Part shown: positions 1 through 64,000 of the stretch, piece after piece
How positions within the stretch are numbered: position 1 is the stretch's first letter
Layout: each line of letters opens with the position of its first letter
DNA from: Colwellia sp.
GTDB taxonomy: Bacteria > Pseudomonadota > Gammaproteobacteria > Enterobacterales > Alteromonadaceae
Assembly: GCA_026196955.1 (NCBI GenBank)
Contig: JAPHTO010000117.1
Coordinates: 1 to 64,000, forward strand
Reading direction: 5' to 3'
DNA length: 64,000 nucleotides
Position numbers and translations under genes: made by a program
The notes under the pieces: generated by a model
Database searches by the model: none
What the model was told of the DNA's origin: nothing
The model's input: the letters and a program-made list of their open reading frames with translations, nothing else

Positions 1-1098
1 CTCAACAGCACTATTAATAGGGCTAAGTGAAGGTACATACCAAACCATAGGAAGAGTACGATATTCAGGGTGCAATGGTAATGCTAGTTTCCAATCAATC
101 GCTAGTTTGTACACTGGCGATTTTTGTGCTGCTTCAATAACAGAATCGGTAATACCATCTTTACGTGCTTGAGCAATAATTGCTGGATCGTTTGGATCTA
201 GGAATACTTCAAGTTGCTTTTCATAAAGATCGGTTTCAGATGGTGTTGAAGCCACCTCTTTGATCTTATCTGCATCATAAAGAATAACGCCCAAGTAACG
301 GATACGACCAACACAAGTTTCAGAACAAACTGTTGGCATACCAGCTTCGATACGTGGGTAACAGAAAATACATTTTTCTGATTTACCTGATTTCCAGTTG
401 TAGTAGATTTTCTTGTACGGACAACCAGAGATACACATTCTCCAACCACGACATTTTTCTTGGTCGATAAGAACGATACCGTCTTCTTCACGCTTATAAA
501 TAGCGCCAGATGGACAAGAAGCCACACATGCAGGGTTTAAACAATGTTCACATAAACGCGGTAAATACATCATGAATGTATTTTCGAATTCACCGTACAT
601 TTGTTTTTGCATGTTATCGAAGTTTTTGTCTTTAGAGCGTTTTTCAAACTCACTACCAAGAATTTCTTCCCAGTTTGGACCCCATTCGATTTTTTCCATA
701 CGCTTACCAGAGATAACAGAGCGCGGACGAGCCGTTGGCTGATGCTTCACTTCTGGCGAAGTATGTAAATGTTGGTAATCATAATCGAACGGTTCATAGT
801 AGTCGTCGATTTCTGGCATATTTGGGTTAGCAAAAATGCTCGCTAATAAGCGGTATTTACCACCAATTTTAGGCTCGATATTGCCGTCGCCTTTGCGAAC
901 CCAACCACCGTTCCATTTGTCTTGGTTTTCCCATTCTTTCGGGTAACCAATACCAGGCTTAGTTTCAACATTGTTGAACCAAGCATATTCAACGCCTTCA
1001 CGAGACGTCCATACGTTTTTACACGTGATTGAACAAGTATGACACCCGATACACTTATCAAGGTTTAGAACCATACCTATTTGAGAACGAATTTTCAT
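1..1098 (-). CDS. narH: Respiratory nitrate reductase beta subunit NarH (3' end cut by window edge)
   Basis: The iron-sulfur electron-transfer subunit of membrane-bound nitrate reductase; it passes electrons from NarI haem to NarG on the cytoplasmic side. The frame is open from the ATG at 1096-1098 to the window edge, giving 366 residues. The cysteine groups run in family order: CIGCHTCSITC near the N-terminus, CEHCLNPACVASC, then CRGWRMCISGC, then CIFC with a later CSETC. The Trp in CRGW replaces a cysteine and is the hallmark of the NarH 3Fe-4S cluster. An AAGGAGT ribosome site precedes the start. It lies 10 bases downstream of narG and is surely co-transcribed; narJ and narI would be expected past position 1. 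The C-terminal part of the protein is not visible. Confidence 0.97.
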   Translation of the reverse strand, partial: MKIRSQIGMVLNLDKCIGCHTCSITCKNVWTSREGVEYAWFNNVETKPGIGYPKEWENQDKWNGGWVRKGDGNIEPKIGGKYRLLASIFANPNMPEIDDYYEPFDYDYQHLHTSPEVKHQPTARPRSVISGKRMEKIEWGPNWEEILGSEFEKRSKDKNFDNMQKQMYGEFENTFMMYLPRLCEHCLNPACVASCPSGAIYKREEDGIVLIDQEKCRGWRMCISGCPYKKIYYNWKSGKSEKCIFCYPRIEAGMPTVCSETCVGRIRYLGVILYDADKIKEVASTPSETDLYEKQLEVFLDPNDPAIIAQARKDGITDSVIEAAQKSPVYKLAIDWKLALPLHPEYRTLPMVWYVPSLSPINSAVE

Positions 1099-1108
1099 GT
1101 TCTACTCC

Positions 1109-4100
1109 TTAAGCTTCATCAGGGTTTGTTGGTAAAGGACGCGGTAATTGTTCAGTGTTGCCAGCTTCATAGCCGTCATCATCTAACCAGTCAATCTTGT
1201 CCATCTTACGGATAACAACCATTTCATCACGGTTACAACCTACAGTACCGTAATAGTTGAAGCCCCATGCTTGCTGTGCATAACCACCAATCATGTGTGT
1301 TGGTTTCATGATGACACGTGTAACTGAGTTATGGTGACCACCACGTGTACCTGTCATTTCTGAGCCAGGAACGTTCACAATACGCTCTTGTGCGTGATAC
1401 ATCATGATCATGCCTTTCATTACACGTTGTGAAACAACTGCACGACAAGCAATTGCACCGTTAGCGTTAAACACTTCAACCCAATCGTTATCTTCAATAC
1501 CTGCTTCAGCGGCATCTTTCTCACTCATCCAAATGATTGGACCACCACGAGAAAGTGTAAGCATCAATAAGTTATCTGAGTAAGTTGAGTGAATACCCCA
1601 TTTTTGATGTGGCGTGATCCAGTTCAATACGATTTCTTTATTGCCGTTTGGCTTAGTATTTTTCACTAAGTCGATAGTTTTAGTATCAACAGGTGGACGG
1701 TAAGACATTAATTGCTCACCAAAGGCTTGCATCCACTTATGATCTTGATAGAACTGCTGACGACCTGTTAGCGTTCTCCATGGCACAAGCTCATGAACGT
1801 TAGTGTAACCTGCGGTGTAACTAACATGCTCATCTTCTAAACCAGACCAAGTTGGTGAAGAAATAATCTTACGCGGTTGTGCTTGAATATCACGGAAGCG
1901 AATCTTCTCTTCTTGCTTAGGTAAGGCTAGGTGAGTATGGTCACGACCCGTAAACTCACTTAATGCAGCCCATGCTTTAACCGCAACGCCACCGTTAGTT
2001 TCTGGTGCGAAGGTTAAAATAGTTTCAGCAGCATCAATGGCTGATTCAATGATTGGACGACCTTCACTGATACCTTCATCAGTGTTTTTGTGGTTTAACT
2101 CACCCAATAACATGATTTCATCATCGGTGTTCCAGTTGATACCTTTACCGCCATTACCTAACTTATCAAGTAGTGGACCTAAAGAAGTAAACTTCTTATA
2201 AGTGTTCGGGTAATCACGTTCAACAACAACCATGTTTGGTGCAGTTTCACCTGGAATTAACTCACATTCGCCTTTTTTCCAGTCTTGCACATCAAATGGC
2301 TGTGCAAGCTCACCTGGGGTGTCGTGTAACATTGGAATAGTAACGAAATCGGTTTCTTCACCTAGGTGACCAACACAAACTTCAGAGAATTTCTTGGCGA
2401 TGCCTTTGTAGATTTCCCAATCTGATTTCGCTTCCCACGCAGGATCAACAGCCGTTGATAATGGGTGAATAAATGGATGCATATCAGAGGTGTTTAAATC
2501 ATCTTTTTCATACCAACACGCGGTAGGTAAGATAATGTCTGAGTACATACACGTTGAAGACATACGGAAATCTAAGGTAGTAACTAGGTCTAATTTACCC
2601 GTAGCACCTTGTTCAACCCATTCAGCTTCTTTTGGTTTTAAACCGCCAATTACGCCGTTATCTTCGTGTAATACACTTTCTCTTTCAGCACCTAAAAGGT
2701 ACTTAAGCATGTATTCATGCCCTTTACCTGAAGAGCCAAGTAAGTTTGAACGCCAGATAAACATGTTACGCGGGAAGTTTTCAGGCGCATCAGGTGCTTC
2801 ACAAGCAAACTTCAAGTTACCTGATTTCAGCTCTTGAACAGCAAAATCTTTTGCTTCCATACCCGCCGCTTTTGCATCTTTAGTAAACTGAAGCGGGTTT
2901 CTGTTAATTTGAGGTGCAGAAGGTAACCAACCCATGCGCTCTGCACGGATGTTGTAATCAAGCTGATGTTCGTCAAAGTCTGCTTTGTTTGCAAGCGGAG
3001 ATAAAACTTCATGCATACTTACTTTTTCATGACGCCACTGTGAAGAGTGGTTGTAGAAGAAAGAAGTACCGTTCATTTGACGTGGTGGACGAGACCAATC
3101 CAAACCAAATGCTAATGGCTGCCAACCTGTTTGTGGACGTAGTTTTTCTTGACCAACATAGTGTGACCAACCGCCACCTGATTGACCAACACAACCACAC
3201 ATCATAACCATATTGATCAGGCCACGATAGTTCATGTCCATGTGATACCAATGGTTCATTGCCGCACCAACGATGATCATGGCTTTACCATGAGTTTTGT
3301 CGGCAGTATCAGCAAATTCACGGGCAACTTTAATGACTTTAGAACGATCTAAGCCAGTAATTTTTTCTTGCCAAGCTGGTGTACCAGGAATGTCTTGGTC
3401 GTAGCTAGAAGCAACGTTACCGCCACCTAAACCACGGTCAATACCATAGTTGGCCATCATTAAATCGTAAACAGTCGCTACTAGATATTCTTTGCCGTCG
3501 GCACCGGTAATGGTCTTAGTTGGCACGTTACGAACTTGAATTTCTTCTTGGTCACAACCTGTCCATGCACTGTTGGTGTTATTAGCAGCAAAGTGAGGGA
3601 AAGCAACGGGTGTTACATCGCCACCAATTTGAGATAATTGAAGTTTTGTTTCCGCGCCTGACTTACCGTCACGCTCTTCAATGTTCCACTTGCCTTTTTC
3701 GCCCCAACGGTAACCGATAGAGCCTTGTGGAGAAACTAGTTCATTTGAATTTTCATCAAAGGCGATAGTTTTCCATTCAGGGTTGTTTTCTTGACCTAAA
3801 TCACCTGCTAAATCACTAGCACGTAAGAAACGTGTTGAGGCGAATGAGTCATCGTCATGTTTTTCTAATACCACTAACATTGGGAAATCGGTATATTGAC
3901 GAACATAACTTGTGAAGTATTCACTTGGGTTTTCTAAGTGGAATTCTTTTAAGATAACATGACCAAAAGCCATGCCTAACGCTGCATCGGTACCCTGTTT
4001 AGGGTTTAACCATTCGTCAGTAAGTTTTGAAACTTCTGCGTAATCTGGTGTAATTGATACCGTTTTAGCACCCTTGTAACGAACTTCTGTGAAGAAATGC

Positions 4101-4891
4101 GCATCAGGTGTACGTGTTTGAGGAATGTTAGAGCCCCAAGCAATGATGTAGTTAGAGTTATACCAGTCAGCAGATTCAGGAACATCAGTTTGCTCACCCC
4201 AAACCATTGGTGATGCTGGTGGTAAATCACAATACCAATCGTAGAAACTTAAACATACGCCACCGATTAGTGACAAGTAACGTGCACCTGCCGCATAAGA
4301 AACCATTGACATTGCCGGAATTGGTGAGAAACCAATAACACGGTCAGGACCAAAAGTTTTCGTGGTGTAAACGTTAGCAGCAGCAATAATTTCGTTCACT
4401 TCATCCCATGAAGAGCGTACGAAACCACCTAAACCACGCTTAGATTTGTATGATTTAGTTTTTGCTTCATCAGAAACAATTGAGCCCCATGCATCAACTG
4501 GATCCATGGTTGCACGAGCTGCACGCCATAATTTTAATAACGGCTTACGTACTTTAGGATACTTAAGACGGTTAGCACTGTATAAGTACCATGAGTAACT
4601 TGCACCACGAGGACAGCCGCGTGGTTCATGGTTAGGTAAGTCAGGGCGAGTACGTGGGTAATCAGTTTGCTGGGTTTCCCAAGTCACTAAACCATTTTTA
4701 ACGTAAATTTTCCAAGAACAAGAACCTGTACAGTTTACCCCGTGGGTAGAACGTACGATTTTGTCGTGTTGCCAGCGTTGACGATAGCTGTTTTCCCATT
4801 CACGACTTTCATTGGTGGTATCACCATGACCATCGCTGAATTCGCCAGTTTTCTTTTTAAGAAACTGTAGGCGATCAAGAAAGTTACTCAT
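1109..4891 (-). CDS. narG: Respiratory nitrate reductase alpha subunit NarG
   Basis: The molybdenum bis-MGD catalytic subunit that reduces nitrate to nitrite in anaerobic respiration. At 1260 residues it matches the usual NarG length. The N-terminal segment HGVNCTGSCSW, with a later CPRG, gives the His/Cys ligands of the FS0 4Fe-4S cluster, the NarG-type variant in which His replaces the first Cys. The stretch YDWYCDLPPASP near residues 218-229 is the region that supplies the Asp ligand to Mo in this family. No twin-arginine signal is obvious, as expected for the cytoplasm-facing enzyme. It is followed 10 bases later by narH and preceded by a 191-base gap with its own FNR-like site, so it may be expressed both from narK and from a separate promoter. 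Confidence 0.98.
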   Translation of the reverse strand: MSNFLDRLQFLKKKTGEFSDGHGDTTNESREWENSYRQRWQHDKIVRSTHGVNCTGSCSWKIYVKNGLVTWETQQTDYPRTRPDLPNHEPRGCPRGASYSWYLYSANRLKYPKVRKPLLKLWRAARATMDPVDAWGSIVSDEAKTKSYKSKRGLGGFVRSSWDEVNEIIAAANVYTTKTFGPDRVIGFSPIPAMSMVSYAAGARYLSLIGGVCLSFYDWYCDLPPASPMVWGEQTDVPESADWYNSNYIIAWGSNIPQTRTPDAHFFTEVRYKGAKTVSITPDYAEVSKLTDEWLNPKQGTDAALGMAFGHVILKEFHLENPSEYFTSYVRQYTDFPMLVVLEKHDDDSFASTRFLRASDLAGDLGQENNPEWKTIAFDENSNELVSPQGSIGYRWGEKGKWNIEERDGKSGAETKLQLSQIGGDVTPVAFPHFAANNTNSAWTGCDQEEIQVRNVPTKTITGADGKEYLVATVYDLMMANYGIDRGLGGGNVASSYDQDIPGTPAWQEKITGLDRSKVIKVAREFADTADKTHGKAMIIVGAAMNHWYHMDMNYRGLINMVMMCGCVGQSGGGWSHYVGQEKLRPQTGWQPLAFGLDWSRPPRQMNGTSFFYNHSSQWRHEKVSMHEVLSPLANKADFDEHQLDYNIRAERMGWLPSAPQINRNPLQFTKDAKAAGMEAKDFAVQELKSGNLKFACEAPDAPENFPRNMFIWRSNLLGSSGKGHEYMLKYLLGAERESVLHEDNGVIGGLKPKEAEWVEQGATGKLDLVTTLDFRMSSTCMYSDIILPTACWYEKDDLNTSDMHPFIHPLSTAVDPAWEAKSDWEIYKGIAKKFSEVCVGHLGEETDFVTIPMLHDTPGELAQPFDVQDWKKGECELIPGETAPNMVVVERDYPNTYKKFTSLGPLLDKLGNGGKGINWNTDDEIMLLGELNHKNTDEGISEGRPIIESAIDAAETILTFAPETNGGVAVKAWAALSEFTGRDHTHLALPKQEEKIRFRDIQAQPRKIISSPTWSGLEDEHVSYTAGYTNVHELVPWRTLTGRQQFYQDHKWMQAFGEQLMSYRPPVDTKTIDLVKNTKPNGNKEIVLNWITPHQKWGIHSTYSDNLLMLTLSRGGPIIWMSEKDAAEAGIEDNDWVEVFNANGAIACRAVVSQRVMKGMIMMYHAQERIVNVPGSEMTGTRGGHHNSVTRVIMKPTHMIGGYAQQAWGFNYYGTVGCNRDEMVVIRKMDKIDWLDDDGYEAGNTEQLPRPLPTNPDEA

Positions 4892-5017
4892 CTTTTTTCT
4901 CCGTTGAAGTGATATGTTAGCTATTTTTATAAGGTACTCATTAGCTTAAATAACACCGATTATTAAATTTTTGATTTTAATGTGTTGGCAAGTATAGCTT
5001 GTCAACGCAAAAGAGAG

Positions 5018-5031
5018 CTGATTTATATCAA
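5018..5031 (-). promoter_or_regulatory. FNR-like site upstream of narG
   Basis: CTGATTTATATCAA matches the FNR consensus TTGAT-N4-ATCAA at 9 of 10 defined positions. It is centred about 133 bases upstream of the narG start and lies in the narK-narG gap, so it could drive narGHJI independently of narK. A heptamer TACTCAT, matching the NarL consensus TACYNMT, lies nearer the gene at 4935-4941 but may be chance. No promoter was demonstrated. Confidence 0.55.
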
Positions 5032-5082
5032 CTCCCTTGAAATAACCCTATTTATTTTGAGGAATTAACCTTAAATAGAACA

Positions 5083-6687
5083 TTATGGGTTATGGTATTC
5101 TGCACTGCTACGTAAGTAGTACCAGCGGTTAAGTACAATACACACTGCGTAGAAAACTGCGAAGCCGTATAGTGCATTTTCAGGTGTAGTTAGCTTGATT
5201 TGTTCACCTAATACTTTAGGGATAATGAACGCACCGTAAGCGGCTACTGCTGAAGTCCAACCTAATACCGGGCCTGCTTGCTCTTTATCAAATACCATTG
5301 AAATAGTACGGAATGTTGAACCATTACCAATACCAGTAGCAGCAAATAATATTAGGAATAACACTAAGAATTCAACAAAGTAGTCTTGTGGTGTGGCAGA
5401 GGCATAAGCTAGCTTCATGTAATGCGCTACACCTACAGCACTAGCAACCATCACAATCGCACAAATTTCAGTAACACGTGCGCCACCTACTTTATCAGAA
5501 ATCCAACCACCTACAGGGCGAATAAGTGCGCCAATGAATGGTCCCATCCAAGCATACATTAATGCACTTGGGCCAGCAGGGTTAGCTATATCATGATTCA
5601 TTACGCCATCAACCATTACATGTTGATAACCGAAAATTACTTTAATAGATAAACCAAAACCTGCAGCAAAACCAATGAAAGAACCGAACGTCATGGTATA
5701 GATAATACTCATTATCCAAGTATGCTTGTTATCAAAGATTTTATATTGACGGTTTAAGTTTTCTTTAATTTGACCTGGAAGCAATTTAAGTAAAAATACT
5801 GTCATCGCAATAACGATAGGCAATACAATCCACTTGCTAATACCAAAGCCTGAGCCACCTACTTTTTCTGGAAGCATTAACCAAAGGCCGAAAATAGCAG
5901 AAATAAAACCAATAGCTAACATACCAGAAACAATTGAGAATGAACCGATAGGGCTTGGTAAATCAGGCGTAACATGTGAGGCTTTGATGTTATTCATGCC
6001 CATCCAACCAACAACGGCTAATGGAATTAAGAATAATAACCAGATGTAACCAGCGTTATGAATCCATGCATCAGTACCTGCTGGAATTTTACCAATTAGT
6101 GTACCTGAAGTTGTTACAAGCTCCATTGGCTCGCCACCGAATAAACCAAAAGTCATTGCTAATGGCACAAGAATTTGCATGGTTGTAACACCAAAGTTAC
6201 CTAAACCAGCGTTTAAGCCTAATGCTAAACCTTGTTGTTTTTTCGGGAAGAAGAAAGAGATATTTGACATTGATGAGGCGAAGTTACCACCACCAAAACC
6301 AGATAAAAGCGCAAGAACTTGGAAAACCCAAAGAGGTGTGTTTTTATCTTGTAAAGCAATACCAGCACCGATGGCAGGTATCATTAATAACGCGGTGGTG
6401 AAAACAATGGTGTTTCTGCCGCCAGCTAAGCGAATGAAGAAGGAGCTGGGGATACGTAAAGTCGCCCCTGTCAAACCTGCTACCGCCATTAAGGTAAATA
6501 ATTCAGATTTAGCAAATGGGAAACCTAAGTTAAGCATTTGAATAGTGATGATACCCCAGTAAAGCCATACTGCGAAACCACATAAAAGGCTTGGGATTGA
6601 GATCCAAAGGTTGCGATTAGCGACCTTTTTACCTGTACTTTCCCAAAACTGGGCGTCTTCTACGTCCCATTTTTGAATGTCAGACAT
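5083..6687 (-). CDS. narK: Nitrate/nitrite transporter, NarK type
   Basis: A major facilitator of the nitrate/nitrite porter family with about 12 membrane segments. It imports nitrate and/or exports nitrite for the NarGHI reductase. At 534 residues it is longer than the 10610-11881 paralogue. The segment GLNAGLGNFGVTT is the first nitrate signature of the family, and the second half carries a matching Gly/Ala-rich helix with YGAFIIPK. It is the first gene of the nar operon, 191 bases upstream of narG on the same strand, and its own upstream region carries the strongest FNR and NarL-like sites of the locus. The direction of transport (uniport, symport or antiport) cannot be told from sequence alone. 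Confidence 0.94.
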   Translation of the reverse strand: MSDIQKWDVEDAQFWESTGKKVANRNLWISIPSLLCGFAVWLYWGIITIQMLNLGFPFAKSELFTLMAVAGLTGATLRIPSSFFIRLAGGRNTIVFTTALLMIPAIGAGIALQDKNTPLWVFQVLALLSGFGGGNFASSMSNISFFFPKKQQGLALGLNAGLGNFGVTTMQILVPLAMTFGLFGGEPMELVTTSGTLIGKIPAGTDAWIHNAGYIWLLFLIPLAVVGWMGMNNIKASHVTPDLPSPIGSFSIVSGMLAIGFISAIFGLWLMLPEKVGGSGFGISKWIVLPIVIAMTVFLLKLLPGQIKENLNRQYKIFDNKHTWIMSIIYTMTFGSFIGFAAGFGLSIKVIFGYQHVMVDGVMNHDIANPAGPSALMYAWMGPFIGALIRPVGGWISDKVGGARVTEICAIVMVASAVGVAHYMKLAYASATPQDYFVEFLVLFLILFAATGIGNGSTFRTISMVFDKEQAGPVLGWTSAVAAYGAFIIPKVLGEQIKLTTPENALYGFAVFYAVCIVLNRWYYLRSSAEYHNP

Positions 6688-6789
6688 TGTCTACTCCAAT
6701 TATTCAGTTGTATAAAGTTGTAAAATTGTTTTTCTTGCATGTTAAATCTTTTATCGAGGCTAAAATAACAATGGCTTGATTAACAGTAG

Positions 6790-6803
6790 TTGATCTGGAT
6801 CAA
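6790..6803. promoter_or_regulatory. Perfect FNR box upstream of narK
   Basis: TTGATCTGGATCAA is an exact match to the FNR/Anr consensus TTGAT-N4-ATCAA. Its centre lies about 110 bases upstream of the narK start codon. Anaerobic activation of narK is the natural reading. Confidence 0.85.
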
Positions 6804-6822
6804 GCTGCCATAGCCTTATACA

Positions 6823-6858
6823 GGTAGTACACCTGACTACTACCACCAAGGTAGTAGT
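6823..6858. promoter_or_regulatory. NarL-like heptamer cluster and 9-bp inverted repeat
   Basis: ACTACTACC (6836-6844) and GGTAGTAGT (6850-6858) form a perfect 9-bp inverted repeat with a 5-base spacer. Read as NarL heptamers, TACCACC-AA-GGTAGTA (6841-6856) has the 7-2-7 arrangement, with each half matching TACYNMT at 6 of 7 positions. A further GGTAGTAC copy is at 6823-6830. The group sits about 50 bases upstream of the FNR box, as expected for an activator of narK, and the regulator is encoded next door (narL). Confidence 0.6.
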
Positions 6859-7037
6859 TATGGTTTGCTCTATCTTTATGTTTTTTAATGGCTTTACTTT
6901 TTATGTGGCGCTTTGGAATCTGAAAACTAATACCCCGACTATTTGGTGGTAGTTATAAAGGTTTTGGTATTTTTGAACGAATTTAAGTATGCTGACGCCA
7001 TCGACTTAAAATGCAGTAGCAAGATTGCTTTGACAAA

Positions 7038-8825
7038 ATGAAAATAGCCCCCAGTTCAATTGATTTATCTGAATCTAGTTCCTCACTGATTGCTCGAGTA
7101 GGGCAGGTAATGGCAGTCATTATTACTTTAGGTTTAGTCAGTATGATTTCATCGATGTTAGTCACTGAAAGCCTCAATGGTGATGCCGCACAAATTAACA
7201 AAGCGGGGGCATTGAGAATGCAAGCAGTGCGCATATCTAGAGCATATTTTGTTGATCAAAGCCCGACAAAAGAACAGGTTAGAAAGGAAATACATACTTT
7301 TAATTTACACCTAACCAGTTTATTTCATGGCAAGCAACTTACCGATGAGCAAGACACGATTGTTGGTAAACAATATGAAAAAATTTTGTCGCTGTGGCAA
7401 CAAGTTAACAGTAAAAGCATGTCAACTAAACAGCTAAGCGAAGAACAACTTGCTGAGCTAGTACACTCTTATGATCGTTTTGTTGACAAGTTAGATGAGC
7501 TTGTTGATTTGTTACAGCTTGAGTCTGAGAAAAAATTAAGTTTTTTGCGATTAATTCAAGGCATTACCTTATTACTGGTTATAGCTGTTGCTAGCTTTGT
7601 ATTGATTAAACTAAATCGCATTTTAATCGTACCGTTAAAACAATTGGTCAATGTTGCTGAACAGGCGGGTAAAGGCAATTTCGAGTTGAAAGCGAGTTAT
7701 AACAAAAATGATGAGTTAGGTGTGCTAGCACAAACGATCAACCAAATGTCAGACGAGCTGAAACTTACTTATCAAGAATTTGAACAACGTGTTGATAATA
7801 AAACTCAGCAGTTAAGCCGTACCAATCAATCCCTCGATGTCTTGTATAGAGCAGCGCGAAATTTGGCGGGGTATACCTTGTCGGAGCAAGACAGTGCAAG
7901 TTATCAAATTGATCATCAAATTATTGATGAATTAGTACAGGTACTGGGCTTTGGTAAAATTAAAATAGAAGTTAATGACAGTAAGCAAAATAATCTCATT
8001 ATTGATGTCTATGTTAATAATATTATTGATAATATTTGCTTTAATTATCATAAGTTTCCGTTGGAAAAACAAAACCGATTATTCGGCTATCTCATTTGGG
8101 AAATCCCTAAAGGTAAGCAGGTGCATGATTGGCAGCAACAAATATTGCAAGCAATGGCTGATATTATTGCTACCGCGATAGAGCTAGATCAAAAGCGTAC
8201 CAGTGAAAATCGCCTAGTTATTGTTGAGGAGCGGGCGGTTATTGCTCGTGAGCTTCATGATTCTTTGGCTCAGTCGTTATCATATTTAAAAGTACAAATG
8301 AGCTTATTGACCCGTAAAATGCAAAAGAATTTGCCACAAGCGCAAGTGGAAGAAACTATAGAAGATATTAAAGAAGGTTTAAATAGTGCTTATTTACAGT
8401 TAAGAGAGCTGCTCACCACCTTTAGATTAAAACTTGATGATCCAGCGATAAAAAATTCTCTGCAAAGCACGGTGACTGAGTTTAGTGCTAAATGTCAGTA
8501 TAATATAGAGTTTACTTATCAGTTACCTCAAAATTACCTAAGCGCCAATCAAGAAATCCATTTACTGCAAATAGTACGTGAAGCCTTATCTAATATTCAT
8601 CGTCATGCCAATGCCAGCAAAGCGGGCATTTCTATCTTGCTAGATGATGATAAAGTGAAAGTGCAAATTTGGGATAATGGTGCAGGTTTGTCAGAGAGTC
8701 ATAATGAGCAGGGACATTTAGGCATAGGTATTATGCAAGAGCGTGCTAAATCATTAAATGCTGCTCTTTATGTTGAGGCAAGAGCAGAGCAAGGGACCTT
8801 AGTTCGCTTTGAGTTCAATCATTAA
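7038..8825 (+). CDS. narX: Nitrate/nitrite sensor histidine kinase NarX-like
   Basis: Membrane sensor kinase predicted to detect nitrate in the periplasm and phosphorylate the adjacent NarL. Order of parts: TM1 near residues 27-48; a periplasmic helical sensor with the P-box-like segment INKAGALRMQAVRI near 52-66; TM2 near 173-192; HAMP; a weakly conserved GAF-like linker; then a HisKA_3 dimerisation domain with phospho-acceptor His407 in ARELHDSLAQ; and a C-terminal ATPase with WDNGAGL and GIGIMQERA. The 595 residues match NarX/NarQ. It lies 45 bases upstream of narL. The name narX rather than narQ is chosen because it is paired with the regulator and the nar operon; sequence alone does not separate them. 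Confidence 0.9.
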   Translation: MKIAPSSIDLSESSSSLIARVGQVMAVIITLGLVSMISSMLVTESLNGDAAQINKAGALRMQAVRISRAYFVDQSPTKEQVRKEIHTFNLHLTSLFHGKQLTDEQDTIVGKQYEKILSLWQQVNSKSMSTKQLSEEQLAELVHSYDRFVDKLDELVDLLQLESEKKLSFLRLIQGITLLLVIAVASFVLIKLNRILIVPLKQLVNVAEQAGKGNFELKASYNKNDELGVLAQTINQMSDELKLTYQEFEQRVDNKTQQLSRTNQSLDVLYRAARNLAGYTLSEQDSASYQIDHQIIDELVQVLGFGKIKIEVNDSKQNNLIIDVYVNNIIDNICFNYHKFPLEKQNRLFGYLIWEIPKGKQVHDWQQQILQAMADIIATAIELDQKRTSENRLVIVEERAVIARELHDSLAQSLSYLKVQMSLLTRKMQKNLPQAQVEETIEDIKEGLNSAYLQLRELLTTFRLKLDDPAIKNSLQSTVTEFSAKCQYNIEFTYQLPQNYLSANQEIHLLQIVREALSNIHRHANASKAGISILLDDDKVKVQIWDNGAGLSESHNEQGHLGIGIMQERAKSLNAALYVEARAEQGTLVRFEFNH

Positions 8826-8870
8826 TAAATTCGAGAGTAGTATCTCGAGTAAAGAGTGAAGTAAAAAGAT

Positions 8871-9509
8871 ATGAATAAAAAGAATATTTTATTAGTTGAT
8901 GATCATCCTATGTTGCGTAAGGGAGTCGCGCAGCTTATTTCACTAGAAGATAATCTCAATGTGATAGGAGAGGTCAGCTCAGGTGATGAAGCCATTACTT
9001 TTGCCGTTGAACATACGCCGGACTTAATTTTACTTGATCTGAATATGAAAGGTTTAAGCGGCATTGAAACGTTAAGTGCTCTAAAACGGGCTAATATTGA
9101 AGCTAAAGTGGTGATATTTAGTGTTTCTGATAGTGAAACGGATGTTTTACAAGCATTAAAATTTAATGCCGATGGCTATTTATTAAAAGACAGTGAGCCT
9201 GAAGCATTAATTGAAAAAATAAACCACGCTATATCAGGAGAGTTTGTTATTAGTGAGCCTTTAACGCAAATTTTAGCAAAATCTCTTAGGCCACAAAGTA
9301 AAGTTAATGCTATCGATAGCTTAACGCAGCGAGAAATAGAAAACCTAAAGTTAATTGCTAGTGGAAAAAGCAATAAAGAAATAGCACGAAAACTAGGTAT
9401 TACTGAAGCGACAGTGAAAGTACACAATAAAAACTTGTTTAAAAAACTAGGATTAAAAAGCCGTGTAGAAGCCGCTATGTGGGCTGTAGAGCACAAAGTA
9501 AGTTACTAA
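8871..9509 (+). CDS. narL: Nitrate/nitrite response regulator NarL/NarP family
   Basis: A two-domain response regulator of 212 residues. The receiver begins ILLVDDHPMLRKG and carries the phospho-acceptor Asp56 in LILLDLNMKG, with the conserved Lys in YLLKDSEPE. The C-terminal GerE-type helix-turn-helix reads LTQREIENLKLIASGKSNKEIA and then ATVKVHNKNL. The cognate kinase is immediately upstream. Expected targets are the TACTACC/GGTAGTA heptamers upstream of narK. NarP is an equally good name on sequence alone. Confidence 0.9.
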   Translation: MNKKNILLVDDHPMLRKGVAQLISLEDNLNVIGEVSSGDEAITFAVEHTPDLILLDLNMKGLSGIETLSALKRANIEAKVVIFSVSDSETDVLQALKFNADGYLLKDSEPEALIEKINHAISGEFVISEPLTQILAKSLRPQSKVNAIDSLTQREIENLKLIASGKSNKEIARKLGITEATVKVHNKNLFKKLGLKSRVEAAMWAVEHKVSY

Positions 9510-9547
9510 CTAATTGGCATAAGTATCGGAATTTGGTGCAAAATTTT

Positions 9548-10603
9548 ATGAAAAGAACAATAAAATTGTCTGGGTATACACACTGGGTTGGTGTCTGCTT
9601 AACTGCTATTTCAATGACAGCCTTAGCTTCTGATGATGAGATGCATGCCTGTTTAATAGAAAAGCTAAATTCAACAAACGTAGATAAAAATATCGATAAA
9701 ACAGTTAGAGAATTAAAGCAAGAGTGTAGCGATTTTCTCCAAGTGACCATTGCTAATAAGCCAAATAAGTTAGCATCTTTTTTTGAGCAAAATCAGCAAC
9801 AAAAAAATATAGCATTAGAGCCTTATGCGCTAACCCCTTATGTGATGTCGCCTCATCGAATGAATTACCTTTTACCTATTAGCTATAGCGATAATGTCAA
9901 TCGGGATGCATATACTGTGTCAGAGGGCTGGGCTGATAACCTAAAAGATATCGAAATTAAATACCAATTAAGCTTTAGAGTGCCTTTGCTTACCTCAAGT
10001 TTATTCACGGAAGGAGATGGCATTGCGTTTGCTTTTACACTGCAGTCATGGTGGCAAATTTATGCACACAGAATTTCACGTCCTTTTAGAGAAACAAATT
10101 ATCAGCCAGAGATTTTTTACTATACGCCGTTAGATTGGCAACCTGCGGGTGGAAATACTGCCTTGTTAGTTGGCTTTGAACATCAATCAAATGGGCGAAC
10201 TTTTCCTTTATCTAAAAGCTGGAATAGGATTTATGCAAATTTTATCTTTGCTAAAGATGATTATGCTATTTCATTTAGACCTTGGTGGAGAATTCCAGAA
10301 GGCGATAAGGTGACCTCTGCGACAGAGCCGGGCGATGATAATCCTGATATTACCGATTACATGGGACACTTTGAGCTTTCTATGGTTTACAACTGGCAGG
10401 AGTATGATTTGTTTTTTAAAGGTAGAGAAAACTTTAAGGAGCATCATGGTGCAATAGAGCTTGGTTTCACTTTTCCTATTTATGAGCGGCTCAAAGGTTA
10501 TGTGCAGTATACCAATGGTTATGGAGAGAGCTTGATTGATTATAATCACTCTCAACAAACCATTGGTATAGGTGTTTCATTAACTGACTTTTTTAAAGAT
10601 TAA
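9548..10603 (+). CDS. pldA: Outer-membrane phospholipase A PldA
   Basis: An outer-membrane beta-barrel lipase (OMPLA) that removes acyl chains from phospholipids misplaced in the outer leaflet. From the ATG at 9548 the protein has 351 residues and begins with a signal peptide ending near SMTALAS. The catalytic set is clear: His212 and Ser214 in FEHQSNGRT and Asn226 in SWNRIY, with the same spacing as H142/S144/N156 of the E. coli enzyme. An upstream in-frame start at 9479 would overlap narL and put residues before the signal peptide, so 9548 is preferred. It follows narL by 38 bases, so it may be transcribed with narXL, which would be unusual. It converges on the next gene with only 6 bases between the stops. 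Confidence 0.93.
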   Translation: MKRTIKLSGYTHWVGVCLTAISMTALASDDEMHACLIEKLNSTNVDKNIDKTVRELKQECSDFLQVTIANKPNKLASFFEQNQQQKNIALEPYALTPYVMSPHRMNYLLPISYSDNVNRDAYTVSEGWADNLKDIEIKYQLSFRVPLLTSSLFTEGDGIAFAFTLQSWWQIYAHRISRPFRETNYQPEIFYYTPLDWQPAGGNTALLVGFEHQSNGRTFPLSKSWNRIYANFIFAKDDYAISFRPWWRIPEGDKVTSATEPGDDNPDITDYMGHFELSMVYNWQEYDLFFKGRENFKEHHGAIELGFTFPIYERLKGYVQYTNGYGESLIDYNHSQQTIGIGVSLTDFFKD

Positions 10604-10609
10604 CAGCCT

Positions 10610-11881
10610 CTAATCTTGCTCTAAAAAGTTGTTTTCAATCGCTTCTTTTAACGATTTTTGCTGACGCTCAGCTTGCACAGCTAAATACATGGCCATCATA
10701 CATAGCGCTAATACACCATATAACAGCATAAAGCAGGCGCTGTATACGCCAATTAAATCAACAGCTAAACCGAACATTACTGGTAGTGTACAACCACCTA
10801 AAGCGCCAACTGCCGCCACAACACCACCAACACTACCCATATGGTTTGGATAATAATCGTAAATAATTTTATAAACGCTTGCTCGTCCAACACCTTGAGC
10901 AATGCCAATAATAAAGATTAAAAAAGTAAACAACCAAACATTGACGGCAAAAGACACTTCAACATCTTTATCAACGCCATGAATAATCATGGTTGTTGGC
11001 GGGTAACTTAAAAAGAATAAGCACACCATGCAAATCCAAAAGGCGCCCCAGTTAACCGCACGTGCGCCAAATTTATCGGCAAACCAACCGCCAACTGCAC
11101 GCACCATACTTGAACTAGTAACAAATAATAAAGTAAGGGCTAAAGATTGGGTGAGTGATAAGTTGTAAGCTTCAACATAATATTGCGGAAGCCATAAAAT
11201 AAGTGCTAAAAAAGAGCCAAAAACAAAATAGTAATACAAACCAAAGCGCCAAACCTGCACATCTTTTAATGGCGCGAGGTGAAAAGCTAAGTCATGATTT
11301 TTCTTTTCTTGATAATACTTACTGATTTCTGGCGCGAAAAGCCTAAAAACTATCGCCATACCTAACATGCCAACCCCATAAATAGGGCCAATATCTTGCC
11401 AACCATAAGCATCAACAATAAAAGGGACTAACACCAAAGTGATTGCTGCGCCCGCATTACCTGCGCCAAAAACCCCGAGGGCAAAACCTTGTTGCTTGGT
11501 ATCAAACCAGTCAGTGACATAACGAATACCGATAGTAAATGACACACCACTTAAGCCTAAAATAAAGCCGAGTAAAATATATTCAGTAAACGTTTCAACG
11601 TAAGGCAAATAAAATAATGGCGGTACGGCTAATAACATCTGCCAGAAGAATAAGTTTCGACAAGAAACCCTTTCCGCTAAAAAACCAACGGGTACACGAA
11701 AAATAGCGCCGGTGAAAATAGGCGCGGCAAGCAATAAACCAAACTCTGTGGCGGTTAAATTTAAGCTAGTCTTTAATTCTATGCCCAATATTGAATATAA
11801 AGTCCACACGGAAAAACAAGCAGCAAATGCTAATGTGGAAAGCGACAATGCCCTATATGAATGTTTTTGTTGTATTTCCAT
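10610..11881 (-). CDS. Nitrate/nitrite porter family MFS transporter (short, NarK1/NasA type)
   Basis: A 423-residue, roughly 12-helix major facilitator of the nitrate/nitrite porter family. It has the signature GVFGAGNAGAA in the first half and GGVVAAVGALGG in the second, and an Arg in the IGIRY segment of the fourth helix, consistent with anion binding. It differs from narK at 5083-6687 in length and sequence, so this is a second transporter subtype. The short length favours a NarK1-like nitrate/proton symporter or an assimilatory NasA. It is divergent from the next nitrate porter, sharing a 271-base control region with it. The substrate is inferred from family and neighbours. Confidence 0.88.
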   Translation of the reverse strand: MEIQQKHSYRALSLSTLAFAACFSVWTLYSILGIELKTSLNLTATEFGLLLAAPIFTGAIFRVPVGFLAERVSCRNLFFWQMLLAVPPLFYLPYVETFTEYILLGFILGLSGVSFTIGIRYVTDWFDTKQQGFALGVFGAGNAGAAITLVLVPFIVDAYGWQDIGPIYGVGMLGMAIVFRLFAPEISKYYQEKKNHDLAFHLAPLKDVQVWRFGLYYYFVFGSFLALILWLPQYYVEAYNLSLTQSLALTLLFVTSSSMVRAVGGWFADKFGARAVNWGAFWICMVCLFFLSYPPTTMIIHGVDKDVEVSFAVNVWLFTFLIFIIGIAQGVGRASVYKIIYDYYPNHMGSVGGVVAAVGALGGCTLPVMFGLAVDLIGVYSACFMLLYGVLALCMMAMYLAVQAERQQKSLKEAIENNFLEQD

Positions 11882-12023
11882 AAATTACTTTACTCTATTA
11901 TCAGCTTGAGTGTTCTTTAGCTTTTGTTTAATCTGGTATACTTGCTTGAGTATATGTATTAAAACAAATTTAAGGTAAAAAATCCTTGTTTTAATTAAGG
12001 TTATTTTAAAGAAATCTACTTTG

Positions 12024-12037
12024 TTGACATAAGTCAA
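12024..12037. promoter_or_regulatory. FNR/CRP-superfamily palindrome between divergent nitrate porters
   Basis: TTGACATAAGTCAA is a perfect palindrome of TTGAC-N4-GTCAA form, one base per half away from the FNR consensus. It sits about 116 bases upstream of the 12153 gene and 143 bases upstream of the 11881 start, in the shared divergent gap. Another inverted repeat, TATACT-N6-AGTATA, lies at 11937-11954. Which regulator binds is not known. Confidence 0.45.
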
Positions 12038-12152
12038 TAAAGCAAATTTAGCAAAGGCGCAGAATAGCACCAATATTTTAATAAAAGTTTTTAAATTTAA
12101 CGTAAGTGAGCGCATTATTACTTTATAAAAGTATGGCGCAGGAGTTAGTACA

Positions 12153-13628
12153 ATGTCACACGAAGGTAAAATGAATCTGTTAAATTTTGCAGATCCAAAA
12201 ATTAAAACGCTGCATGTTACGTGGTTTGCGTTTTTCTTAACATTTGTAGTTTGGTTTTCACACGCCCCTTTATTAGTGTTTATTAAAGAAGCTTTTGATC
12301 TTTCAAGCGCACAAGTTAAAGCGTTATTAATCTTAAACGTTGCCTTAACAATACCTGCTCGAATTGTGGTTGGTATTTTGGTTGATAAGTTTGGTCCTCG
12401 AAATATTTTTTCCGGTCTATTGATTATTGGATCTTTTATTTGTATTGGCTTTGCAACCGCAAACAGTTTTGAGCAACTCGCTTTATTCAGATTTTTGCTT
12501 GGCTTTATTGGTGCTGGTTTTGTTATCGGTATTCGCTTAGTCGGTGAATGGTTCCCAGCTAAACAAGTTGGTGTTGCAGAAGGTATTTATGGCGGCTGGG
12601 GTAACTTCGGCTCGGCAGCGGGTGCAATGACTTTACCTACTATTGCCTTAATGTTTGGTGGCGATGATGGCTGGCGCTATGCTATTGGTTTAACGGGTGT
12701 TATTGCTGGTATTTATGGTGTTTTCTTCTATATTGTTGCCCGTAACACACCGAAAGGTTCAACGTATTTCAAGCCTAAGAAATCAGGTGGATTAGAGGTA
12801 ACTAGCTGGAAAGATTTTTACTTCTATTTATTTATGAATATTCCTATGTATATCGCTTTAGGCGTATTGGCTTGGAAACTATCACCAGCAGGCGTGAAGT
12901 TACTTACTACTGAAACAATGTACATTATGTGGGTAGGTTTAGTCGTATTATTTGCTGTACAAGTTCATTCAATCTGGCGAGTGAACAAAGAAAACTTGAC
13001 TCACGGTGTTGCCGATATTGAAAAGTATGAGTTTAAACAAGTTGCTATTTTAGATGTTTCTTATTTTGTAACCTTCGGCTCTGAGTTAGCTGTTGTATCA
13101 ATGTTACCGTTATTCTTCTTAGAAACTTTTGAAGGGTTAAGCGCGGTTAAAGCGGGTCTATTAGCTTCAGGTTTTGCTTTTATGAATTTAGTTGCTCGTC
13201 CAACAGGTGGCTGGTTTAGTGACAAGTTTGGTCGCCGTAAATCATTAATGATTTTAGTTGGTGGCTTAGCTATTGGCTATATGGTTCTTAGTCAAGTAGA
13301 TGGTACTTGGATGATTCCATTAGCCGTCATTGCAACTATGTGTTGTTCTTTCTTTGTACAAGCAGGTGAAGGCGCAGTATTTGCTATTGTACCGCTAGTA
13401 AAACGTCGTATGACCGGACAAATTGCTGGTATGGCGGGTGCTTACGGTAACGTTGGTGCGGTAACTTACTTAACGGTATTATCATTTGTTGATTACTCAA
13501 CCTTCTTTATGGTTATTGCTGCTTCTGCGGGTGTTATCTTCCTAGCTACTATGTTTTTAAATGAACCTAAAGGACATATGGCTGAAGTGAATGCTGATGG
13601 AACGGTAGAGTTAATCGACGTAAACTAG
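12153..13628 (+). CDS. Nitrate/nitrite porter family MFS transporter (long, NrtP/NasA-like)
   Basis: A 491-residue major facilitator with both nitrate signatures, [12 protein letters not shown] and GAYGNVGAV, and Arg in the [11 protein letters not shown] and [11 protein letters not shown] segments. After the sixth helix there is a long insert of about 90 residues with two extra hydrophobic stretches, resembling the long central loop of NrtP-type bispecific nitrate/nitrite permeases. An AGGAG site precedes the ATG. It is followed 169 bases later by a PP2C-kinase fusion gene, an arrangement also known next to nasA in pseudomonads, which points to nitrate assimilation; nitrate or nitrite assimilatory reductases are not in this window. 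Specificity is inferred. Confidence 0.88.
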
Positions 13629-13642
13629 ATTGCTCGTTATAT

Positions 13643-13740
13643 TTGAAACTGCAACGGCGTTCATCTTCACTTTTTGTCTCCATCACTTAGCGCGTTAAGC
13701 TCAGGGGACAAAAAGTTCGATAGCCTTGTTGCAATTCCAA
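13643..13740. repeat. 98-base imperfect hairpin between nitrate porter and kinase genes
   Basis: Outer arms TTGAAACTGCAAC (13643-13655) and GTTGCAATTCCAA (13728-13740) pair at 11 of 13 positions. Inner arms ACTTTTTGTCTCC (13669-13681) and GGGGACAAAAAGT (13704-13716) pair at all 13 positions with one G-U. The apex CTTAGCGCGTTAAG is itself near-palindromic. There is no U-tract, so it is not a plain terminator. It may be a dispersed palindromic element or an RNA leader or processing site. I saw no second copy in this window. Confidence 0.6.
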
Positions 13741-13797
13741 CTATTTTAGAGCAATGATTTATTTTAAATAGTTTATACAAAATAAAAAGAAACGATT

Positions 13798-15528
13798 ATG
13801 CCTAAAACCAACCAATTACAAGTTGATATCGCCAGCCATTCAATTCAAGGCTTAAAAGATAATAACGAAGATGCGGTTGGTTTTTTAGTGCCTGAAGAGT
13901 TAACTGCACTTGAGGGCAAAGGTATTGTGCTAGCGGTTGCTGACGGTGTTAGCAGTGCTGAAGCAGGTAAAGAGGCCAGCGATACCGCTATTACTCGTTT
14001 TTTAAGTGATTATTATCAAACACCTGATACTTGGTCAGTAAAACACGCGGGACAGAAAATTCTCTCTAGTATAAATTTAACGCTGTTTAAGCGCAGTCAT
14101 GAATTTGCTAATGAAGAAAAAGGTTATCTAACCACGTTTACTGCCTTGGTCTTAAAATCTCGCATTGCACATTTTTTTCACGCTGGTGATAGTCGTGCGT
14201 ATTTATTACGTGGAGGCGAGTTAAAACAACTTACTCGAGACCATGTTGCCAGTATTGGCTCTGGTCGTAGTTTTCTTGCTCGTGCCATGGGTATGGATAA
14301 CTCCATACAAATTGATTACAGCCAGTTTACCCTAGAAGCTGATGATATTTTATTGGTCACTTCTGATGGTATTCATGACTTTTTAAGTACAGATAAACTC
14401 ATTGAGTTGATGTCGGCAAAAGAGCCTTGTAAAGCACGTATAGAGTCGCTTGTTCAGGCCGCTTTTGATAACGGCAGTGATGATAATATTAGTGGCTCAT
14501 TGTGCCAAATAGCTTCGTTGCCCAATGAAAGCCTAGATGATTATAATTCAAAATTAACGCGTTTACCTTTTCCGCCTCCGCTTGATGAAGGCGTCAAGCT
14601 TGATGGCTATAAAGTACTGAAAGAGTTATTTGCTAGTAGTCGTAGTCAATTGTATCTAGTGGAAGATATGGAGACTGGCGAGCAGGTGGCCATGAAAACC
14701 CCATCAATAAATTTTGAAGAAGATACCGGTTATATTGATCGCTTTATTCAGGAAGAATGGATAGGTAAGCGGATAAATAGTGATCATGTGGTGAAAATAA
14801 TTAAGCAACAACGACCCCGTACTTGTTTGTATTATCTGATGGAATACGTGCAGGGCGTGTCGTTGGAAAAGTGGATGAAACGAAACCACTTTCCTAAACC
14901 CAAAGTTGCTTTTAGTCTTGTTGAACAAATAGCAAAAGGGTTAGCGGCTTTTCATAAAATGGAAACTATCCATCAAGATCTAAAGCCGGGCAATATACTT
15001 GTTGATGAAAACAATCATGTAAAAGTGGTTGATTTTGGCTCTGTTTTTGTTGCCGGTCTTGCCGAGGTCTTTATTCCACTTGAGCACGAAGGTGTTTTAG
15101 GCACGGCAACGTATTCAGATCCCAAGTACTTGCTCGGTAAAAATACCGGAGTTCAAGGCGATTTATACGCTTTAGCCACAATTACCTACGAAATATTTAC
15201 GGGCAAGTTGCCCTATGGCGATAAAATAGAAGAATGCCAAACGGCTTTTGAGTATGATCGCTTGCGTTACATTTCTGCAACTGAAGCCAATCCAATTATT
15301 CCTATGTGGTTTGATCGCACGCTAGAGCGCGGTGTTAGCTTTGATCTTGAGCGGCGCTACACCAATATCCCTGAATTTATTAATGATTTGAAAAAACCGA
15401 ATCCAACTTACTTGTTAGATGATCCGAAAGTGACCAAAAATAAATCTCAAGTGTTGTTTTGGCAGTTATTGTCTGGTTTTTGGATCTTGATGTTAGTGCT
15501 AGTCGTGGCGTTATTCACCCAAGGCTAA
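13798..15528 (+). CDS. PP2C phosphatase-Ser/Thr protein kinase fusion, membrane anchored
   Basis: A 576-residue bifunctional signalling protein. Residues about 8-240 form a PP2C phosphatase with NEDA, ADGVSSAEAG, GDSRAYLLR, TSDGIHDFL and DDNISG, so the metal-binding aspartates are present. Residues about 265-535 form a eukaryotic-type kinase with ATP-lysine Lys300 (VAMKTP), catalytic loop HQDLKPGN (Asp394) and DFG Asp412, so it looks active. A single C-terminal hydrophobic segment (WQLLSGFWILMLVLVVALF) suggests a tail anchor with both domains in the cytoplasm. It follows the NrtP/NasA-like porter on the same strand. Kinase-phosphatase fusions of this sort are found beside nasA in pseudomonads, so control of nitrate uptake is a reasonable inference; the substrate is unknown. 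Confidence 0.9.
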   Translation: MPKTNQLQVDIASHSIQGLKDNNEDAVGFLVPEELTALEGKGIVLAVADGVSSAEAGKEASDTAITRFLSDYYQTPDTWSVKHAGQKILSSINLTLFKRSHEFANEEKGYLTTFTALVLKSRIAHFFHAGDSRAYLLRGGELKQLTRDHVASIGSGRSFLARAMGMDNSIQIDYSQFTLEADDILLVTSDGIHDFLSTDKLIELMSAKEPCKARIESLVQAAFDNGSDDNISGSLCQIASLPNESLDDYNSKLTRLPFPPPLDEGVKLDGYKVLKELFASSRSQLYLVEDMETGEQVAMKTPSINFEEDTGYIDRFIQEEWIGKRINSDHVVKIIKQQRPRTCLYYLMEYVQGVSLEKWMKRNHFPKPKVAFSLVEQIAKGLAAFHKMETIHQDLKPGNILVDENNHVKVVDFGSVFVAGLAEVFIPLEHEGVLGTATYSDPKYLLGKNTGVQGDLYALATITYEIFTGKLPYGDKIEECQTAFEYDRLRYISATEANPIIPMWFDRTLERGVSFDLERRYTNIPEFINDLKKPNPTYLLDDPKVTKNKSQVLFWQLLSGFWILMLVLVVALFTQG

Positions 15529-15582
15529 GTTTACTCAAGGTAATCATAGCGCTTAGGTGCATTAATGATGAAAAGAGCTTGA

Positions 15583-15996
15583 TTACTTCTTAAACCTTGC
15601 TTTGAATTTGTCTAAGTTAATTAAAAACCAGCAATTAAGCCCTACCATTAAGCCGACAAATGAAAATAATTTTAAGGTTAAATAGAAGTCGTCCCCTTGT
15701 GTCACTGGCCAAATAAGTAGCATTGGAATATCAGCAACAAAGATAGAGCCAAGGGTGATGGTGAAAAAATTAACAATCTTTCTTCTTTTGAGCATTCCCC
15801 AAAATTTGCCACCGATAAAAAACATATAGATGTAAGCAACGGGAATAGCAGCTAAAGTTAAGCCAAAGAATAATCCAATAAAGTCTAGTAGGCCATTGTC
15901 CATATTAAAGCCAGGTACATCCAAGATGTAAGCGCAAAAAGTAAAGGCAAAGGGCGTGATCAGTGGTGCAAGCGCTAGGGCTTTATTTTCGGTCAT
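15583..15996 (-). CDS. Small four-helix membrane protein of unknown function
   Basis: A 137-residue hydrophobic protein with about four predicted membrane segments (starting near residues 8, 37, 78 and 108) and a basic C-terminus (KFKARFKK). I do not recognise a family. It is on the minus strand 57 bases downstream of the PqqD-like gene and could be co-transcribed with it. Its end converges on the kinase gene; GTAATCA and TGATTAC inverted arms lie in the 54-base gap between them and may help termination. Confidence 0.7.
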   Translation of the reverse strand: MTENKALALAPLITPFAFTFCAYILDVPGFNMDNGLLDFIGLFFGLTLAAIPVAYIYMFFIGGKFWGMLKRRKIVNFFTITLGSIFVADIPMLLIWPVTQGDDFYLTLKLFSFVGLMVGLNCWFLINLDKFKARFKK

Positions 15997-16053
15997 CGGT
16001 CAAGTACTCGTTTTTTCTCATAGTAAAGGCTAGGTTTAATAACTTTTTTGTTA

Positions 16054-16425
16054 TTAGTGAACGCTATAACCATCTTCTTTAATTAGCTTTTGTGCTTTTT
16101 CAATATCTAATTGCTCAATAGGGGCTGCTAGGTAATAAGGAAGTTCAACAGCCGTATCACTTAATTTTAACATATTACCTTCTAACAAACGTTCAATCAC
16201 TGACTCTAAGGTATCATCTAACCGCTCAGGTTTTTGCGGATACTGCTTCGCCATAAAGTCTATAAGTTCCTGTAGGGTATGTTTGCCGTCAGCAAGTGAT
16301 ATAACCACACCAAACCATTCTTCTAACTTAGTGCTCTCTTGTGGATTATTAATATCGGCTAGAGCAACAATGCCAGCTTTACGAGTAAATACTACGGTAC
16401 GGTAAAAATATTGAGATTTGTCCAA
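16054..16425 (-). CDS. PqqD-like (peptide-chaperone fold) protein, function unknown
   Basis: A 123-residue soluble protein. The segment SLADGKHTLQELIDFMAKQYP followed by a helix ending in LLEGNMLKL (about residues 43-92) resembles the PqqD winged-helix peptide-binding fold (aDGxrtv-eI---la--yp-------v---l--L---g-l). That resemblance was judged by eye, not by a profile. No PQQ precursor peptide or radical-SAM gene is visible nearby, so a PQQ role is unlikely. It is divergent from the NapH-like polyferredoxin with a 111-base gap that contains a repeated ATATACYGATACT motif. An iron-sulfur or maturation helper role is speculation. Confidence 0.7.
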   Translation of the reverse strand: MDKSQYFYRTVVFTRKAGIVALADINNPQESTKLEEWFGVVISLADGKHTLQELIDFMAKQYPQKPERLDDTLESVIERLLEGNMLKLSDTAVELPYYLAAPIEQLDIEKAQKLIKEDGYSVH

Positions 16426-16450
16426 AATAACGCTCTAAATGAAATGTGAA

Positions 16451-16535
16451 ATATACCGATACTATAGCATACGTGAATACATCAAAGGCTGATCTAGAAT
16501 AAATCGTATAAGAAAAAATGCGATATACTGATACT
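16451..16535. repeat. Direct repeat ATATACYGATACT in divergent promoter gap
   Basis: ATATACCGATACT at 16451-16463 and ATATACTGATACT at 16523-16535 are 13-base direct repeats with one mismatch, 72 bases apart, start to start. They lie in the gap between the divergent PqqD-like and NapH-like genes, the second copy almost touching the latter's start. They may be binding sites for one regulator or duplicated promoter parts. Confidence 0.4.
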
Positions 16536-16536
16536 C

Positions 16537-17481
16537 ATGATTATGACACTACAACAATCGAGAATATCGGCAAAAGTTGCCTTTTTTGCTTTGTTTCTCT
16601 TCGCTCCATTATTAGATATTTTTCGCTTTGATCTTGATTTAGGCCATTTCATCATTTTTGGTCAAGCTTGGACTATCAGCATCGACTCTATTTTACATGG
16701 TGGAGGTGATAGCCTTGATGCTGCCATTAAAATATTCTCACGTGTCTTACTACCCGGTATGGCTTTTGTTGCCGTAACCGGGGTGTTAATTTGGAAATAT
16801 GGGCGTATTTACTGTGGTTGGTTGTGCCCGCACTTTTCAGTAGTTGAGCTGATAAATGACTTAATGCTAAAAAAGCTTAATCGCGTCACTATCTGGGAAA
16901 AAGCCAGCAAGCAAAGTAAAGGAATATTTCCTAAATTTATCGTATTTGTTGCTGCAATTAGTATGGCTTTTGTTTGGGCCGTTGGTTTACTGAGTTATTT
17001 ACTTGACCCAACCATGTTATTAACTGGATTGGTTAATTTTACATTAGGCTTTGGGGCTAGCATTTTTATTATTGTTGCCACCCTAGTTTTTACTGCAGAT
17101 TTCCTTTTTGCCCGCCATGTGTTTTGCAAATATGGTTGTGCTTTGGGGTTATTTCAAAGCTTAATTTGGATGGCAAATAATAAGGCCATGGTCATTAAGT
17201 TTGATAGAGCAAGAGCTAAAGCTTGTCGCGATTGTGAGTCTTATAATAAGCACAAACCATGTGATCAAGCATGCCCTATGCGTTTGCCTACGCGCAATAT
17301 GAAACGAGCAAAGTTTACTTGTACTCAGTGTGTGCAATGTGTTTCTGCTTGTAATGAAGTACAAAAAAACAACCCTGAAGGTGGTTTACTAAAATGGGTA
17401 AATGGTGATGACGCGGTTGAAGTTGACAGGCCTGCCAGTAAATACAAGGGTGAAGAAATACGAATCAAAGAAGTTAAATAG
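16537..17481 (+). CDS. NapH/NosR-like membrane polyferredoxin
   Basis: A 314-residue membrane iron-sulfur protein of the NapH/NosR/CcoG type. Hydrophobic helices fill residues about 10-220. They carry two short cysteine motifs of the family, CGWLCP near 93-98 and CKYGC near 203-207. The C-terminal soluble part has CRDC-x8-CDQACP and CTQCVQCVSAC, enough for two 4Fe-4S clusters, though the eight-residue gap in the first is longer than usual. It probably moves electrons from quinol to a periplasmic or maturation partner. It is not next to napA, nosZ or ccoN here, so the partner is unknown. A second ATG two codons in (16543) is an equally likely start. Confidence 0.85.
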   Translation: MIMTLQQSRISAKVAFFALFLFAPLLDIFRFDLDLGHFIIFGQAWTISIDSILHGGGDSLDAAIKIFSRVLLPGMAFVAVTGVLIWKYGRIYCGWLCPHFSVVELINDLMLKKLNRVTIWEKASKQSKGIFPKFIVFVAAISMAFVWAVGLLSYLLDPTMLLTGLVNFTLGFGASIFIIVATLVFTADFLFARHVFCKYGCALGLFQSLIWMANNKAMVIKFDRARAKACRDCESYNKHKPCDQACPMRLPTRNMKRAKFTCTQCVQCVSACNEVQKNNPEGGLLKWVNGDDAVEVDRPASKYKGEEIRIKEVK

Positions 17482-17495
17482 CTAAATTTAACTTC
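17470..17495. terminator. Bidirectional hairpin between convergent genes
   Basis: GAAGTTAAAT (17470-17479) and ATTTAACTTC (17486-17495) form a perfect 10-bp stem with a 6-base loop. The stem includes the stop codon of the NapH-like gene and lies just before the convergent barrel gene end. It is AT-rich and lacks a strong U-tract, so termination is plausible rather than certain. Confidence 0.5.
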
Positions 17496-17510
17496 TTCAT
17501 GAATAAAGCT

Positions 17511-18419
17511 TTAGAATTGAGCAACAACTTCAACATTAAAACTATTGTAATCATCATCTGATGAGGTATTTGAGTTATAGCCAACATTTAATGAATAATT
17601 ATCATTGAAAAAGTGATTAATACCAACAGAGTAAAAGTCATTTTTATCGTAACCAGCTGAGAAAGAGGTATATTGATTAAAGTAATACTCAGCAGTTAGT
17701 GCCCAAGTATCTTCAGTCCACTCATAATCACCATTGTCGTAACTATAATAAGCCCCAAGTACTAGGTAGCTTTGCTGTGATAGTGACATAAAGTATTTTG
17801 TAGATAAGTGGTGAAAATCAAGTTCATCATCAGTGCTATAACTAAAACCAATATAATCAATTTCTCCAAGCTGTAGGTTGTAATTTGCATTAAAAGAGTA
17901 GGATTCATCTGAATCCTCCAATTTAGAAGCTTTAACTTTAACTAAAAAATTATCGGTAATTAAATATCCTAGGCTAGCATCATACGAATAATAACTATCT
18001 TCATTATCTAAAGAGAAGTTTTCAAACTTCGCTGTTGACTCACCGTTAGTATATGAATAGCTTCCTCCGAGCAAAAAGTTATCAGCAAACCATTCACCGC
18101 CGATACTAAAACTGTCAGAATCTGAGTTACTTGTATAAGTATCTAAATAAGCAAACTCACTTTCAGATTTTGAGTAATTCACCGTAAGGTTAGTCAACTT
18201 GTTGATATAGTCGAACTCTTTTAAGGGACCTAAAGATTGTCTTTTATCAAAATAATACCGACTACCTAGATTAAAGTATTTAGATTCGCCATATGAAAAA
18301 TCACTCTTTGAGTAGCCAATTGAAGAGAATGATTGATAGCTTTGTGCTTGGGTTGGTTGATTTATAAACAATAAAGTTGGAATTGCAATTACAGATACAG
18401 TAATTGTGGATAATTTCAT
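17511..18419 (-). CDS. Putative outer-membrane beta-barrel protein
   Basis: A 302-residue exported protein with a signal peptide ending near QPTQAQS. The mature part is rich in Ser, Tyr, Asp and Asn and shows repeated short alternating segments such as SYQSFSSIGYSKSDF, LTNLTVNYSKSESEF and DSFSIGGEWFADNF. It ends SFNVEVVAQF with a C-terminal Phe, the usual outer-membrane barrel signature. About 14-16 strands seem possible. No porin subfamily is recognised. It is a single gene, convergent with the polyferredoxin gene and separated from the ABC operon by a terminator. Confidence 0.75.
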   Translation of the reverse strand: MKLSTITVSVIAIPTLLFINQPTQAQSYQSFSSIGYSKSDFSYGESKYFNLGSRYYFDKRQSLGPLKEFDYINKLTNLTVNYSKSESEFAYLDTYTSNSDSDSFSIGGEWFADNFLLGGSYSYTNGESTAKFENFSLDNEDSYYSYDASLGYLITDNFLVKVKASKLEDSDESYSFNANYNLQLGEIDYIGFSYSTDDELDFHHLSTKYFMSLSQQSYLVLGAYYSYDNGDYEWTEDTWALTAEYYFNQYTSFSAGYDKNDFYSVGINHFFNDNYSLNVGYNSNTSSDDDYNSFNVEVVAQF

Positions 18420-18517
18420 TATACATCCTTGTTTTTTTAGTGAAAAATAATTTTATGGCGATAATACCTATTTACTAGCTGTTGTCTAGCAAAATTTTAA
18501 TAGTTGTTATCGATAAT

Positions 18518-18540
18518 AAAAAAAGGGGCATTGCTACCCC
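18518..18540 (-). terminator. Intrinsic terminator of the ABC exporter operon
   Basis: Read on the minus strand, GGGGTAGCAATGCCCC forms a 6-pair stem (one G-U) closed by a GCAA tetraloop of GNRA type and followed by seven U residues. It begins 38 bases past the last permease stop. Confidence 0.85.
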
Positions 18541-18577
18541 GAGTAAACATGTTTCTTTTCCTTCATCGTCAGAATAA

Positions 18578-19792
18578 CTAAACGGTTCTCGTTGCCGTGG
18601 CGGGTGAAATTAGCGAGGCCTTTCTTGCAGGGTATAGCACGGCTAGTTGACCCACTATAAATAAAGTCAGTACACCAAAAAGAATAAGTTCGAGGTTAAT
18701 AGGCGCGAGTTCGAAGGTTTTTACCAGCCACATATTGAGTGATACCGCGCCAATAATGCCAACAAAAATACCAACACTAGAAATTAACAGATTCTCCACC
18801 ATAAAATAGCGCATAATTTGCCAGCGAGTTGCTCCTAAAGCGCGGCGAGTGCCTATTTGTTTAGTACGTCTATTTATACTGAATATGGCTAAGCCGACAA
18901 TGCCAAATCCAGTGATAATAGTGAGTGTGATCACGACGGTTGTGAGTATTTTGTTGGTGGCATTATGGCGTTGATAACTGCGCTCTCTGGTTTCTTCCAT
19001 GGTGCGCATACGGCGAATAATTCTGCCTTTGTCACTCTCAGCTAGCATCTTTTCAATCTGTGGCATAAGTTGGTCACGCTTACCCGGCTCGGTGCGAATA
19101 AATAAACGGCTACCTTTGCTTTCCATTTGAAAGGGCACTAGCATGCTGCGCTCAACACCATCCCAGCCATTCCAAGGAGCTTGCAGCTGCTTCAATATAC
19201 CAATAATTTGGATAGTTTGGTTTTGAGAAATAAATACGGTTTTGCCTAGTGCTGATTGCCAATCTTCAGGGAATAAGCTAAGCGCCAATGCCTTGGTAAT
19301 GATTACTTTATCGGGCCAAGTTGATTGCCCTGATTGTCGCCATTGAATATCGGTGGCACTAAAGTTTTCACCAGCGATTAACTCTAGACCCAGGGTGTTA
19401 ATAGCATGATCATCAACCATATAAACGGCGGTACCTATGCTGTCTTTATCCTCACCAGCCTCTGTTTGTACGCCAGATGACCAACCACCACCGCTAAGTG
19501 GAATAGCATTGATTTGTATCGCATCAACGATGCCAGGTGTTTTTCTTAAGGTATTTAAGTCGGTTTGCAATGCCGCTTGAATGTTATAGTCTTGCCCGAA
19601 AATAGTATTGGTTAAGTAGAAGGTGTTTGCTTCGTCAACACCGCTGCTTCTGAGCATTTGTGCTTGCCTGTCTTGGATCATAAAAATGGCATTAACAATA
19701 ATAGTCATGGTAAGTGCTATTTGTAAGGCAATGAGTAATGCGCCAATTTTATTGCGCATTAATGCACGAATAATAAGTCCTGCTTCTAACAT
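18578..19792 (-). CDS. ABC transporter permease, MacB/FtsX type (second permease)
   Basis: A 404-residue permease with an N-terminal helix near residues 15-35, a large periplasmic MacB_PCD-like domain (about 40-270), and three C-terminal helices of the FtsX domain (near 280-300, 330-350 and 370-388). The segment INRRTKQIGTRRALGATRWQIM is the conserved cytoplasmic coupling motif of FtsX-type permeases. It is the last gene of a four-gene operon, 12 bases after the other permease. Two different permeases suggest a heterodimer. The cargo is unknown; this architecture is used for peptide, lipoprotein or drug export. Confidence 0.9.
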   Translation of the reverse strand: MLEAGLIIRALMRNKIGALLIALQIALTMTIIVNAIFMIQDRQAQMLRSSGVDEANTFYLTNTIFGQDYNIQAALQTDLNTLRKTPGIVDAIQINAIPLSGGGWSSGVQTEAGEDKDSIGTAVYMVDDHAINTLGLELIAGENFSATDIQWRQSGQSTWPDKVIITKALALSLFPEDWQSALGKTVFISQNQTIQIIGILKQLQAPWNGWDGVERSMLVPFQMESKGSRLFIRTEPGKRDQLMPQIEKMLAESDKGRIIRRMRTMEETRERSYQRHNATNKILTTVVITLTIITGFGIVGLAIFSINRRTKQIGTRRALGATRWQIMRYFMVENLLISSVGIFVGIIGAVSLNMWLVKTFELAPINLELILFGVLTLFIVGQLAVLYPARKASLISPATATRTV

Positions 19793-19804
19793 GAGTGATA
19801 TTCC

Positions 19805-21115
19805 TTATTGGCTTTTCAATTGTTGGGCTGGGGATATGTTGCATGCCCGCCACGTAGGATAAAGTCCAGCAATGACAGTACATACTAGGGCCATAACAAT
19901 GGCTAAAGTCATCATGGTTAGATCGAGTGTTGCTAGGCCTTGCATGTATTCGCCGTACAAACTTTCAATGCCTATTAGCCCTAAAAATGATAAGCCTAAG
20001 CCAAGTAGCCCACCAGCAAAACCAATGCAAGCTGATTCAATTATATATTGACTAAAGAGTGTGGCTTTACTGGCGCCAAGCGCTTGGCGTAAGCCAATTT
20101 CTGGTGCTTTGCCAAGAAATTTTGCCAATAGCAAACCTATCGTATTTAACAAGCATACTGTTAAGAACATTAATGACATTGCCATCATCATTCTGGCGTC
20201 ATCGGCTACCACTTCTTGATTTTCTAACCATTGCATGACATTACTTAATCGGTTATCAAGTGGCCTTTGAAAACGTCCATACTGTTTTTGCTCTTCAACG
20301 TAAGCATTTAGAAAGGTCATGTAATCTTGTTTTTCTTGCTCGTTTCTGAGCTCAACCCAAAACTGTGTCCAGATACATTCACCGGCAAGAAATGCTGCCA
20401 TACCATCGCCACTTGGTTTCCAACAGTTGGTATTTCCTGAACGCCTGATCTTTTCTTCAGCAATCAAACTAAACGGTACAAAGACATCTTCCGATTCATT
20501 GAAAGCGCCGGTGGTAATATCGTAAAACCTTGGTTTGGGTTGCCAGTGATCGATAACGCCCATAACTTTATAGATATTGTTATCAAATTTGACGGTTTTG
20601 CCGACCGAGTTTTCACCACCAAAAATTTGGTCGTTTATTTTTTTACTCAAAATGATCACTTGCTCTTTACTTCTATCTGAGTCTTTAGACCATGCAGAGC
20701 CAAAAATAAAAGGCACATCAAACATCGCAAAAAAATCGGCGGAATTAGCTCTAGCAGTAACACTAATAGGTAGTAAGTCGGCATCATCTGGCTCGATTAC
20801 GCCGTAAGCTTGCGCTTGTACGTTTTGACGGAAAGCTTTGCTTGCTTTCATCAGGTTAGTTGAATCAGTGTAAGTTAATTGATCGGGTGGGTTAACGCCT
20901 TCATCAAAGGGATCATTAACATCCCAACTATCAAGTTGTACGTAAAAAAGTTGCTCGCTTTTATGCGGAATCGGATTAGCCGACATCAGATAGTTGACGG
21001 TAATCGTAGTCATCGCAGCGCCAATACCTAAACCAATCGCGCATATCATCACTAAACTTAAGCCCCAGTGTCGTAAAATACTGATCCAAGCTAGACGTAA
21101 ATAATAACTAAACAT
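19805..21115 (-). CDS. ABC transporter permease, MacB/FtsX type (first permease)
   Basis: A 436-residue permease with an N-terminal helix near 17-37, a long periplasmic domain and three C-terminal helices. The family coupling motif appears as GKAPEIGLRQALGASKATLF near residues 330-350. It is paired with the next permease (12 bases) and follows the ATPase gene by 18 bases. The periplasmic domain differs clearly from that of its partner, again pointing to a heterodimeric exporter. The two permeases are not fused to an ATPase, unlike true MacB. Confidence 0.9.
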   Translation of the reverse strand: MFSYYLRLAWISILRHWGLSLVMICAIGLGIGAAMTTITVNYLMSANPIPHKSEQLFYVQLDSWDVNDPFDEGVNPPDQLTYTDSTNLMKASKAFRQNVQAQAYGVIEPDDADLLPISVTARANSADFFAMFDVPFIFGSAWSKDSDRSKEQVIILSKKINDQIFGGENSVGKTVKFDNNIYKVMGVIDHWQPKPRFYDITTGAFNESEDVFVPFSLIAEEKIRRSGNTNCWKPSGDGMAAFLAGECIWTQFWVELRNEQEKQDYMTFLNAYVEEQKQYGRFQRPLDNRLSNVMQWLENQEVVADDARMMMAMSLMFLTVCLLNTIGLLLAKFLGKAPEIGLRQALGASKATLFSQYIIESACIGFAGGLLGLGLSFLGLIGIESLYGEYMQGLATLDLTMMTLAIVMALVCTVIAGLYPTWRACNISPAQQLKSQ

Positions 21116-21133
21116 AAATAGTCCTTATCCTGT

Positions 21134-21838
21134 TTAAGCGATGGCTTGTTGATTTGCAGAAGCAAGGTGTAAATCTAACTCACTTACTCTGCCATCCATT
21201 ACTTGAATGGTACGAGGTGAGCGTTGTGCTAGCTGTGCATCATGAGTCACCATAACAATGGTGGTGCCTTGTTTATTAATGTCTTCAAGTAAAGACATAA
21301 CCCCTTGTGCCATTTCTGAGTCTAAGTTGCCTGTTGGCTCATCGGCGAGTAAAAATCGAGGATCAGTAGCTAATGCTCTAGCGATAGCGACGCGTTGTTG
21401 TTGACCACCCGAAAGCTGACTGGGTAAATGCTTCATTCTTGATGCCAGACCTACGCGCTCAAGGTTTTCTTCTATTCTTCTTTTGCGCTCTTTAGCGGAA
21501 AAACCACGATAACGTAACGGCACGTCAACATTGTCGAATAGATTGAGATCAGGGATTAAATTAAAGCTTTGGAAAATAAACCCTATTTTATGGTTTCTCA
21601 TACGAGAGCGGCCATTATCGTTTAACTTGCCTATATCTTCGCCATCAAGGGTAAACTCGCCGCTGGTATAGGTTTCTAATAAACCTGCTATGTTTAAGAA
21701 GGTAGTTTTTCCTGAGCCAGAAGGGCCGGTAACACTGACAAAATCGCCTTCCTTTACCGTTAAACTGAAGTCTCTTAACGCGTGAGTTTGTATTTCTGCT
21801 GTGTGAAAAACTTTGCTGATATTTTTCATGATTAACAT
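21134..21838 (-). CDS. ABC transporter ATPase, LolD/MacB family
   Basis: A 234-residue nucleotide-binding subunit. Walker A is GPSGSGKTT near residues 38-46, the ABC signature is LSGGQQQRVAIARA, Walker B is FLLADEPTGNLDS, and the switch His is in VMVTHD. These details, and GFIFQSFNLIPDLN in the Q-loop, place it in the LolD/FtsE/MacB group. It powers the two following permeases and works with the preceding HlyD-type adaptor. Spacings in the operon are 43, 18 and 12 bases. Confidence 0.94.
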   Translation of the reverse strand: MLIMKNISKVFHTAEIQTHALRDFSLTVKEGDFVSVTGPSGSGKTTFLNIAGLLETYTSGEFTLDGEDIGKLNDNGRSRMRNHKIGFIFQSFNLIPDLNLFDNVDVPLRYRGFSAKERKRRIEENLERVGLASRMKHLPSQLSGGQQQRVAIARALATDPRFLLADEPTGNLDSEMAQGVMSLLEDINKQGTTIVMVTHDAQLAQRSPRTIQVMDGRVSELDLHLASANQQAIA

Positions 21839-21881
21839 AATGCTGTCCTTATTTATCGTTATAGTTATGAGTGTTCAGCTG

Positions 21882-23153
21882 CTAATTAAGCATTACTTGC
21901 TGCGCTGAATTGAATAAATCGGTATTTGAGATAATGATCTGATCGTTTTCTTTAAGGCCGCTGAGTAACTCAATATGACTTAAGCTACGGGCGCCAATAG
22001 ATATTGGTGTTTTTTGGGCGATGCCATTTTCAACTTTATAGGCAAACTTGCCGCCACTGCTATCAAGAAATTGGCCACGTTTTACTTGCAGCACATCACT
22101 TTTTTGTTCAAGAATTATCTGGGTATTAAGGCGTTGATTTTGGCGCAGCTTCATTGGCGTTTCTTCAATGAAGCGCACTCGCCCGGTAACCTGATTATTC
22201 AGTATTTCGGGGGAAATTGTTACCAGACGAGCGCTAAAGCGTTGTTGTTCAAAACTGACATCTACAGCCATGCCTATGGCTAAGTCATCGGCATAACTTT
22301 CTGGAATATCTATTTCTACTTCAAATTTAGTTAAATCAACTACCATCAAGATGGGTTGGTTTTTGCTCAAAAATGTTTTGTTATCTGCACTTAAATTACC
22401 GACAATGCCATTTACAGGTGAGGTGATTGTTAGTGCGTCAACTTGGCGTTGAAGCTCAGTGACATAGAGTGACTGTTGCTGTAAGTCTAGGGCAATAGAT
22501 TTACTTTCAAAATTAAGGCTTTCACTATTTAAGTCAGCATCTTGCACCGCATGTTTGTAGAGTAGCGAGGCATTCTCTAAATCGTCTTGCGCCTTCTCAA
22601 AATCAATTTGGTTTATAACATTTTTTTTATAACCTAAATCAGAGCGCCTTTTTTCTCTTTTTGCGGTTGTTAATCGTACGTTGGCAAGATCTACGGCTTT
22701 TTGATCAATAAGCTGTTGCTTTTTTGTTTGGATTTTTTGCCGAGCTAAGCTTGATTTTAAACGCTCTAAAATAGCTTGTTGTTGAAAAAGTTGATTGGTT
22801 AACTCTGGGCTGTCTAATGTGGCGAGTATCTGGCCTTTTTTTACTTCGTGTCCAGCCTCGACAGCTAAACTAATGGTGCCATCGGCAGGGCTATAAACGG
22901 TTGGGCGTACTGCGGCTACTACTCTACCTAGTACTGATATATCGCGAACAAAGTCCCCACGAGTGATGGTTGCGATCCTGACTCTGTCGAGCGAGACTGA
23001 TTTTTGTGCTTTGCTCCAGCGGTTTGCTGCAGGTGCAACTTGCCAGATAATAGCAATAAGCACGATGAAGCAAATTGCTATGGTGAGTGTTTTCTTTGAT
23101 GTATTTTTTGCTGGTGCGACAGAAACATCTTGATCGCTAGTATCTTTAATCAT
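21882..23153 (-). CDS. Periplasmic adaptor (HlyD/MacA-like membrane fusion protein)
   Basis: A 423-residue adaptor with one N-terminal membrane anchor (about residues 25-43). A biotinyl-lipoyl half motif follows (SPADGTISLAVEAGHEVKKG), then a long coiled-coil hairpin (about 125-235, rich in Gln, Leu, Lys), then the second lipoyl half (TITSPVNGIVGNLS) and a beta-barrel domain. It links the inner-membrane ABC parts to an outer-membrane factor; no TolC homologue is encoded nearby. It is the first gene of the operon. The upstream gap to the divergent cupredoxin gene is 120 bases. Confidence 0.91.
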   Translation of the reverse strand: MIKDTSDQDVSVAPAKNTSKKTLTIAICFIVLIAIIWQVAPAANRWSKAQKSVSLDRVRIATITRGDFVRDISVLGRVVAAVRPTVYSPADGTISLAVEAGHEVKKGQILATLDSPELTNQLFQQQAILERLKSSLARQKIQTKKQQLIDQKAVDLANVRLTTAKREKRRSDLGYKKNVINQIDFEKAQDDLENASLLYKHAVQDADLNSESLNFESKSIALDLQQQSLYVTELQRQVDALTITSPVNGIVGNLSADNKTFLSKNQPILMVVDLTKFEVEIDIPESYADDLAIGMAVDVSFEQQRFSARLVTISPEILNNQVTGRVRFIEETPMKLRQNQRLNTQIILEQKSDVLQVKRGQFLDSSGGKFAYKVENGIAQKTPISIGARSLSHIELLSGLKENDQIIISNTDLFNSAQQVMLN

Positions 23154-23273
23154 AATAATTATTCCCCCGAATAGTTATCATTAAGTAGTATGGTTTGTTA
23201 AAAAGGTTTAAATTAAAGTAAATAAATGTACTTTTTGATGATTTACTTAAGCAAAACTTAATAAGAGGTGACT

Positions 23274-23594
23274 ATGCGTGTCGGCATTTTTTTATGGTTG
23301 ATTATTGTCTCTACAAGTGTTTTTTCCAAAGAGCATGTAGTTGAAATTTATAAGAAAAAATATATTCCTGCTGAAATAACTATTGAGCAGGGAGACACTG
23401 TTATATGGAAAAATATTGAAAAGCGTCAATATCACAATGTGTGGTTTAAACAATTTGATAAAGAAGAGCCTGATTACTTTTTTCCTGATGAAAGCTACCA
23501 ACGCAGCTTTGATAAAACGGGGAATTTTCCTTATGAATGCGGTCCTCATCCGCGTATGAAAGGTACAGTAATAGTGACAAACAAGGTGAAATAA
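23274..23594 (+). CDS. Amicyanin-like type 1 copper protein (cupredoxin)
   Basis: A small exported blue copper protein, 106 residues from the ATG at 23274; AGAGG five bases upstream supports this start over the GTG at 23268. The signal peptide ends near STSVFSK. Ligands are visible: His54 in YHNVWF, then Cys89, His92 and Met95 in CGPHPRMKG. The C-x2-H-x2-M loop is the spacing of amicyanin rather than azurin or plastocyanin. It lies 279 bases upstream of norC on the same strand, so it might deliver electrons to NO reductase or another periplasmic enzyme; no amine dehydrogenase is seen. This partner assignment is inference. Confidence 0.85.
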   Translation: MRVGIFLWLIIVSTSVFSKEHVVEIYKKKYIPAEITIEQGDTVIWKNIEKRQYHNVWFKQFDKEEPDYFFPDESYQRSFDKTGNFPYECGPHPRMKGTVIVTNKVK

Positions 23595-23740
23595 TCTGTT
23601 GTTTTTTAGTTTTATATCCTTAAAAAATATGAGGTTATAGATAATTATTGCTATTTTTAGTTGAATTAATCTCATTATTTTTTGATATGGCGCAACAATA
23701 GTTAACTTTTCGACACATTTTTTTACAACTGCCAAAAAAC

Positions 23741-23754
23741 TTGATTTCTATCAA
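23741..23754. promoter_or_regulatory. Perfect FNR/NnrR-type box upstream of norCB
   Basis: TTGATTTCTATCAA is an exact TTGAT-N4-ATCAA palindrome. A -10 element TATTAT follows at 23778-23783, so the box is centred about 42 bases upstream of the expected start, the class II activator position. norC begins 120 bases further on. Either FNR or an NO-responsive relative (NnrR/Dnr) would read this site. Confidence 0.85.
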
Positions 23755-23873
23755 CCCTCTTCTCTTGCGACCTAGGCTATTATTTCATTGCTTACTAACA
23801 CAAGTGACTAATGCAAAAACTTAATATCACTCACTAACGCATGAATTTTTAGTAATTCATTAAGGGAAACACC

Positions 23874-25707
<1,834 letters not shown>

Positions 25708-25760
25708 GCCTGTAATTAGCTAGATGTACTAATAACATCTAGTTCGTTAATAAAACGCTA

Positions 25761-25791
25761 AAAACCGCGGATCACTCTTCGCGGTTTTTTT
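25761..25791 (+). terminator. Intrinsic terminator after norB
   Basis: ACCGCG and CGCGGT arms enclose a 10-base loop and are followed by a run of T; the AAAA before the stem pairs with it. It lies about 55 bases past the norB stop. Confidence 0.88.
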
Positions 25792-25929
25792 ATGCCTAAT
25801 TTTTGAGCTTGTCTATACTGAAAGAGTTAATCCGCTTGCCATAAATCAGACTTGATTTATCTGGACATATTTTATTAATATGTAAACTGGTCGGATGTAT
25901 TTCATTAATTTTTTACAGAGTTGATAGCT

Positions 25930-27969
25930 ATGTTTTTAAACATAAAAGTATTGAAAGTTGCTCATAAAGTAATAATAGGGTTTGCGGTTATTTTGTTATT
26001 ACTGTTGTTTTCTAGCATCAGCTCTGTTGGTATTTTAAGTGATATAAAAGTCGCAACAGCCAAAGTAGATGACTTTGCCTTACCCATTCAAAAGTTTGCC
26101 AACTCAGTGCAAAAGCAATTGTTGAAACAAGCAAAATCCTCTGCATTTATTACTACATCAGCAACTGTTGATGATATTGAACAATTAAAAGGTTCATTTA
26201 CTCAACAAGGGAAAATGTTAGTTGAGCAAAAGAAGCATATAGAAAAAATGCTCTATGTTTTTCCTAATATCGATAATTTGAAGAATTTCAACCTAGCTTA
26301 TGAGCAATATACTAGCTCAGTATCGGCAATGTTTTCTCATCGCACAGCCGAAATTAATCACACTCAGGCTTTTATTGAACAGCAAAAAATCTTGGATGAT
26401 ATTCTTTATGAGGCCGGGGCGGTTCTTGGTGATTTAACTTATTTAGAAGATCCTGATAATCAGGCGCATATTGATCGCATTGTCGGCTCTGCTACTCAGG
26501 TTGAAGGGTTTATTTTCAATTTAACGGATGCAACCAAAACCATTCTATCTATCAATACTGTTGCTGAAGTTGAAGAGTCTCAACAAACAATCGAATTTGC
26601 GATCAGTAATGTTGAGCAGTACTCTGTGTTTTTAATCAATTTAGGTAAAGAATATAATACCGATGGTTTGATTGAACAATTTATTGAAGAGTTTGATAAA
26701 GCACAAAAAATGCTGCGAGGTGAAGGGAACTTATTCACCGTAAAAATTGCACAGTTAGAAGAACGAAATTCACTCAATGCTGCGTTTAAAGATTCAGAAA
26801 AGCATATTAATGCGTCGATCAAGGCGATTGATATATTTTTACAAGCCGTGGACAAGAACTTATCAACTTTGCAGGCAGATATTCTCGACAATGTTGAGCA
26901 AGGCAACCTAGAGACCCTTCTTATTTTTGTGGTTTTATTTGCCGCTGGTGTTGTTATCGCACTAACCACTATAAGAGCAATGATTGGCCCATTAAAAGGT
27001 ATCAATAAAGTACTGTCTCAAATAGCGAAAGGAGACCTATCTCGACAATTAACGGTTCGTTCAGAAGATGAATATGGTGAGCTTTCTAAAAATGTCAATT
27101 TAGTGGTTGCAGACTTAAGAGCATTAATCAGTAATATTTCAGATAATACTCACTTATTAAATAGTGCGGCTGAGCAATCAAGTGAAAAGATAGCGCAAGT
27201 GACGGATTCATTAGCGATACAGAAGCAAACCATAGAGCAGGTTACGATACAAACAGCTGAGTTAGGGCAAAGTGCTGATCATATTTTAGCGAAAGCCAAT
27301 AATGCTGAAGAGAAAATGGCTAGCGCATTAAATCAAAGTGGTGAACTTGAACAGACTGCAAATACCACCAATGAGCGCATGCAAAATTTAGTGACTATGC
27401 TAGATAGCACCTCTGATGTGATGTCGGTATTACAGCAAGAGTCCACCAATATTAGTGGTATTTTAGATACTATTCGCGGGATTTCAGATCAAACTAACTT
27501 ATTAGCACTAAACGCTGCCATTGAAGCGGCGCGGGCAGGTGAAGCGGGTCGGGGTTTTGCTGTTGTTGCTGATGAAGTGCGTTTATTAGCGAGTAGGACA
27601 CAAGAATCAGCGACTGAAATTCAAACCATGATTGAATCATTGCAAAGCCAAACTGAAAAAGCCGTGTTAGATATTTCCCATGGAAAAGGTGAAGCGAATA
27701 ATTGCCAAGATCACACAGATCAACTTTTAAAGACGCTATTGCTTATCACCAGTGCTATTGAACAAATGCATGATATGAGTAGTGATATTTCCCAATCGGC
27801 AACTCAGCAAAATACCTTAAGTAATGAAATTAATCACAGTATTCAAGAGGTGGTTAATTTAAGTCAACAAAGTAGCGATAAGTCATCATCAACATTAACT
27901 TATAGTCACCAAGTTGCTGATTTGGCAGCTAAACTAGAAGATTCAATCGATACATTTAAAGTGTCTTAA
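25930..27969 (+). CDS. Methyl-accepting chemotaxis protein with helical periplasmic sensor
   Basis: A chemoreceptor of 679 residues from the ATG at 25930 (a TTG at 25921 has no spaced ribosome site). TM1 is near residues 15-35 and TM2 near 330-352. The periplasmic part of about 290 residues is all-helical, of the size of HBM-like sensors. HAMP follows TM2. The signalling tip is [35 protein letters not shown]. The ligand is unknown. It follows norB but is separated from it by a terminator and a gap of about 220 bases, so it is not in that operon. A role in energy or nitrogen-oxide taxis is only a neighbour-based guess. Confidence 0.92.
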
Positions 27970-28163
27970 CGCCTTAGCTTAGTTAAGTGTTGTTACATTG
28001 ACCTATGCTTATGAACACTTGATGAGCATGCACTTTAACACCTTGGTAACCTCAGTAAAAAACTCTTTTTTACCTTGTAATTTTGTTATTTAGTCTCTAT
28101 TTTCTGATTATTATCAACGGGCATGCTAACGTTGCTAACATCAGACAATTTAAAGGCTAACAG

Positions 28164-29681
28164 ATGAAAATATTATTCAAGCTAAGTTTTATGCTGCTTG
28201 CTAGTAGCGTTTTGCTTTCAGGTATGGTGCAAGCTGCTAATGAACGTAAACTCGTGGTTGATGAGCAACAAAGCACAAAACACAGCACCAAAATTAATGG
28301 TAAAAACATTAAGTATACGGCAACAACAGGAACTCAACCTGTTTGGAATAAAGAAGGAGTTGCTACAGCCAGTTTGTTTTATACTTATTACCAACGTAGT
28401 GATATAGATAATCAGGCAGAGCGCCCCTTGTTAATTTCGTTTAATGGGGGCCCAGGCTCTGCATCAGTATGGATGCATGTTGCCTATACAGGGCCAAGAG
28501 TGCTTAACGTTGATGATGAAGGCTATCCACTTCAACCTTATGGCGTTAAAACAAATCCTTACTCCATTTTAGATAAAGCCGATATTGTTTTTGTTAACCC
28601 AGTGAATACTGGTTATTCGCGTGTTTTACCTGATAAAGAGGGCAAAATTCCGAGCAAAGAACAGCAGAAAAAAATGTTCTTTGGGGTGAATGCCGATGTT
28701 AGTTATTTAGCTGATTGGATAACGACTTTTGTTTCAAGAAACAATCGTTGGCGTTCACCTAAGTACCTAATTGGTGAAAGCTATGGTACAACGCGAGTAT
28801 CTGGCTTAGCGCTTGCGTTACAACAAAAACAATGGATGTATATTAACGGGGTTATTTTGGTCTCACCTACCGATATAGGTATTAAGCGAGAAGGACCGGT
28901 AAAATCAGCTAACCGTCTGCCTTATTTTGCCGCCGCTGCTTGGTATCACAAAGCTTTAGCGACTGATTTACAGGCTAAAGATCTCACTGAGATCTTGCCT
29001 GAAATTGAGCAGTTCACACTGAATAAGTATATGCCAGCTTTAGCTAAAGGCGGTTTTATTACTCGTGAAGAGAAGCAAGCGATTGCTGAGCAAGTAGCAC
29101 AGTACTCTGGCCTTTCGGTTGAAGCTGTATTAGCCAATAATTTGGATATCGATAATAATTTTTTCTGGAAAGAATTATTAAGAACACGCAAAAAAACCAT
29201 AGGACGCTTAGATTCTCGCTACCTAGGAATCGATGAAAAAGTGTCAGGCTCAAGGCCTGATTACAATGCGGAATTAACGTCATGGTTGCATAGCTTTACT
29301 CCCGCAATTAATTACTATTTACGCGAAGAATTAAATTATAAAACCGATATTCGATATAATATGTTTGGTGATGTTCACCCTTGGGATAGAACGAATAACC
29401 ATACCGGAGAAAATCTACGTCTAGCAATGGCTCAAAACCCTTATTTAAATGTTATGATCCAATCAGGTTACTTTGACGGTGCTACTAATTATTTTGATGC
29501 GAAATATACCATGTGGCAATTAGACCCAAGTGGTCAAATGCGTGAGCGTTTATCTTTTAAAGGCTATAGATCTGGGCATATGATGTATTTACGTCGTGAT
29601 GATTTAAAACAAGCTAACCAAGATATTCGTGACTTTATCGAGAAAACGTTGCCGACAAAATCGCAAGCGGCTAAGTATTAG
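28164..29681 (+). CDS. Exported S10-family serine carboxypeptidase
   Basis: A 505-residue exported peptidase with a signal peptide ending near GMVQAAN. It carries the oxyanion region FNGGPGSASVW, the nucleophile Ser206 in GESYGT and the catalytic His472 in YRSGHMMYL, with a likely Asp in SGYFDGATNYFD. These are the carboxypeptidase Y-type (S10) landmarks. It acts in the periplasm or outside the cell to release C-terminal residues from peptides. It is followed 30 bases later by the DUF808 gene, so co-transcription is possible. Confidence 0.92.
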   Translation: MKILFKLSFMLLASSVLLSGMVQAANERKLVVDEQQSTKHSTKINGKNIKYTATTGTQPVWNKEGVATASLFYTYYQRSDIDNQAERPLLISFNGGPGSASVWMHVAYTGPRVLNVDDEGYPLQPYGVKTNPYSILDKADIVFVNPVNTGYSRVLPDKEGKIPSKEQQKKMFFGVNADVSYLADWITTFVSRNNRWRSPKYLIGESYGTTRVSGLALALQQKQWMYINGVILVSPTDIGIKREGPVKSANRLPYFAAAAWYHKALATDLQAKDLTEILPEIEQFTLNKYMPALAKGGFITREEKQAIAEQVAQYSGLSVEAVLANNLDIDNNFFWKELLRTRKKTIGRLDSRYLGIDEKVSGSRPDYNAELTSWLHSFTPAINYYLREELNYKTDIRYNMFGDVHPWDRTNNHTGENLRLAMAQNPYLNVMIQSGYFDGATNYFDAKYTMWQLDPSGQMRERLSFKGYRSGHMMYLRRDDLKQANQDIRDFIEKTLPTKSQAAKY

Positions 29682-29711
29682 CTAAGTGAGATAACATAAA
29701 TAGGAACTTCT

Positions 29712-30692
29712 ATGGCAGGTGCGAGCTTATTAACCTTAATAGACAAAATTGCAGTTGTACTTGACGATGTCGCCCTAATGACTAAGGTTGCAGCAAAAAA
29801 AACGGCCGGTGTCTTAGGGGATGATCTTGCCCTAAATGCTCAGCAAGTTTCAGGTGTTAAAGCTGAGCGAGAAATCCCCGTTGTGCTCGCTGTTGCTAAA
29901 GGATCGGCAGTAAATAAGCTGATTTTAGTGCCTTTGGCATTAGCGGCAAGCGCTTTTTTACCTTGGATCATCACCCCCCTATTAATGTTAGGCGGCGCAT
30001 ATTTATGTTTTGAAGGTTTTGAAAAAGTATGGCACTCCTTTATTGTCACGGATGAAGAGTTACGAAAAGAGCATAGAGATGCCGCCAAAGAGTTGCTCGA
30101 TGAGACTGTTGATTTAGTTACGCTTGAACAAGAAAAAATTAAAGGAGCAATTCGAACTGATTTTATCCTCAGCGCTGAAATCATTGTTATTGCCTTAGGG
30201 ACAGTTCAGGCGGCAACTTTTTCGCAACAAGTGATGGTCGTATCGGCTATTGCTGCTGTGATGACTATAGGCGTATATGGTTTAGTGGCCGCTATTGTTA
30301 AACTTGACGATGTTGGTCTATATTTATTAAGAGCAGGCTCATCCAAGCAAGTGCAAAATTCCTTTACAGGAAAAGTGCAACGCACTCTAGGTCGAGCGTT
30401 GTTAAGTTTTGCGCCCAAGTTGATGAAGTCTTTGGCTGTTATTGGTACTGTTGCTATGTTTTTGGTTGGCGGGAGTATTCTTGTACACGGATTAGCTGAC
30501 GCGCACCACGCACTTGTTGCAATTGAGCAAATGGTTGGGCATAGTTTAACTGCTTGGCCTAGCTTTCAACAGCTGGTAATAAGCTTAGTACCGTTAATCT
30601 TTGATGCCTTAATTGGTCTTATTGCTGGTGCAATTGCTCTGTTAGTCGTGAGTTTAGTTAAAAAACTGTTTTTTAGAAAAGCTATTGGTTAG
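29712..30692 (+). CDS. DUF808 (YedI-like) inner-membrane protein
   Basis: A 326-residue integral membrane protein. The N-terminal half begins MAGASLLTLIDKIAVVLDDVAL and continues with KKTAGVLGDDLALNAQQVSG, a recognisable DUF808/YedI signature. About four to six hydrophobic segments follow (near 72-98, 155-200, 240-262 and 290-315). The biochemical role of this family is unknown. It lies upstream of the glutaredoxin gene, 7 bases from that gene's preferred start. Confidence 0.88.
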   Translation: MAGASLLTLIDKIAVVLDDVALMTKVAAKKTAGVLGDDLALNAQQVSGVKAEREIPVVLAVAKGSAVNKLILVPLALAASAFLPWIITPLLMLGGAYLCFEGFEKVWHSFIVTDEELRKEHRDAAKELLDETVDLVTLEQEKIKGAIRTDFILSAEIIVIALGTVQAATFSQQVMVVSAIAAVMTIGVYGLVAAIVKLDDVGLYLLRAGSSKQVQNSFTGKVQRTLGRALLSFAPKLMKSLAVIGTVAMFLVGGSILVHGLADAHHALVAIEQMVGHSLTAWPSFQQLVISLVPLIFDALIGLIAGAIALLVVSLVKKLFFRKAIG

Positions 30693-30699
30693 GAAAAAT

Positions 30700-30927
30700 A
30701 TGAAACGCGTAGTGCTTTATAGCATGGATAAATGTTCGCACTGTCAAACAGCCAAGCGCTATTTAGATGAACAAAATATACCTTACCGCTTATGTAACAT
30801 ACAAAGCCCAAAGGGAAGAAAAGAGTTTGCAACTACTGGAATGCGCGGTGTGCCTGTGCTGAAAATAGGTGAGCAATTACTTAATGGTTTTTCAGTGAAG
30901 GGTGTCAATAAATTGCTTAATTGCTAG
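30700..30927 (+). CDS. Glutaredoxin-family thiol-disulfide protein
   Basis: A 75-residue small thioredoxin-fold protein from the ATG at 30700, which has AGGA five bases upstream; a longer start at 30685 overlaps the DUF808 gene. The active site CSHC is near residues 9-12 and the cis-Pro segment is GVPVLKIGEQ. The sequence resembles the GrxC/NrdH size class. It uses glutathione or another low-molecular thiol. Its position a few genes upstream of ovoA, in the same direction, fits a thiol-redox grouping, though this is inference. Confidence 0.88.
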   Translation: MKRVVLYSMDKCSHCQTAKRYLDEQNIPYRLCNIQSPKGRKEFATTGMRGVPVLKIGEQLLNGFSVKGVNKLLNC

Positions 30928-30995
30928 CAGTTCATGCTATTTTGTTTGTTACTGCTTGCTTTATTGTAAGTTACTTTGAATTAGGGAAGATAGCT

Positions 30996-32942
30996 TTGTT
31001 GTTTGTTTTTAGAGCCATATTATTTTGTATGATCATTGGTACTAGCTCTGTGACAAGTGCTGCTGCATTAAATGATGTTTCTGCTCTCGAGAATTTACAT
31101 CATGAATTGAATCAACATCCATGGCAAACTTACCAAGACCTTCAAACACAAGCTGAGCAGTTTGAAGAAATGTCACTAGAATACAAGCTTTGGTGGTTAA
31201 ACCGTAAAGCACAAGCTGAAAACTTGTTGTTTTTATTTGAGCAATTTCAGCAAACTGTAGCCAAAGCACAAGATTTAATCACTCCAGACACACCAGCTAA
31301 GCTTACCAGTCAATTTTATATTTACAGTGGCATCATCTTTCAAAGGCAGGGGAAGTACCAAAACGCACAAAAATTACTTAAAATGGCCAAATCTGTTGCT
31401 GAAAGTAACAACTTTACCTATATAGCGGTTCAAGCAAAGCAAGAGCTCGCTTACACGCGCAGCTTAACTGAATTTTATGAGTTATCTTTAACTGAGTTAC
31501 AACAGGCCTATGTGGAAGCTTTTGCTTTTTCAGATGACTATTTAATTGCTAAAATTCATGAGGTGTATGGCGCTATATATGGTTATATGCATGATTATGA
31601 AAAGTCCATTGAGTATTATAAAAAATCACTAATAAGCTACCAACAGCTAGGTTATCCTTCAGATATTGCTGAAGCTATCAACGGTTTAGCAGCCACTTAT
31701 CGATATTGGAAGAAATTTGATCTTGCTATCGATTATTATCAGCGTTATGAGAAAGCGATTGAATTTAGTCCCCATAATGTTGATGGTAAGTTTTACGCTG
31801 CTTACGGTATTGCTATGAGTCAAGCAGAAAAAGGCGATTGCCATCAAGCATTGAAATCTATTGATAAAGCCTTGAATTTAAAAGGATTGATTGACTATAA
31901 AGCCGAAATTTATAAGCGCAAAGCACAATGTTTGATAACCTTTAATAAGTTATTAGATGCTGAAGTTGCGCTGGATAAAGCGCAAAGTATTTTTGCCAAT
32001 ATTCCCGAGTTAATTGGCACTCATTGGCAAATTGAAGTGATTAAAATACGTGCCGAATTAGCACAAGTTAGCGGTGATAGTAATCAAGCATATCAATTGT
32101 TAAAGGAATATAACCAAGTTCAAACTGCGCTAATTAAGAAAAACTCATCTGATAAGTTGTTGCGTGTTAGAGGAAAACTAGAGCATGAGCGTCAAAACGT
32201 GGAAATATCTTTGTTACAGCAAAGGGCAGAGGTGCAAAAGCTGCAGTATGAGCAGCAGAAACAAAAAAATAATTTTCAAACTTATTTAATAACCTTTAGC
32301 GTTCTATTCGCTTTAATGGTGCTCGTTTTTGTTTTCTTTCAACGAAGACACAATAAAAAATTATTGGCTTTGTCCATCAGGGATCCGTTATCAGAGCTCT
32401 ATAATCGCCGTTATGTTTTTAGTTTCTTAAACAAACTTGTGAGTGCTATTGATACTGAAAAAAGCCAAGTATCTATTATGGTGATAGATATTGATAACTT
32501 TAAACAAGTTAATGATCATTGCGGCCACCCGTTTGGTGATTATGTTATTCGTGAAATAGCAAAAATAGGACAAGAAACCTTACGTGCGGAAGATATTATG
32601 GGGCGTGTAGGTGGCGAAGAATTTTTATGTGTGCTGCCAAGAATTGATGCAGAGCAATGTATGCACATCGCTAATCGTTTTGTGAAAAATGTTAACAGCC
32701 ATAATTTTAAAATTGAGCATAAAGCTAATGAACAGCAAGTTGCTAATATTACTATCAGTATAGGAATTGCAACCACATCGCTTGAAGTTGAAGACTATAC
32801 ACAGCTGTATGCGATGGCAGATAAAGCGCTTTATCATGCCAAAAAGAATGGTAGGAATTGTGTGGTAAAATATAGCTCTGAAATGACAGAGTCAAACCAA
32901 AGTTACTTTGGCCTATCTCACCCTATTCATGAAGACAGTTAA
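30996..32942 (+). CDS. TPR-containing membrane diguanylate cyclase (GGDEF)
   Basis: A cyclic-di-GMP synthase of about 648 residues. The start is uncertain: TTG at 30996 has GGGAAG six bases upstream and gives a clean signal or anchor segment ending near TSAAALND; TTG at 30921 gives a longer form and ATG at 31029 a shorter one. TPR-like repeats fill the periplasmic part (residues about 80-390), then a coiled coil, one membrane helix (about 430-452) and the GGDEF domain. The active site is GGEEF near 539, with an RAED inhibitory site five residues before it, so it should be active and product-inhibited. Its end overlaps the start of the GS-like gene. Confidence 0.88.
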   Translation: MLFVFRAILFCMIIGTSSVTSAAALNDVSALENLHHELNQHPWQTYQDLQTQAEQFEEMSLEYKLWWLNRKAQAENLLFLFEQFQQTVAKAQDLITPDTPAKLTSQFYIYSGIIFQRQGKYQNAQKLLKMAKSVAESNNFTYIAVQAKQELAYTRSLTEFYELSLTELQQAYVEAFAFSDDYLIAKIHEVYGAIYGYMHDYEKSIEYYKKSLISYQQLGYPSDIAEAINGLAATYRYWKKFDLAIDYYQRYEKAIEFSPHNVDGKFYAAYGIAMSQAEKGDCHQALKSIDKALNLKGLIDYKAEIYKRKAQCLITFNKLLDAEVALDKAQSIFANIPELIGTHWQIEVIKIRAELAQVSGDSNQAYQLLKEYNQVQTALIKKNSSDKLLRVRGKLEHERQNVEISLLQQRAEVQKLQYEQQKQKNNFQTYLITFSVLFALMVLVFVFFQRRHNKKLLALSIRDPLSELYNRRYVFSFLNKLVSAIDTEKSQVSIMVIDIDNFKQVNDHCGHPFGDYVIREIAKIGQETLRAEDIMGRVGGEEFLCVLPRIDAEQCMHIANRFVKNVNSHNFKIEHKANEQQVANITISIGIATTSLEVEDYTQLYAMADKALYHAKKNGRNCVVKYSSEMTESNQSYFGLSHPIHEDS

Positions 32943-34107
32943 CTCCCCAAAAGCACATTACTCAGCAAACACATCGTTATATCAAGGTGCGATAATGCTC
33001 CTGCAAGGCTACCTTGAGCACTTAGGCTATAAGGCGCAAATTCACTTTGAATTAGAAGGTTGTTACCAAGCTAGGGACATAGAGCATGGTAAAGAGAAAT
33101 CGCTTGATTACAAAACAATAAATCACTGCTTACGTCAGTTAGATATTGATGGCGAAATTATTGAAGAGTATTGGCGTCATCAGTGGGAATATGTCTCTCT
33201 TTTTAATGGTCAATCACCATTAAAAGAAGCCTTGAACCTATCGAGAGCCATAGAAAAAATTCCTCAATTGTTTCAACAGCTTTATAGCAAGGATGGGGTA
33301 ACTAAAACGCTTATTCAGCCTGTAGTATGGTGTGGCGATCAAGGTAAGCTGGCTGATGGCTCAGAACAAATATTCACTCATGACACTCGCGCAGTACATA
33401 TCCCCAATGCCGTACAATTAAATGTTAGCGTAATAAATACTAAAGGAGAAAACCTGTTAGCCGAGCACGGCTTTGGCGAATATCTGCAAGATTGTTTTTT
33501 ACAAACTAGTTTAGAATGTTGTTTGCTCTACTTACCTGAAGAAGCGGCTTTTGAACGCTTAGCATTAAAGACTCGCTACGGGTTAGTTCAAGAGCTTTGC
33601 TCGCCTAATGATATTTCAGGCGGCCACCAAGGCAGTATTGCTTTATATCGAGAGCGAGGAAAGCATAATCAAAATATGGGAGAGCGGCCATTATTATATG
33701 ATCAATATAATAGCGTACTTTCTGTGATTCAAAACTGGCAGGAGACGGCTCGTATAGAGCACAGACTAGGGGCATCAAGTGTGAAATATAACCCTTATGT
33801 TAATGTTATATATGCCTTACTTAATGTTGTTGATGCTGTTCATGAACATGCTGTTGAGCAAAAAAGTGAGATGATTGAAAAACCATTTTCAGCGATAGCA
33901 CTACCAACAAGTTTATATGGTGATGGCCAAGAAATGGGCGCTGTTGAGTTATTTCAACAAAGTTGTTGGTTTAGTCAAACGCTTAATTGCGTGCAAAAAA
34001 AATATAATCGTTTGAAATTAATGCCAAGGCTTGACTGTCCTAGTCAATTAGGCGATAAAATAAAACAAGCAATAGTAGAAAATTATCATGCTGTGCTTGC
34101 AAAATAA
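32929..34107 (+). CDS. Divergent glutamine-synthetase-fold protein linked to ovoA
   Basis: A protein of about 392 residues that I assign, by eye only, to the glutamine synthetase superfamily. Collinear similarities: IHFELEG near residue 36-42 (GS E-x-E strand), AVQLNVSVINTKGENLLAE (GS GxHxHxSL--dGkN), PEEAAFERL (GS PtvNSYKRL), GSIALYRERG (GS nRsaaiR), and RIEHRLGASSVKYNPYVNV near 275-293 (GS RiE-R--da-aNPYl). The NGxGQxE segment and the HxHxS histidines are not recognisable, so the substrate must differ or activity may be lost. It overlaps the GGDEF gene by 14 bases and is 23 bases upstream of ovoA. The start is uncertain: ATG at 32995 has an AAGG site, while 32929 keeps more protein. A ligase of ovothiol or gamma-glutamyl chemistry is inference. 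Confidence 0.75.
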   Translation: MKTVNSPKAHYSANTSLYQGAIMLLQGYLEHLGYKAQIHFELEGCYQARDIEHGKEKSLDYKTINHCLRQLDIDGEIIEEYWRHQWEYVSLFNGQSPLKEALNLSRAIEKIPQLFQQLYSKDGVTKTLIQPVVWCGDQGKLADGSEQIFTHDTRAVHIPNAVQLNVSVINTKGENLLAEHGFGEYLQDCFLQTSLECCLLYLPEEAAFERLALKTRYGLVQELCSPNDISGGHQGSIALYRERGKHNQNMGERPLLYDQYNSVLSVIQNWQETARIEHRLGASSVKYNPYVNVIYALLNVVDAVHEHAVEQKSEMIEKPFSAIALPTSLYGDGQEMGAVELFQQSCWFSQTLNCVQKKYNRLKLMPRLDCPSQLGDKIKQAIVENYHAVLAK

Positions 34108-34130
34108 CTATACAAATAAGTAATTGATTT

Positions 34131-36281
34131 ATGGATGTCAGTAATAAAAGCTTCAGTAAACCGCCACGCCTTAATGGCCATAGTGTTGAAAGTAAAAAGC
34201 AAGAATTAAAAGATTATTTTCTGCAAACATGGGCAGAATATGAATCTTTATTTGGTTTAATAAATGATGATAAAGCTTACTACTTAAGACCTGAGCCATT
34301 ACGCCACCCACTCATTTTCTATTTTGGTCACACGGCCACTTTTTATATTAATAAACTAATGCTAGGAAAGTTTATTGACCAACGCCTTAATAGCAAGTTA
34401 GAAGCTATATGTGCGGTCGGGGTTGATGAAATGAGTTGGGATGATCTTAATAGCGATCATTACGATTGGCCTAGCGTTGATGAAGTAAGAGCCTACAGAA
34501 AGCAAGTTTCAGCCTTGATTGTGCAGTTGATTGATACCATGGCATTATCTTTACCTATTCAGCAAAACTCATTAGCTTGGGTAATTTTAATGGGGTGTGA
34601 GCATGAACGCATTCATATAGAAACGTCTTCAGTCATTATGCGCATGCTGCCCTTGACATATTTAACGGCGAATAAGCGTTGGCCCACGTGCACTGAAGCG
34701 GGTACTGCTCCTCAAAATCAGTTAGTGAACGTTAGCGGTCAAAGTATTGTTTTTGGTAAACCTGACAGTGATGATACCTTTGGTTGGGACAATGAATATG
34801 GCCATGATGAAATCACCCTCGAAAACTTTACAACCAGTAAGTACTTAGTGTCTAACCAAGAATATTTAGCTTTTGTTGAGGCTAAAGGTTATCAGCAACC
34901 TCAGTTTTGGACGGAAGAAGGGCAAGCATGGTTAGCATTTACCAAGGCAAATATGCCACGATTTTGGTGTCAAAAAACAGATGCCAATGGCAGTAAAGTT
35001 TACTATCAGCGTAATTTGCTCAATGAAATTCCTTTACCTATGAATTGGCCGGTTGAGGTTAATTATTTAGAAGCGAAAGCGTTTTGTCATTGGAAAAGTC
35101 AAGCAGAGGGCGAAGAGAGTTATCGTTTGCCAACCGAAAGTGAGTGGCTGTGTCTACGTAATCAAGTTACAGGCGATTTAGTGGATTGGCAGCATATCCC
35201 CGGCAATATTAACTTAGCGCTGTATGCATCGTCATGCCCAGTGGATAAATTTTCACAAGGCCATGGTCTATTTGATATTGTTGGTAATGTTTGGCAGTGG
35301 ACGGAATCAAATATTGACGGCTTTCAAGGCTTTGAGGTTCATCCTTTATATGATGATTTCTCCACACCTACCTTTGATGGTAAACATAATTTAATAAAAG
35401 GAGGCTCGTGGATCTCTACTGGTAACGAAGCAATGAAGCACTCTCGTTATGCCTTTAGGCGCCACTTCTTTCAACACGCTGGTTTTCGTTACGTCAAAAG
35501 TCATGGTCAGCAACTTCCTAATTTAGCGTCAAACCATTATGAAACCAATGTCGATATTTGTCGTCAGCTTCATGCACACTATGGCGCCGCGAGATCTGCG
35601 ATGCCGCTATCAGCTAAAAATTATAGCCAACAAATTGCCGATCACGTTTTAGCGTGTGTCGACAAGTATCATACAGCCACACACAAATGCTTGGATTTAG
35701 GCTGCAGTGTCGGACGGGCTAGTTTTATCTTGGCGCAATATTTTAATCATCTAGATGGTGTCGACTTTTCCGCCGGTTATATTCGTCATGGGGTAAAATT
35801 ACAGCAAGGTAAATCAATTCGTTATACTCTTGAAAATGAAGGGGATATTGTTGATTTTCATGAAGTTAAACTAAGTGATGTTGATTTACCTACTGGTGAG
35901 AACATTCACTTTAGCCAAGGAGATGCCAGCAATCTTAAAAGTATTTTTACCGGTTATGATCTTGTGCTTGCCCAACACGTGCTAGAGCAAAGTTATTATC
36001 CACGCTTGTTTTTAAAGAGCATACATCAACGACTAAACGCTAATGGTTTGCTCATTGTCGTTTCAGATTATCACTTTGATGAACAACAGGCAGATAAAAA
36101 CACTTGGTTAGGTGGCGTGAAAATAAATGGCGAGAATGTTACTGGCTTTGAAGGTTTGTCAGCCATTTTATCAAATCATTTTACCTTATTAGAGCAGCAC
36201 CAGTTAACGCGCACTTTAAAAGTGAATCGTCGCAATTTTCAATTGTCATTTCCTCATATGACGGTTTGGCAGTTAAAATAG
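34131..36281 (+). CDS. ovoA: OvoA: 5-histidylcysteine sulfoxide synthase / methyltransferase
   Basis: The iron enzyme of ovothiol synthesis. It joins cysteine to C5 of histidine with O2; its C-terminal domain later methylates the 5-thiohistidine. It has 716 residues, the full three-domain length. Domain 1 is DinB-like (about 20-185), with likely iron ligands His67 (GHTATFY) and the HX3HXE motif His158/His162/Glu164 (CEHERIHIET). Domain 2 is FGE-sulfatase-like (about 200-465), with NVWQWTES and GGSWIS. Domain 3 is a SAM methyltransferase (about 495-716), with LDLGCSVGRASF and GVDFSAGYI. The PLP lyase OvoB is not in the window. It is downstream of, and likely co-transcribed with, the GS-like gene. 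Confidence 0.94.
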   Translation: MDVSNKSFSKPPRLNGHSVESKKQELKDYFLQTWAEYESLFGLINDDKAYYLRPEPLRHPLIFYFGHTATFYINKLMLGKFIDQRLNSKLEAICAVGVDEMSWDDLNSDHYDWPSVDEVRAYRKQVSALIVQLIDTMALSLPIQQNSLAWVILMGCEHERIHIETSSVIMRMLPLTYLTANKRWPTCTEAGTAPQNQLVNVSGQSIVFGKPDSDDTFGWDNEYGHDEITLENFTTSKYLVSNQEYLAFVEAKGYQQPQFWTEEGQAWLAFTKANMPRFWCQKTDANGSKVYYQRNLLNEIPLPMNWPVEVNYLEAKAFCHWKSQAEGEESYRLPTESEWLCLRNQVTGDLVDWQHIPGNINLALYASSCPVDKFSQGHGLFDIVGNVWQWTESNIDGFQGFEVHPLYDDFSTPTFDGKHNLIKGGSWISTGNEAMKHSRYAFRRHFFQHAGFRYVKSHGQQLPNLASNHYETNVDICRQLHAHYGAARSAMPLSAKNYSQQIADHVLACVDKYHTATHKCLDLGCSVGRASFILAQYFNHLDGVDFSAGYIRHGVKLQQGKSIRYTLENEGDIVDFHEVKLSDVDLPTGENIHFSQGDASNLKSIFTGYDLVLAQHVLEQSYYPRLFLKSIHQRLNANGLLIVVSDYHFDEQQADKNTWLGGVKINGENVTGFEGLSAILSNHFTLLEQHQLTRTLKVNRRNFQLSFPHMTVWQLK

Positions 36282-36392
36282 TGCCTGCTTAAGCCAACTT
36301 ACTTAGGTGAAAAACTAGAATATTGTTTATTTTTTGCCACTTACCTATGCCTGATATAGAAAAATTCAAGTTTTTATATGCTGCTTCATCAG

Positions 36393-36440
36393 TGCACCAA
36401 ATAAAATCGTCACTTCCATGGCCTGTACTATTTTGGTGCA
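36393..36440. promoter_or_regulatory. NtrC enhancer sites upstream of glnK
   Basis: TGTACTATTTTGGTGCA at 36424-36440 matches the NtrC pattern TGCACTA-N3-TGGTGCA at all but one defined base. A second site begins TGCACCA at 36393-36399 with a weak right half. They lie about 63 and 94 bases upstream of the -24 element listed next, a normal enhancer position. Confidence 0.75.
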
Positions 36441-36502
36441 CCTCTCTTGATTTTTAAATTTCAATATAAGTTAACTAATTGATAACAAATGGATATTTAT
36501 TT

Positions 36503-36518
36503 TGGCATATGAATTGTA
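36503..36518 (+). promoter_or_regulatory. Sigma-54 promoter of glnK-amtB
   Basis: TGGCATATGAATTGTA matches the -24/-12 consensus TGGCAC-N5-TTGCW with two departures (T for C in each half). The expected start is near 36528, about 36 bases before glnK. Together with the NtrC sites this predicts induction by nitrogen limitation. Confidence 0.8.
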
Positions 36519-36554
36519 ATAGTAATTGCATATTTCAAATATAACGATAAATAG

Positions 36555-36902
<348 letters not shown>

Positions 36903-36912
36903 GGGATAAACA

Positions 36913-38193
36913 ATGGAACAGAATATTTTTCAACTTCAATATGCATTAGACACCTTTTACTTCCTCGTTTGTGGTGCTTTAGTTATGTGGATGGCGGCAG
37001 GTTTTTCAATGCTTGAAGCCGGTCTTGTACGTGCAAAAAACACCACTGAAATCTTAACTAAAAACGTCGCGCTTTATGCTATCGCTTGTATTATGTACTT
37101 AATTGTTGGTTACGACATTATGTATGGTGGTGGTATCTTTTTAGACGGTATTGCGCTTGATGGTGCTGCTGATGCAGAAGGTTTAGTTGGTGCCGTGTTA
37201 GCTGAATCAGCAGAGGCTGGTTTTAGTGGTGGCGCTGTTTATTCAAATGCTTCTGACTTTTTCTTCCAAGTTGTATTTGTAGCAACGGCAATGTCTATTG
37301 TTTCAGGTGCGGTAGCTGAGCGTATGAAGCTTTGGGCTTTCTTAGCATTTACTGTGGTTTTGACCGGTTTTATCTACCCAATGGAAGGTGCTTGGACGTG
37401 GAATGGTGACTCAGTATTTGGTCTTTATACCTTAGGTGACCTTGGTTTCTCTGATTTTGCTGGTTCAGGTATTGTTCATATGGCGGGTGCTTCTGCAGCA
37501 TTAGCGGGTGTTCTATTACTTGGTGCACGTAAAGGTAAATACACCAAAGATGGTAAAGTCAATGCGATCCCTGGTGCTAACTTGCCTATGGCTACTTTGG
37601 GCACGTTCATATTATGGATGGGTTGGTTTGGCTTTAACGGCGGCTCTGTATTAAAACTTGCTGATGTTACTAATGCTAACTCAGTTGCTATGGTGTTCTT
37701 AAATACCAATGCTGCCGCTGCCGCAGGTGCTGTTGCCGCATTAGTGTTTGCTAAACTTTTATTTAAGAAAGCAGATTTAACCATGACCTTAAACGGCGCT
37801 TTAGCTGGACTTGTCGCCATTACTGCTGAGCCATCAACACCATCACCATTACAAGCAACAGTTTTTGGTGCCATTGCTGGTGTGATTGTGGTGTTGTCTA
37901 TTCTTGCCCTTGATAAAGTGAAGATTGATGATCCTGTAGGTGCTATTTCTGTACATGGTGTGGTTGGTTTATTTGGTTTGCTTATTGTGCCATTAACTAA
38001 CTCTGGTGCTAGCTTTAGCGGCCAACTTATTGGTGCTGCAACTATATTTGTTTGGGTGTTTAGTACCAGCTTTGTTGTGTGGTTTGCACTGAAGAAAATT
38101 ATCGGTATTCGTGTTAGCGAAGAAGAAGAGTATGAAGGTGTTGATATTGCAGATTGTGGTATGGAAGCCTACCCTGAGTTTACTCGCGGTTAA
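36913..38193 (+). CDS. amtB: Ammonium transporter AmtB
   Basis: A 426-residue ammonium channel with about 11 membrane segments. The twin-histidine pore is visible as GSGIVHMAGASAALAG and SVHGVVGLFG, and the family segment AGFSMLEAGLVRAKN lies in the first helices. It lacks an obvious cleaved signal peptide, unlike E. coli AmtB, as in the shorter marine forms. It is translated right after glnK and followed by a strong terminator. Confidence 0.96.
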   Translation: MEQNIFQLQYALDTFYFLVCGALVMWMAAGFSMLEAGLVRAKNTTEILTKNVALYAIACIMYLIVGYDIMYGGGIFLDGIALDGAADAEGLVGAVLAESAEAGFSGGAVYSNASDFFFQVVFVATAMSIVSGAVAERMKLWAFLAFTVVLTGFIYPMEGAWTWNGDSVFGLYTLGDLGFSDFAGSGIVHMAGASAALAGVLLLGARKGKYTKDGKVNAIPGANLPMATLGTFILWMGWFGFNGGSVLKLADVTNANSVAMVFLNTNAAAAAGAVAALVFAKLLFKKADLTMTLNGALAGLVAITAEPSTPSPLQATVFGAIAGVIVVLSILALDKVKIDDPVGAISVHGVVGLFGLLIVPLTNSGASFSGQLIGAATIFVWVFSTSFVVWFALKKIIGIRVSEEEEYEGVDIADCGMEAYPEFTRG

Positions 38194-38225
38194 GCATACA
38201 AACCATAACGAAAGTAGTTAATACT

Positions 38226-38253
38226 AAAAAGCAGCGATTTCGCTGCTTTTTTT
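38226..38253 (+). terminator. Intrinsic terminator after amtB
   Basis: GCAGCG and CGCTGC arms enclose an ATTT loop, flanked by A5 before and T7 after. It lies 33 bases past the amtB stop. Confidence 0.9.
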
Positions 38254-38385
38254 GTGGCTAATTTTCTCGACTTGTAAATAAATTCATTGAAGGGATTTAC
38301 TGATGAATACGTATGTAAGCAGGTGTTTTTGCGGTCTAAATAGGTATGCTAGTGTGCATGATGCGCAAATTTAAAAGATAGAACA

Positions 38386-40425
38386 ATGAAAAACACTGCT
38401 TTATTACTCTTGTTGCTAATGACTTCATCCAGCTTAGCTGCGAAATCAGTACAATTATTATCGCCAAATGGTGAAATTAAATTACTCATAAATGATGATG
38501 ACTCACGCCCTAATTATCAGATTGAATTCTCACAACAAAAGGTCATCGCTCCCTCTCAACTTGGTATGGAATTTAAAAATGCTGAGAGCTTATCTGAGGG
38601 GTTTGAGATTAAAGAAGTCGTTAGAAACAGTGTTGATACGTGGTGGCAATTACCTTGGGGTGAGCGTCAAGATGTACAAGATAAGCATAATGAGGTTGCG
38701 ATAACATTTGCAGCAAAGCGCAATAGTACAAACCGTTATCTGGTGCGCTTTCGAGCCTTTGATGATGGAATCGGTTTTCGTTATGAGGTGCCAAAGCAAC
38801 AAGGATTGCTTGCAGACATTGAAATCACTAATGAGTTAACACAGTTTTCTCTTGCGGATGCCGAGCAGGCTACAGCATGGTGGATCCCTGCTCGTGGCTG
38901 GAATCGTTATGAATATACCTATAGAACCACAGCTCTATCTGATATTGACAGAGTACATACCCCATTTACCTATAAATTAAAATCAGGGGTGCATTTAAGC
39001 ATACATGAAGCCGCTTTAGTTGATTATGCAGCGATGACCTTAGATCAACGTCGACCGGGTTTATTTAAAGCCGATCTTACCCCTTGGTCTGATGGCGTCT
39101 TAGTTAAAACCAAAGCAGGTTTTAAAACGCCATGGCGTACGATACAAATTAGTAAAGATGCAGTGGGTTTACTGAATTCAAATTTGATCCTGAATTTAAA
39201 TGAGCCAAATAAATTGGGAGATGTCTCCTGGGTTGAACCCGGAAAGTATGTGGGTATTTGGTGGGGAATGCATGTTGGTGAAAATACTTGGGCTAGTGGT
39301 AAAAAGCATGGTGCAACTACCAGTGAAACAAAACGGTATATGGATTTTGCAGCAAAATATGGATTTCAAGGTGTTCTGGTTGAAGGCTGGAATATCGGTT
39401 GGGATGGTGAGTGGTTTAATAACGGCGATCTATTTCACTTTAGTGACAGCTTTGATGATTTTGATCTTAAAGCAGTAACTGACTACGGCAAGCACAAAAA
39501 TGTGCAATTAATTGGACACCATGAAACATCAGGTAGTGTTAGTAATTATCGAGATCAGATGTCTGATGCCTACGCGCTTTATCAGCAACATGGTGTTAAG
39601 CAAATTAAAACCGGCTATGTCGCTGATGGCGGTAACATAAAACGCATTGATGAAGGGGGGATTGTGCGTAAAGAGTGGCATGATGGCCAGTTTATGGTCG
39701 CAGAATATCTGCACAGTGTCACTGAAGCTGCAAAGCATAAAATTAGCATCAATACTCATGAGCCAATAAAGGCCACGGGATTACGCAGAACATACCCCAA
39801 CTGGATTGCAAGAGAGGGTGCGAGAGGGCAAGAGTTTAATGCTTGGGGAACTCCACCTAATCCACCTGAGCACACAGCCATCTTGCCCTTTACCCGTTTA
39901 CTTGCGGGACCAATGGATTTCACGCCGGGTATCTTTGATATGAGCTTTAATGGCTTAGGTGATAAAAGTAATAGACCACAAACAACATTGGCTAAGCAAT
40001 TAGCGCTTTATGTGGTTTTATATAGTCCAATTCAAATGGCTGCTGACTTGCCAAGAAACTATGTTGCAAAGTTAGACGCATTTCAATTTATTGTTGACGT
40101 GCCTACAGACTGGCAAGAAAGTAAAGCAATTGCAGGTGAAGTAGGCGATTACGTTGTTTTTGCTCGACATGAGCGAGAGGGGGATGATTGGTACTTAGGT
40201 GCATTAACAGATGAAAATGCACGCAACATTACTATCAAGCTAGACTTTCTTGCTGAGGGTAAAACCTATCAGGCACAAATTTATCGAGATGGTGAAAAGG
40301 CGGAGTGGAAACACAATCCTTATGATCTTGTTATCGAAGAAAAAAGTGTCACAGCCAACGACGAATTATCATTAAGGTTGGCAACAAGTGGCGGCACAGC
40401 AATTCGCTTTAAAGCGTTAAAATAA
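38386..40425 (+). CDS. Exported glycoside hydrolase family 97 (alpha-glucosidase-like)
   Basis: A 679-residue exported enzyme with a signal peptide ending near SSSLAAKS. It has an N-terminal beta-sandwich (about 20-270), a catalytic TIM barrel (about 280-560) with GVLVEGWNIGWDGEW and INTHEPIKATGLRRTYPNW, and a C-terminal beta domain. The segment REGARGQEFNAW is typical of GH97. The Glu-rich active-site motifs favour the inverting alpha-glucosidase branch (SusB-like) over the retaining alpha-galactosidase branch, but this is not certain. It probably acts on alpha-glucans in the periplasm. No transporter or SusCD-like partner is adjacent. Confidence 0.9.
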   Translation: MKNTALLLLLLMTSSSLAAKSVQLLSPNGEIKLLINDDDSRPNYQIEFSQQKVIAPSQLGMEFKNAESLSEGFEIKEVVRNSVDTWWQLPWGERQDVQDKHNEVAITFAAKRNSTNRYLVRFRAFDDGIGFRYEVPKQQGLLADIEITNELTQFSLADAEQATAWWIPARGWNRYEYTYRTTALSDIDRVHTPFTYKLKSGVHLSIHEAALVDYAAMTLDQRRPGLFKADLTPWSDGVLVKTKAGFKTPWRTIQISKDAVGLLNSNLILNLNEPNKLGDVSWVEPGKYVGIWWGMHVGENTWASGKKHGATTSETKRYMDFAAKYGFQGVLVEGWNIGWDGEWFNNGDLFHFSDSFDDFDLKAVTDYGKHKNVQLIGHHETSGSVSNYRDQMSDAYALYQQHGVKQIKTGYVADGGNIKRIDEGGIVRKEWHDGQFMVAEYLHSVTEAAKHKISINTHEPIKATGLRRTYPNWIAREGARGQEFNAWGTPPNPPEHTAILPFTRLLAGPMDFTPGIFDMSFNGLGDKSNRPQTTLAKQLALYVVLYSPIQMAADLPRNYVAKLDAFQFIVDVPTDWQESKAIAGEVGDYVVFARHEREGDDWYLGALTDENARNITIKLDFLAEGKTYQAQIYRDGEKAEWKHNPYDLVIEEKSVTANDELSLRLATSGGTAIRFKALK

Positions 40426-40450
40426 CTCAATGTGACGATAATATTATCTT

Positions 40451-40484
40451 TTAATGATCAGCTCAATTCAAGCCTGATCATTAA
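40451..40484. terminator. Inverted repeat between convergent genes
   Basis: TTAATGATCAG (40451-40461) and CTGATCATTAA (40474-40484) form a perfect 11-bp stem with a 12-base loop, midway between the convergent GH97 and cyclophilin stops. It could end transcription from both sides. U-tracts are weak. Confidence 0.6.
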
Positions 40485-40500
40485 GATACGAGGTTATTAG

Positions 40501-41412
40501 CTACTTTTGAATTGTTAATTTTCGTATTGAAAAAAACATTAAGCAAAGCATGGTAAACCATGTAAAAGTACCGCCGCTACTACTTGACTTTGGCTGTTCT
40601 GATTTTGAACTATCAAGAGGGAATGCGTCATTTATATCAAGTACACCATCGTTATCATCATCTGTATCAGCGTTATTACCTGTACCGTCTGAGTCAGTAT
40701 CAACTGTCTCTTGAGGATTATTTGGAAATGCATCATCTACATCAATAACTCCATCTTTATCACTGTCTGGAAATTTAGTTAATACGGGTGATAAATTTGC
40801 ATCAGTAGCTTCAGAAGAGTCAATGATGATGATTTGGTTGATAACAACAAAATTTTCTACACCGGGCGTACTTTGATCGCTACAGTTTTGGCTGCTGTAA
40901 TCTCGCATAGGAATATCTTGGCAAAGTGATAAACTGGCAATGCTTTCCACCACGGTCATACCGTCGCCAATGACTTGACCAAAAACAGTGAAGCCACCAT
41001 TTTGCAAATCCAAGTTACTAGCATTATTTGCTAAGTTAAAAAACCATTGATCGGTCGCGCTATTCACATTACCACCAACTTTTGCCATCGCAATTGTGCC
41101 CTTAACGTTCGAGTATATGGGTTCGTTTACTACTGCAGCGTTTGTTGCTATCCGTGTTAAAGGCCAATCCCCGTCAAACGTAAACCCACCACCTTGTACT
41201 ACAAAACCAGGTGAAACTCGGTGTACTACTGAGTTTGTATAGTGTTGTTCATTGATATATTGCAAAAAGTTATCAACGGTTTTTGGTGTGGTTTGATCAA
41301 ATAAATTAACTTGAAAATTGCCTTCTGAAGTTTGAAATTCGACAATTGTTGCCTTAACAGAAGTGGTTAAGGCTAATAAAAGTAACGTTGTACAAAAAAT
41401 ATTATTTAACAT
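40501..41412 (-). CDS. Secreted cyclophilin-type peptidyl-prolyl isomerase with calcium repeats and GlyGly-CTERM-like tail
   Basis: A 303-residue exported protein. The signal peptide ends near TSVKAT. The cyclophilin domain (about 22-200) begins VEFQTSEGNFQVNLFDQTTPKT and has VVHRVSPGFVVQGGG and FTVFGQVIGDG. Next come thrombospondin type 3-like acidic repeats (DSDKDGVIDVDDAFP and DTDDDNDGVLDINDAFP, about 215-275), which bind calcium. The end has SSSSGG, a hydrophobic helix TFTWFTMLCLMFF and a basic finish, like GlyGly-CTERM tails cut by rhombosortase. Such proteins are exported through type II secretion and attached at the surface. The tail assignment is by eye. Confidence 0.87.
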   Translation of the reverse strand: MLNNIFCTTLLLLALTTSVKATIVEFQTSEGNFQVNLFDQTTPKTVDNFLQYINEQHYTNSVVHRVSPGFVVQGGGFTFDGDWPLTRIATNAAVVNEPIYSNVKGTIAMAKVGGNVNSATDQWFFNLANNASNLDLQNGGFTVFGQVIGDGMTVVESIASLSLCQDIPMRDYSSQNCSDQSTPGVENFVVINQIIIIDSSEATDANLSPVLTKFPDSDKDGVIDVDDAFPNNPQETVDTDSDGTGNNADTDDDNDGVLDINDAFPLDSSKSEQPKSSSSGGTFTWFTMLCLMFFSIRKLTIQK

Positions 41413-41713
41413 TGCTTATCTATCTAAGAGAAATTGATTTGGCATGATAAAGTGAGTTTATAGGAAATACAACTGTGGGCGTGTAACGTTACTAAGTAGT
41501 AACATTTAGCGCTATTTTGCGGTCATTGCTTAATTTCGTTTATGTTTATAATGAAAAATCTATTGCTTTAATCATTCGTATTAACCGTAGAATATATAGT
41601 AATTTCAGTTCTTTTTATTACCATTAGATGATATAAATTATCTTCTTGTTTTTACAATGATTGTTTCGTGAAGGCGCGACTATAGTTTAGCTAAGGTTAT
41701 GTTAAGGTTTTGT
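41413..41713. other. Gap between divergent cyclophilin and sensor kinase genes
   Basis: This 301-base AT-rich stretch holds a perfect inverted repeat GTTACT-AAGT-AGTAAC (41488-41503), next to and overlapping a GTAACGTTAC palindrome (41483-41492). These may be an operator. No confident promoter or RNA gene was seen in the rest. Confidence 0.4.
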
Positions 41714-44578
41714 ATGCTTCGTTTCTTGTTGCTGCTGTTTTGTTTTCTTTGTGTTGAGCTATCAGCTCAAGAAGAAGATATTGCCGTACAATTAGCAGAA
41801 ATTGCCCAGCAAAAGGATAAAGCTGAAGCGATTAAAGCTATAGCTCAACTACTTAATCAACAGCAGTTAACATCATCCCAACGGGTTGACACCTTGTTAT
41901 TACAAAGTCGAAGTTATTTATCGCTAAATGATTTTGATAACGCTATGCAATCAAGCAAAGATGCGGTTAATTTGGCAGCGCAAAGTCAACTGTTTGAACG
42001 ACAAGCAAAAGCGAATAAATTACAGGGTATTGTTGCTTATTATCAAGGCCACTATAAACAGGCAATCAATGCCTACCAAGCCTCATTAAATTATTATCAA
42101 GATTTAACGTCAAACCTCTCTTCAGAACAAATAGCTAAAACGGCTGTCACTCAGGCCAACCTTCTTAATAACATTGCTTTAGTGCAAACGGCGCAAGGGG
42201 ATTCTTTTGCCGCTTTAAACAGTTACCAACAAGCTGAGCCACTTTATCAACGCTACGGCGATGAAGTTGATAAAATTGATGTTCGCTATAATATTGCCAC
42301 GCTTTATATCAGCTTGCGACGGTATGATCTTGCCATTAGCATGCTGCAGCAAGTTATTGATAAAAGAACAGCATTGGCTGATGATTACGGTGTTGCGACA
42401 GCGTCAGCTGATTTAGGTGTTGCTTATAAATATTCGGGTGATTATCAGCAGTCAAAAAAGTACAATTTTGCCGCGTTGCATTATTTTCAGCAACATAACC
42501 ATCACTATGATATAGCTGCTCAGTTACATAATGTTGCTGAAATATATTACGAGCTAGAGCAACTAGACAAGGCATTAATTTATGCGAATCAAGGTGTAAA
42601 AGTTAGTAAAGAAATAGGACATCAAAAAGCTTATGTTGGCAGTTTGCATACCTTAGCCAAGGTGTCTTTTTATCAAGGCGATGTTGAGCAAGCCTACGAG
42701 TATGTTAGCCAATCAAATATAGCCGCGGAAAAAATGGGTTATCAAGGCGGACTCAATGAAAATTTAGCCTTGCTAGTATTAATTTATGCTGCAGAAGGAA
42801 AAACAGCGCAAGCATTAAAGGCTCAATTAAGTTACCAAAAGCTGCGTCTTAAACAAGCGAATGAAACTCTAAATGAGCAACTAGCACGTTTTGAATCCGA
42901 CCAACTCAGTCAGCAAGTTGAGCACTTGCAGCAAAGTAAAAAACTACAGCAGCTACAAGCAACTAAAGCGCAGCAGCAGCGAAATTTTACTATTCTTGGT
43001 GTTGTTTTTAGCTTAATTGTGATTTTTTTAGTCTACCGACGCTACCTAGAGAGCCAACTAACTAAAAACTTAGAAGCAGGGGTTAAACAGCGCACTGAAG
43101 CCCTAGAGTTTTTAACGCAAGAATTGCAACAGGCGAATCAAATTAAAAGTCAATTCTTAGCGAATATGAGTCATGAAATCAGAACGCCACTAACCGCTGT
43201 GATTGGACAGTCTGAAGCGATTATTCATGGCGACTTTGATAATAAATCTCTAACCAAAGAAGTCGAAATAATACACAGTAACAGTTTACATTTATTGCAA
43301 TTAATTAATGATATTTTAGATATTAGTAAAATCGAAGCAGATAAATTTGAACTAGAAGAACGTCGGCACGACTTACATGCAATTATTCATGAATTGGAGG
43401 ATATGTTTACCGAGCAAGCGTCACGAAAAAACTTAGCATTCACGGTAAGTCATCATTTACCCAAGCCATTTATTATTAATATTGATGGTTTAAGACTGAA
43501 ACAAATACTGATTAACCTCTGTTCCAATGCCATCAAGTTTACCGAAGAAGGCTGGGTAACCTTAGATATTTCTATTGTCGATAAAACTTTGTTTTTCACA
43601 GTAACAGATACCGGTATTGGCATGGATGAAGCACAAATGGCTAAAATATTTAAAAGCTTCACACAAGCAGATAACAGTATTAGCCGGCGCTTTTCTGGCT
43701 CTGGTTTAGGCTTGTTTTTATCAATGCAATTAACTCAGGTTATGGCAGGAGATATTAGTGTAACCAGCCAGTTAGCTCAAGGGAGCACCTTTATTTTAAA
43801 GCTACCTTTTGGCGATGTTTTTTTACCACAAGATGATCAGAGTAAAGATGAGTCTGCCTTAGTATTACCGCCACCAACAAGTTTTGTTGGTAAAATTCTC
43901 CTTGCTGATGATCATGAAGACAATCGCCGACTTATTGCCAGACTACTTACAAGTATGGGGCTTGACGTTATCGAAGCTAAAAATGGTCGAGAGGCAATAG
44001 AACAGTTTATGCAACACCAGCCGACACTAACATTATTGGATATACAAATGCCAGAAATGGATGGCATTCAAGCGTTACAAAAGCTGAGAGAGTTTGGTTG
44101 TACTCAATCTATTTATGCGCTGACAGCTAATGCTATGTCTCATGAGATTCGACAATATTTAGCCTTAGGTTTTGATGGACACCTGAAAAAACCGATAGAA
44201 AGGGATAACTTTGTTGCCACAATTTCCCAGCATTACCCAAGTATGAAGCAATCAACTCAGCAGTTGAGCAAGGATGTTGCTGATGTAGATATCTCTGATC
44301 TCAAACTTGAGTTTCAACATCACTTATCTAAAGATAGTCAAGATATTTTAACCTATACTGAGCAGCAAGATCATCCACGCTTAGCTAGAGTTGCGCATAA
44401 ATTAGCTGGTGCGGCAAAAATGTTTGGTTATGTTGAGCTATCGCAAAGTGCCTTAGAGTTAGAAATAGCGATTAAAAAACAGCAAGGTGAAATAATTGCT
44501 GATTTAAGCCACTGCTTACTGGATGAAATTAATTTAATTCAAAGCTCTGAACAGGTAACTCCCCCTACAAATGATTAA
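41714..44578 (+). CDS. TPR hybrid sensor histidine kinase with receiver and HPt domains
   Basis: A 954-residue phosphorelay protein. The start at 41714 is preferred because AAGG lies six bases before it; 41699 adds five residues. A signal or anchor segment ends near VELSAQ, and TPR repeats fill about 50-380, probably in the periplasm. Then come a coiled coil, a membrane helix (about 424-445) and a histidine kinase with His487 (MSHEIRTPLT) and ATPase motifs DTGIGMD and GSGLGL. A receiver follows with Asp776 (LLDIQMPEMDG), then an HPt with His895 (VAHKLAGAAKMFG). All phosphotransfer residues are present. No response regulator with an output domain is adjacent. The last eight bases overlap the next gene. 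Confidence 0.91.
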   Translation: MLRFLLLLFCFLCVELSAQEEDIAVQLAEIAQQKDKAEAIKAIAQLLNQQQLTSSQRVDTLLLQSRSYLSLNDFDNAMQSSKDAVNLAAQSQLFERQAKANKLQGIVAYYQGHYKQAINAYQASLNYYQDLTSNLSSEQIAKTAVTQANLLNNIALVQTAQGDSFAALNSYQQAEPLYQRYGDEVDKIDVRYNIATLYISLRRYDLAISMLQQVIDKRTALADDYGVATASADLGVAYKYSGDYQQSKKYNFAALHYFQQHNHHYDIAAQLHNVAEIYYELEQLDKALIYANQGVKVSKEIGHQKAYVGSLHTLAKVSFYQGDVEQAYEYVSQSNIAAEKMGYQGGLNENLALLVLIYAAEGKTAQALKAQLSYQKLRLKQANETLNEQLARFESDQLSQQVEHLQQSKKLQQLQATKAQQQRNFTILGVVFSLIVIFLVYRRYLESQLTKNLEAGVKQRTEALEFLTQELQQANQIKSQFLANMSHEIRTPLTAVIGQSEAIIHGDFDNKSLTKEVEIIHSNSLHLLQLINDILDISKIEADKFELEERRHDLHAIIHELEDMFTEQASRKNLAFTVSHHLPKPFIINIDGLRLKQILINLCSNAIKFTEEGWVTLDISIVDKTLFFTVTDTGIGMDEAQMAKIFKSFTQADNSISRRFSGSGLGLFLSMQLTQVMAGDISVTSQLAQGSTFILKLPFGDVFLPQDDQSKDESALVLPPPTSFVGKILLADDHEDNRRLIARLLTSMGLDVIEAKNGREAIEQFMQHQPTLTLLDIQMPEMDGIQALQKLREFGCTQSIYALTANAMSHEIRQYLALGFDGHLKKPIERDNFVATISQHYPSMKQSTQQLSKDVADVDISDLKLEFQHHLSKDSQDILTYTEQQDHPRLARVAHKLAGAAKMFGYVELSQSALELEIAIKKQQGEIIADLSHCLLDEINLIQSSEQVTPPTND

Positions 44579-45470
44579 TAAATTTTCATATTCTCAGCTG
44601 CTGATGGCTGCAGCAATTGCTTACCTTGCTTATGCGTTGATAAACTTTACTGCGCAAGTGCCAAGTTTTATTCGTGCCCTAGATAAAACCGCTCCTCATA
44701 TTGACAATATGATAAATGAAAGCAATTTAGTGCGCACAGAAATTGCTCAAATGAGACAGTTGGTTGATGAACAGTTACCTGTTATTTTAGCGCGAATTGA
44801 TACCAGTTTGCCTTTAGTTAAGCAGGGGCTAATTCAAAGTGATAATTACGCCCAGCAGTTACCGGTATTATGGTCTCACTTAGACAATTTAGAAGCGCAG
44901 TTAACTCAAATACAGCAAAGCATTCCCAGTATTTTAGAACGAGTTGATGCTATGGTATTAACAGCGAATAGTACCACTGACGAAGTGGCAAAATGGCGAC
45001 CTCATTCGAGCCAGTATTTGGCAGAAATAAAGCAATTACGTGTGGAAGTACCTCAATATTTATCGCGTATTGAATACATTGTTAGTGATGCAAAAACATT
45101 AGGTAAAGAGGCTAGCAGCGGCCTAGTGTCAGGTTTTTTCAAAGGCGTTATATCATTACCTATGGAAGTAGTTGCTGGATTAACCGGGATTGTTAAACCT
45201 GACTCAAAATCAGCTAAATTGCTTACTGCTGCAGATGTGACGCTATTGAAAGAGCAAACGGTGACACTGTTGGAGAATGCTGATCAAAAAGACATATTCT
45301 GGAAAAACATGCAAAGCGGCAATAAAGGTCAAATTTTAAAACATGCCGAGTTTAAAAAAGACGGCTTGTCTTGTCATAAGATAACTTTTATAAATAACCT
45401 TAAAGGTCAAAAAGAAACGCTAAATGAACTAATGTGTGAAGATAGCGAAGGTTTCTGGCAAGTGATGTAA
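44571..45470 (+). CDS. Membrane-anchored coiled-coil protein with surface-antigen-like C-terminus
   Basis: A 299-residue protein with one N-terminal membrane helix (about 10-28) and a long helical region (30-185) rich in Leu, Gln and Ile, likely coiled coil. Its C-terminal part, FWKNMQSGNKGQILKHAEF ... GLSCHKITFINN ... LNELMCEDSEGFWQV (about 243-299), resembles the C-terminal domain of RT0821/Lpp0805-type surface antigens (W-N--tG--G-v ... C ... aC---dG-W). This is judged by eye. It overlaps the sensor kinase gene by eight bases, so the two are translationally coupled and may act together. Function unknown. Confidence 0.75.
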   Translation: MINKFSYSQLLMAAAIAYLAYALINFTAQVPSFIRALDKTAPHIDNMINESNLVRTEIAQMRQLVDEQLPVILARIDTSLPLVKQGLIQSDNYAQQLPVLWSHLDNLEAQLTQIQQSIPSILERVDAMVLTANSTTDEVAKWRPHSSQYLAEIKQLRVEVPQYLSRIEYIVSDAKTLGKEASSGLVSGFFKGVISLPMEVVAGLTGIVKPDSKSAKLLTAADVTLLKEQTVTLLENADQKDIFWKNMQSGNKGQILKHAEFKKDGLSCHKITFINNLKGQKETLNELMCEDSEGFWQVM

Positions 45471-45483
45471 CCAAATTCATTTT

Positions 45484-45497
45484 TATTGTGTACAATA
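45484..45497. promoter_or_regulatory. Palindrome upstream of DyP peroxidase
   Basis: TATTGTGTACAATA is a perfect 6-2-6 inverted repeat centred about 40 bases before the peroxidase start. It could be an operator or a -10-like region; no regulator is assigned. Confidence 0.35.
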
Positions 45498-45529
45498 GAA
45501 AAATAATTACTTTCTTATAGGAATTTCAA

Positions 45530-46465
45530 ATGGCTAGAGAACAGTTTGGGATTTGCGCTGAGCCAAATTTACATGGCAGTTATTTACTTTTTAACGCCTT
45601 AGACGATAAAAATGCTTTTATTCGAACAGCATTGTCTAGGTTACCAGCCTTGTTTGACGATTATGCAGATCAGTTTTCGGAAGCAAACTTAACAAGCGTC
45701 ATTGCTATTGGTGCCAATTATTGGGATGAGTTTTATCCTCAGGCGCGTCCTGCGTTATTATCTACTTTTCCGGCAATGAATAGTGATGACAGATTAGCGC
45801 CAGCCATCAGTGTTGATCTTTATATTGAAATTAGAAGTGATCGCGCTGATGTTAATCATATTGTTAGTTCAAAAGTTTGTCAGTTGCTTGCTGATAGCGT
45901 TGAGCTTGTCGAGCACATACAAGCCTTTCGCTTTTTAGATGGTCGAGACTTAACGGGATTTGTTGATGGCACTGAAAATCCGCAGGGTATGCACAGACGT
46001 GAAGTAGCTTTAGTTAAAGAAGCTGATGATGCAACATTTGCTGGTGGAAGCTATTTACATACTCAGCGTTATCAACACAATTTAACGTTATGGAATGCAT
46101 TACATAATAAAGAACAAGAAAATGTTTATGGCCGCACTAAACTAGACAATATTGAGTATAAGAGTGAAGATAAACCATTAACAGCACATACCAAGCGTAC
46201 TAGCTTAAAGGATGAGCAAGGTAACTCGATAGAAATCGTTAGGCAAAGCATGCCTTATGGTGACATGAAGCGTCAGGGGTTATTTTTTGTTTCTTATTGC
46301 CATTCGCCTAAACCATTTGAAATTATGCTTAAAAGTATGATCCATGGTGATGGTCATGGCAATGTTGATCATTTACTTAAATATACTCAGGCTGAAACGG
46401 GAGCTGCATTTTTTGCACCTAGCTTGAGCTTTTTAGCAAGTCTTGAAGAAGACCCGTCTGATTAA
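45530..46465 (+). CDS. Dye-decolourising (DyP) family haem peroxidase
   Basis: A 311-residue haem peroxidase. The family GxxDG signature appears as GFVDGTENPQG with Asp146, the catalytic acid-base residue, and a likely proximal-His segment follows (TAHTKRTSL near 222-230). The C-terminal segment GLFFVSYCHSPKPFEIMLKSMIHG is typical of YfeX-like members. No signal peptide is present, so it is cytoplasmic. The natural substrate is unknown (porphyrinogens or dyes in relatives). Confidence 0.93.
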   Translation: MAREQFGICAEPNLHGSYLLFNALDDKNAFIRTALSRLPALFDDYADQFSEANLTSVIAIGANYWDEFYPQARPALLSTFPAMNSDDRLAPAISVDLYIEIRSDRADVNHIVSSKVCQLLADSVELVEHIQAFRFLDGRDLTGFVDGTENPQGMHRREVALVKEADDATFAGGSYLHTQRYQHNLTLWNALHNKEQENVYGRTKLDNIEYKSEDKPLTAHTKRTSLKDEQGNSIEIVRQSMPYGDMKRQGLFFVSYCHSPKPFEIMLKSMIHGDGHGNVDHLLKYTQAETGAAFFAPSLSFLASLEEDPSD

Positions 46466-46481
46466 GCTCTTATGATCCTCC

Positions 46482-47456
46482 TTACTGCTCAGGTGCCTCG
46501 ATAGTGCCATCTGAGTGGTAAGCTTGCACAACATACCTTCCTTGATTAATAGCTAATTCCGATTCAGGAGCAAGTACTCCTAATGGATACAAAGCCGGAC
46601 CTGTAGGCTCTGCTAGTACATATTCTATGCCTTGAAATCTCACTGTCATTTCACCTGACTGTGCAGGTACTGCAATGCCAATAAAAGCATGCTCATCAAT
46701 ATAAACCATTGCCATATCTATACGCGGCATTAGCGCTCGTAATAAGGTGGCCGTCAGGGTCATTTTACTATCGCAATCCCCTTGGTTTTCCCAAATTAAT
46801 TTTGCTGGTGGGTTAAAGCCAGAGCCTGAAGATGTGCCCCGCGATTCTAAAGTAGAGTAAGGAATCGTTTGTACAAAACTTAAGACATAGTTAGTAACTT
46901 TTCGAATATTTTGAATCGATACCTTTTCTAGAATAATGCCTTTTAGTGATTTGAAGTCGGCAACCGAATTGTTGGCAACATCAATATGATTAACTTTTAT
47001 ACCCAGTTGATTGTCGTGGTTTGTAAAGGGTTGATAATAATTTTCTTTGAAGTATTTAGTGGTTTCTTGTTGCTCTAGTCGTTTAACTTCTTGATAGGCG
47101 CGATTTACATTGGCCTCTTCTAGCCCTTTTACTTGTATTGTCATCTTACCATTTTGTTGCTGAAAAAAAGCTTGAGCACCTTCAAGAGGCGTTTGTCGTA
47201 ATTGTTTTTTGACGGCACGTAAAATTGATTTTTGAGCAAACTCACTTTTGTAAATTTTCAACAGTCTAAAACGTTCAAATAATGCGGCTTTAGATAAGTT
47301 AAAACTGATTTCTTGCTGTGCTTTTTGATGATCAAGCCACTGATAATTGAACAGGTATAGTTCGTCTTGGGCGCGCTTAGTAAAGCTTAACTGTTTAGCC
47401 GTTAGCGAACAGGGTAAAAGTAAGCAAAAGCAAAGGATTATTTTAATCATTTTCAC
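46482..47456 (-). CDS. Exported transglutaminase-like (papain-fold) protein
   Basis: A 324-residue exported protein with a signal peptide ending near PCSLTAKQ. The C-terminal half (about 185-310) has a Cys in NQGDCDSKMTLTATLLRAL, a His in IDEHAFIGIAV and an acidic residue in VLAEPTGPALYPLG. This is the Cys-His-acid order of transglutaminase-like cysteine peptidases, with Glu where Asp is commoner. The N-terminal half is charged and helical. It could process or crosslink surface proteins. The function is inferred; no close family name is known to me. It converges on the DyP gene. Confidence 0.78.
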   Translation of the reverse strand: MKMIKIILCFCLLLPCSLTAKQLSFTKRAQDELYLFNYQWLDHQKAQQEISFNLSKAALFERFRLLKIYKSEFAQKSILRAVKKQLRQTPLEGAQAFFQQQNGKMTIQVKGLEEANVNRAYQEVKRLEQQETTKYFKENYYQPFTNHDNQLGIKVNHIDVANNSVADFKSLKGIILEKVSIQNIRKVTNYVLSFVQTIPYSTLESRGTSSGSGFNPPAKLIWENQGDCDSKMTLTATLLRALMPRIDMAMVYIDEHAFIGIAVPAQSGEMTVRFQGIEYVLAEPTGPALYPLGVLAPESELAINQGRYVVQAYHSDGTIEAPEQ

Positions 47457-47660
47457 TGTAGCGGCTCGTTAGTTTTCTATATGTTAATGTTTAAGTGATA
47501 TTAACACTATCGTAAGTCGCAGCTAAACAGCAAGTTTTGCCCGTTAAAATTCACTACTGGCTTTACTTTTTCGCTAAATAAGGTATATTCAAACGACTGT
47601 TTTAATTGTTTGTTCGAATTTGCGTGCAACTAAATTGTTTAAAATGACTAAGGGGTTATT

Positions 47661-49457
47661 GTGGCTGAATATAAAGTACCATTAAAAGATATGAGTTTTT
47701 TACTTCATGAGGTGTTTAAAGCTGATGAAATGTGGCAACAATTACCCTTACTTGCCGAGCAGGTTGATAAAGAAACGGCACAAGCCATTTTACAAGAGTG
47801 TGCGAAAATAGCTGAGCAAGAACTCGATCCTATTGCCCGTCGAGGTGATGAAGTTGGGGTGAGTTTTAATGATGGTGTTGTCACTACCGCGCCAGGTTAT
47901 AAAGAAGCTTTCAATACATATGTTGAAGGTGGTTGGACTGGACTGGGTGGCGATGTTAATTATGGCGGCATGGGGATGCCGAAAATGTTAACAGCAATGC
48001 ATGAAGAAATGCTTTGTAGTGCCGATATTTCTTTTGCGTTATACCCAGTGCTAACTGCGGGGGCGGCTTTGTCTCTGGCTAAGCACGGTAGTGAAGAATT
48101 AAAACAACGCTATCTTACCCGTATGTATTCAGGTGAATGGTCAGCGTCTATGTGTCTAACTGAAGCGCATTCTGGCTCAGATCTTGGCATTATTAGAACC
48201 AAAGCGGTACCACAAGATGATGGAAGCTACAGTATCACAGGTAATAAAATATTCATCACTGGTGGTGAGCATGACTTAACTGAGAACATTGTTCACTTAG
48301 TGCTAGCTAAATTGCCTGATGCCCCTGCAGGTCCTCGTGGTATTTCATTGTTTTTAGTGCCTAAATTCAATGTTAATGAAGATGAAACGTTAGGCGAGCG
48401 TAACCAGGTTAGCTGTGGCTCTATTGAGCATAAAATGGGTATCCATGCCTCTGCAACTTGTGTCATGAACTTTGATGGTGCTCAAGGTTATTTAATTGGC
48501 GAGATCAACAAAGGCTTAGCCTGTATGTTCACCATGATGAACTTCGAACGCATTGGTGTTGGTATTCAAGGACTTGGCGCTGCTGTGCGTTCATATCAAA
48601 ATGCCCTTGAATACGCGAAAGACAGACTGCAAGGTCGTGCATTAACAGGTGCTAAATCACCTGATCAGGCGGCAGACTCAATTATGGTGCACGGTGATGT
48701 TCGTCGTATGCTACTTAATATGAAGGCATTGAACGAAGGCTCTAGAGCATTATCTTCTTATATTGCCATGCAATTAGACTACGCTACTTTTGCTGAAGGC
48801 GAAGTACAAGCAAAAGGTGAAGCGCTTGCCGCATTAATGACACCCGTTGCTAAAGCTTTCTTTACCGATTTAGGTTTTGAAAATACTGTCACAGGTCAGC
48901 AAGTTTTTGGCGGTCACGGCTTTATTCGTGAATGGGGCCAAGAGCAATTAGTGCGTGATGCTAGAATTACTCAAATTTATGAAGGCACTAATGGTATTCA
49001 GGCCATGGACTTATTAATGCGTAAGGTAGCAGGTTCAAAGGGTAATCTGCTGAAAGTATTTACCGAAGAAGTAAGTACTTACATAGATGAGCATAAGTCA
49101 AATGATGCCTTAGCTGAATTTATTACGCCATTATCGCAAGCTTTAGCCGACTTGAATGAGTTAACCGAAGATTTATTGACTAAATCTGAAGGTAATATGA
49201 ATGAATTAGGTGCTTCAGCTAATGATTACTTACATGTATTTGGTTATACCGCAATGGCTTATATTTGGGTGAAAATGGCGCAAGTATCGCAAGCGGGTCT
49301 TGAAAATAATGGCGAAAGTGGCCGTGAGTTTTATCAATCAAAATTACATACTGCACGTTACTATTTTACGCGCTTGTTACCACGTAGAATTTCATTAATT
49401 GCCTCAGCAAAATCAGGTAGTGATTGTATGTTTGATATAGATGACGAGTTGTTTTAG
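47661..49457 (+). CDS. Acyl-CoA dehydrogenase (DmdC/FadE-like)
   Basis: A 598-residue FAD enzyme that oxidises the alpha-beta bond of an acyl-CoA. It begins at GTG 47661, with AAGGGG five bases upstream. It has an N-terminal helical domain, a beta domain with MCLTEAHSGSDLG and ITGNKIFITGGEHD, and a C-terminal helical domain with GGHGFIREWGQEQLVRDARITQIYEGTNGIQ, whose Glu in IYEGTNGIQ is the usual catalytic base. The extra C-terminal extension of about 120 residues is the DmdC/AidB-like subgroup feature. The substrate could be a fatty acyl-CoA or 3-methylthiopropionyl-CoA from DMSP; nothing nearby decides. Confidence 0.92.
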   Translation: MAEYKVPLKDMSFLLHEVFKADEMWQQLPLLAEQVDKETAQAILQECAKIAEQELDPIARRGDEVGVSFNDGVVTTAPGYKEAFNTYVEGGWTGLGGDVNYGGMGMPKMLTAMHEEMLCSADISFALYPVLTAGAALSLAKHGSEELKQRYLTRMYSGEWSASMCLTEAHSGSDLGIIRTKAVPQDDGSYSITGNKIFITGGEHDLTENIVHLVLAKLPDAPAGPRGISLFLVPKFNVNEDETLGERNQVSCGSIEHKMGIHASATCVMNFDGAQGYLIGEINKGLACMFTMMNFERIGVGIQGLGAAVRSYQNALEYAKDRLQGRALTGAKSPDQAADSIMVHGDVRRMLLNMKALNEGSRALSSYIAMQLDYATFAEGEVQAKGEALAALMTPVAKAFFTDLGFENTVTGQQVFGGHGFIREWGQEQLVRDARITQIYEGTNGIQAMDLLMRKVAGSKGNLLKVFTEEVSTYIDEHKSNDALAEFITPLSQALADLNELTEDLLTKSEGNMNELGASANDYLHVFGYTAMAYIWVKMAQVSQAGLENNGESGREFYQSKLHTARYYFTRLLPRRISLIASAKSGSDCMFDIDDELF

Positions 49458-49526
49458 TCAGCAGGATTATAAATTTCTAACTTAAGTGGTTAACTAATCA
49501 CTTAATTAGCTTCCTTATTTGAAATA

Positions 49527-49568
49527 AACCCAGTAAGTAACTTCATGTTACCTACTGGGTTATTTTTT
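49527..49568 (+). terminator. Intrinsic terminator after acyl-CoA dehydrogenase
   Basis: AACCCAGTA and TACTGGGTT outer arms plus GTAAC/GTTAC inner arms form a long stem with one mismatch, followed by TATTTTTT. It lies 70 bases past the gene. Confidence 0.9.
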
Positions 49569-49832
49569 AGTTAGGTATTAAAATCTACTCGAATAAAGCC
49601 TGTTAAACCGACTAATGATGAATTTAATAATTGCTCATTAACTTCAGGGGAGACAAAAACCAGCAAAGTCATAAATATTTTTCTTTTTTTTCGCCACTAA
49701 TTTGTCATCTAACTGGGCGGTCGATCCACAAAAGCCCACAAATTCATTCACTTCCTGCATATCTTTATCTAGCCCTTAATTTTACTGGTGTTTTGACCAG
49801 TGGTTGTATCGATCTTTTTCCCGATTCTTTGC

Positions 49833-49862
49833 TTGACATAAGTTTGCTTTAGTCACTAAACT
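49833..49862 (+). promoter_or_regulatory. Candidate sigma-70 promoter of mraZ
   Basis: TTGACA at 49833-49838 and TAAACT at 49857-49862 are 18 bases apart. The -35 matches exactly and the -10 at four of six. The start would fall near 49869, just before the MraZ repeats. Confidence 0.6.
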
Positions 49863-49870
49863 GTATCAAT

Positions 49871-49900
49871 GTGGTAAAAAGTGGGTAATTGTGGATCATA
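49871..49900 (+). promoter_or_regulatory. MraZ operator: three GTGG repeats at 10-base period
   Basis: GTGGTAAAAA, GTGGGTAATT and GTGGATCATA are three tandem decamers sharing GTGG, in phase with one helical turn. MraZ is known to bind TGGGN repeats with 5-base spacers upstream of its own gene, so this is its likely autoregulatory site. It lies 49 bases before the mraZ start. Confidence 0.8.
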
Positions 49901-49948
49901 ATCATTACCTCAATAAAAAAGATGACTAATTAAGGCTGTTTTTAAGAC

Positions 49949-50407
49949 ATGTTCAGAGGCGCTAGCGCAATAACACTTGATAGCAAAAATAGAATCACGG
50001 TACCAACAAGGTATCGTGAAGAGCTTTTGAGTGATTGCCAAGGAAAAATGATTTGCACGGTTGATATTCAACACCCGTGCTTATTGTTGTATCCCTTGCC
50101 TGAATGGGAAGAAATTGAATTAAAACTCTGTAGTCTTTCTAGCATGAACCCTCAAGAGCGGCTATTACAACAGGTGCTATTGGGTAATGCAACTGAATGT
50201 GACATGGATAAAAATGGCCGTTTATTGATTAATGGCCCACTAAGACAACATGCGAGTTTAGAGAAGTCCGTCATGCTAGTGGGTCAGTTGAAAAAGTTTG
50301 AAATTTGGAGTGAGTCAGCATGGCAAGCTCAAATGCAGCAAGGCATTAGCAAAATTCAATCAGGTGAAATTGAGTTAACGGAACGTTTATTAGATTTATC
50401 TCTATAA
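49949..50407 (+). CDS. mraZ: Transcriptional regulator MraZ
   Basis: A 152-residue AbrB-fold regulator with two SpoVT-like halves. The signature [14 protein letters not shown] is near residues 10-23, and the second half has [16 protein letters not shown]. It forms a ring and represses its own dcw operon. It is the first gene of the cluster, 38 bases before rsmH. The three GTGG repeats upstream are its likely target. Confidence 0.96.
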
Positions 50408-50445
50408 ATTAATAATTGAAAAATTAAGAGTATAAAAACAACAAT

Positions 50446-51396
50446 ATGGAATTAGATAAAACACATATCTCTGTTTTATTAGCCGAAGCGGTGGAAGGTT
50501 TAAATATCAACCCAGATGGCTGCTATATCGACTGTACTTTTGGTCGTGGTGGTCACTCGTCTTTAATTCTATCAAAGTTGTCAAAGCAGGGGCAGTTATT
50601 GGCTATCGACCGTGACCCTACGGCAATTGCGGCTGCTGAAAAGTTTAAAGATGATGATCGTTTTCATATTGAGCATCAAGGTTTTGCCCATTTGGCTGAT
50701 ATTGCCCAGCAGCATGAGTTAACCGGTAAAGTTGACGGCATATTGCTGGATTTGGGGGTCTCGTCACCACAGCTTGATGAAGCAGAGCGTGGCTTTAGTT
50801 TTATGAATGACGGCCCGTTAGATATGCGCATGGATACCACGCGTGGACAAACAGCGGCTGAGTGGTTAGCAGTGGCTGACGTAGAAGATATTACTTGGGT
50901 ATTAAGAACCTTTGGCGAAGAAAAACACGCGTGGCGAATTGCAAATGCTATTGTTGATGCACGAGAAGAAAGCCCTTTCACTCGTACTAGCCAGTTGGCA
51001 AAGTTAATCAAAACGACCGCGCCACAAAGAGAAATTAAAAAGCATCCAGCAACGCGAAGTTTCCAAGCTATTCGTATGTACATCAATAGTGAATTAGAGC
51101 AAATAGAAAAAGCACTAGCGGCTTCGTTAGATGTACTCAATGAAGGTGGGCGATTAGTGGTTATTAGCTTTCACTCACTTGAAGATAGATTAGTAAAACA
51201 ATTTATGAAAAAACACTCACAAGGAAAACAGGTACCGCGTGGTTTACCTGTGAGTGAAGCAGAATTAAATAAGGGCAAAAAGCTGCAGTTAATTGGCCGT
51301 AAATTAAAGCCGAGTAAAACTGAAGTCGCGGAAAATGTGCGTTCGCGTAGCTCTGTATTACGCATAGCTCAGCGTTTAGAAAAAATTGCTGACTAA
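50446..51396 (+). CDS. rsmH: 16S rRNA (cytosine-1402-N4) methyltransferase RsmH
   Basis: A 316-residue SAM methyltransferase (formerly MraW) acting on C1402 of 16S rRNA. It begins [15 protein letters not shown] and carries [14 protein letters not shown] (SAM loop), [22 protein letters not shown] and [13 protein letters not shown], all standard for the family. It sits between mraZ and ftsL and nearly touches the latter (2 bases). Confidence 0.97.
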
Positions 51397-51398
51397 TT

Positions 51399-51728
51399 AT
51401 GCCTGGGCAAAAAGTTGCACCACGTAAAAAGGTGTTAGCCGTTGATATTTGGCAAGATATTTTACGTTATTTCGTGAGTTATTTGTTATTGGTTATGGTT
51501 GTGATATCTGCTTTTTCGGTGATTTATTACACGCATGTGAATAGACGAACCACCAGTGAGTTAGAGCTTTTGTTAACCGAGCGGGACGAGTTAGATATTG
51601 AATGGCGAAATTTATTGTTAGAGCAAAACTCTTTGGCAGAGCACAGTGCCATTGAAAGTAAAGCGAAAAAGTTGCTGAATATGAAGCGACCCGATGCGGA
51701 TTCAGAAATAATAATTACCATAAAATAG
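51399..51728 (+). CDS. ftsL: Cell division protein FtsL
   Basis: A 109-residue bitopic protein. It has a cytoplasmic N-terminus, one membrane helix (about 26-46) and a periplasmic leucine-zipper-like coiled coil (TSELELLLTERDELDIEWRN), ending LLNMKRPD. It pairs with FtsB and FtsQ in the divisome. It is recognised by its place between rsmH and ftsI as much as by sequence, since FtsL is poorly conserved. Confidence 0.92.
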   Translation: MPGQKVAPRKKVLAVDIWQDILRYFVSYLLLVMVVISAFSVIYYTHVNRRTTSELELLLTERDELDIEWRNLLLEQNSLAEHSAIESKAKKLLNMKRPDADSEIIITIK

Positions 51729-51772
51729 CATCAGATAAGAAACCGCTAACTAATAGCAAGAATACAAAGATA

Positions 51773-53542
51773 ATGAACAAAAAAGTGAGCATAAGCGTGA
51801 GCAAAAAAGCAAGCAATCGCAGCAGTCAACCAACCACTACCGCATGGCGTTATTATGTAGTGTTGGCTATTGTTGCCTTGATTTATGCTGGGCTTTTAGC
51901 ACGCAGTGCTTACATTCAAATAATTGAACCTGATATGTTGAAAAAGCAGGGGGATATGCGTTCGTTACGAACGGCAGCAAATACCGTGCAGCGAGGCTCT
52001 ATTGTTGATAGAAATGGTGATGAATTAGCGATTAGTGTACCTGTTGAAACTGTGTGGGCTGATCCGAAAATTATTATGGATAACAATGCGCTTGCTATGA
52101 CTGAGCACTGGCAGGCACTTGCTGATGTTTTAGGACAAAATGTTAATAAATTAACTACGCGTGTTGTGCGTAACCCGAGAAAACGTTTTGTTTACCTCGA
52201 GCGAAAAATATCTCCTGCCATGGCTAACTATATTCGCGAGTTGAAAATTCCAGGCATACACCTTCGCAAAGAGTCAAAACGTTTCTACCCAGCGGGTGAA
52301 ATAAGCGCTCATATTGTTGGTTTTACCAATGTTGATGATAAAGGCATTGAAGGCGTTGAGCGAGTTTATGATCAACTGCTTACTGGCAAAGGTGGCGCCA
52401 AGCGTTTTAGAAAAGATGCCAAAGGCCGTAAAATTGAAATTCTTTCTGAGCAAGTTGCAGAAGCCGCACAAGATGTCACGCTAACGATAGACCAACGCAT
52501 TCAAGCCATTGCCTATAAAGAGCTTAAAGGGGCAGTACAAGCATTTAAAGCAACGTCAGGCTCAGTTGTCGTGGCTGATATTCATACAGGTGAAATTTTG
52601 GCGATGGCAAATAGCCCGTCATACAATCCCAATAATCGAACCAACACGGCTATTCATCGTTTTAGAAATAGAGCTATTACCGATATCTATGAACCCGGCT
52701 CTACCATGAAGCCGCTAACAGCGTTAACGGCGCTAGAGTTTGGCTCAGCTGAGACCAGCAGTATTATTGATACTAGCCCTGGTTGGATGCGTTTAGGCGG
52801 CAGGCGCGTAAATGATCCTATAAACCGCGGTAAATTATCGATTGAAGATATTTTGGTAACCTCATCAAACATGGGAACAACCAAATTAGCCCTTTCAGTG
52901 CCGAAAACTTTTTTATTAGATAAATTTTTTGATGCTGGTTTTGCAGATAGCACAGGGACGGACTTAATTGGTGAAAGCTCAGGCATGATGCATGATAGAC
53001 AGCGCTGGTCTAAGTTTGAGCTAGCAACACTTTCTTGGGGGTACGGTTTAGCCATTACTCCAATGCAATTGGCACGTTTTTATGCCACGTTAGCTAATGG
53101 TGGTGTCAAACGAGAGTTATCGATTGTCAAAAGAGAAGCGTCCATTGATGGTGAACGAGTATTTTCTGAGAAAAATTCCCAAGCAGTAACGAATATGCTC
53201 GAGACTGTGGTTGATGACCATGTACAAAAAGCTAAAGTTGATGGCTATCGCGTTGGTGGTAAAACGGGTACATCCTTCAAAGCCGTTGCTGGTGGTTATG
53301 GTAATGATTATGTCGGGCTGTTTGCAGGTGTTGCGCCAATCTCAGACCCTAAAGTAGTGGTGGTTGTGGTAATCAATGAGCCAAGTGGCGATTTGTATCA
53401 TGGCGGTGAAGTTGCTGCGCCAGTGTTTTCTCGCGTAATGAAGGGAGCACTAAGAGTGTTAAATGTTGCGCCAGATGCCAACGATGTACGAGTTACCAGC
53501 AATGAGATGCAAGTAAAGCGTGGGGAGGCGAATGATGCCTAA
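51773..53542 (+). CDS. ftsI: Septal peptidoglycan transpeptidase FtsI (PBP3)
   Basis: A 589-residue class B penicillin-binding protein. It has one N-terminal membrane helix (about 25-45), a dimerisation domain beginning RGSIVDRNGDELAIS, and a transpeptidase domain with Ser310 and Lys313 in EPGSTMKPLTAL, SSN in VTSSNMGTTK and KTG in VGGKTGTSFK. It crosslinks septal wall with FtsW. Its last bases overlap the murE start. Confidence 0.97.
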   Translation: MNKKVSISVSKKASNRSSQPTTTAWRYYVVLAIVALIYAGLLARSAYIQIIEPDMLKKQGDMRSLRTAANTVQRGSIVDRNGDELAISVPVETVWADPKIIMDNNALAMTEHWQALADVLGQNVNKLTTRVVRNPRKRFVYLERKISPAMANYIRELKIPGIHLRKESKRFYPAGEISAHIVGFTNVDDKGIEGVERVYDQLLTGKGGAKRFRKDAKGRKIEILSEQVAEAAQDVTLTIDQRIQAIAYKELKGAVQAFKATSGSVVVADIHTGEILAMANSPSYNPNNRTNTAIHRFRNRAITDIYEPGSTMKPLTALTALEFGSAETSSIIDTSPGWMRLGGRRVNDPINRGKLSIEDILVTSSNMGTTKLALSVPKTFLLDKFFDAGFADSTGTDLIGESSGMMHDRQRWSKFELATLSWGYGLAITPMQLARFYATLANGGVKRELSIVKREASIDGERVFSEKNSQAVTNMLETVVDDHVQKAKVDGYRVGGKTGTSFKAVAGGYGNDYVGLFAGVAPISDPKVVVVVVINEPSGDLYHGGEVAAPVFSRVMKGALRVLNVAPDANDVRVTSNEMQVKRGEANDA

Positions 53543-55136
53543 ACCCTTAACAGCATACCTAACACAAGTATTATCGAATTTTGATATTACCTTGCCAGCG
53601 ACAATAAAATTTGCGGATCAACAAGGCCATTTAACCAATGATAGCCGTATGGTTTGCCAAGGTGATATTTTTTGCGCCATTGTTGGACAAGCTCAAGATG
53701 GTCGTCAATATATAGATACTGCGATTGAAAATGGCGCGAGTTTGATTATCAGTGAATGTGAACAGCAGACAGAGCACGGTAATATTGTCACCCTTGATAC
53801 CGCTAATAAACAGGTGCTGATTGTTAGTTTCTATCAACTGAACAAAAAGCTGTTTGATTTGGCGAGTGCATACTATCAAGCACCACAAACAACAATGACC
53901 ATGATAGGCATTACTGGGACTAACGGCAAAACCAGTACCAGTCAATTATTAGCTCAGCTATTATCGCATTGCAAAAGTCGCTGCGCTGTTATCGGCACTA
54001 ATGGTGCAGGTATGCTGAGCCATAAAAATGATAACGCTTTAACAGAATTAGCGAACACCACACCAAGCGCGACTGACTTAGTGAAATTATTTAGTGATTT
54101 TTCCGCTAAAGAAGCTAGTCATCTTACTATGGAAGTTTCTTCTCATGCCCTTGAGCAAGGGCGTGTTCGTGGTGATATTTTTGATATTGCCGTATTCACT
54201 AATTTAAGCCGTGACCACCTCGATTACCACGGCACGATGGCTGATTATGCTTTAGCAAAGAGGCAGTTATTTACCCATAGCAATAAACAAGTTGCAATTC
54301 TTAACGGTGATGATGAACAAGCTCAAATTTGGCTGAAAAATTGGCCGACGCCAGAAAATCTTTGGCTTTATGGTCGAAGTGACATTGTCGCTAAGCATCA
54401 AAAATTTGTTAGCTGCCACAGCATTAAACATCATAGTGCGGGGGTTGATTTTACCTTGAACACTCACTTAGGGCATGTTGATATTCAAAGCCCATTATTA
54501 GGTGATTTTAATATTGATAATTTATTGGCTGTGATCAGTATTTTATTGATAGAGAAGGTATCACTCAACACTATTGTTGAGCACACCAAAAGCCTTAAAG
54601 CAATTGCTGGCCGCATGGAAAGTTTCTCTTCACAAAGCGATTTAAAGATGCCTACAGCCGTGGTTGATTATGCTCATACACCTGATGCGTTAGAAAAAGC
54701 ACTCATTGCTTGTCGACAACACTGTCACGGAAACTTATATGTAGTGTTTGGTTGTGGCGGCGACAGAGATAAAGGCAAGCGTCCACTGATGGCCAAAGCG
54801 GCAGAGAAATACGCCGATAGTCTTGTGATCACTAATGACAATCCACGTACAGAAGCACCAATGAGCATAATTGATGATGTTATTGATGGGCTGTCAGGTA
54901 AAGCAGAGTTAACCGTTATTGAAAATAGAAAACAAGCCGTATTAACGACCTTGGCTAAAGCGCAAACAGGCGATGTAGTGCTGTTAGCAGGTAAAGGTCA
55001 TGAAGATTACATTATTCTAGGTACAGATAAAATTAACTACAACGAACGTCAAATTGTGATGGATTATTATCATCAGGCACAACAAAGTCAGCCGGTAAAA
55101 CGAGCCAACAAGTCAGCAGGTGAACATCATGATTAA
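53535..55136 (+). CDS. murE: UDP-MurNAc-L-Ala-D-Glu:meso-DAP ligase MurE
   Basis: It adds the third peptide residue to the cell-wall precursor. The protein has about 534 residues; the ATG at 53535 has GGGGAGG seven bases before it, and 53532 is an alternative. The ATP loop is GITGTNGKTSTSQ. TNDNPRTEAP carries the DNPR motif that selects meso-diaminopimelate. GKGHEDYIIL is near the C-terminus. It overlaps ftsI by eight bases and murF by about eight. Confidence 0.96.
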   Translation: MPKPLTAYLTQVLSNFDITLPATIKFADQQGHLTNDSRMVCQGDIFCAIVGQAQDGRQYIDTAIENGASLIISECEQQTEHGNIVTLDTANKQVLIVSFYQLNKKLFDLASAYYQAPQTTMTMIGITGTNGKTSTSQLLAQLLSHCKSRCAVIGTNGAGMLSHKNDNALTELANTTPSATDLVKLFSDFSAKEASHLTMEVSSHALEQGRVRGDIFDIAVFTNLSRDHLDYHGTMADYALAKRQLFTHSNKQVAILNGDDEQAQIWLKNWPTPENLWLYGRSDIVAKHQKFVSCHSIKHHSAGVDFTLNTHLGHVDIQSPLLGDFNIDNLLAVISILLIEKVSLNTIVEHTKSLKAIAGRMESFSSQSDLKMPTAVVDYAHTPDALEKALIACRQHCHGNLYVVFGCGGDRDKGKRPLMAKAAEKYADSLVITNDNPRTEAPMSIIDDVIDGLSGKAELTVIENRKQAVLTTLAKAQTGDVVLLAGKGHEDYIILGTDKINYNERQIVMDYYHQAQQSQPVKRANKSAGEHHD

Positions 55137-56595
55137 ACTTGATTTAGTCCGTCTTACTACTGCAGCAAATGGCAAGTTAGTATGTGATGAGTCATTGCGG
55201 TCATTAACCGTTGAAAATCTGGTAACAGACTCACGTACGTTGGAAGTAGAGGATGCTTTTTTAGCTTTAAAAGGCCCCAATTTTGATGGTCATAGATTTA
55301 CCACACAAGTGATTGAAAAAGGCTGCCAGGTATTAATTGTTGATCATCAACTGGATGATATTGATAGTAGTAAAGTTGCACAAATTATTGTTGATGATAC
55401 CCGAATCGCTTTAGGCCTCATTGCTGCCTATGTTAAAGCACAAGTCGCACCAAAAACGGTGGGAATTACCGGTAGCAGTGGTAAAACAACTGTCAAAGAA
55501 ATGCTTGCGGCAATTTTATCGCGCCTAGGCAAAGTGCTCGCGACTGACGGCAACTTTAATAATGATATTGGCGTGCCATTAACCTTATTACGCTTATGTG
55601 AAGATGATGATTTTGCGGTGATAGAAATGGGCGCAAACCATATTGGCGAAATTGCTTACACAACTGAGCTAGTTAAACCGGATGTTGCCATGATAAATAA
55701 TATTGCTGCTGCCCATTTAGAAGGTTTTGGCGATTTGTGTGGTGTCGCGCGAGCAAAGGGAGAAATCTTTGCTGGTTTATCTAATGAAGGGGTCGCTCTT
55801 TATAACAAAGATACCAAGTACACCAGCAAATGGCAGTGGCGATTAACAGATAAGCAAGTACGCACTTTTTCTTGTTTGAACCCAATAAATGCTGATGTTT
55901 ATAGCGGTAATGTTTCTTTAGATGAATATGGCTGTGCTAGCTTCGATTTACACTCTCCTCTTGGCGAATGCGCAATCACACTGACTGTTCCAGGCAAGCA
56001 TAATGTTTGCAATGCGGTAGCTGCTGCTGCTGCTGCCATTGAGTGTGGTGCAAGCTTAACAGATATTAGCTTTGGGCTAGCAGAGATGGCACCGGTAAAA
56101 GGTCGGTTGAATATCCACCAGCTGGATAAAAATTTAACGGTAATTGATGATACCTATAACGCCAATGTTGAGTCTATTAAAGCGGCTATTGCCTTGCTAG
56201 CCAATTATTCAGGGCAGCGTATTTTAGTGCTAGGTGACATGGCCGAGCTAGGTGATGATGCTCGTAGTTACCATCATGAAGTGGGAGAGTATGCCAAAGA
56301 GCAGGGGATTGATGTGCTCTTTACTTTAGGAGCTTTAAGTCAAAATACCAGTGATGCTTTTGCTCGAAAAAATAATGCGTTAAGTGAACATTTTAGTGAT
56401 AGAGCTGAGTTATCAAGCCAGCTATTTTCCTTTTTAGAGCAGCAATCACAAACTAATAAGAGTCAGATTTTGGTTAAAGGCTCTCGTAGCGCACATATGG
56501 AATATGTCGTAGAAGAAATTATAAGTTGGCATGCGGCGCGTAATAAAGAACAGCATAGTCAGCTTCTTAATCCTAATAAACAGGACAATTCCTAA
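55129..56595 (+). CDS. murF: UDP-MurNAc-tripeptide:D-Ala-D-Ala ligase MurF
   Basis: It adds the D-Ala-D-Ala dipeptide to the precursor. It has 488 residues from the ATG at 55129 (AGG eight bases upstream); a GTG at 55120 is also in frame. The ATP loop is [13 protein letters not shown], followed by [13 protein letters not shown] and [12 protein letters not shown], then [12 protein letters not shown], all family signatures. Its stop codon shares one base with the mraY ATG. Confidence 0.96.
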
Positions 56596-57674
56596 TGTTA
56601 CATTGGTTAGCTGAATATTTAACCCAGTACTATAGTGCCTTTAATGTCTTTTCATATTTAACATTTCGCGCCATTGTAAGTACGTTAACAGCGCTATTTA
56701 TTTCCCTCTATTTTGGGCCGAAATTGATCCGCTATTTACAAAAAATGCAAATAGGTCAAACAGTGCGAGATGATGGCCCTGAAAGTCATTTATCTAAATC
56801 GGGCACGCCAACCATGGGTGGTCTGTTAATACTTGCCGCAATTGTCTTTAGTGTTTTACTTTGGGGCGACTTAAGCAACACCTATGTTTGGGTCGTACTG
56901 TTTGTGGTAGTGAGTTTCGGTTTAATAGGGTTTGTTGATGATTATCGCAAAGTTATCCGTAAAGACTCGAATGGTCTTATCGCCAAATGGAAATATTTTT
57001 GGCAAACGGTAGCAGGTTTAGCAACAGCAGTATTTTTGTATCAAATATCTCACCCTGATCAAACCTTTTTACTGATCCCATTTGTCAAGGATGTCATGCC
57101 ACAATTAGGCATGTTGTACATTGTAATGACTTACTTTGTGATTGTCGGCACCAGTAATGCGGTTAATTTAACTGACGGTCTAGACGGGTTAGCTATAGTG
57201 CCCACTATTATGGTTGCTGGTGCCTTTGCACTTTTTGCTTATGTTACCGGTAATGTTAATTTCTCTAGCTATTTAAACATTCCTTATATCTCAATGACCA
57301 GTGAGTTAGTGGTTGTCTGTACCGCAATTGTTGGCGCTGGCTTAGGGTTTTTATGGTTTAACACTTATCCAGCGCAAGTCTTTATGGGCGATGTAGGCTC
57401 ACTAGCATTAGGCGCTGCGCTTGGCGTGATCGCCGTTTTAGTCAGACAAGAGTTAGTACTTTTTATCATGGGTGGCGTTTTTGTGATGGAAACTGTCTCG
57501 GTCATTTTACAAGTTGGCTCGTATAAAATGCGGGGTCAACGAATTTTTCGAATGGCGCCAATTCATCATCACTATGAATTAAAGGGTTGGCCAGAGCCAA
57601 GAGTGATAGTGCGTTTTTGGATTATTTCATTAATTTTAGTGCTAATAGGCTTAGCCACCTTGAAACTGCGTTAA
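56595..57674 (+). CDS. mraY: Phospho-MurNAc-pentapeptide translocase MraY
   Basis: An integral membrane enzyme of 359 residues and about ten helices. It makes lipid I from undecaprenyl phosphate. Active-site segments are [34 protein letters not shown] and [15 protein letters not shown]. It begins inside the murF stop codon and is followed 50 bases later by murD. Confidence 0.97.
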
Positions 57675-57724
57675 ATTGGCGAACAGCTTGATACGTACAA
57701 CTAAAAAGAGAACTAAATAAAGTA

Positions 57725-59128
57725 ATGACATTGTTAACAGCATTTAAAAATAAACAACTACTTGTGCTAGGCGCTGGGCTAACGGGTATGTCCTGTGCGC
57801 GCTTTTTAGCATCGCAAGGATTATGTTTTGCTGTTAATGACTCTCGCGAGAACCCTTTTAGTGCTGACTATAGCGAATTGCAATTTAGAGAAGAGTTTGA
57901 ACAGGCTATCTTATCTTTAGGTTGTTGGGATTCAGACTTAATTGCCAATGCAGATGTGATTTTGATCAGTCCGGGCATTGATAGCTCAATTGCTGAAATA
58001 GCCCAATTTATCAAAGCAGATTGTCAGGTTATTGGTGATGTTGAGCTGTTTTGCCAGCTTAACAATCAACGTAATAAGCCTATTTCTTTACTTGCTGTAA
58101 CAGGCTCTAACGGTAAATCTACCGTGGTGTCTTTAGTATATTACCTAGCTAAAGCATTAGGGGTAAATGCACAGCTTGGCGGTAATATTGGTCAGCCAGT
58201 ATTGGATTTATTTACGCAAGCGTCTGACTTACCCGAGTTTCTTATTTTAGAGTTATCGAGCTTTCAGTTAGAGACCTTAAACAGTATGAAAGCGATTGCG
58301 ACATCTGTGCTTAACGTTAGTGATGATCACTTAGATCGCCACCAAAGCATGGCCAATTATCAAGCCATTAAGCAGGGTATTTATCGACAAGGAAAGTTTG
58401 CTATTACCAATCGTGATGACATAGCAACGAGTAAGTTAGATAAAACTCAACCTCAACTTTCTTTTGGCTCTGCTGAGCCAAGTGAGAATGAGTTTGGTGT
58501 GAGATCGCTAAATGGCAATACTTACTTAGCTTTTGGTGATGAAAACCTTATCGCCCTAGAAGAGCTACCACTTGCCGGTATGCACAATGCACTAAACTAT
58601 TTAGCAGCATTAGCCTTAGGCTATAGTGCGGGCTGGTCGTTAGCAGCCATGGTGAAAAGCTTAGCAGGTTTTACTGGCTTAGCGCATAGGTGTCAGCGGA
58701 TACAAACCACTGATGGTATTACTTGGATAAATGACTCAAAAGCCACCAATGTGGGGGCTACATTAGCAGCAATTGACGGCTTGGCAAAAACAATATCAGC
58801 ACATCAACACTTAATTCTTATTGCAGGAGGCGATGGTAAAGGGGCTGACTTTACGCCGTTAGCAAAGCCTATATCACAGCATGTAAGTCACCTTATTACG
58901 CTAGGTAAAGACGGTGACAAAATTGCCGATTTATTAAATGAAACGGATAAGTCACATGCAGTTTCTGACTTATTGCAAGCGGTGAAAATTGCCAAAGAAC
59001 ATGCACAAGTTGGAGATGTGGTTTTATTATCACCGGCCTGTGCCAGTTTGGACATGTTCAAAAATTTTGTTGAACGTGGCGAAAAATTTACCTTGGCAGT
59101 AAAAGCGTTAACTGAGGTGAAAGTATGA
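57725..59128 (+). CDS. murD: UDP-MurNAc-L-alanine:D-glutamate ligase MurD
   Basis: It adds D-glutamate, the second stem residue. It has 467 residues. The N-terminal Rossmann part begins KQLLVLGAGLTGMSCARFL, the ATP loop is AVTGSNGKSTVVSL, and later motifs include NVSDDHLDRH and WINDSKATNVGATL. Its stop overlaps the ftsW start by four bases (ATGA). Confidence 0.96.
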   Translation: MTLLTAFKNKQLLVLGAGLTGMSCARFLASQGLCFAVNDSRENPFSADYSELQFREEFEQAILSLGCWDSDLIANADVILISPGIDSSIAEIAQFIKADCQVIGDVELFCQLNNQRNKPISLLAVTGSNGKSTVVSLVYYLAKALGVNAQLGGNIGQPVLDLFTQASDLPEFLILELSSFQLETLNSMKAIATSVLNVSDDHLDRHQSMANYQAIKQGIYRQGKFAITNRDDIATSKLDKTQPQLSFGSAEPSENEFGVRSLNGNTYLAFGDENLIALEELPLAGMHNALNYLAALALGYSAGWSLAAMVKSLAGFTGLAHRCQRIQTTDGITWINDSKATNVGATLAAIDGLAKTISAHQHLILIAGGDGKGADFTPLAKPISQHVSHLITLGKDGDKIADLLNETDKSHAVSDLLQAVKIAKEHAQVGDVVLLSPACASLDMFKNFVERGEKFTLAVKALTEVKV

Positions 59129-60378
59129 CTACCTCAACCGAGCAAATGAAATTACCATTGGCAGGGCTGAAGAGTTTTGCGACAAATGTTAATACGCACC
59201 TATCAGGTATTTTTAGCCCTGAAAAATCGCAACCGAGCCACAGCTGTGCAGTATTTGATCGTAGTTTCATTATCTTAGCATTGAGCATGTATATGATCGG
59301 GCTGATTATGGTCGCTAGCTCATCAATGCCAGTAGCAGAGCGTTTATTTAATAACCCTTTTCATTTTGTTATTCGTCATGCCATTTATATCGTTTTAAGT
59401 TTGGGAATTGCAGGTGTTGCTTTACAAATTCCAATGTCGTGGTGGCAAAAAAATAGCAGCTATTTATTGATGTTCGGTATTGTACTTTTAATCACTGTGT
59501 TATTGATTGGTCGTTCTGTGAATGGCTCAACTCGTTGGATCGTGTTAGGCCCTATTACGGTACAAGCCGCAGAGCCCGCTAAGTTATTTTTCTTTTGCTA
59601 TCTCGCGGCTTACCTTGTGCGCCGTCGTGATCAGGTGATGGAAGATTGGCGAGGTTTTGCAAAACCACTTGTGGTGTTTGCAGTACTCGCTGCTTTGTTG
59701 TTAAGACAGCCTGATTTGGGGACTATCATAGTGATGTTTGTCACCACTTTTGGGTTGTTATTTTTAGCGGGTGCTAAGTTATGGCAGTTTATCAGTTTAG
59801 CTTCTGTTGGCGTGATTTTATTATCTTTGTTAGCAATATTTGAACCTTATCGCTGGCGTCGTATCACTAGCTTTTTAGATCCTTGGCAAGATCCGTTTGG
59901 CAGCGGTTATCAATTAACACAATCGTTGATGGCTTATGGTCGAGGTGAAATTTTTGGTCAAGGCCTAGGAAACAGCATTCAAAAATTAGAATATTTACCT
60001 GAAGCACATACTGATTTTGTAATGGCAGTGTTGGCAGAAGAGTTTGGCTTTGTCGGTGTTTCAGTCATTCTACTGCTGAGCATGATACTGGTGTATAAAG
60101 CCCTTTTATTGGGACGAAAAGCATTAGTAAAAGAGAAGTTTTTTGAAGGTTTTTTTGCTTACGCAATTGGTATTTGGATGTGTTTTCAAACGGCAGTTAA
60201 TATTGGCGCTAGCGCGGGGATTGTTCCAACAAAAGGCTTAACAATGCCATTGATAAGTTATGGCGGTAGCTCAATGATCATCATGACCATTGCGGTTGTG
60301 GTGCTGATCCGTATTGATCATGAACTACGCATGCAAAGCATACAGGCCACCTCTTCTAAAAGTAGGGGGGCAAAATAG
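59125..60378 (+). CDS. ftsW: Septal peptidoglycan glycosyltransferase FtsW
   Basis: A SEDS-family polymerase of 417 residues with about ten helices. The long N-terminal cytoplasmic tail of about 50 residues is typical. Family motifs are ITVQAAEPAKLFFFCYLAAY, RQPDLGTIIVMF, EAHTDFVMAVLAEEFGF and GLTMPLISYGGSSM. It works with FtsI. It overlaps murD by four bases and shares one base with murG. Confidence 0.96.
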   Translation: MTTSTEQMKLPLAGLKSFATNVNTHLSGIFSPEKSQPSHSCAVFDRSFIILALSMYMIGLIMVASSSMPVAERLFNNPFHFVIRHAIYIVLSLGIAGVALQIPMSWWQKNSSYLLMFGIVLLITVLLIGRSVNGSTRWIVLGPITVQAAEPAKLFFFCYLAAYLVRRRDQVMEDWRGFAKPLVVFAVLAALLLRQPDLGTIIVMFVTTFGLLFLAGAKLWQFISLASVGVILLSLLAIFEPYRWRRITSFLDPWQDPFGSGYQLTQSLMAYGRGEIFGQGLGNSIQKLEYLPEAHTDFVMAVLAEEFGFVGVSVILLLSMILVYKALLLGRKALVKEKFFEGFFAYAIGIWMCFQTAVNIGASAGIVPTKGLTMPLISYGGSSMIIMTIAVVVLIRIDHELRMQSIQATSSKSRGAK

Positions 60379-61502
60379 TGACTTCGCAACAACCAACGTT
60401 ATTAGTGATGGCAGGAGGCACAGGAGGTCACATATTTCCAGGCCTTGCTGTGGCAGACATGTTAAAGCAAGAAGGCTGGAATATACATTGGCTTGGTACA
60501 TCAGATCGTATGGAAGCGACCATAGTACCTGAACATGGTTATGATATTTCTTTTATTAATATCAGCGGTTTACGTAATAAGGGCATATTGTCGTGGTTAA
60601 AATTACCTTTTAAGTTAATGAATTCGCTATGGCAAGGCGTTCAGGTAATGAAGGCAGTAAAACCTGATGTTGTGCTAGGTATGGGAGGTTATGCCAGTGG
60701 CCCCGGTGGTTTAGCGGCATGGCTAATGAAAAAGCCTTTAGTGGTACACGAACAAAATGCGGCAGCGGGTTTAACTAATAGGCTATTAAGCCGTATTGCT
60801 AGCAAAGTATGTAGCGCTTTTCCGAATGTTTTTGGCGAAAAAATAGCAGCACAAGTGGTAGGCAACCCGTTAAGAGCCAGTATCAGTGAGCAAGCTTTAA
60901 TGGTTGATGATGCTAGAACAGAAGAGACAGATAAAACCAGTCGTAATATTTTAGTGATTGGTGGTAGTTTAGGTGCGCAGGTATTGAACCAAGTTGTGCC
61001 AGAAAGTTTTGCCCAGCTGGTAAAAAATGAAGAAGGTGCTGTGCCTTTTAATATTTGGCATCAAACGGGAAAAGGAAAACAAACGCAGGTTGTCGCGGCT
61101 TATAATCAGTACCATTTTGATGATGAACAAGTGCGAGTAACAGAGTTTATTAAAGAAATGGCAAGTGCTTATCAATGGGCTGATATTGTTATTTGTCGTG
61201 CAGGTGCTTTAACTGTTTCTGAATTGGCTATGGCGGCAAAACCCGCTATTTTTGTGCCTTTGCCGCATGCGGTTGATGATCATCAAACCGAAAATGCTCA
61301 GTATCTGGTGTCGCGTGGCGGAGCAAGCTTAATTAAGCAAAGTGAGCTAACCAGTGATGGTTTAGCAAAAATGTTAGCAGGGTTATTTAGCGAAACACAA
61401 ATATTGAATACTATGGCGCAGGCAGCCTTTGCGGCTGCTGATGTCAACGCAACGCGTAAGGTTGCACAAATTTGCCAGCAATTAATCCCTGCTAGTAAGT
61501 AA
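60378..61502 (+). CDS. murG: UDP-GlcNAc transferase MurG (lipid II synthase)
   Basis: A peripheral membrane glycosyltransferase of 374 residues that turns lipid I into lipid II. It starts at GTG 60378 within the ftsW stop. It has [16 protein letters not shown] at the N-terminus, [15 protein letters not shown] and [25 protein letters not shown] near the C-terminus. It is 31 bases upstream of murC. Confidence 0.96.
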
Positions 61503-61533
61503 AACATATATAGAGTTAAAACAGAGTAATACT

Positions 61534-62979
61534 ATGAGTCAAACAGCAAGAAAAAATAGCTTAACAAAAATACCTGAAATGCGTCGTGTTAAACGCATTC
61601 ATTTCGTTGGTATTGGTGGTGCTGGCATGGGTGGTATTGCTGAGGTATTACTCAATGAAGGATACCAAATTTCAGGCTCTGATATTGGTGAAAACCAAGT
61701 AGTGAAGAGACTAAAAACACTTGGGGCAATTATTCATATTGGTCATGCTACTGATAATGTGATTGGCGCAAGCGTTATTGTTGTCTCGACTGCTATTGAT
61801 AAGAACAATCCTGAATTATTAGCGGCACACGCCTCGCGAATTCCTGTGGTTCGCCGTGCTGAAATGTTGGCAGAGTTAATGCGTTTTCGCCACGGTATTG
61901 CCATTGCAGGTACTCATGGCAAAACCACAACAACCAGTTTAATTGCCAGCATTTTTGCTCAAGGTCAGCTAGATCCTACGTTTGTTATTGGCGGCTTATT
62001 AAATAGTGCAGGCACTAATGCTCGTTTGGGCACTAGTCGGTATTTAGTTGCTGAAGCCGATGAAAGTGATGCGTCATTTTTACATTTACAACCTATGGTA
62101 TCAGTAATCACCAATATTGATGCTGATCATATGGAAACTTACCAAGGGGATTTTGAAAAGCTCAAAGATACCTATATTGAATTTTTGCATAACTTGCCTT
62201 TTTACGGCTTAGCAGTGGTATGCATTGACAATCCTGTTGTGCGTGAGTTACTGCCGAGGATCAGCCGACAAGTGATCACGTATGGATTTTCACAAGATGC
62301 TGATATTCGTGCGGTGAACTATCAACAAGATGCGGGTGTAAGCTATTTCACTGTCGAAATGGATGGCCAGCCACCACTTGATATGAGTGTGAATTTACCG
62401 GGCCAGCACAATGTGTTAAATGCATTAGCAGGGGTGGCGGTTGCAAAAGATGAAGGCATCAGTGATGAAGCTATTTGTCAGGCATTAACTGAGTTTGCAG
62501 GAATTGGCCGCCGTTTCGAGCAACTGGCTGATTTAAGTACCAGCGCAGGTGATATGGTGTTAGTGGATGATTACGGTCATCACCCAAGTGAAGTGAAAGC
62601 AACTATTTTAGCCATGCGAACAGGTTGGCCTGATAAGCGTTTGGTGATGATATTTCAGCCGCATCGTTATTCACGTACCCGTGATTTATATGAAGATTTT
62701 GTTGAAGTTCTGTCAGAAGTTGATTGCTTATTTCTACTTGATGTTTATTCCGCGGGTGAAGCGCCTGTACCAACAGCAGACAGTAAGAGTTTAGCGCGCT
62801 CTATTCGTCAACGCGGTCAAATTGAACCTGTTTATGTTAGTGATGTTGATAAACTTCCAGAGCTGCTAGCAGCACAACTAAAAGACAATGACATGGTAAT
62901 CACCCAAGGTGCCGGTAATATTGGTGCTGTAGCAAGAAGCTTATCAAGTAATACTTTGCTACAAGTAGGTAAGGCTTAA
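61534..62979 (+). CDS. murC: UDP-MurNAc:L-alanine ligase MurC
   Basis: The first peptide ligase of precursor synthesis, 481 residues. The N-terminal part is [18 protein letters not shown], the ATP loop is [15 protein letters not shown], and [13 protein letters not shown] and [16 protein letters not shown] follow. Its stop codon shares one base with the ddl start. Confidence 0.97.
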
Positions 62980-63911
62980 TGATGAATATTGAGCAAGTAA
63001 AAAAACAGCCTATTGCGGTTTTATATGGTGGCAATTCTGCAGAGCGCGAAGTATCGCTAAATTCAGGCAAAGCAATTGCGCAAGGGCTAGAGCAGGCAGG
63101 TTTTAATGTTGTGTTGGTAGATACCAAAGAACAGCCATTAACCGATTTAGTAGAACAGCAAATAAAACGTGTTTTTATTGCCTTGCATGGTCGAGGCGGA
63201 GAAGACGGCTGCTTGCAAGGCGCGCTAGAGTATTTAGGGATCGCTTATACTGGCGCGAATGTTTTAGGCTCAGCATTATCAATGGATAAAGTGCGCAGTA
63301 AGCAAATATTTAAAGCATGCGATTTACCCACCGCACCGTTTTCAGTAGTGACAAAGGCTGAATTTGCCTCACTTGATATTTCAAAACTACTCGCCGACTT
63401 GGGTGGCAAAGTGATGGTTAAACCTGCCCATGAAGGGTCAAGTATCGGCATGGCGATGGCAGATACAAGTGAAAAGTTACATAACGCGCTTGTTGAAGCA
63501 TTTGGTTTTGATGGCGATGTGTTAATCGAGGCTTGGATTGATGGTCCAGAATATACCGTTGCCATATTAGGAGACGAAGCATTACCGGCAATTCATATGG
63601 AAACTCCTCGAGAGTTTTATGATTACGAGGCTAAGTATCAATCAAAAAGTACACAATATCACTGTCCGTGTGGCTTAACATCAGCGCAAGAAGCCAAAAT
63701 AAAAGCATTGTCTTTGCAAGCATTTAAGGCAACGGGAGCGAGTGGTTGGGGTCGTGTTGACCTTATGCAAAATAGCCAAGGTGAATGGCAATTATTAGAA
63801 GTGAATACTGTGCCCGGCATGACAAAAACGTCATTAGTGCCTAAGGCAGCAAAAGTGCATGGTTTGACCTTTAGTGAGTTGGTTGAGCGTATCGTTTTAT
63901 TGAGTTTGTAA
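62979..63911 (+). CDS. ddl: D-alanine-D-alanine ligase (DdlB)
   Basis: An ATP-grasp enzyme of 310 residues that makes D-Ala-D-Ala for MurF. It has [54 protein letters not shown] and [20 protein letters not shown] at 62979 and the next codon ATG at 62982 are both possible. The place between murC and ftsQ identifies it as the DdlB type. Confidence 0.96.
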
Positions 63912-63928
63912 ACCAGTTGTATTTTTAA

Positions 63929-64000
63929 ATGAGTCGTAAAATGGCAAATAAGCAATTAGCAACACAAAATCAGCAAGTTTTGGCTTTTGGCCTAGGCTTA
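63929..64000 (+). CDS. ftsQ: Cell division protein FtsQ, N-terminal fragment (cut by window edge)
   Basis: Only the first 24 codons are visible: a polar, basic start (MSRKMANKQLATQ) leading to VLAFGLGL, the beginning of a membrane helix. A second in-frame ATG is four codons in. The gene is identified mainly by position after ddl in a canonical dcw cluster, supported by this N-terminal layout. Confidence 0.7.
   Translation, partial: MSRKMANKQLATQNQQVLAFGLGL

Follow-up and report, generated by a model that had tools for sequence, protein, structure and literature searches.

The gene directly upstream of ovoA in the window (the whole 64,000-nucleotide stretch of Colwellia sp. DNA that was analysed) encodes a protein of a new family within the glutamine synthetase (GS) fold, which belongs neither to GS itself nor to the gamma-glutamyl-cysteine ligase families GCS1 (PF04262) and GCS2 (PF04107), and whose genes occur only beside ovoA. 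The protein is predicted, with a probability of about 0.45, to be an ATP-dependent carboxylate-amine ligase that acts on 5-thiohistidine or ovothiol and perhaps forms a gamma-glutamyl conjugate. The features of the two genes are summarized in Table 1.

Table 1. Positions of the GS-fold gene, its conserved motifs and ovoA in the window
Feature	Position	Strand	Description
GS-fold protein gene	32929..34107	+	392 aa if read from the ATG; the stop is at 34107 (open reading frame and translation)
E41-x-E43	33049..33057	+	placed like the GS metal residues ExE
E80-YWxxQ85-W-E87	33166..33189	+	counterpart of the GS GQxE motif
H157-IPNAV-Q163-x-N165-x-S167	33397..33429	+	place of NGxGMHxHxS
E222-LxSP...GGHQGSIALY...GK245-H246-N-Q248	33592..33672	+	family-specific core, no sure GS counterpart
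R275-x-E277-x-R279...YNPYxN	33751..33804	+	counterpart of GS RxExR...NPY
ovoA	34131..36281	+	716 aa; fusion of 5-histidylcysteine sulfoxide synthase and 5-thiohistidine N-methyltransferase

Association of the GS-fold gene with ovoA

The open reading frame coordinates bore out the first-pass annotation, which had placed a protein of about 392 residues 23 bases 5' of ovoA; the start codon is uncertain, with TTG at 32908 and ATG at 32929 and 32995 all being possible. The downstream product matched the OvoA models TIGR04344 (664.5 bits, cut-off 400; E = 7e-200) and TIGR04345 (256.8 bits, cut-off 170; E = 2e-76), and it has a relative of known structure in 8khq (E = 8e-211).

The linkage of the two genes is near absolute and, as had been proposed, extends beyond close relatives. 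In the family-level sample (246 genomes), all 59 carriers have the GS-fold gene just upstream of ovoA, and it was found in 0 of the 171 sampled genomes without ovoA above the cut-off, while 16 of the 75 sampled genomes with ovoA do not have it. Among 65 loci from the named collection, 62 have the gene directly 5' of ovoA, at a distance of -41 to 103 nucleotides; two, both from Robiginitomaculum, have it just downstream, and the remaining one runs off the contig end. A plasmid copy was also sought, and none matched among 72,556 plasmid records. In many marine relatives of Colwellia ovoA adjoins the GS-fold gene; the gene order is constant in gammaproteobacteria, to which the family mainly belongs.

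There are two kinds of exception. In one genome of the same OvoA clade (locus L197 of genome G032), the GS-fold gene is missing between a GGDEF gene and ovoA, indicating that OvoA can do without the GS-fold protein. In the two metagenome-assembled genomes of Robiginitomaculum the order is inverted, OvoA, at 470-478 aa, stops short of the methyltransferase, and no OvoA-type methyltransferase was found above the cut-off in either genome; since this shortened OvoA is still paired with the GS-fold protein, the partnership there needs no methylated product. Of the 65 OvoA sequences of the linked set (64 loci and the window), 63 contain the SAM-motif stretch, the two exceptions being those of Robiginitomaculum, and in one of the 63 the first Gly is replaced by Ala. 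The idea of a dead methyltransferase in members of the clade was rejected.

A candidate ovoB, encoding a PLP lyase-like protein whose representative has the Aminotran_1_2 and Alliinase_C domains, lies directly 3' of ovoA in 28 of the 64 loci holding ovoA, although a close copy is absent from the window genome, where the matches reach only 23-26%. The idea that the GS-fold protein generally substitutes for OvoB was rejected because of these 28 loci and because the GS fold has no PLP site. Likewise, a nitrogen-control link through the GlnK-AmtB genes 3' of ovoA, which were named from sequence by eye, was abandoned, as these genes are found in only 9 of 65 loci, all titled Colwellia.

A GS fold outside the known ligase families

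Sequence searches assigned the GS-fold protein to no known family. The window protein has no Pfam family at E <= 10 and no PHROGs match, no GS match was found when 30 family members and four divergent ones were scanned against Pfam, and the PDB sequence searches returned nothing relevant (methylaspartase, E = 0.14, is at chance level). The AlphaFold (AF2) model of the window protein has a pLDDT of 87.1 and a pTM of 0.90, and that of an alphaproteobacterial homologue with 40% identity to it has a pLDDT of 85.7. For both models, only GS and GS-type ligases were found by Foldseek among the 50 matches listed for each, with best E-values of 1.4e-12 and 2.2e-11, respectively. The protein is therefore predicted to have the GS catalytic fold, in support of the first-pass annotation. 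The fold is shared with GS and gamma-glutamylamine ligases (PF00120; PDB 8tfc, 4hpp, 5dm3 and GmaS 7cqn) along most of the chain, with an identity of 11-17% in the Foldseek alignments among the matches listed. Unlike GS, the OvoA-linked protein has no N-terminal beta-grasp domain: only 33 residues, which include one helix, precede the ExE strand, and PF03951 was not matched.

Profile alignment of a 45-row family alignment with hhalign was not significant from sequence profiles alone, with a probability of 1.1% against the GS alignment, 0.29% against GCS1 (13 rows) and 0.23% against GCS2 (30 rows), and profile-only proof of GS homology was accordingly dropped as stand-alone evidence. The profiles of GCS1 and GCS2 scored below that of GS and did not place the motifs. 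The GS-fold protein is not the housekeeping enzyme, as the window genome encodes GshA and, besides a normal GlnA, another GS; no match to PF04107 was found in this genome or in 20 relatives.

Conservation of the putative active site

Conservation was counted in 66 rows, consisting of the 65 loci and the window, among which L095 is only a fragment (226 aa) and L068 contains 16 X residues. For the alignments, 56 of the 65 loci formed the pool after eight proteins containing a run of three Asn and, because of its length, L095 were left out; alignment A2 contains 44 hand-picked members of this pool and the window protein (P0001), and alignment A4 contains 33 hand-picked ones. The GS alignment consists of 31 loci and E. 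coli GlnA and is mainly of type I GS, because it was drawn partly from the best matches only. Active-site residues were mapped by profile alignment and inspection rather than by superposition, and GlnA residues are counted with Met unless noted.

The GS-like segments quoted in the first-pass annotation are present in the window protein and strongly conserved. E41 is found in 64 of the 66 rows (one X, one gap) and E43 in 65 (one gap), and the same number, again with one gap, holds for each of E80, Q85, W86 and E87. Q163, N165 and S167 are invariant, with H157 and N160 in 65 rows (one gap). In the family-specific core, E222, Y240, K245, H246 and Q248 are present in all 66 rows and H233 in 62. 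R275 and E277 are also invariant and R279 is present in 65 rows (one X), while N288 and P289 are kept in 52 and 50, respectively.

In the profile alignment, E41, Q85, E87, R275, E277 and R279 fall on identical residues of GlnA (E130, Q219, E221, R356, E358 and R360), and the NP pair falls on N367-P368, so that the first Glu of ExE, QxE and RxExR...NP are in collinear order in both. The ExE metal residues of GS are E129 and E131 in GS numbering. The counterparts of GS E131 and E212, E43 and E80, were placed by inspection only, the aligner having chosen E156 rather than E132 for E43 and E208 rather than E213 for E80. Thus the GQxE motif, earlier thought absent, has a counterpart in Q85-W86-E87 of HQWE, whereas the reported absence of HxHxS held: the place of NGxGxHxHxS reads N160..Q163-x-N165-x-S167 in the family, that is, QxNxS replaces HxHxS and NGxG is not recognisable. 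The aligner paired H157 with H270 (the first GS His), N165 with H272 (the second) and S167 with S274, leaving Q163 unpaired.

The extended profile alignment to GS gave an identical residue at 9 of 17 chosen active-site positions, whereas 200 column shuffles, carried out for GS alone, gave 2.0 on average and 7 at most; four of the shuffles nevertheless reached the observed score. Among the eight unmatched positions are R322, E328, R340 and R345, substrate and phosphate residues of GlnA, which are paired with E242, R253, S262 and I267, although the alignment is weak.

Possible roles of the protein

In the proposed pathway, OvoA joins Cys and His, and 5-thiohistidine is set free by a PLP C-S lyase, for which the candidate ovoB would code. 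The GS-fold enzyme would next activate a carboxylate by phosphorylation, in all likelihood that at the gamma position of glutamate, and couple it to the alpha-amino group of 5-thiohistidine or ovothiol, so that a gamma-glutamyl-type conjugate results. The predicted fold, the conserved acidic and Arg residues and the linkage come from computation, while ATP use, ligation, the glutamate donor and the 5-thiohistidine or ovothiol acceptor are inferred. In favour of this reading are the GS fold of both models, active-site-type residues present in essentially all 66 sequences and collinear with GS, and the strict linkage, which persists in Robiginitomaculum. Against it speak the lack of a sequence-level match to any ligase family, the eight unmatched GS positions, locus L197 and the sampled ovoA genomes without the gene, and the absence of a close copy of the candidate lyase from the window genome. 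Because the HxHxS pair is not kept and the beta-grasp domain is lacking, the activity could be altered or lost. Among the predicted roles suggested previously, conjugation of 5-thiohistidine or ovothiol fits best and supply of gamma-glutamyl-cysteine is disfavoured.

It is unlikely that the protein is a non-catalytic partner that binds amino acids or a nucleotide and controls or stabilises OvoA. The strict pairing with a constant gene order in gammaproteobacteria, the loss of HxHxS with several unmatched GS substrate residues, and the absence of the gene from one lineage of the clade would agree with such a role. However, ExE, QWE, RxExR and many other polar residues hardly vary across the 66 sequences, even where identity falls to about 40%, which is unusual for a scaffold, and the preserved acidic and Arg residues favour catalysis, making a sensor role less likely.

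Action before OvoA or on its sulfoxide intermediate, yielding gamma-glutamyl-histidine or a glutamylated histidylcysteine sulfoxide, seems distinctly unlikely, even though the gene is also paired with methyltransferase-less OvoA and lies 5' of ovoA in 62 of 65 loci. PLP C-S lyase chemistry needs a free alpha-amine, so the following reaction would be prevented if the cysteinyl part were glutamylated. In addition, OvoA from Erwinia takes L-His and Cys and strongly prefers free Cys over gamma-glutamyl-cysteine, according to a review (PMC9103826).

This preference also bears on a supply role like that of EgtA in mycobacterial ergothioneine synthesis, in which the protein would make gamma-glutamyl-cysteine as the sulfur donor of OvoA, and which we regard as improbable. 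In both systems a GS/GCS-type protein is paired with a histidine sulfoxide synthase, here adjoining its gene, and, as in the GCS enzymes, no beta-grasp domain precedes the core, which begins close to the N-terminus. The GS-fold family and EgtA or the gamma-glutamyl-cysteine ligases probably share a common superfamily, and by inspection the spacing of D60..E67 in E. coli GshA, residues with a metal role, resembles that of E80..E87. On the other hand, the partner is OvoA rather than EgtB, the window genome encodes a GshA of its own, the 13 neighbour clusters scanned of the 22 listed included no EgtC-like amidohydrolase, and the gamma-glutamyl-cysteine ligases gave neither a Pfam nor a profile match. 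Hydrolases and kinases also belong to the GS superfamily, in which Pup ligase is akin to depupylase. Hydrolysis or phosphotransfer (compare Dop and guanidino kinases), such as cleavage of a thiohistidine conjugate, nevertheless has little probability because RxExR...NPY aligns with GS and the 50 Foldseek matches listed per model are all GS or ligases of the GS type.

The preferred reading, ligation to 5-thiohistidine or ovothiol, has a parallel in the OvoA-linked 5-thiohistidine N-acetyltransferase (5THNAT), which acts on the alpha-amine of 5-thiohistidine and is in part paired with OvoA lacking the methyltransferase (PMC12631010), as in Robiginitomaculum here. Whereas 5THNAT is a GNAT-type, acetyl-CoA-dependent enzyme of Bacteroidota, the present family has the GS fold, is presumably ATP-dependent and is mainly from gammaproteobacteria. 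We tentatively propose a thiohistidine amide branch in marine bacteria, yielding for example glutathione-like gamma-glutamyl-5-thiohistidine or -ovothiol, with Robiginitomaculum starting from unmethylated 5-thiohistidine; no report of such a glutathione-like thiohistidine amide thiol was found in the literature.

Implications for thiohistidine metabolism

According to a 2025 paper, no enzyme other than OvoA and the newly described 5THNAT was known to recognise a 5-thiohistidine, and the function of these compounds cannot be understood before more such enzymes are identified (PMC12631010). The GS-fold family, which dozens of genomes carry, always next to ovoA, and which no Pfam or NCBIfam model covers, offers a directly testable candidate for thiohistidine conjugation and extends the GS fold by a branch invisible to the sequence profiles used here. 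If the prediction is true, GS-fold ligases would define a second branch of 5-thiohistidine metabolism.

The GS-like gene and the window OvoA

The first-pass annotation had described a protein of about 392 residues encoded 23 bases upstream of ovoA, and the glutamine synthetase (GS)-like open reading frame of the window bears this out, with 23 nt between its end and the start of ovoA. Its start codon is uncertain from the sequence: the frame opens with TTG 32908, the next candidate is ATG 32929, which gives a 14-nt overlap with the 3' end of a TPR-GGDEF gene, and ATG 32995 follows an AAGG. The 392-aa protein has no match to Pfam, PHROGs or PDB sequences at E values up to 10, and its sole NCBIfam match, searched to the same limit, is far under the cut-off (E 0.23). 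The window OvoA is the two-part enzyme, with a sulfoxide synthase part (TIGR04344, 664.5 bits; cut-off 400) and a methyltransferase part (TIGR04345, 256.8 bits; cut-off 170).

Table. Positions of the window genes and of irregular homologue matches in three sampled genomes
Feature	Position	Strand	Remark
TPR-GGDEF gene (window)	30921-32942		
GS-like gene (window)	32929-34107	+	open frame, 392 aa
ovoA (window)	34131-36281	+	TIGR04344 and TIGR04345 matches
Homologue in two adjacent frames	G163:C1:1250028-1251019		single-contig genome
Short second match	G708:C1:3182878-3183024		model positions about 261-311
Short second match	G785:C159:16932-17084		model positions about 261-311

Linkage of the GS-like gene to ovoA

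Among 246 genomes from the window's own family, 59 carry a GS-like homologue and 75 carry ovoA above the cut-off. In each of the 59 carriers ovoA follows the homologue directly on the same strand, and the matched segments, as distinct from the genes, are 52 to 316 nt apart. No homologue was found in the 16 remaining ovoA genomes or in the 171 family genomes without ovoA above the cut-off. In two broader samples, which overlap with the family sample, homologues are present in 5 of 398 genomes of the phylum, all from the window's own family, and in 9 of 295 genomes of the order, four of them outside that family; the plasmid collection contains none. Three carriers show irregular matches (see table): in one the homologue lies in two adjacent frames, owing to a frameshift or sequencing error, and in two others a short second match precedes the full gene by about 120 nt and is perhaps a duplication remnant.

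A named genome collection, in which many entries are MAGs, yielded 65 homologue loci, titled mostly Colwellia, Thalassotalea and Paraglaciecola, and also Psychromonas, Algicola and others. In 62 of these the gene is immediately followed by ovoA (gap -41 to 103 nt), and in another (L081) the contig stops 107 nt past the gene. In two loci titled Robiginitomaculum, an alphaproteobacterial genus (L093 and L094), the GS-like gene begins 4 nt downstream of ovoA. A conserved linkage to ovoA beyond close relatives is supported. The Robiginitomaculum OvoA (470-478 aa) matches the sulfoxide-synthase model and not the methyltransferase model, and neither genome, both being MAGs of unreported completeness, has an OvoA-type methyltransferase above the cut-off; the pairing is therefore independent of 5-thiohistidine methylation. 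Next after the GS-like gene of L093 come genes for a class-III aminotransferase and a BKACE protein (7134-9303), and L094 has a like-sequenced gene in place of the aminotransferase.

We also reconstructed a quick tree of 81 OvoA sequences (64 from the loci, that of the window, and 16 from ovoA loci without the GS-like gene). One supported group comprises 63 GS-linked OvoA and a single GS-less member, L197; 14 GS-less OvoA form a second group, and L199 stands on its own. The GS-linked label requires 3 changes on the tree, compared with a mean of 14.9 in shuffles. In L197 (5914-6281; genome about 80% complete), ovoA directly follows a TPR-GGDEF gene, and the absence of the GS-like gene from precisely this interval suggests an apparent loss. 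On this tree the Robiginitomaculum pair may or may not share one origin with the other linked loci.

Neighbouring genes

Of the 64 loci with an ovoA gene, 28 have a PLP enzyme gene directly after it; the representative tested gave matches to Aminotran_1_2 (E 2e-36) and Alliinase_C (E 1.2e-8), and the enzyme is a candidate OvoB. At least nine of the 16 GS-less loci have an adjoining gene of the same general kind, seven by BLAST with the representative (six at 21-25% identity, E 1e-9 to 7e-4; L199 at 30%) and two by Pfam alone; the window's own genome has only matches of 23-26% identity to this enzyme. Methyltransferase motif I in the OvoA of the 28 loci has Asp replaced by Asn in 16 and by His in two. 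A TPR-GGDEF gene (putative diguanylate cyclase) is the immediate upstream neighbour in 34 of the 65 loci, in the same orientation and with gaps of -29 to 158 nt, and may be co-transcribed or only syntenic. An FAD monooxygenase-like gene, possibly for further tailoring, follows ovoA in seven Paraglaciecola loci (L083-L088, L092), and the GS-less L186 has a relative (78% identity) on the upstream side of ovoA.

Predicted fold and active-site residues

AlphaFold models were obtained for the window protein (pLDDT 87.1, pTM 0.90; 45 aligned family members) and for the L093 homologue, 40% identical to it (pLDDT 85.7, pTM 0.89); the two alignments have most rows in common, so that these replicates are not independent. 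When compared with the PDB by Foldseek, the best 50 hits of each model were exclusively GS or GS-type ligases (best E 1.4e-12 for 8tfc_A with the window model and 2.2e-11 for 8ufj_B with the L093 model; probability 1.00). TM-scores by query length were 0.47-0.57 and 0.52-0.62, respectively, with high rmsd (5-13 A) and identities of 11-17%. From these models, the protein almost certainly adopts the GS fold. Unlike GS, it is without the N-terminal beta-grasp domain, and the window model shows a single helix ahead of its first core strand.

Alignment of the family with GS by hhalign was not significant (probability 1.1%), and its bit score was reached in 4 of 200 column shuffles. The extended alignment places E41, Q85, E87, G139, H157, S167, R275, E277 and R279 on E130, Q219, E221, G266, H270, S274, R356, E358 and R360 of E. 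coli GlnA (numbering counts Met), and N288-P289 on N367-P368. Of 17 chosen GS active-site positions, nine have the same residue (shuffles: mean 2.0, maximum 7) and eight are unmatched; GlnA R322, E328, R340 and R345 are paired with different residues, and H272 with N165. The assignment of E43 and E80 to E131 and E212, metal residues of GS, was made by inspection; the aligner sends E43 to E156 (versus E132) and E80 to E208 (versus E213). Neither the GCS1 or GCS2 alignments nor reversed profiles placed these motifs. Among 66 family sequences, E222, Q163, N165, S167, K245, H246, R275 and E277 are each kept in all, E43, E80, Q85, W86, E87, H157 and R279 in 65, and E41 in 64, the misses being gaps or X. 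The acidic and arginine residues thus appear to be retained in GS order. The earlier claim that GQxE and HxHxS are absent appears to hold only in part: Q85 and E87 fall on GlnA Q219 and E221, and HxHxS as such is not kept.

Putative function

The finding is real, and the protein represents a new family in the GS fold; we do not file it under GS, GCS1 or GCS2, because defining features of these families were looked for and not found in it. Among the matches listed from open-access titles and abstract beginnings on ovothiol, OvoA and thiohistidine, there was no such GS-like enzyme. A survey of ovoA neighbourhoods (PMC12631010), which describes the acetyltransferase 5THNAT and states that besides it only OvoA is known to recognise a 5-thiohistidine, does not mention a GS-like gene in its main text.

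The protein very probably functions in 5-thiohistidine metabolism. The alternative of an EgtA-like ligase is weakened, since the window genome has its own GshA, no amidohydrolase was found in the 13 neighbour clusters scanned of 22 listed, and Erwinia OvoA is reported (PMC9103826) to prefer free cysteine. Because of the GS fold, the conserved acidic and arginine residues and the occurrence only with OvoA, we infer, at a probability of roughly 0.45, an ATP-dependent ligase acting on 5-thiohistidine or ovothiol. Such a ligase would tailor one of these compounds using ATP, a role suggested by the presence of the gene whether or not the methyltransferase is there, and often alongside a lyase-like gene. 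Most GS-fold ligases use glutamate as the acyl donor, so the likeliest guess for the product would be a gamma-glutamyl amide.
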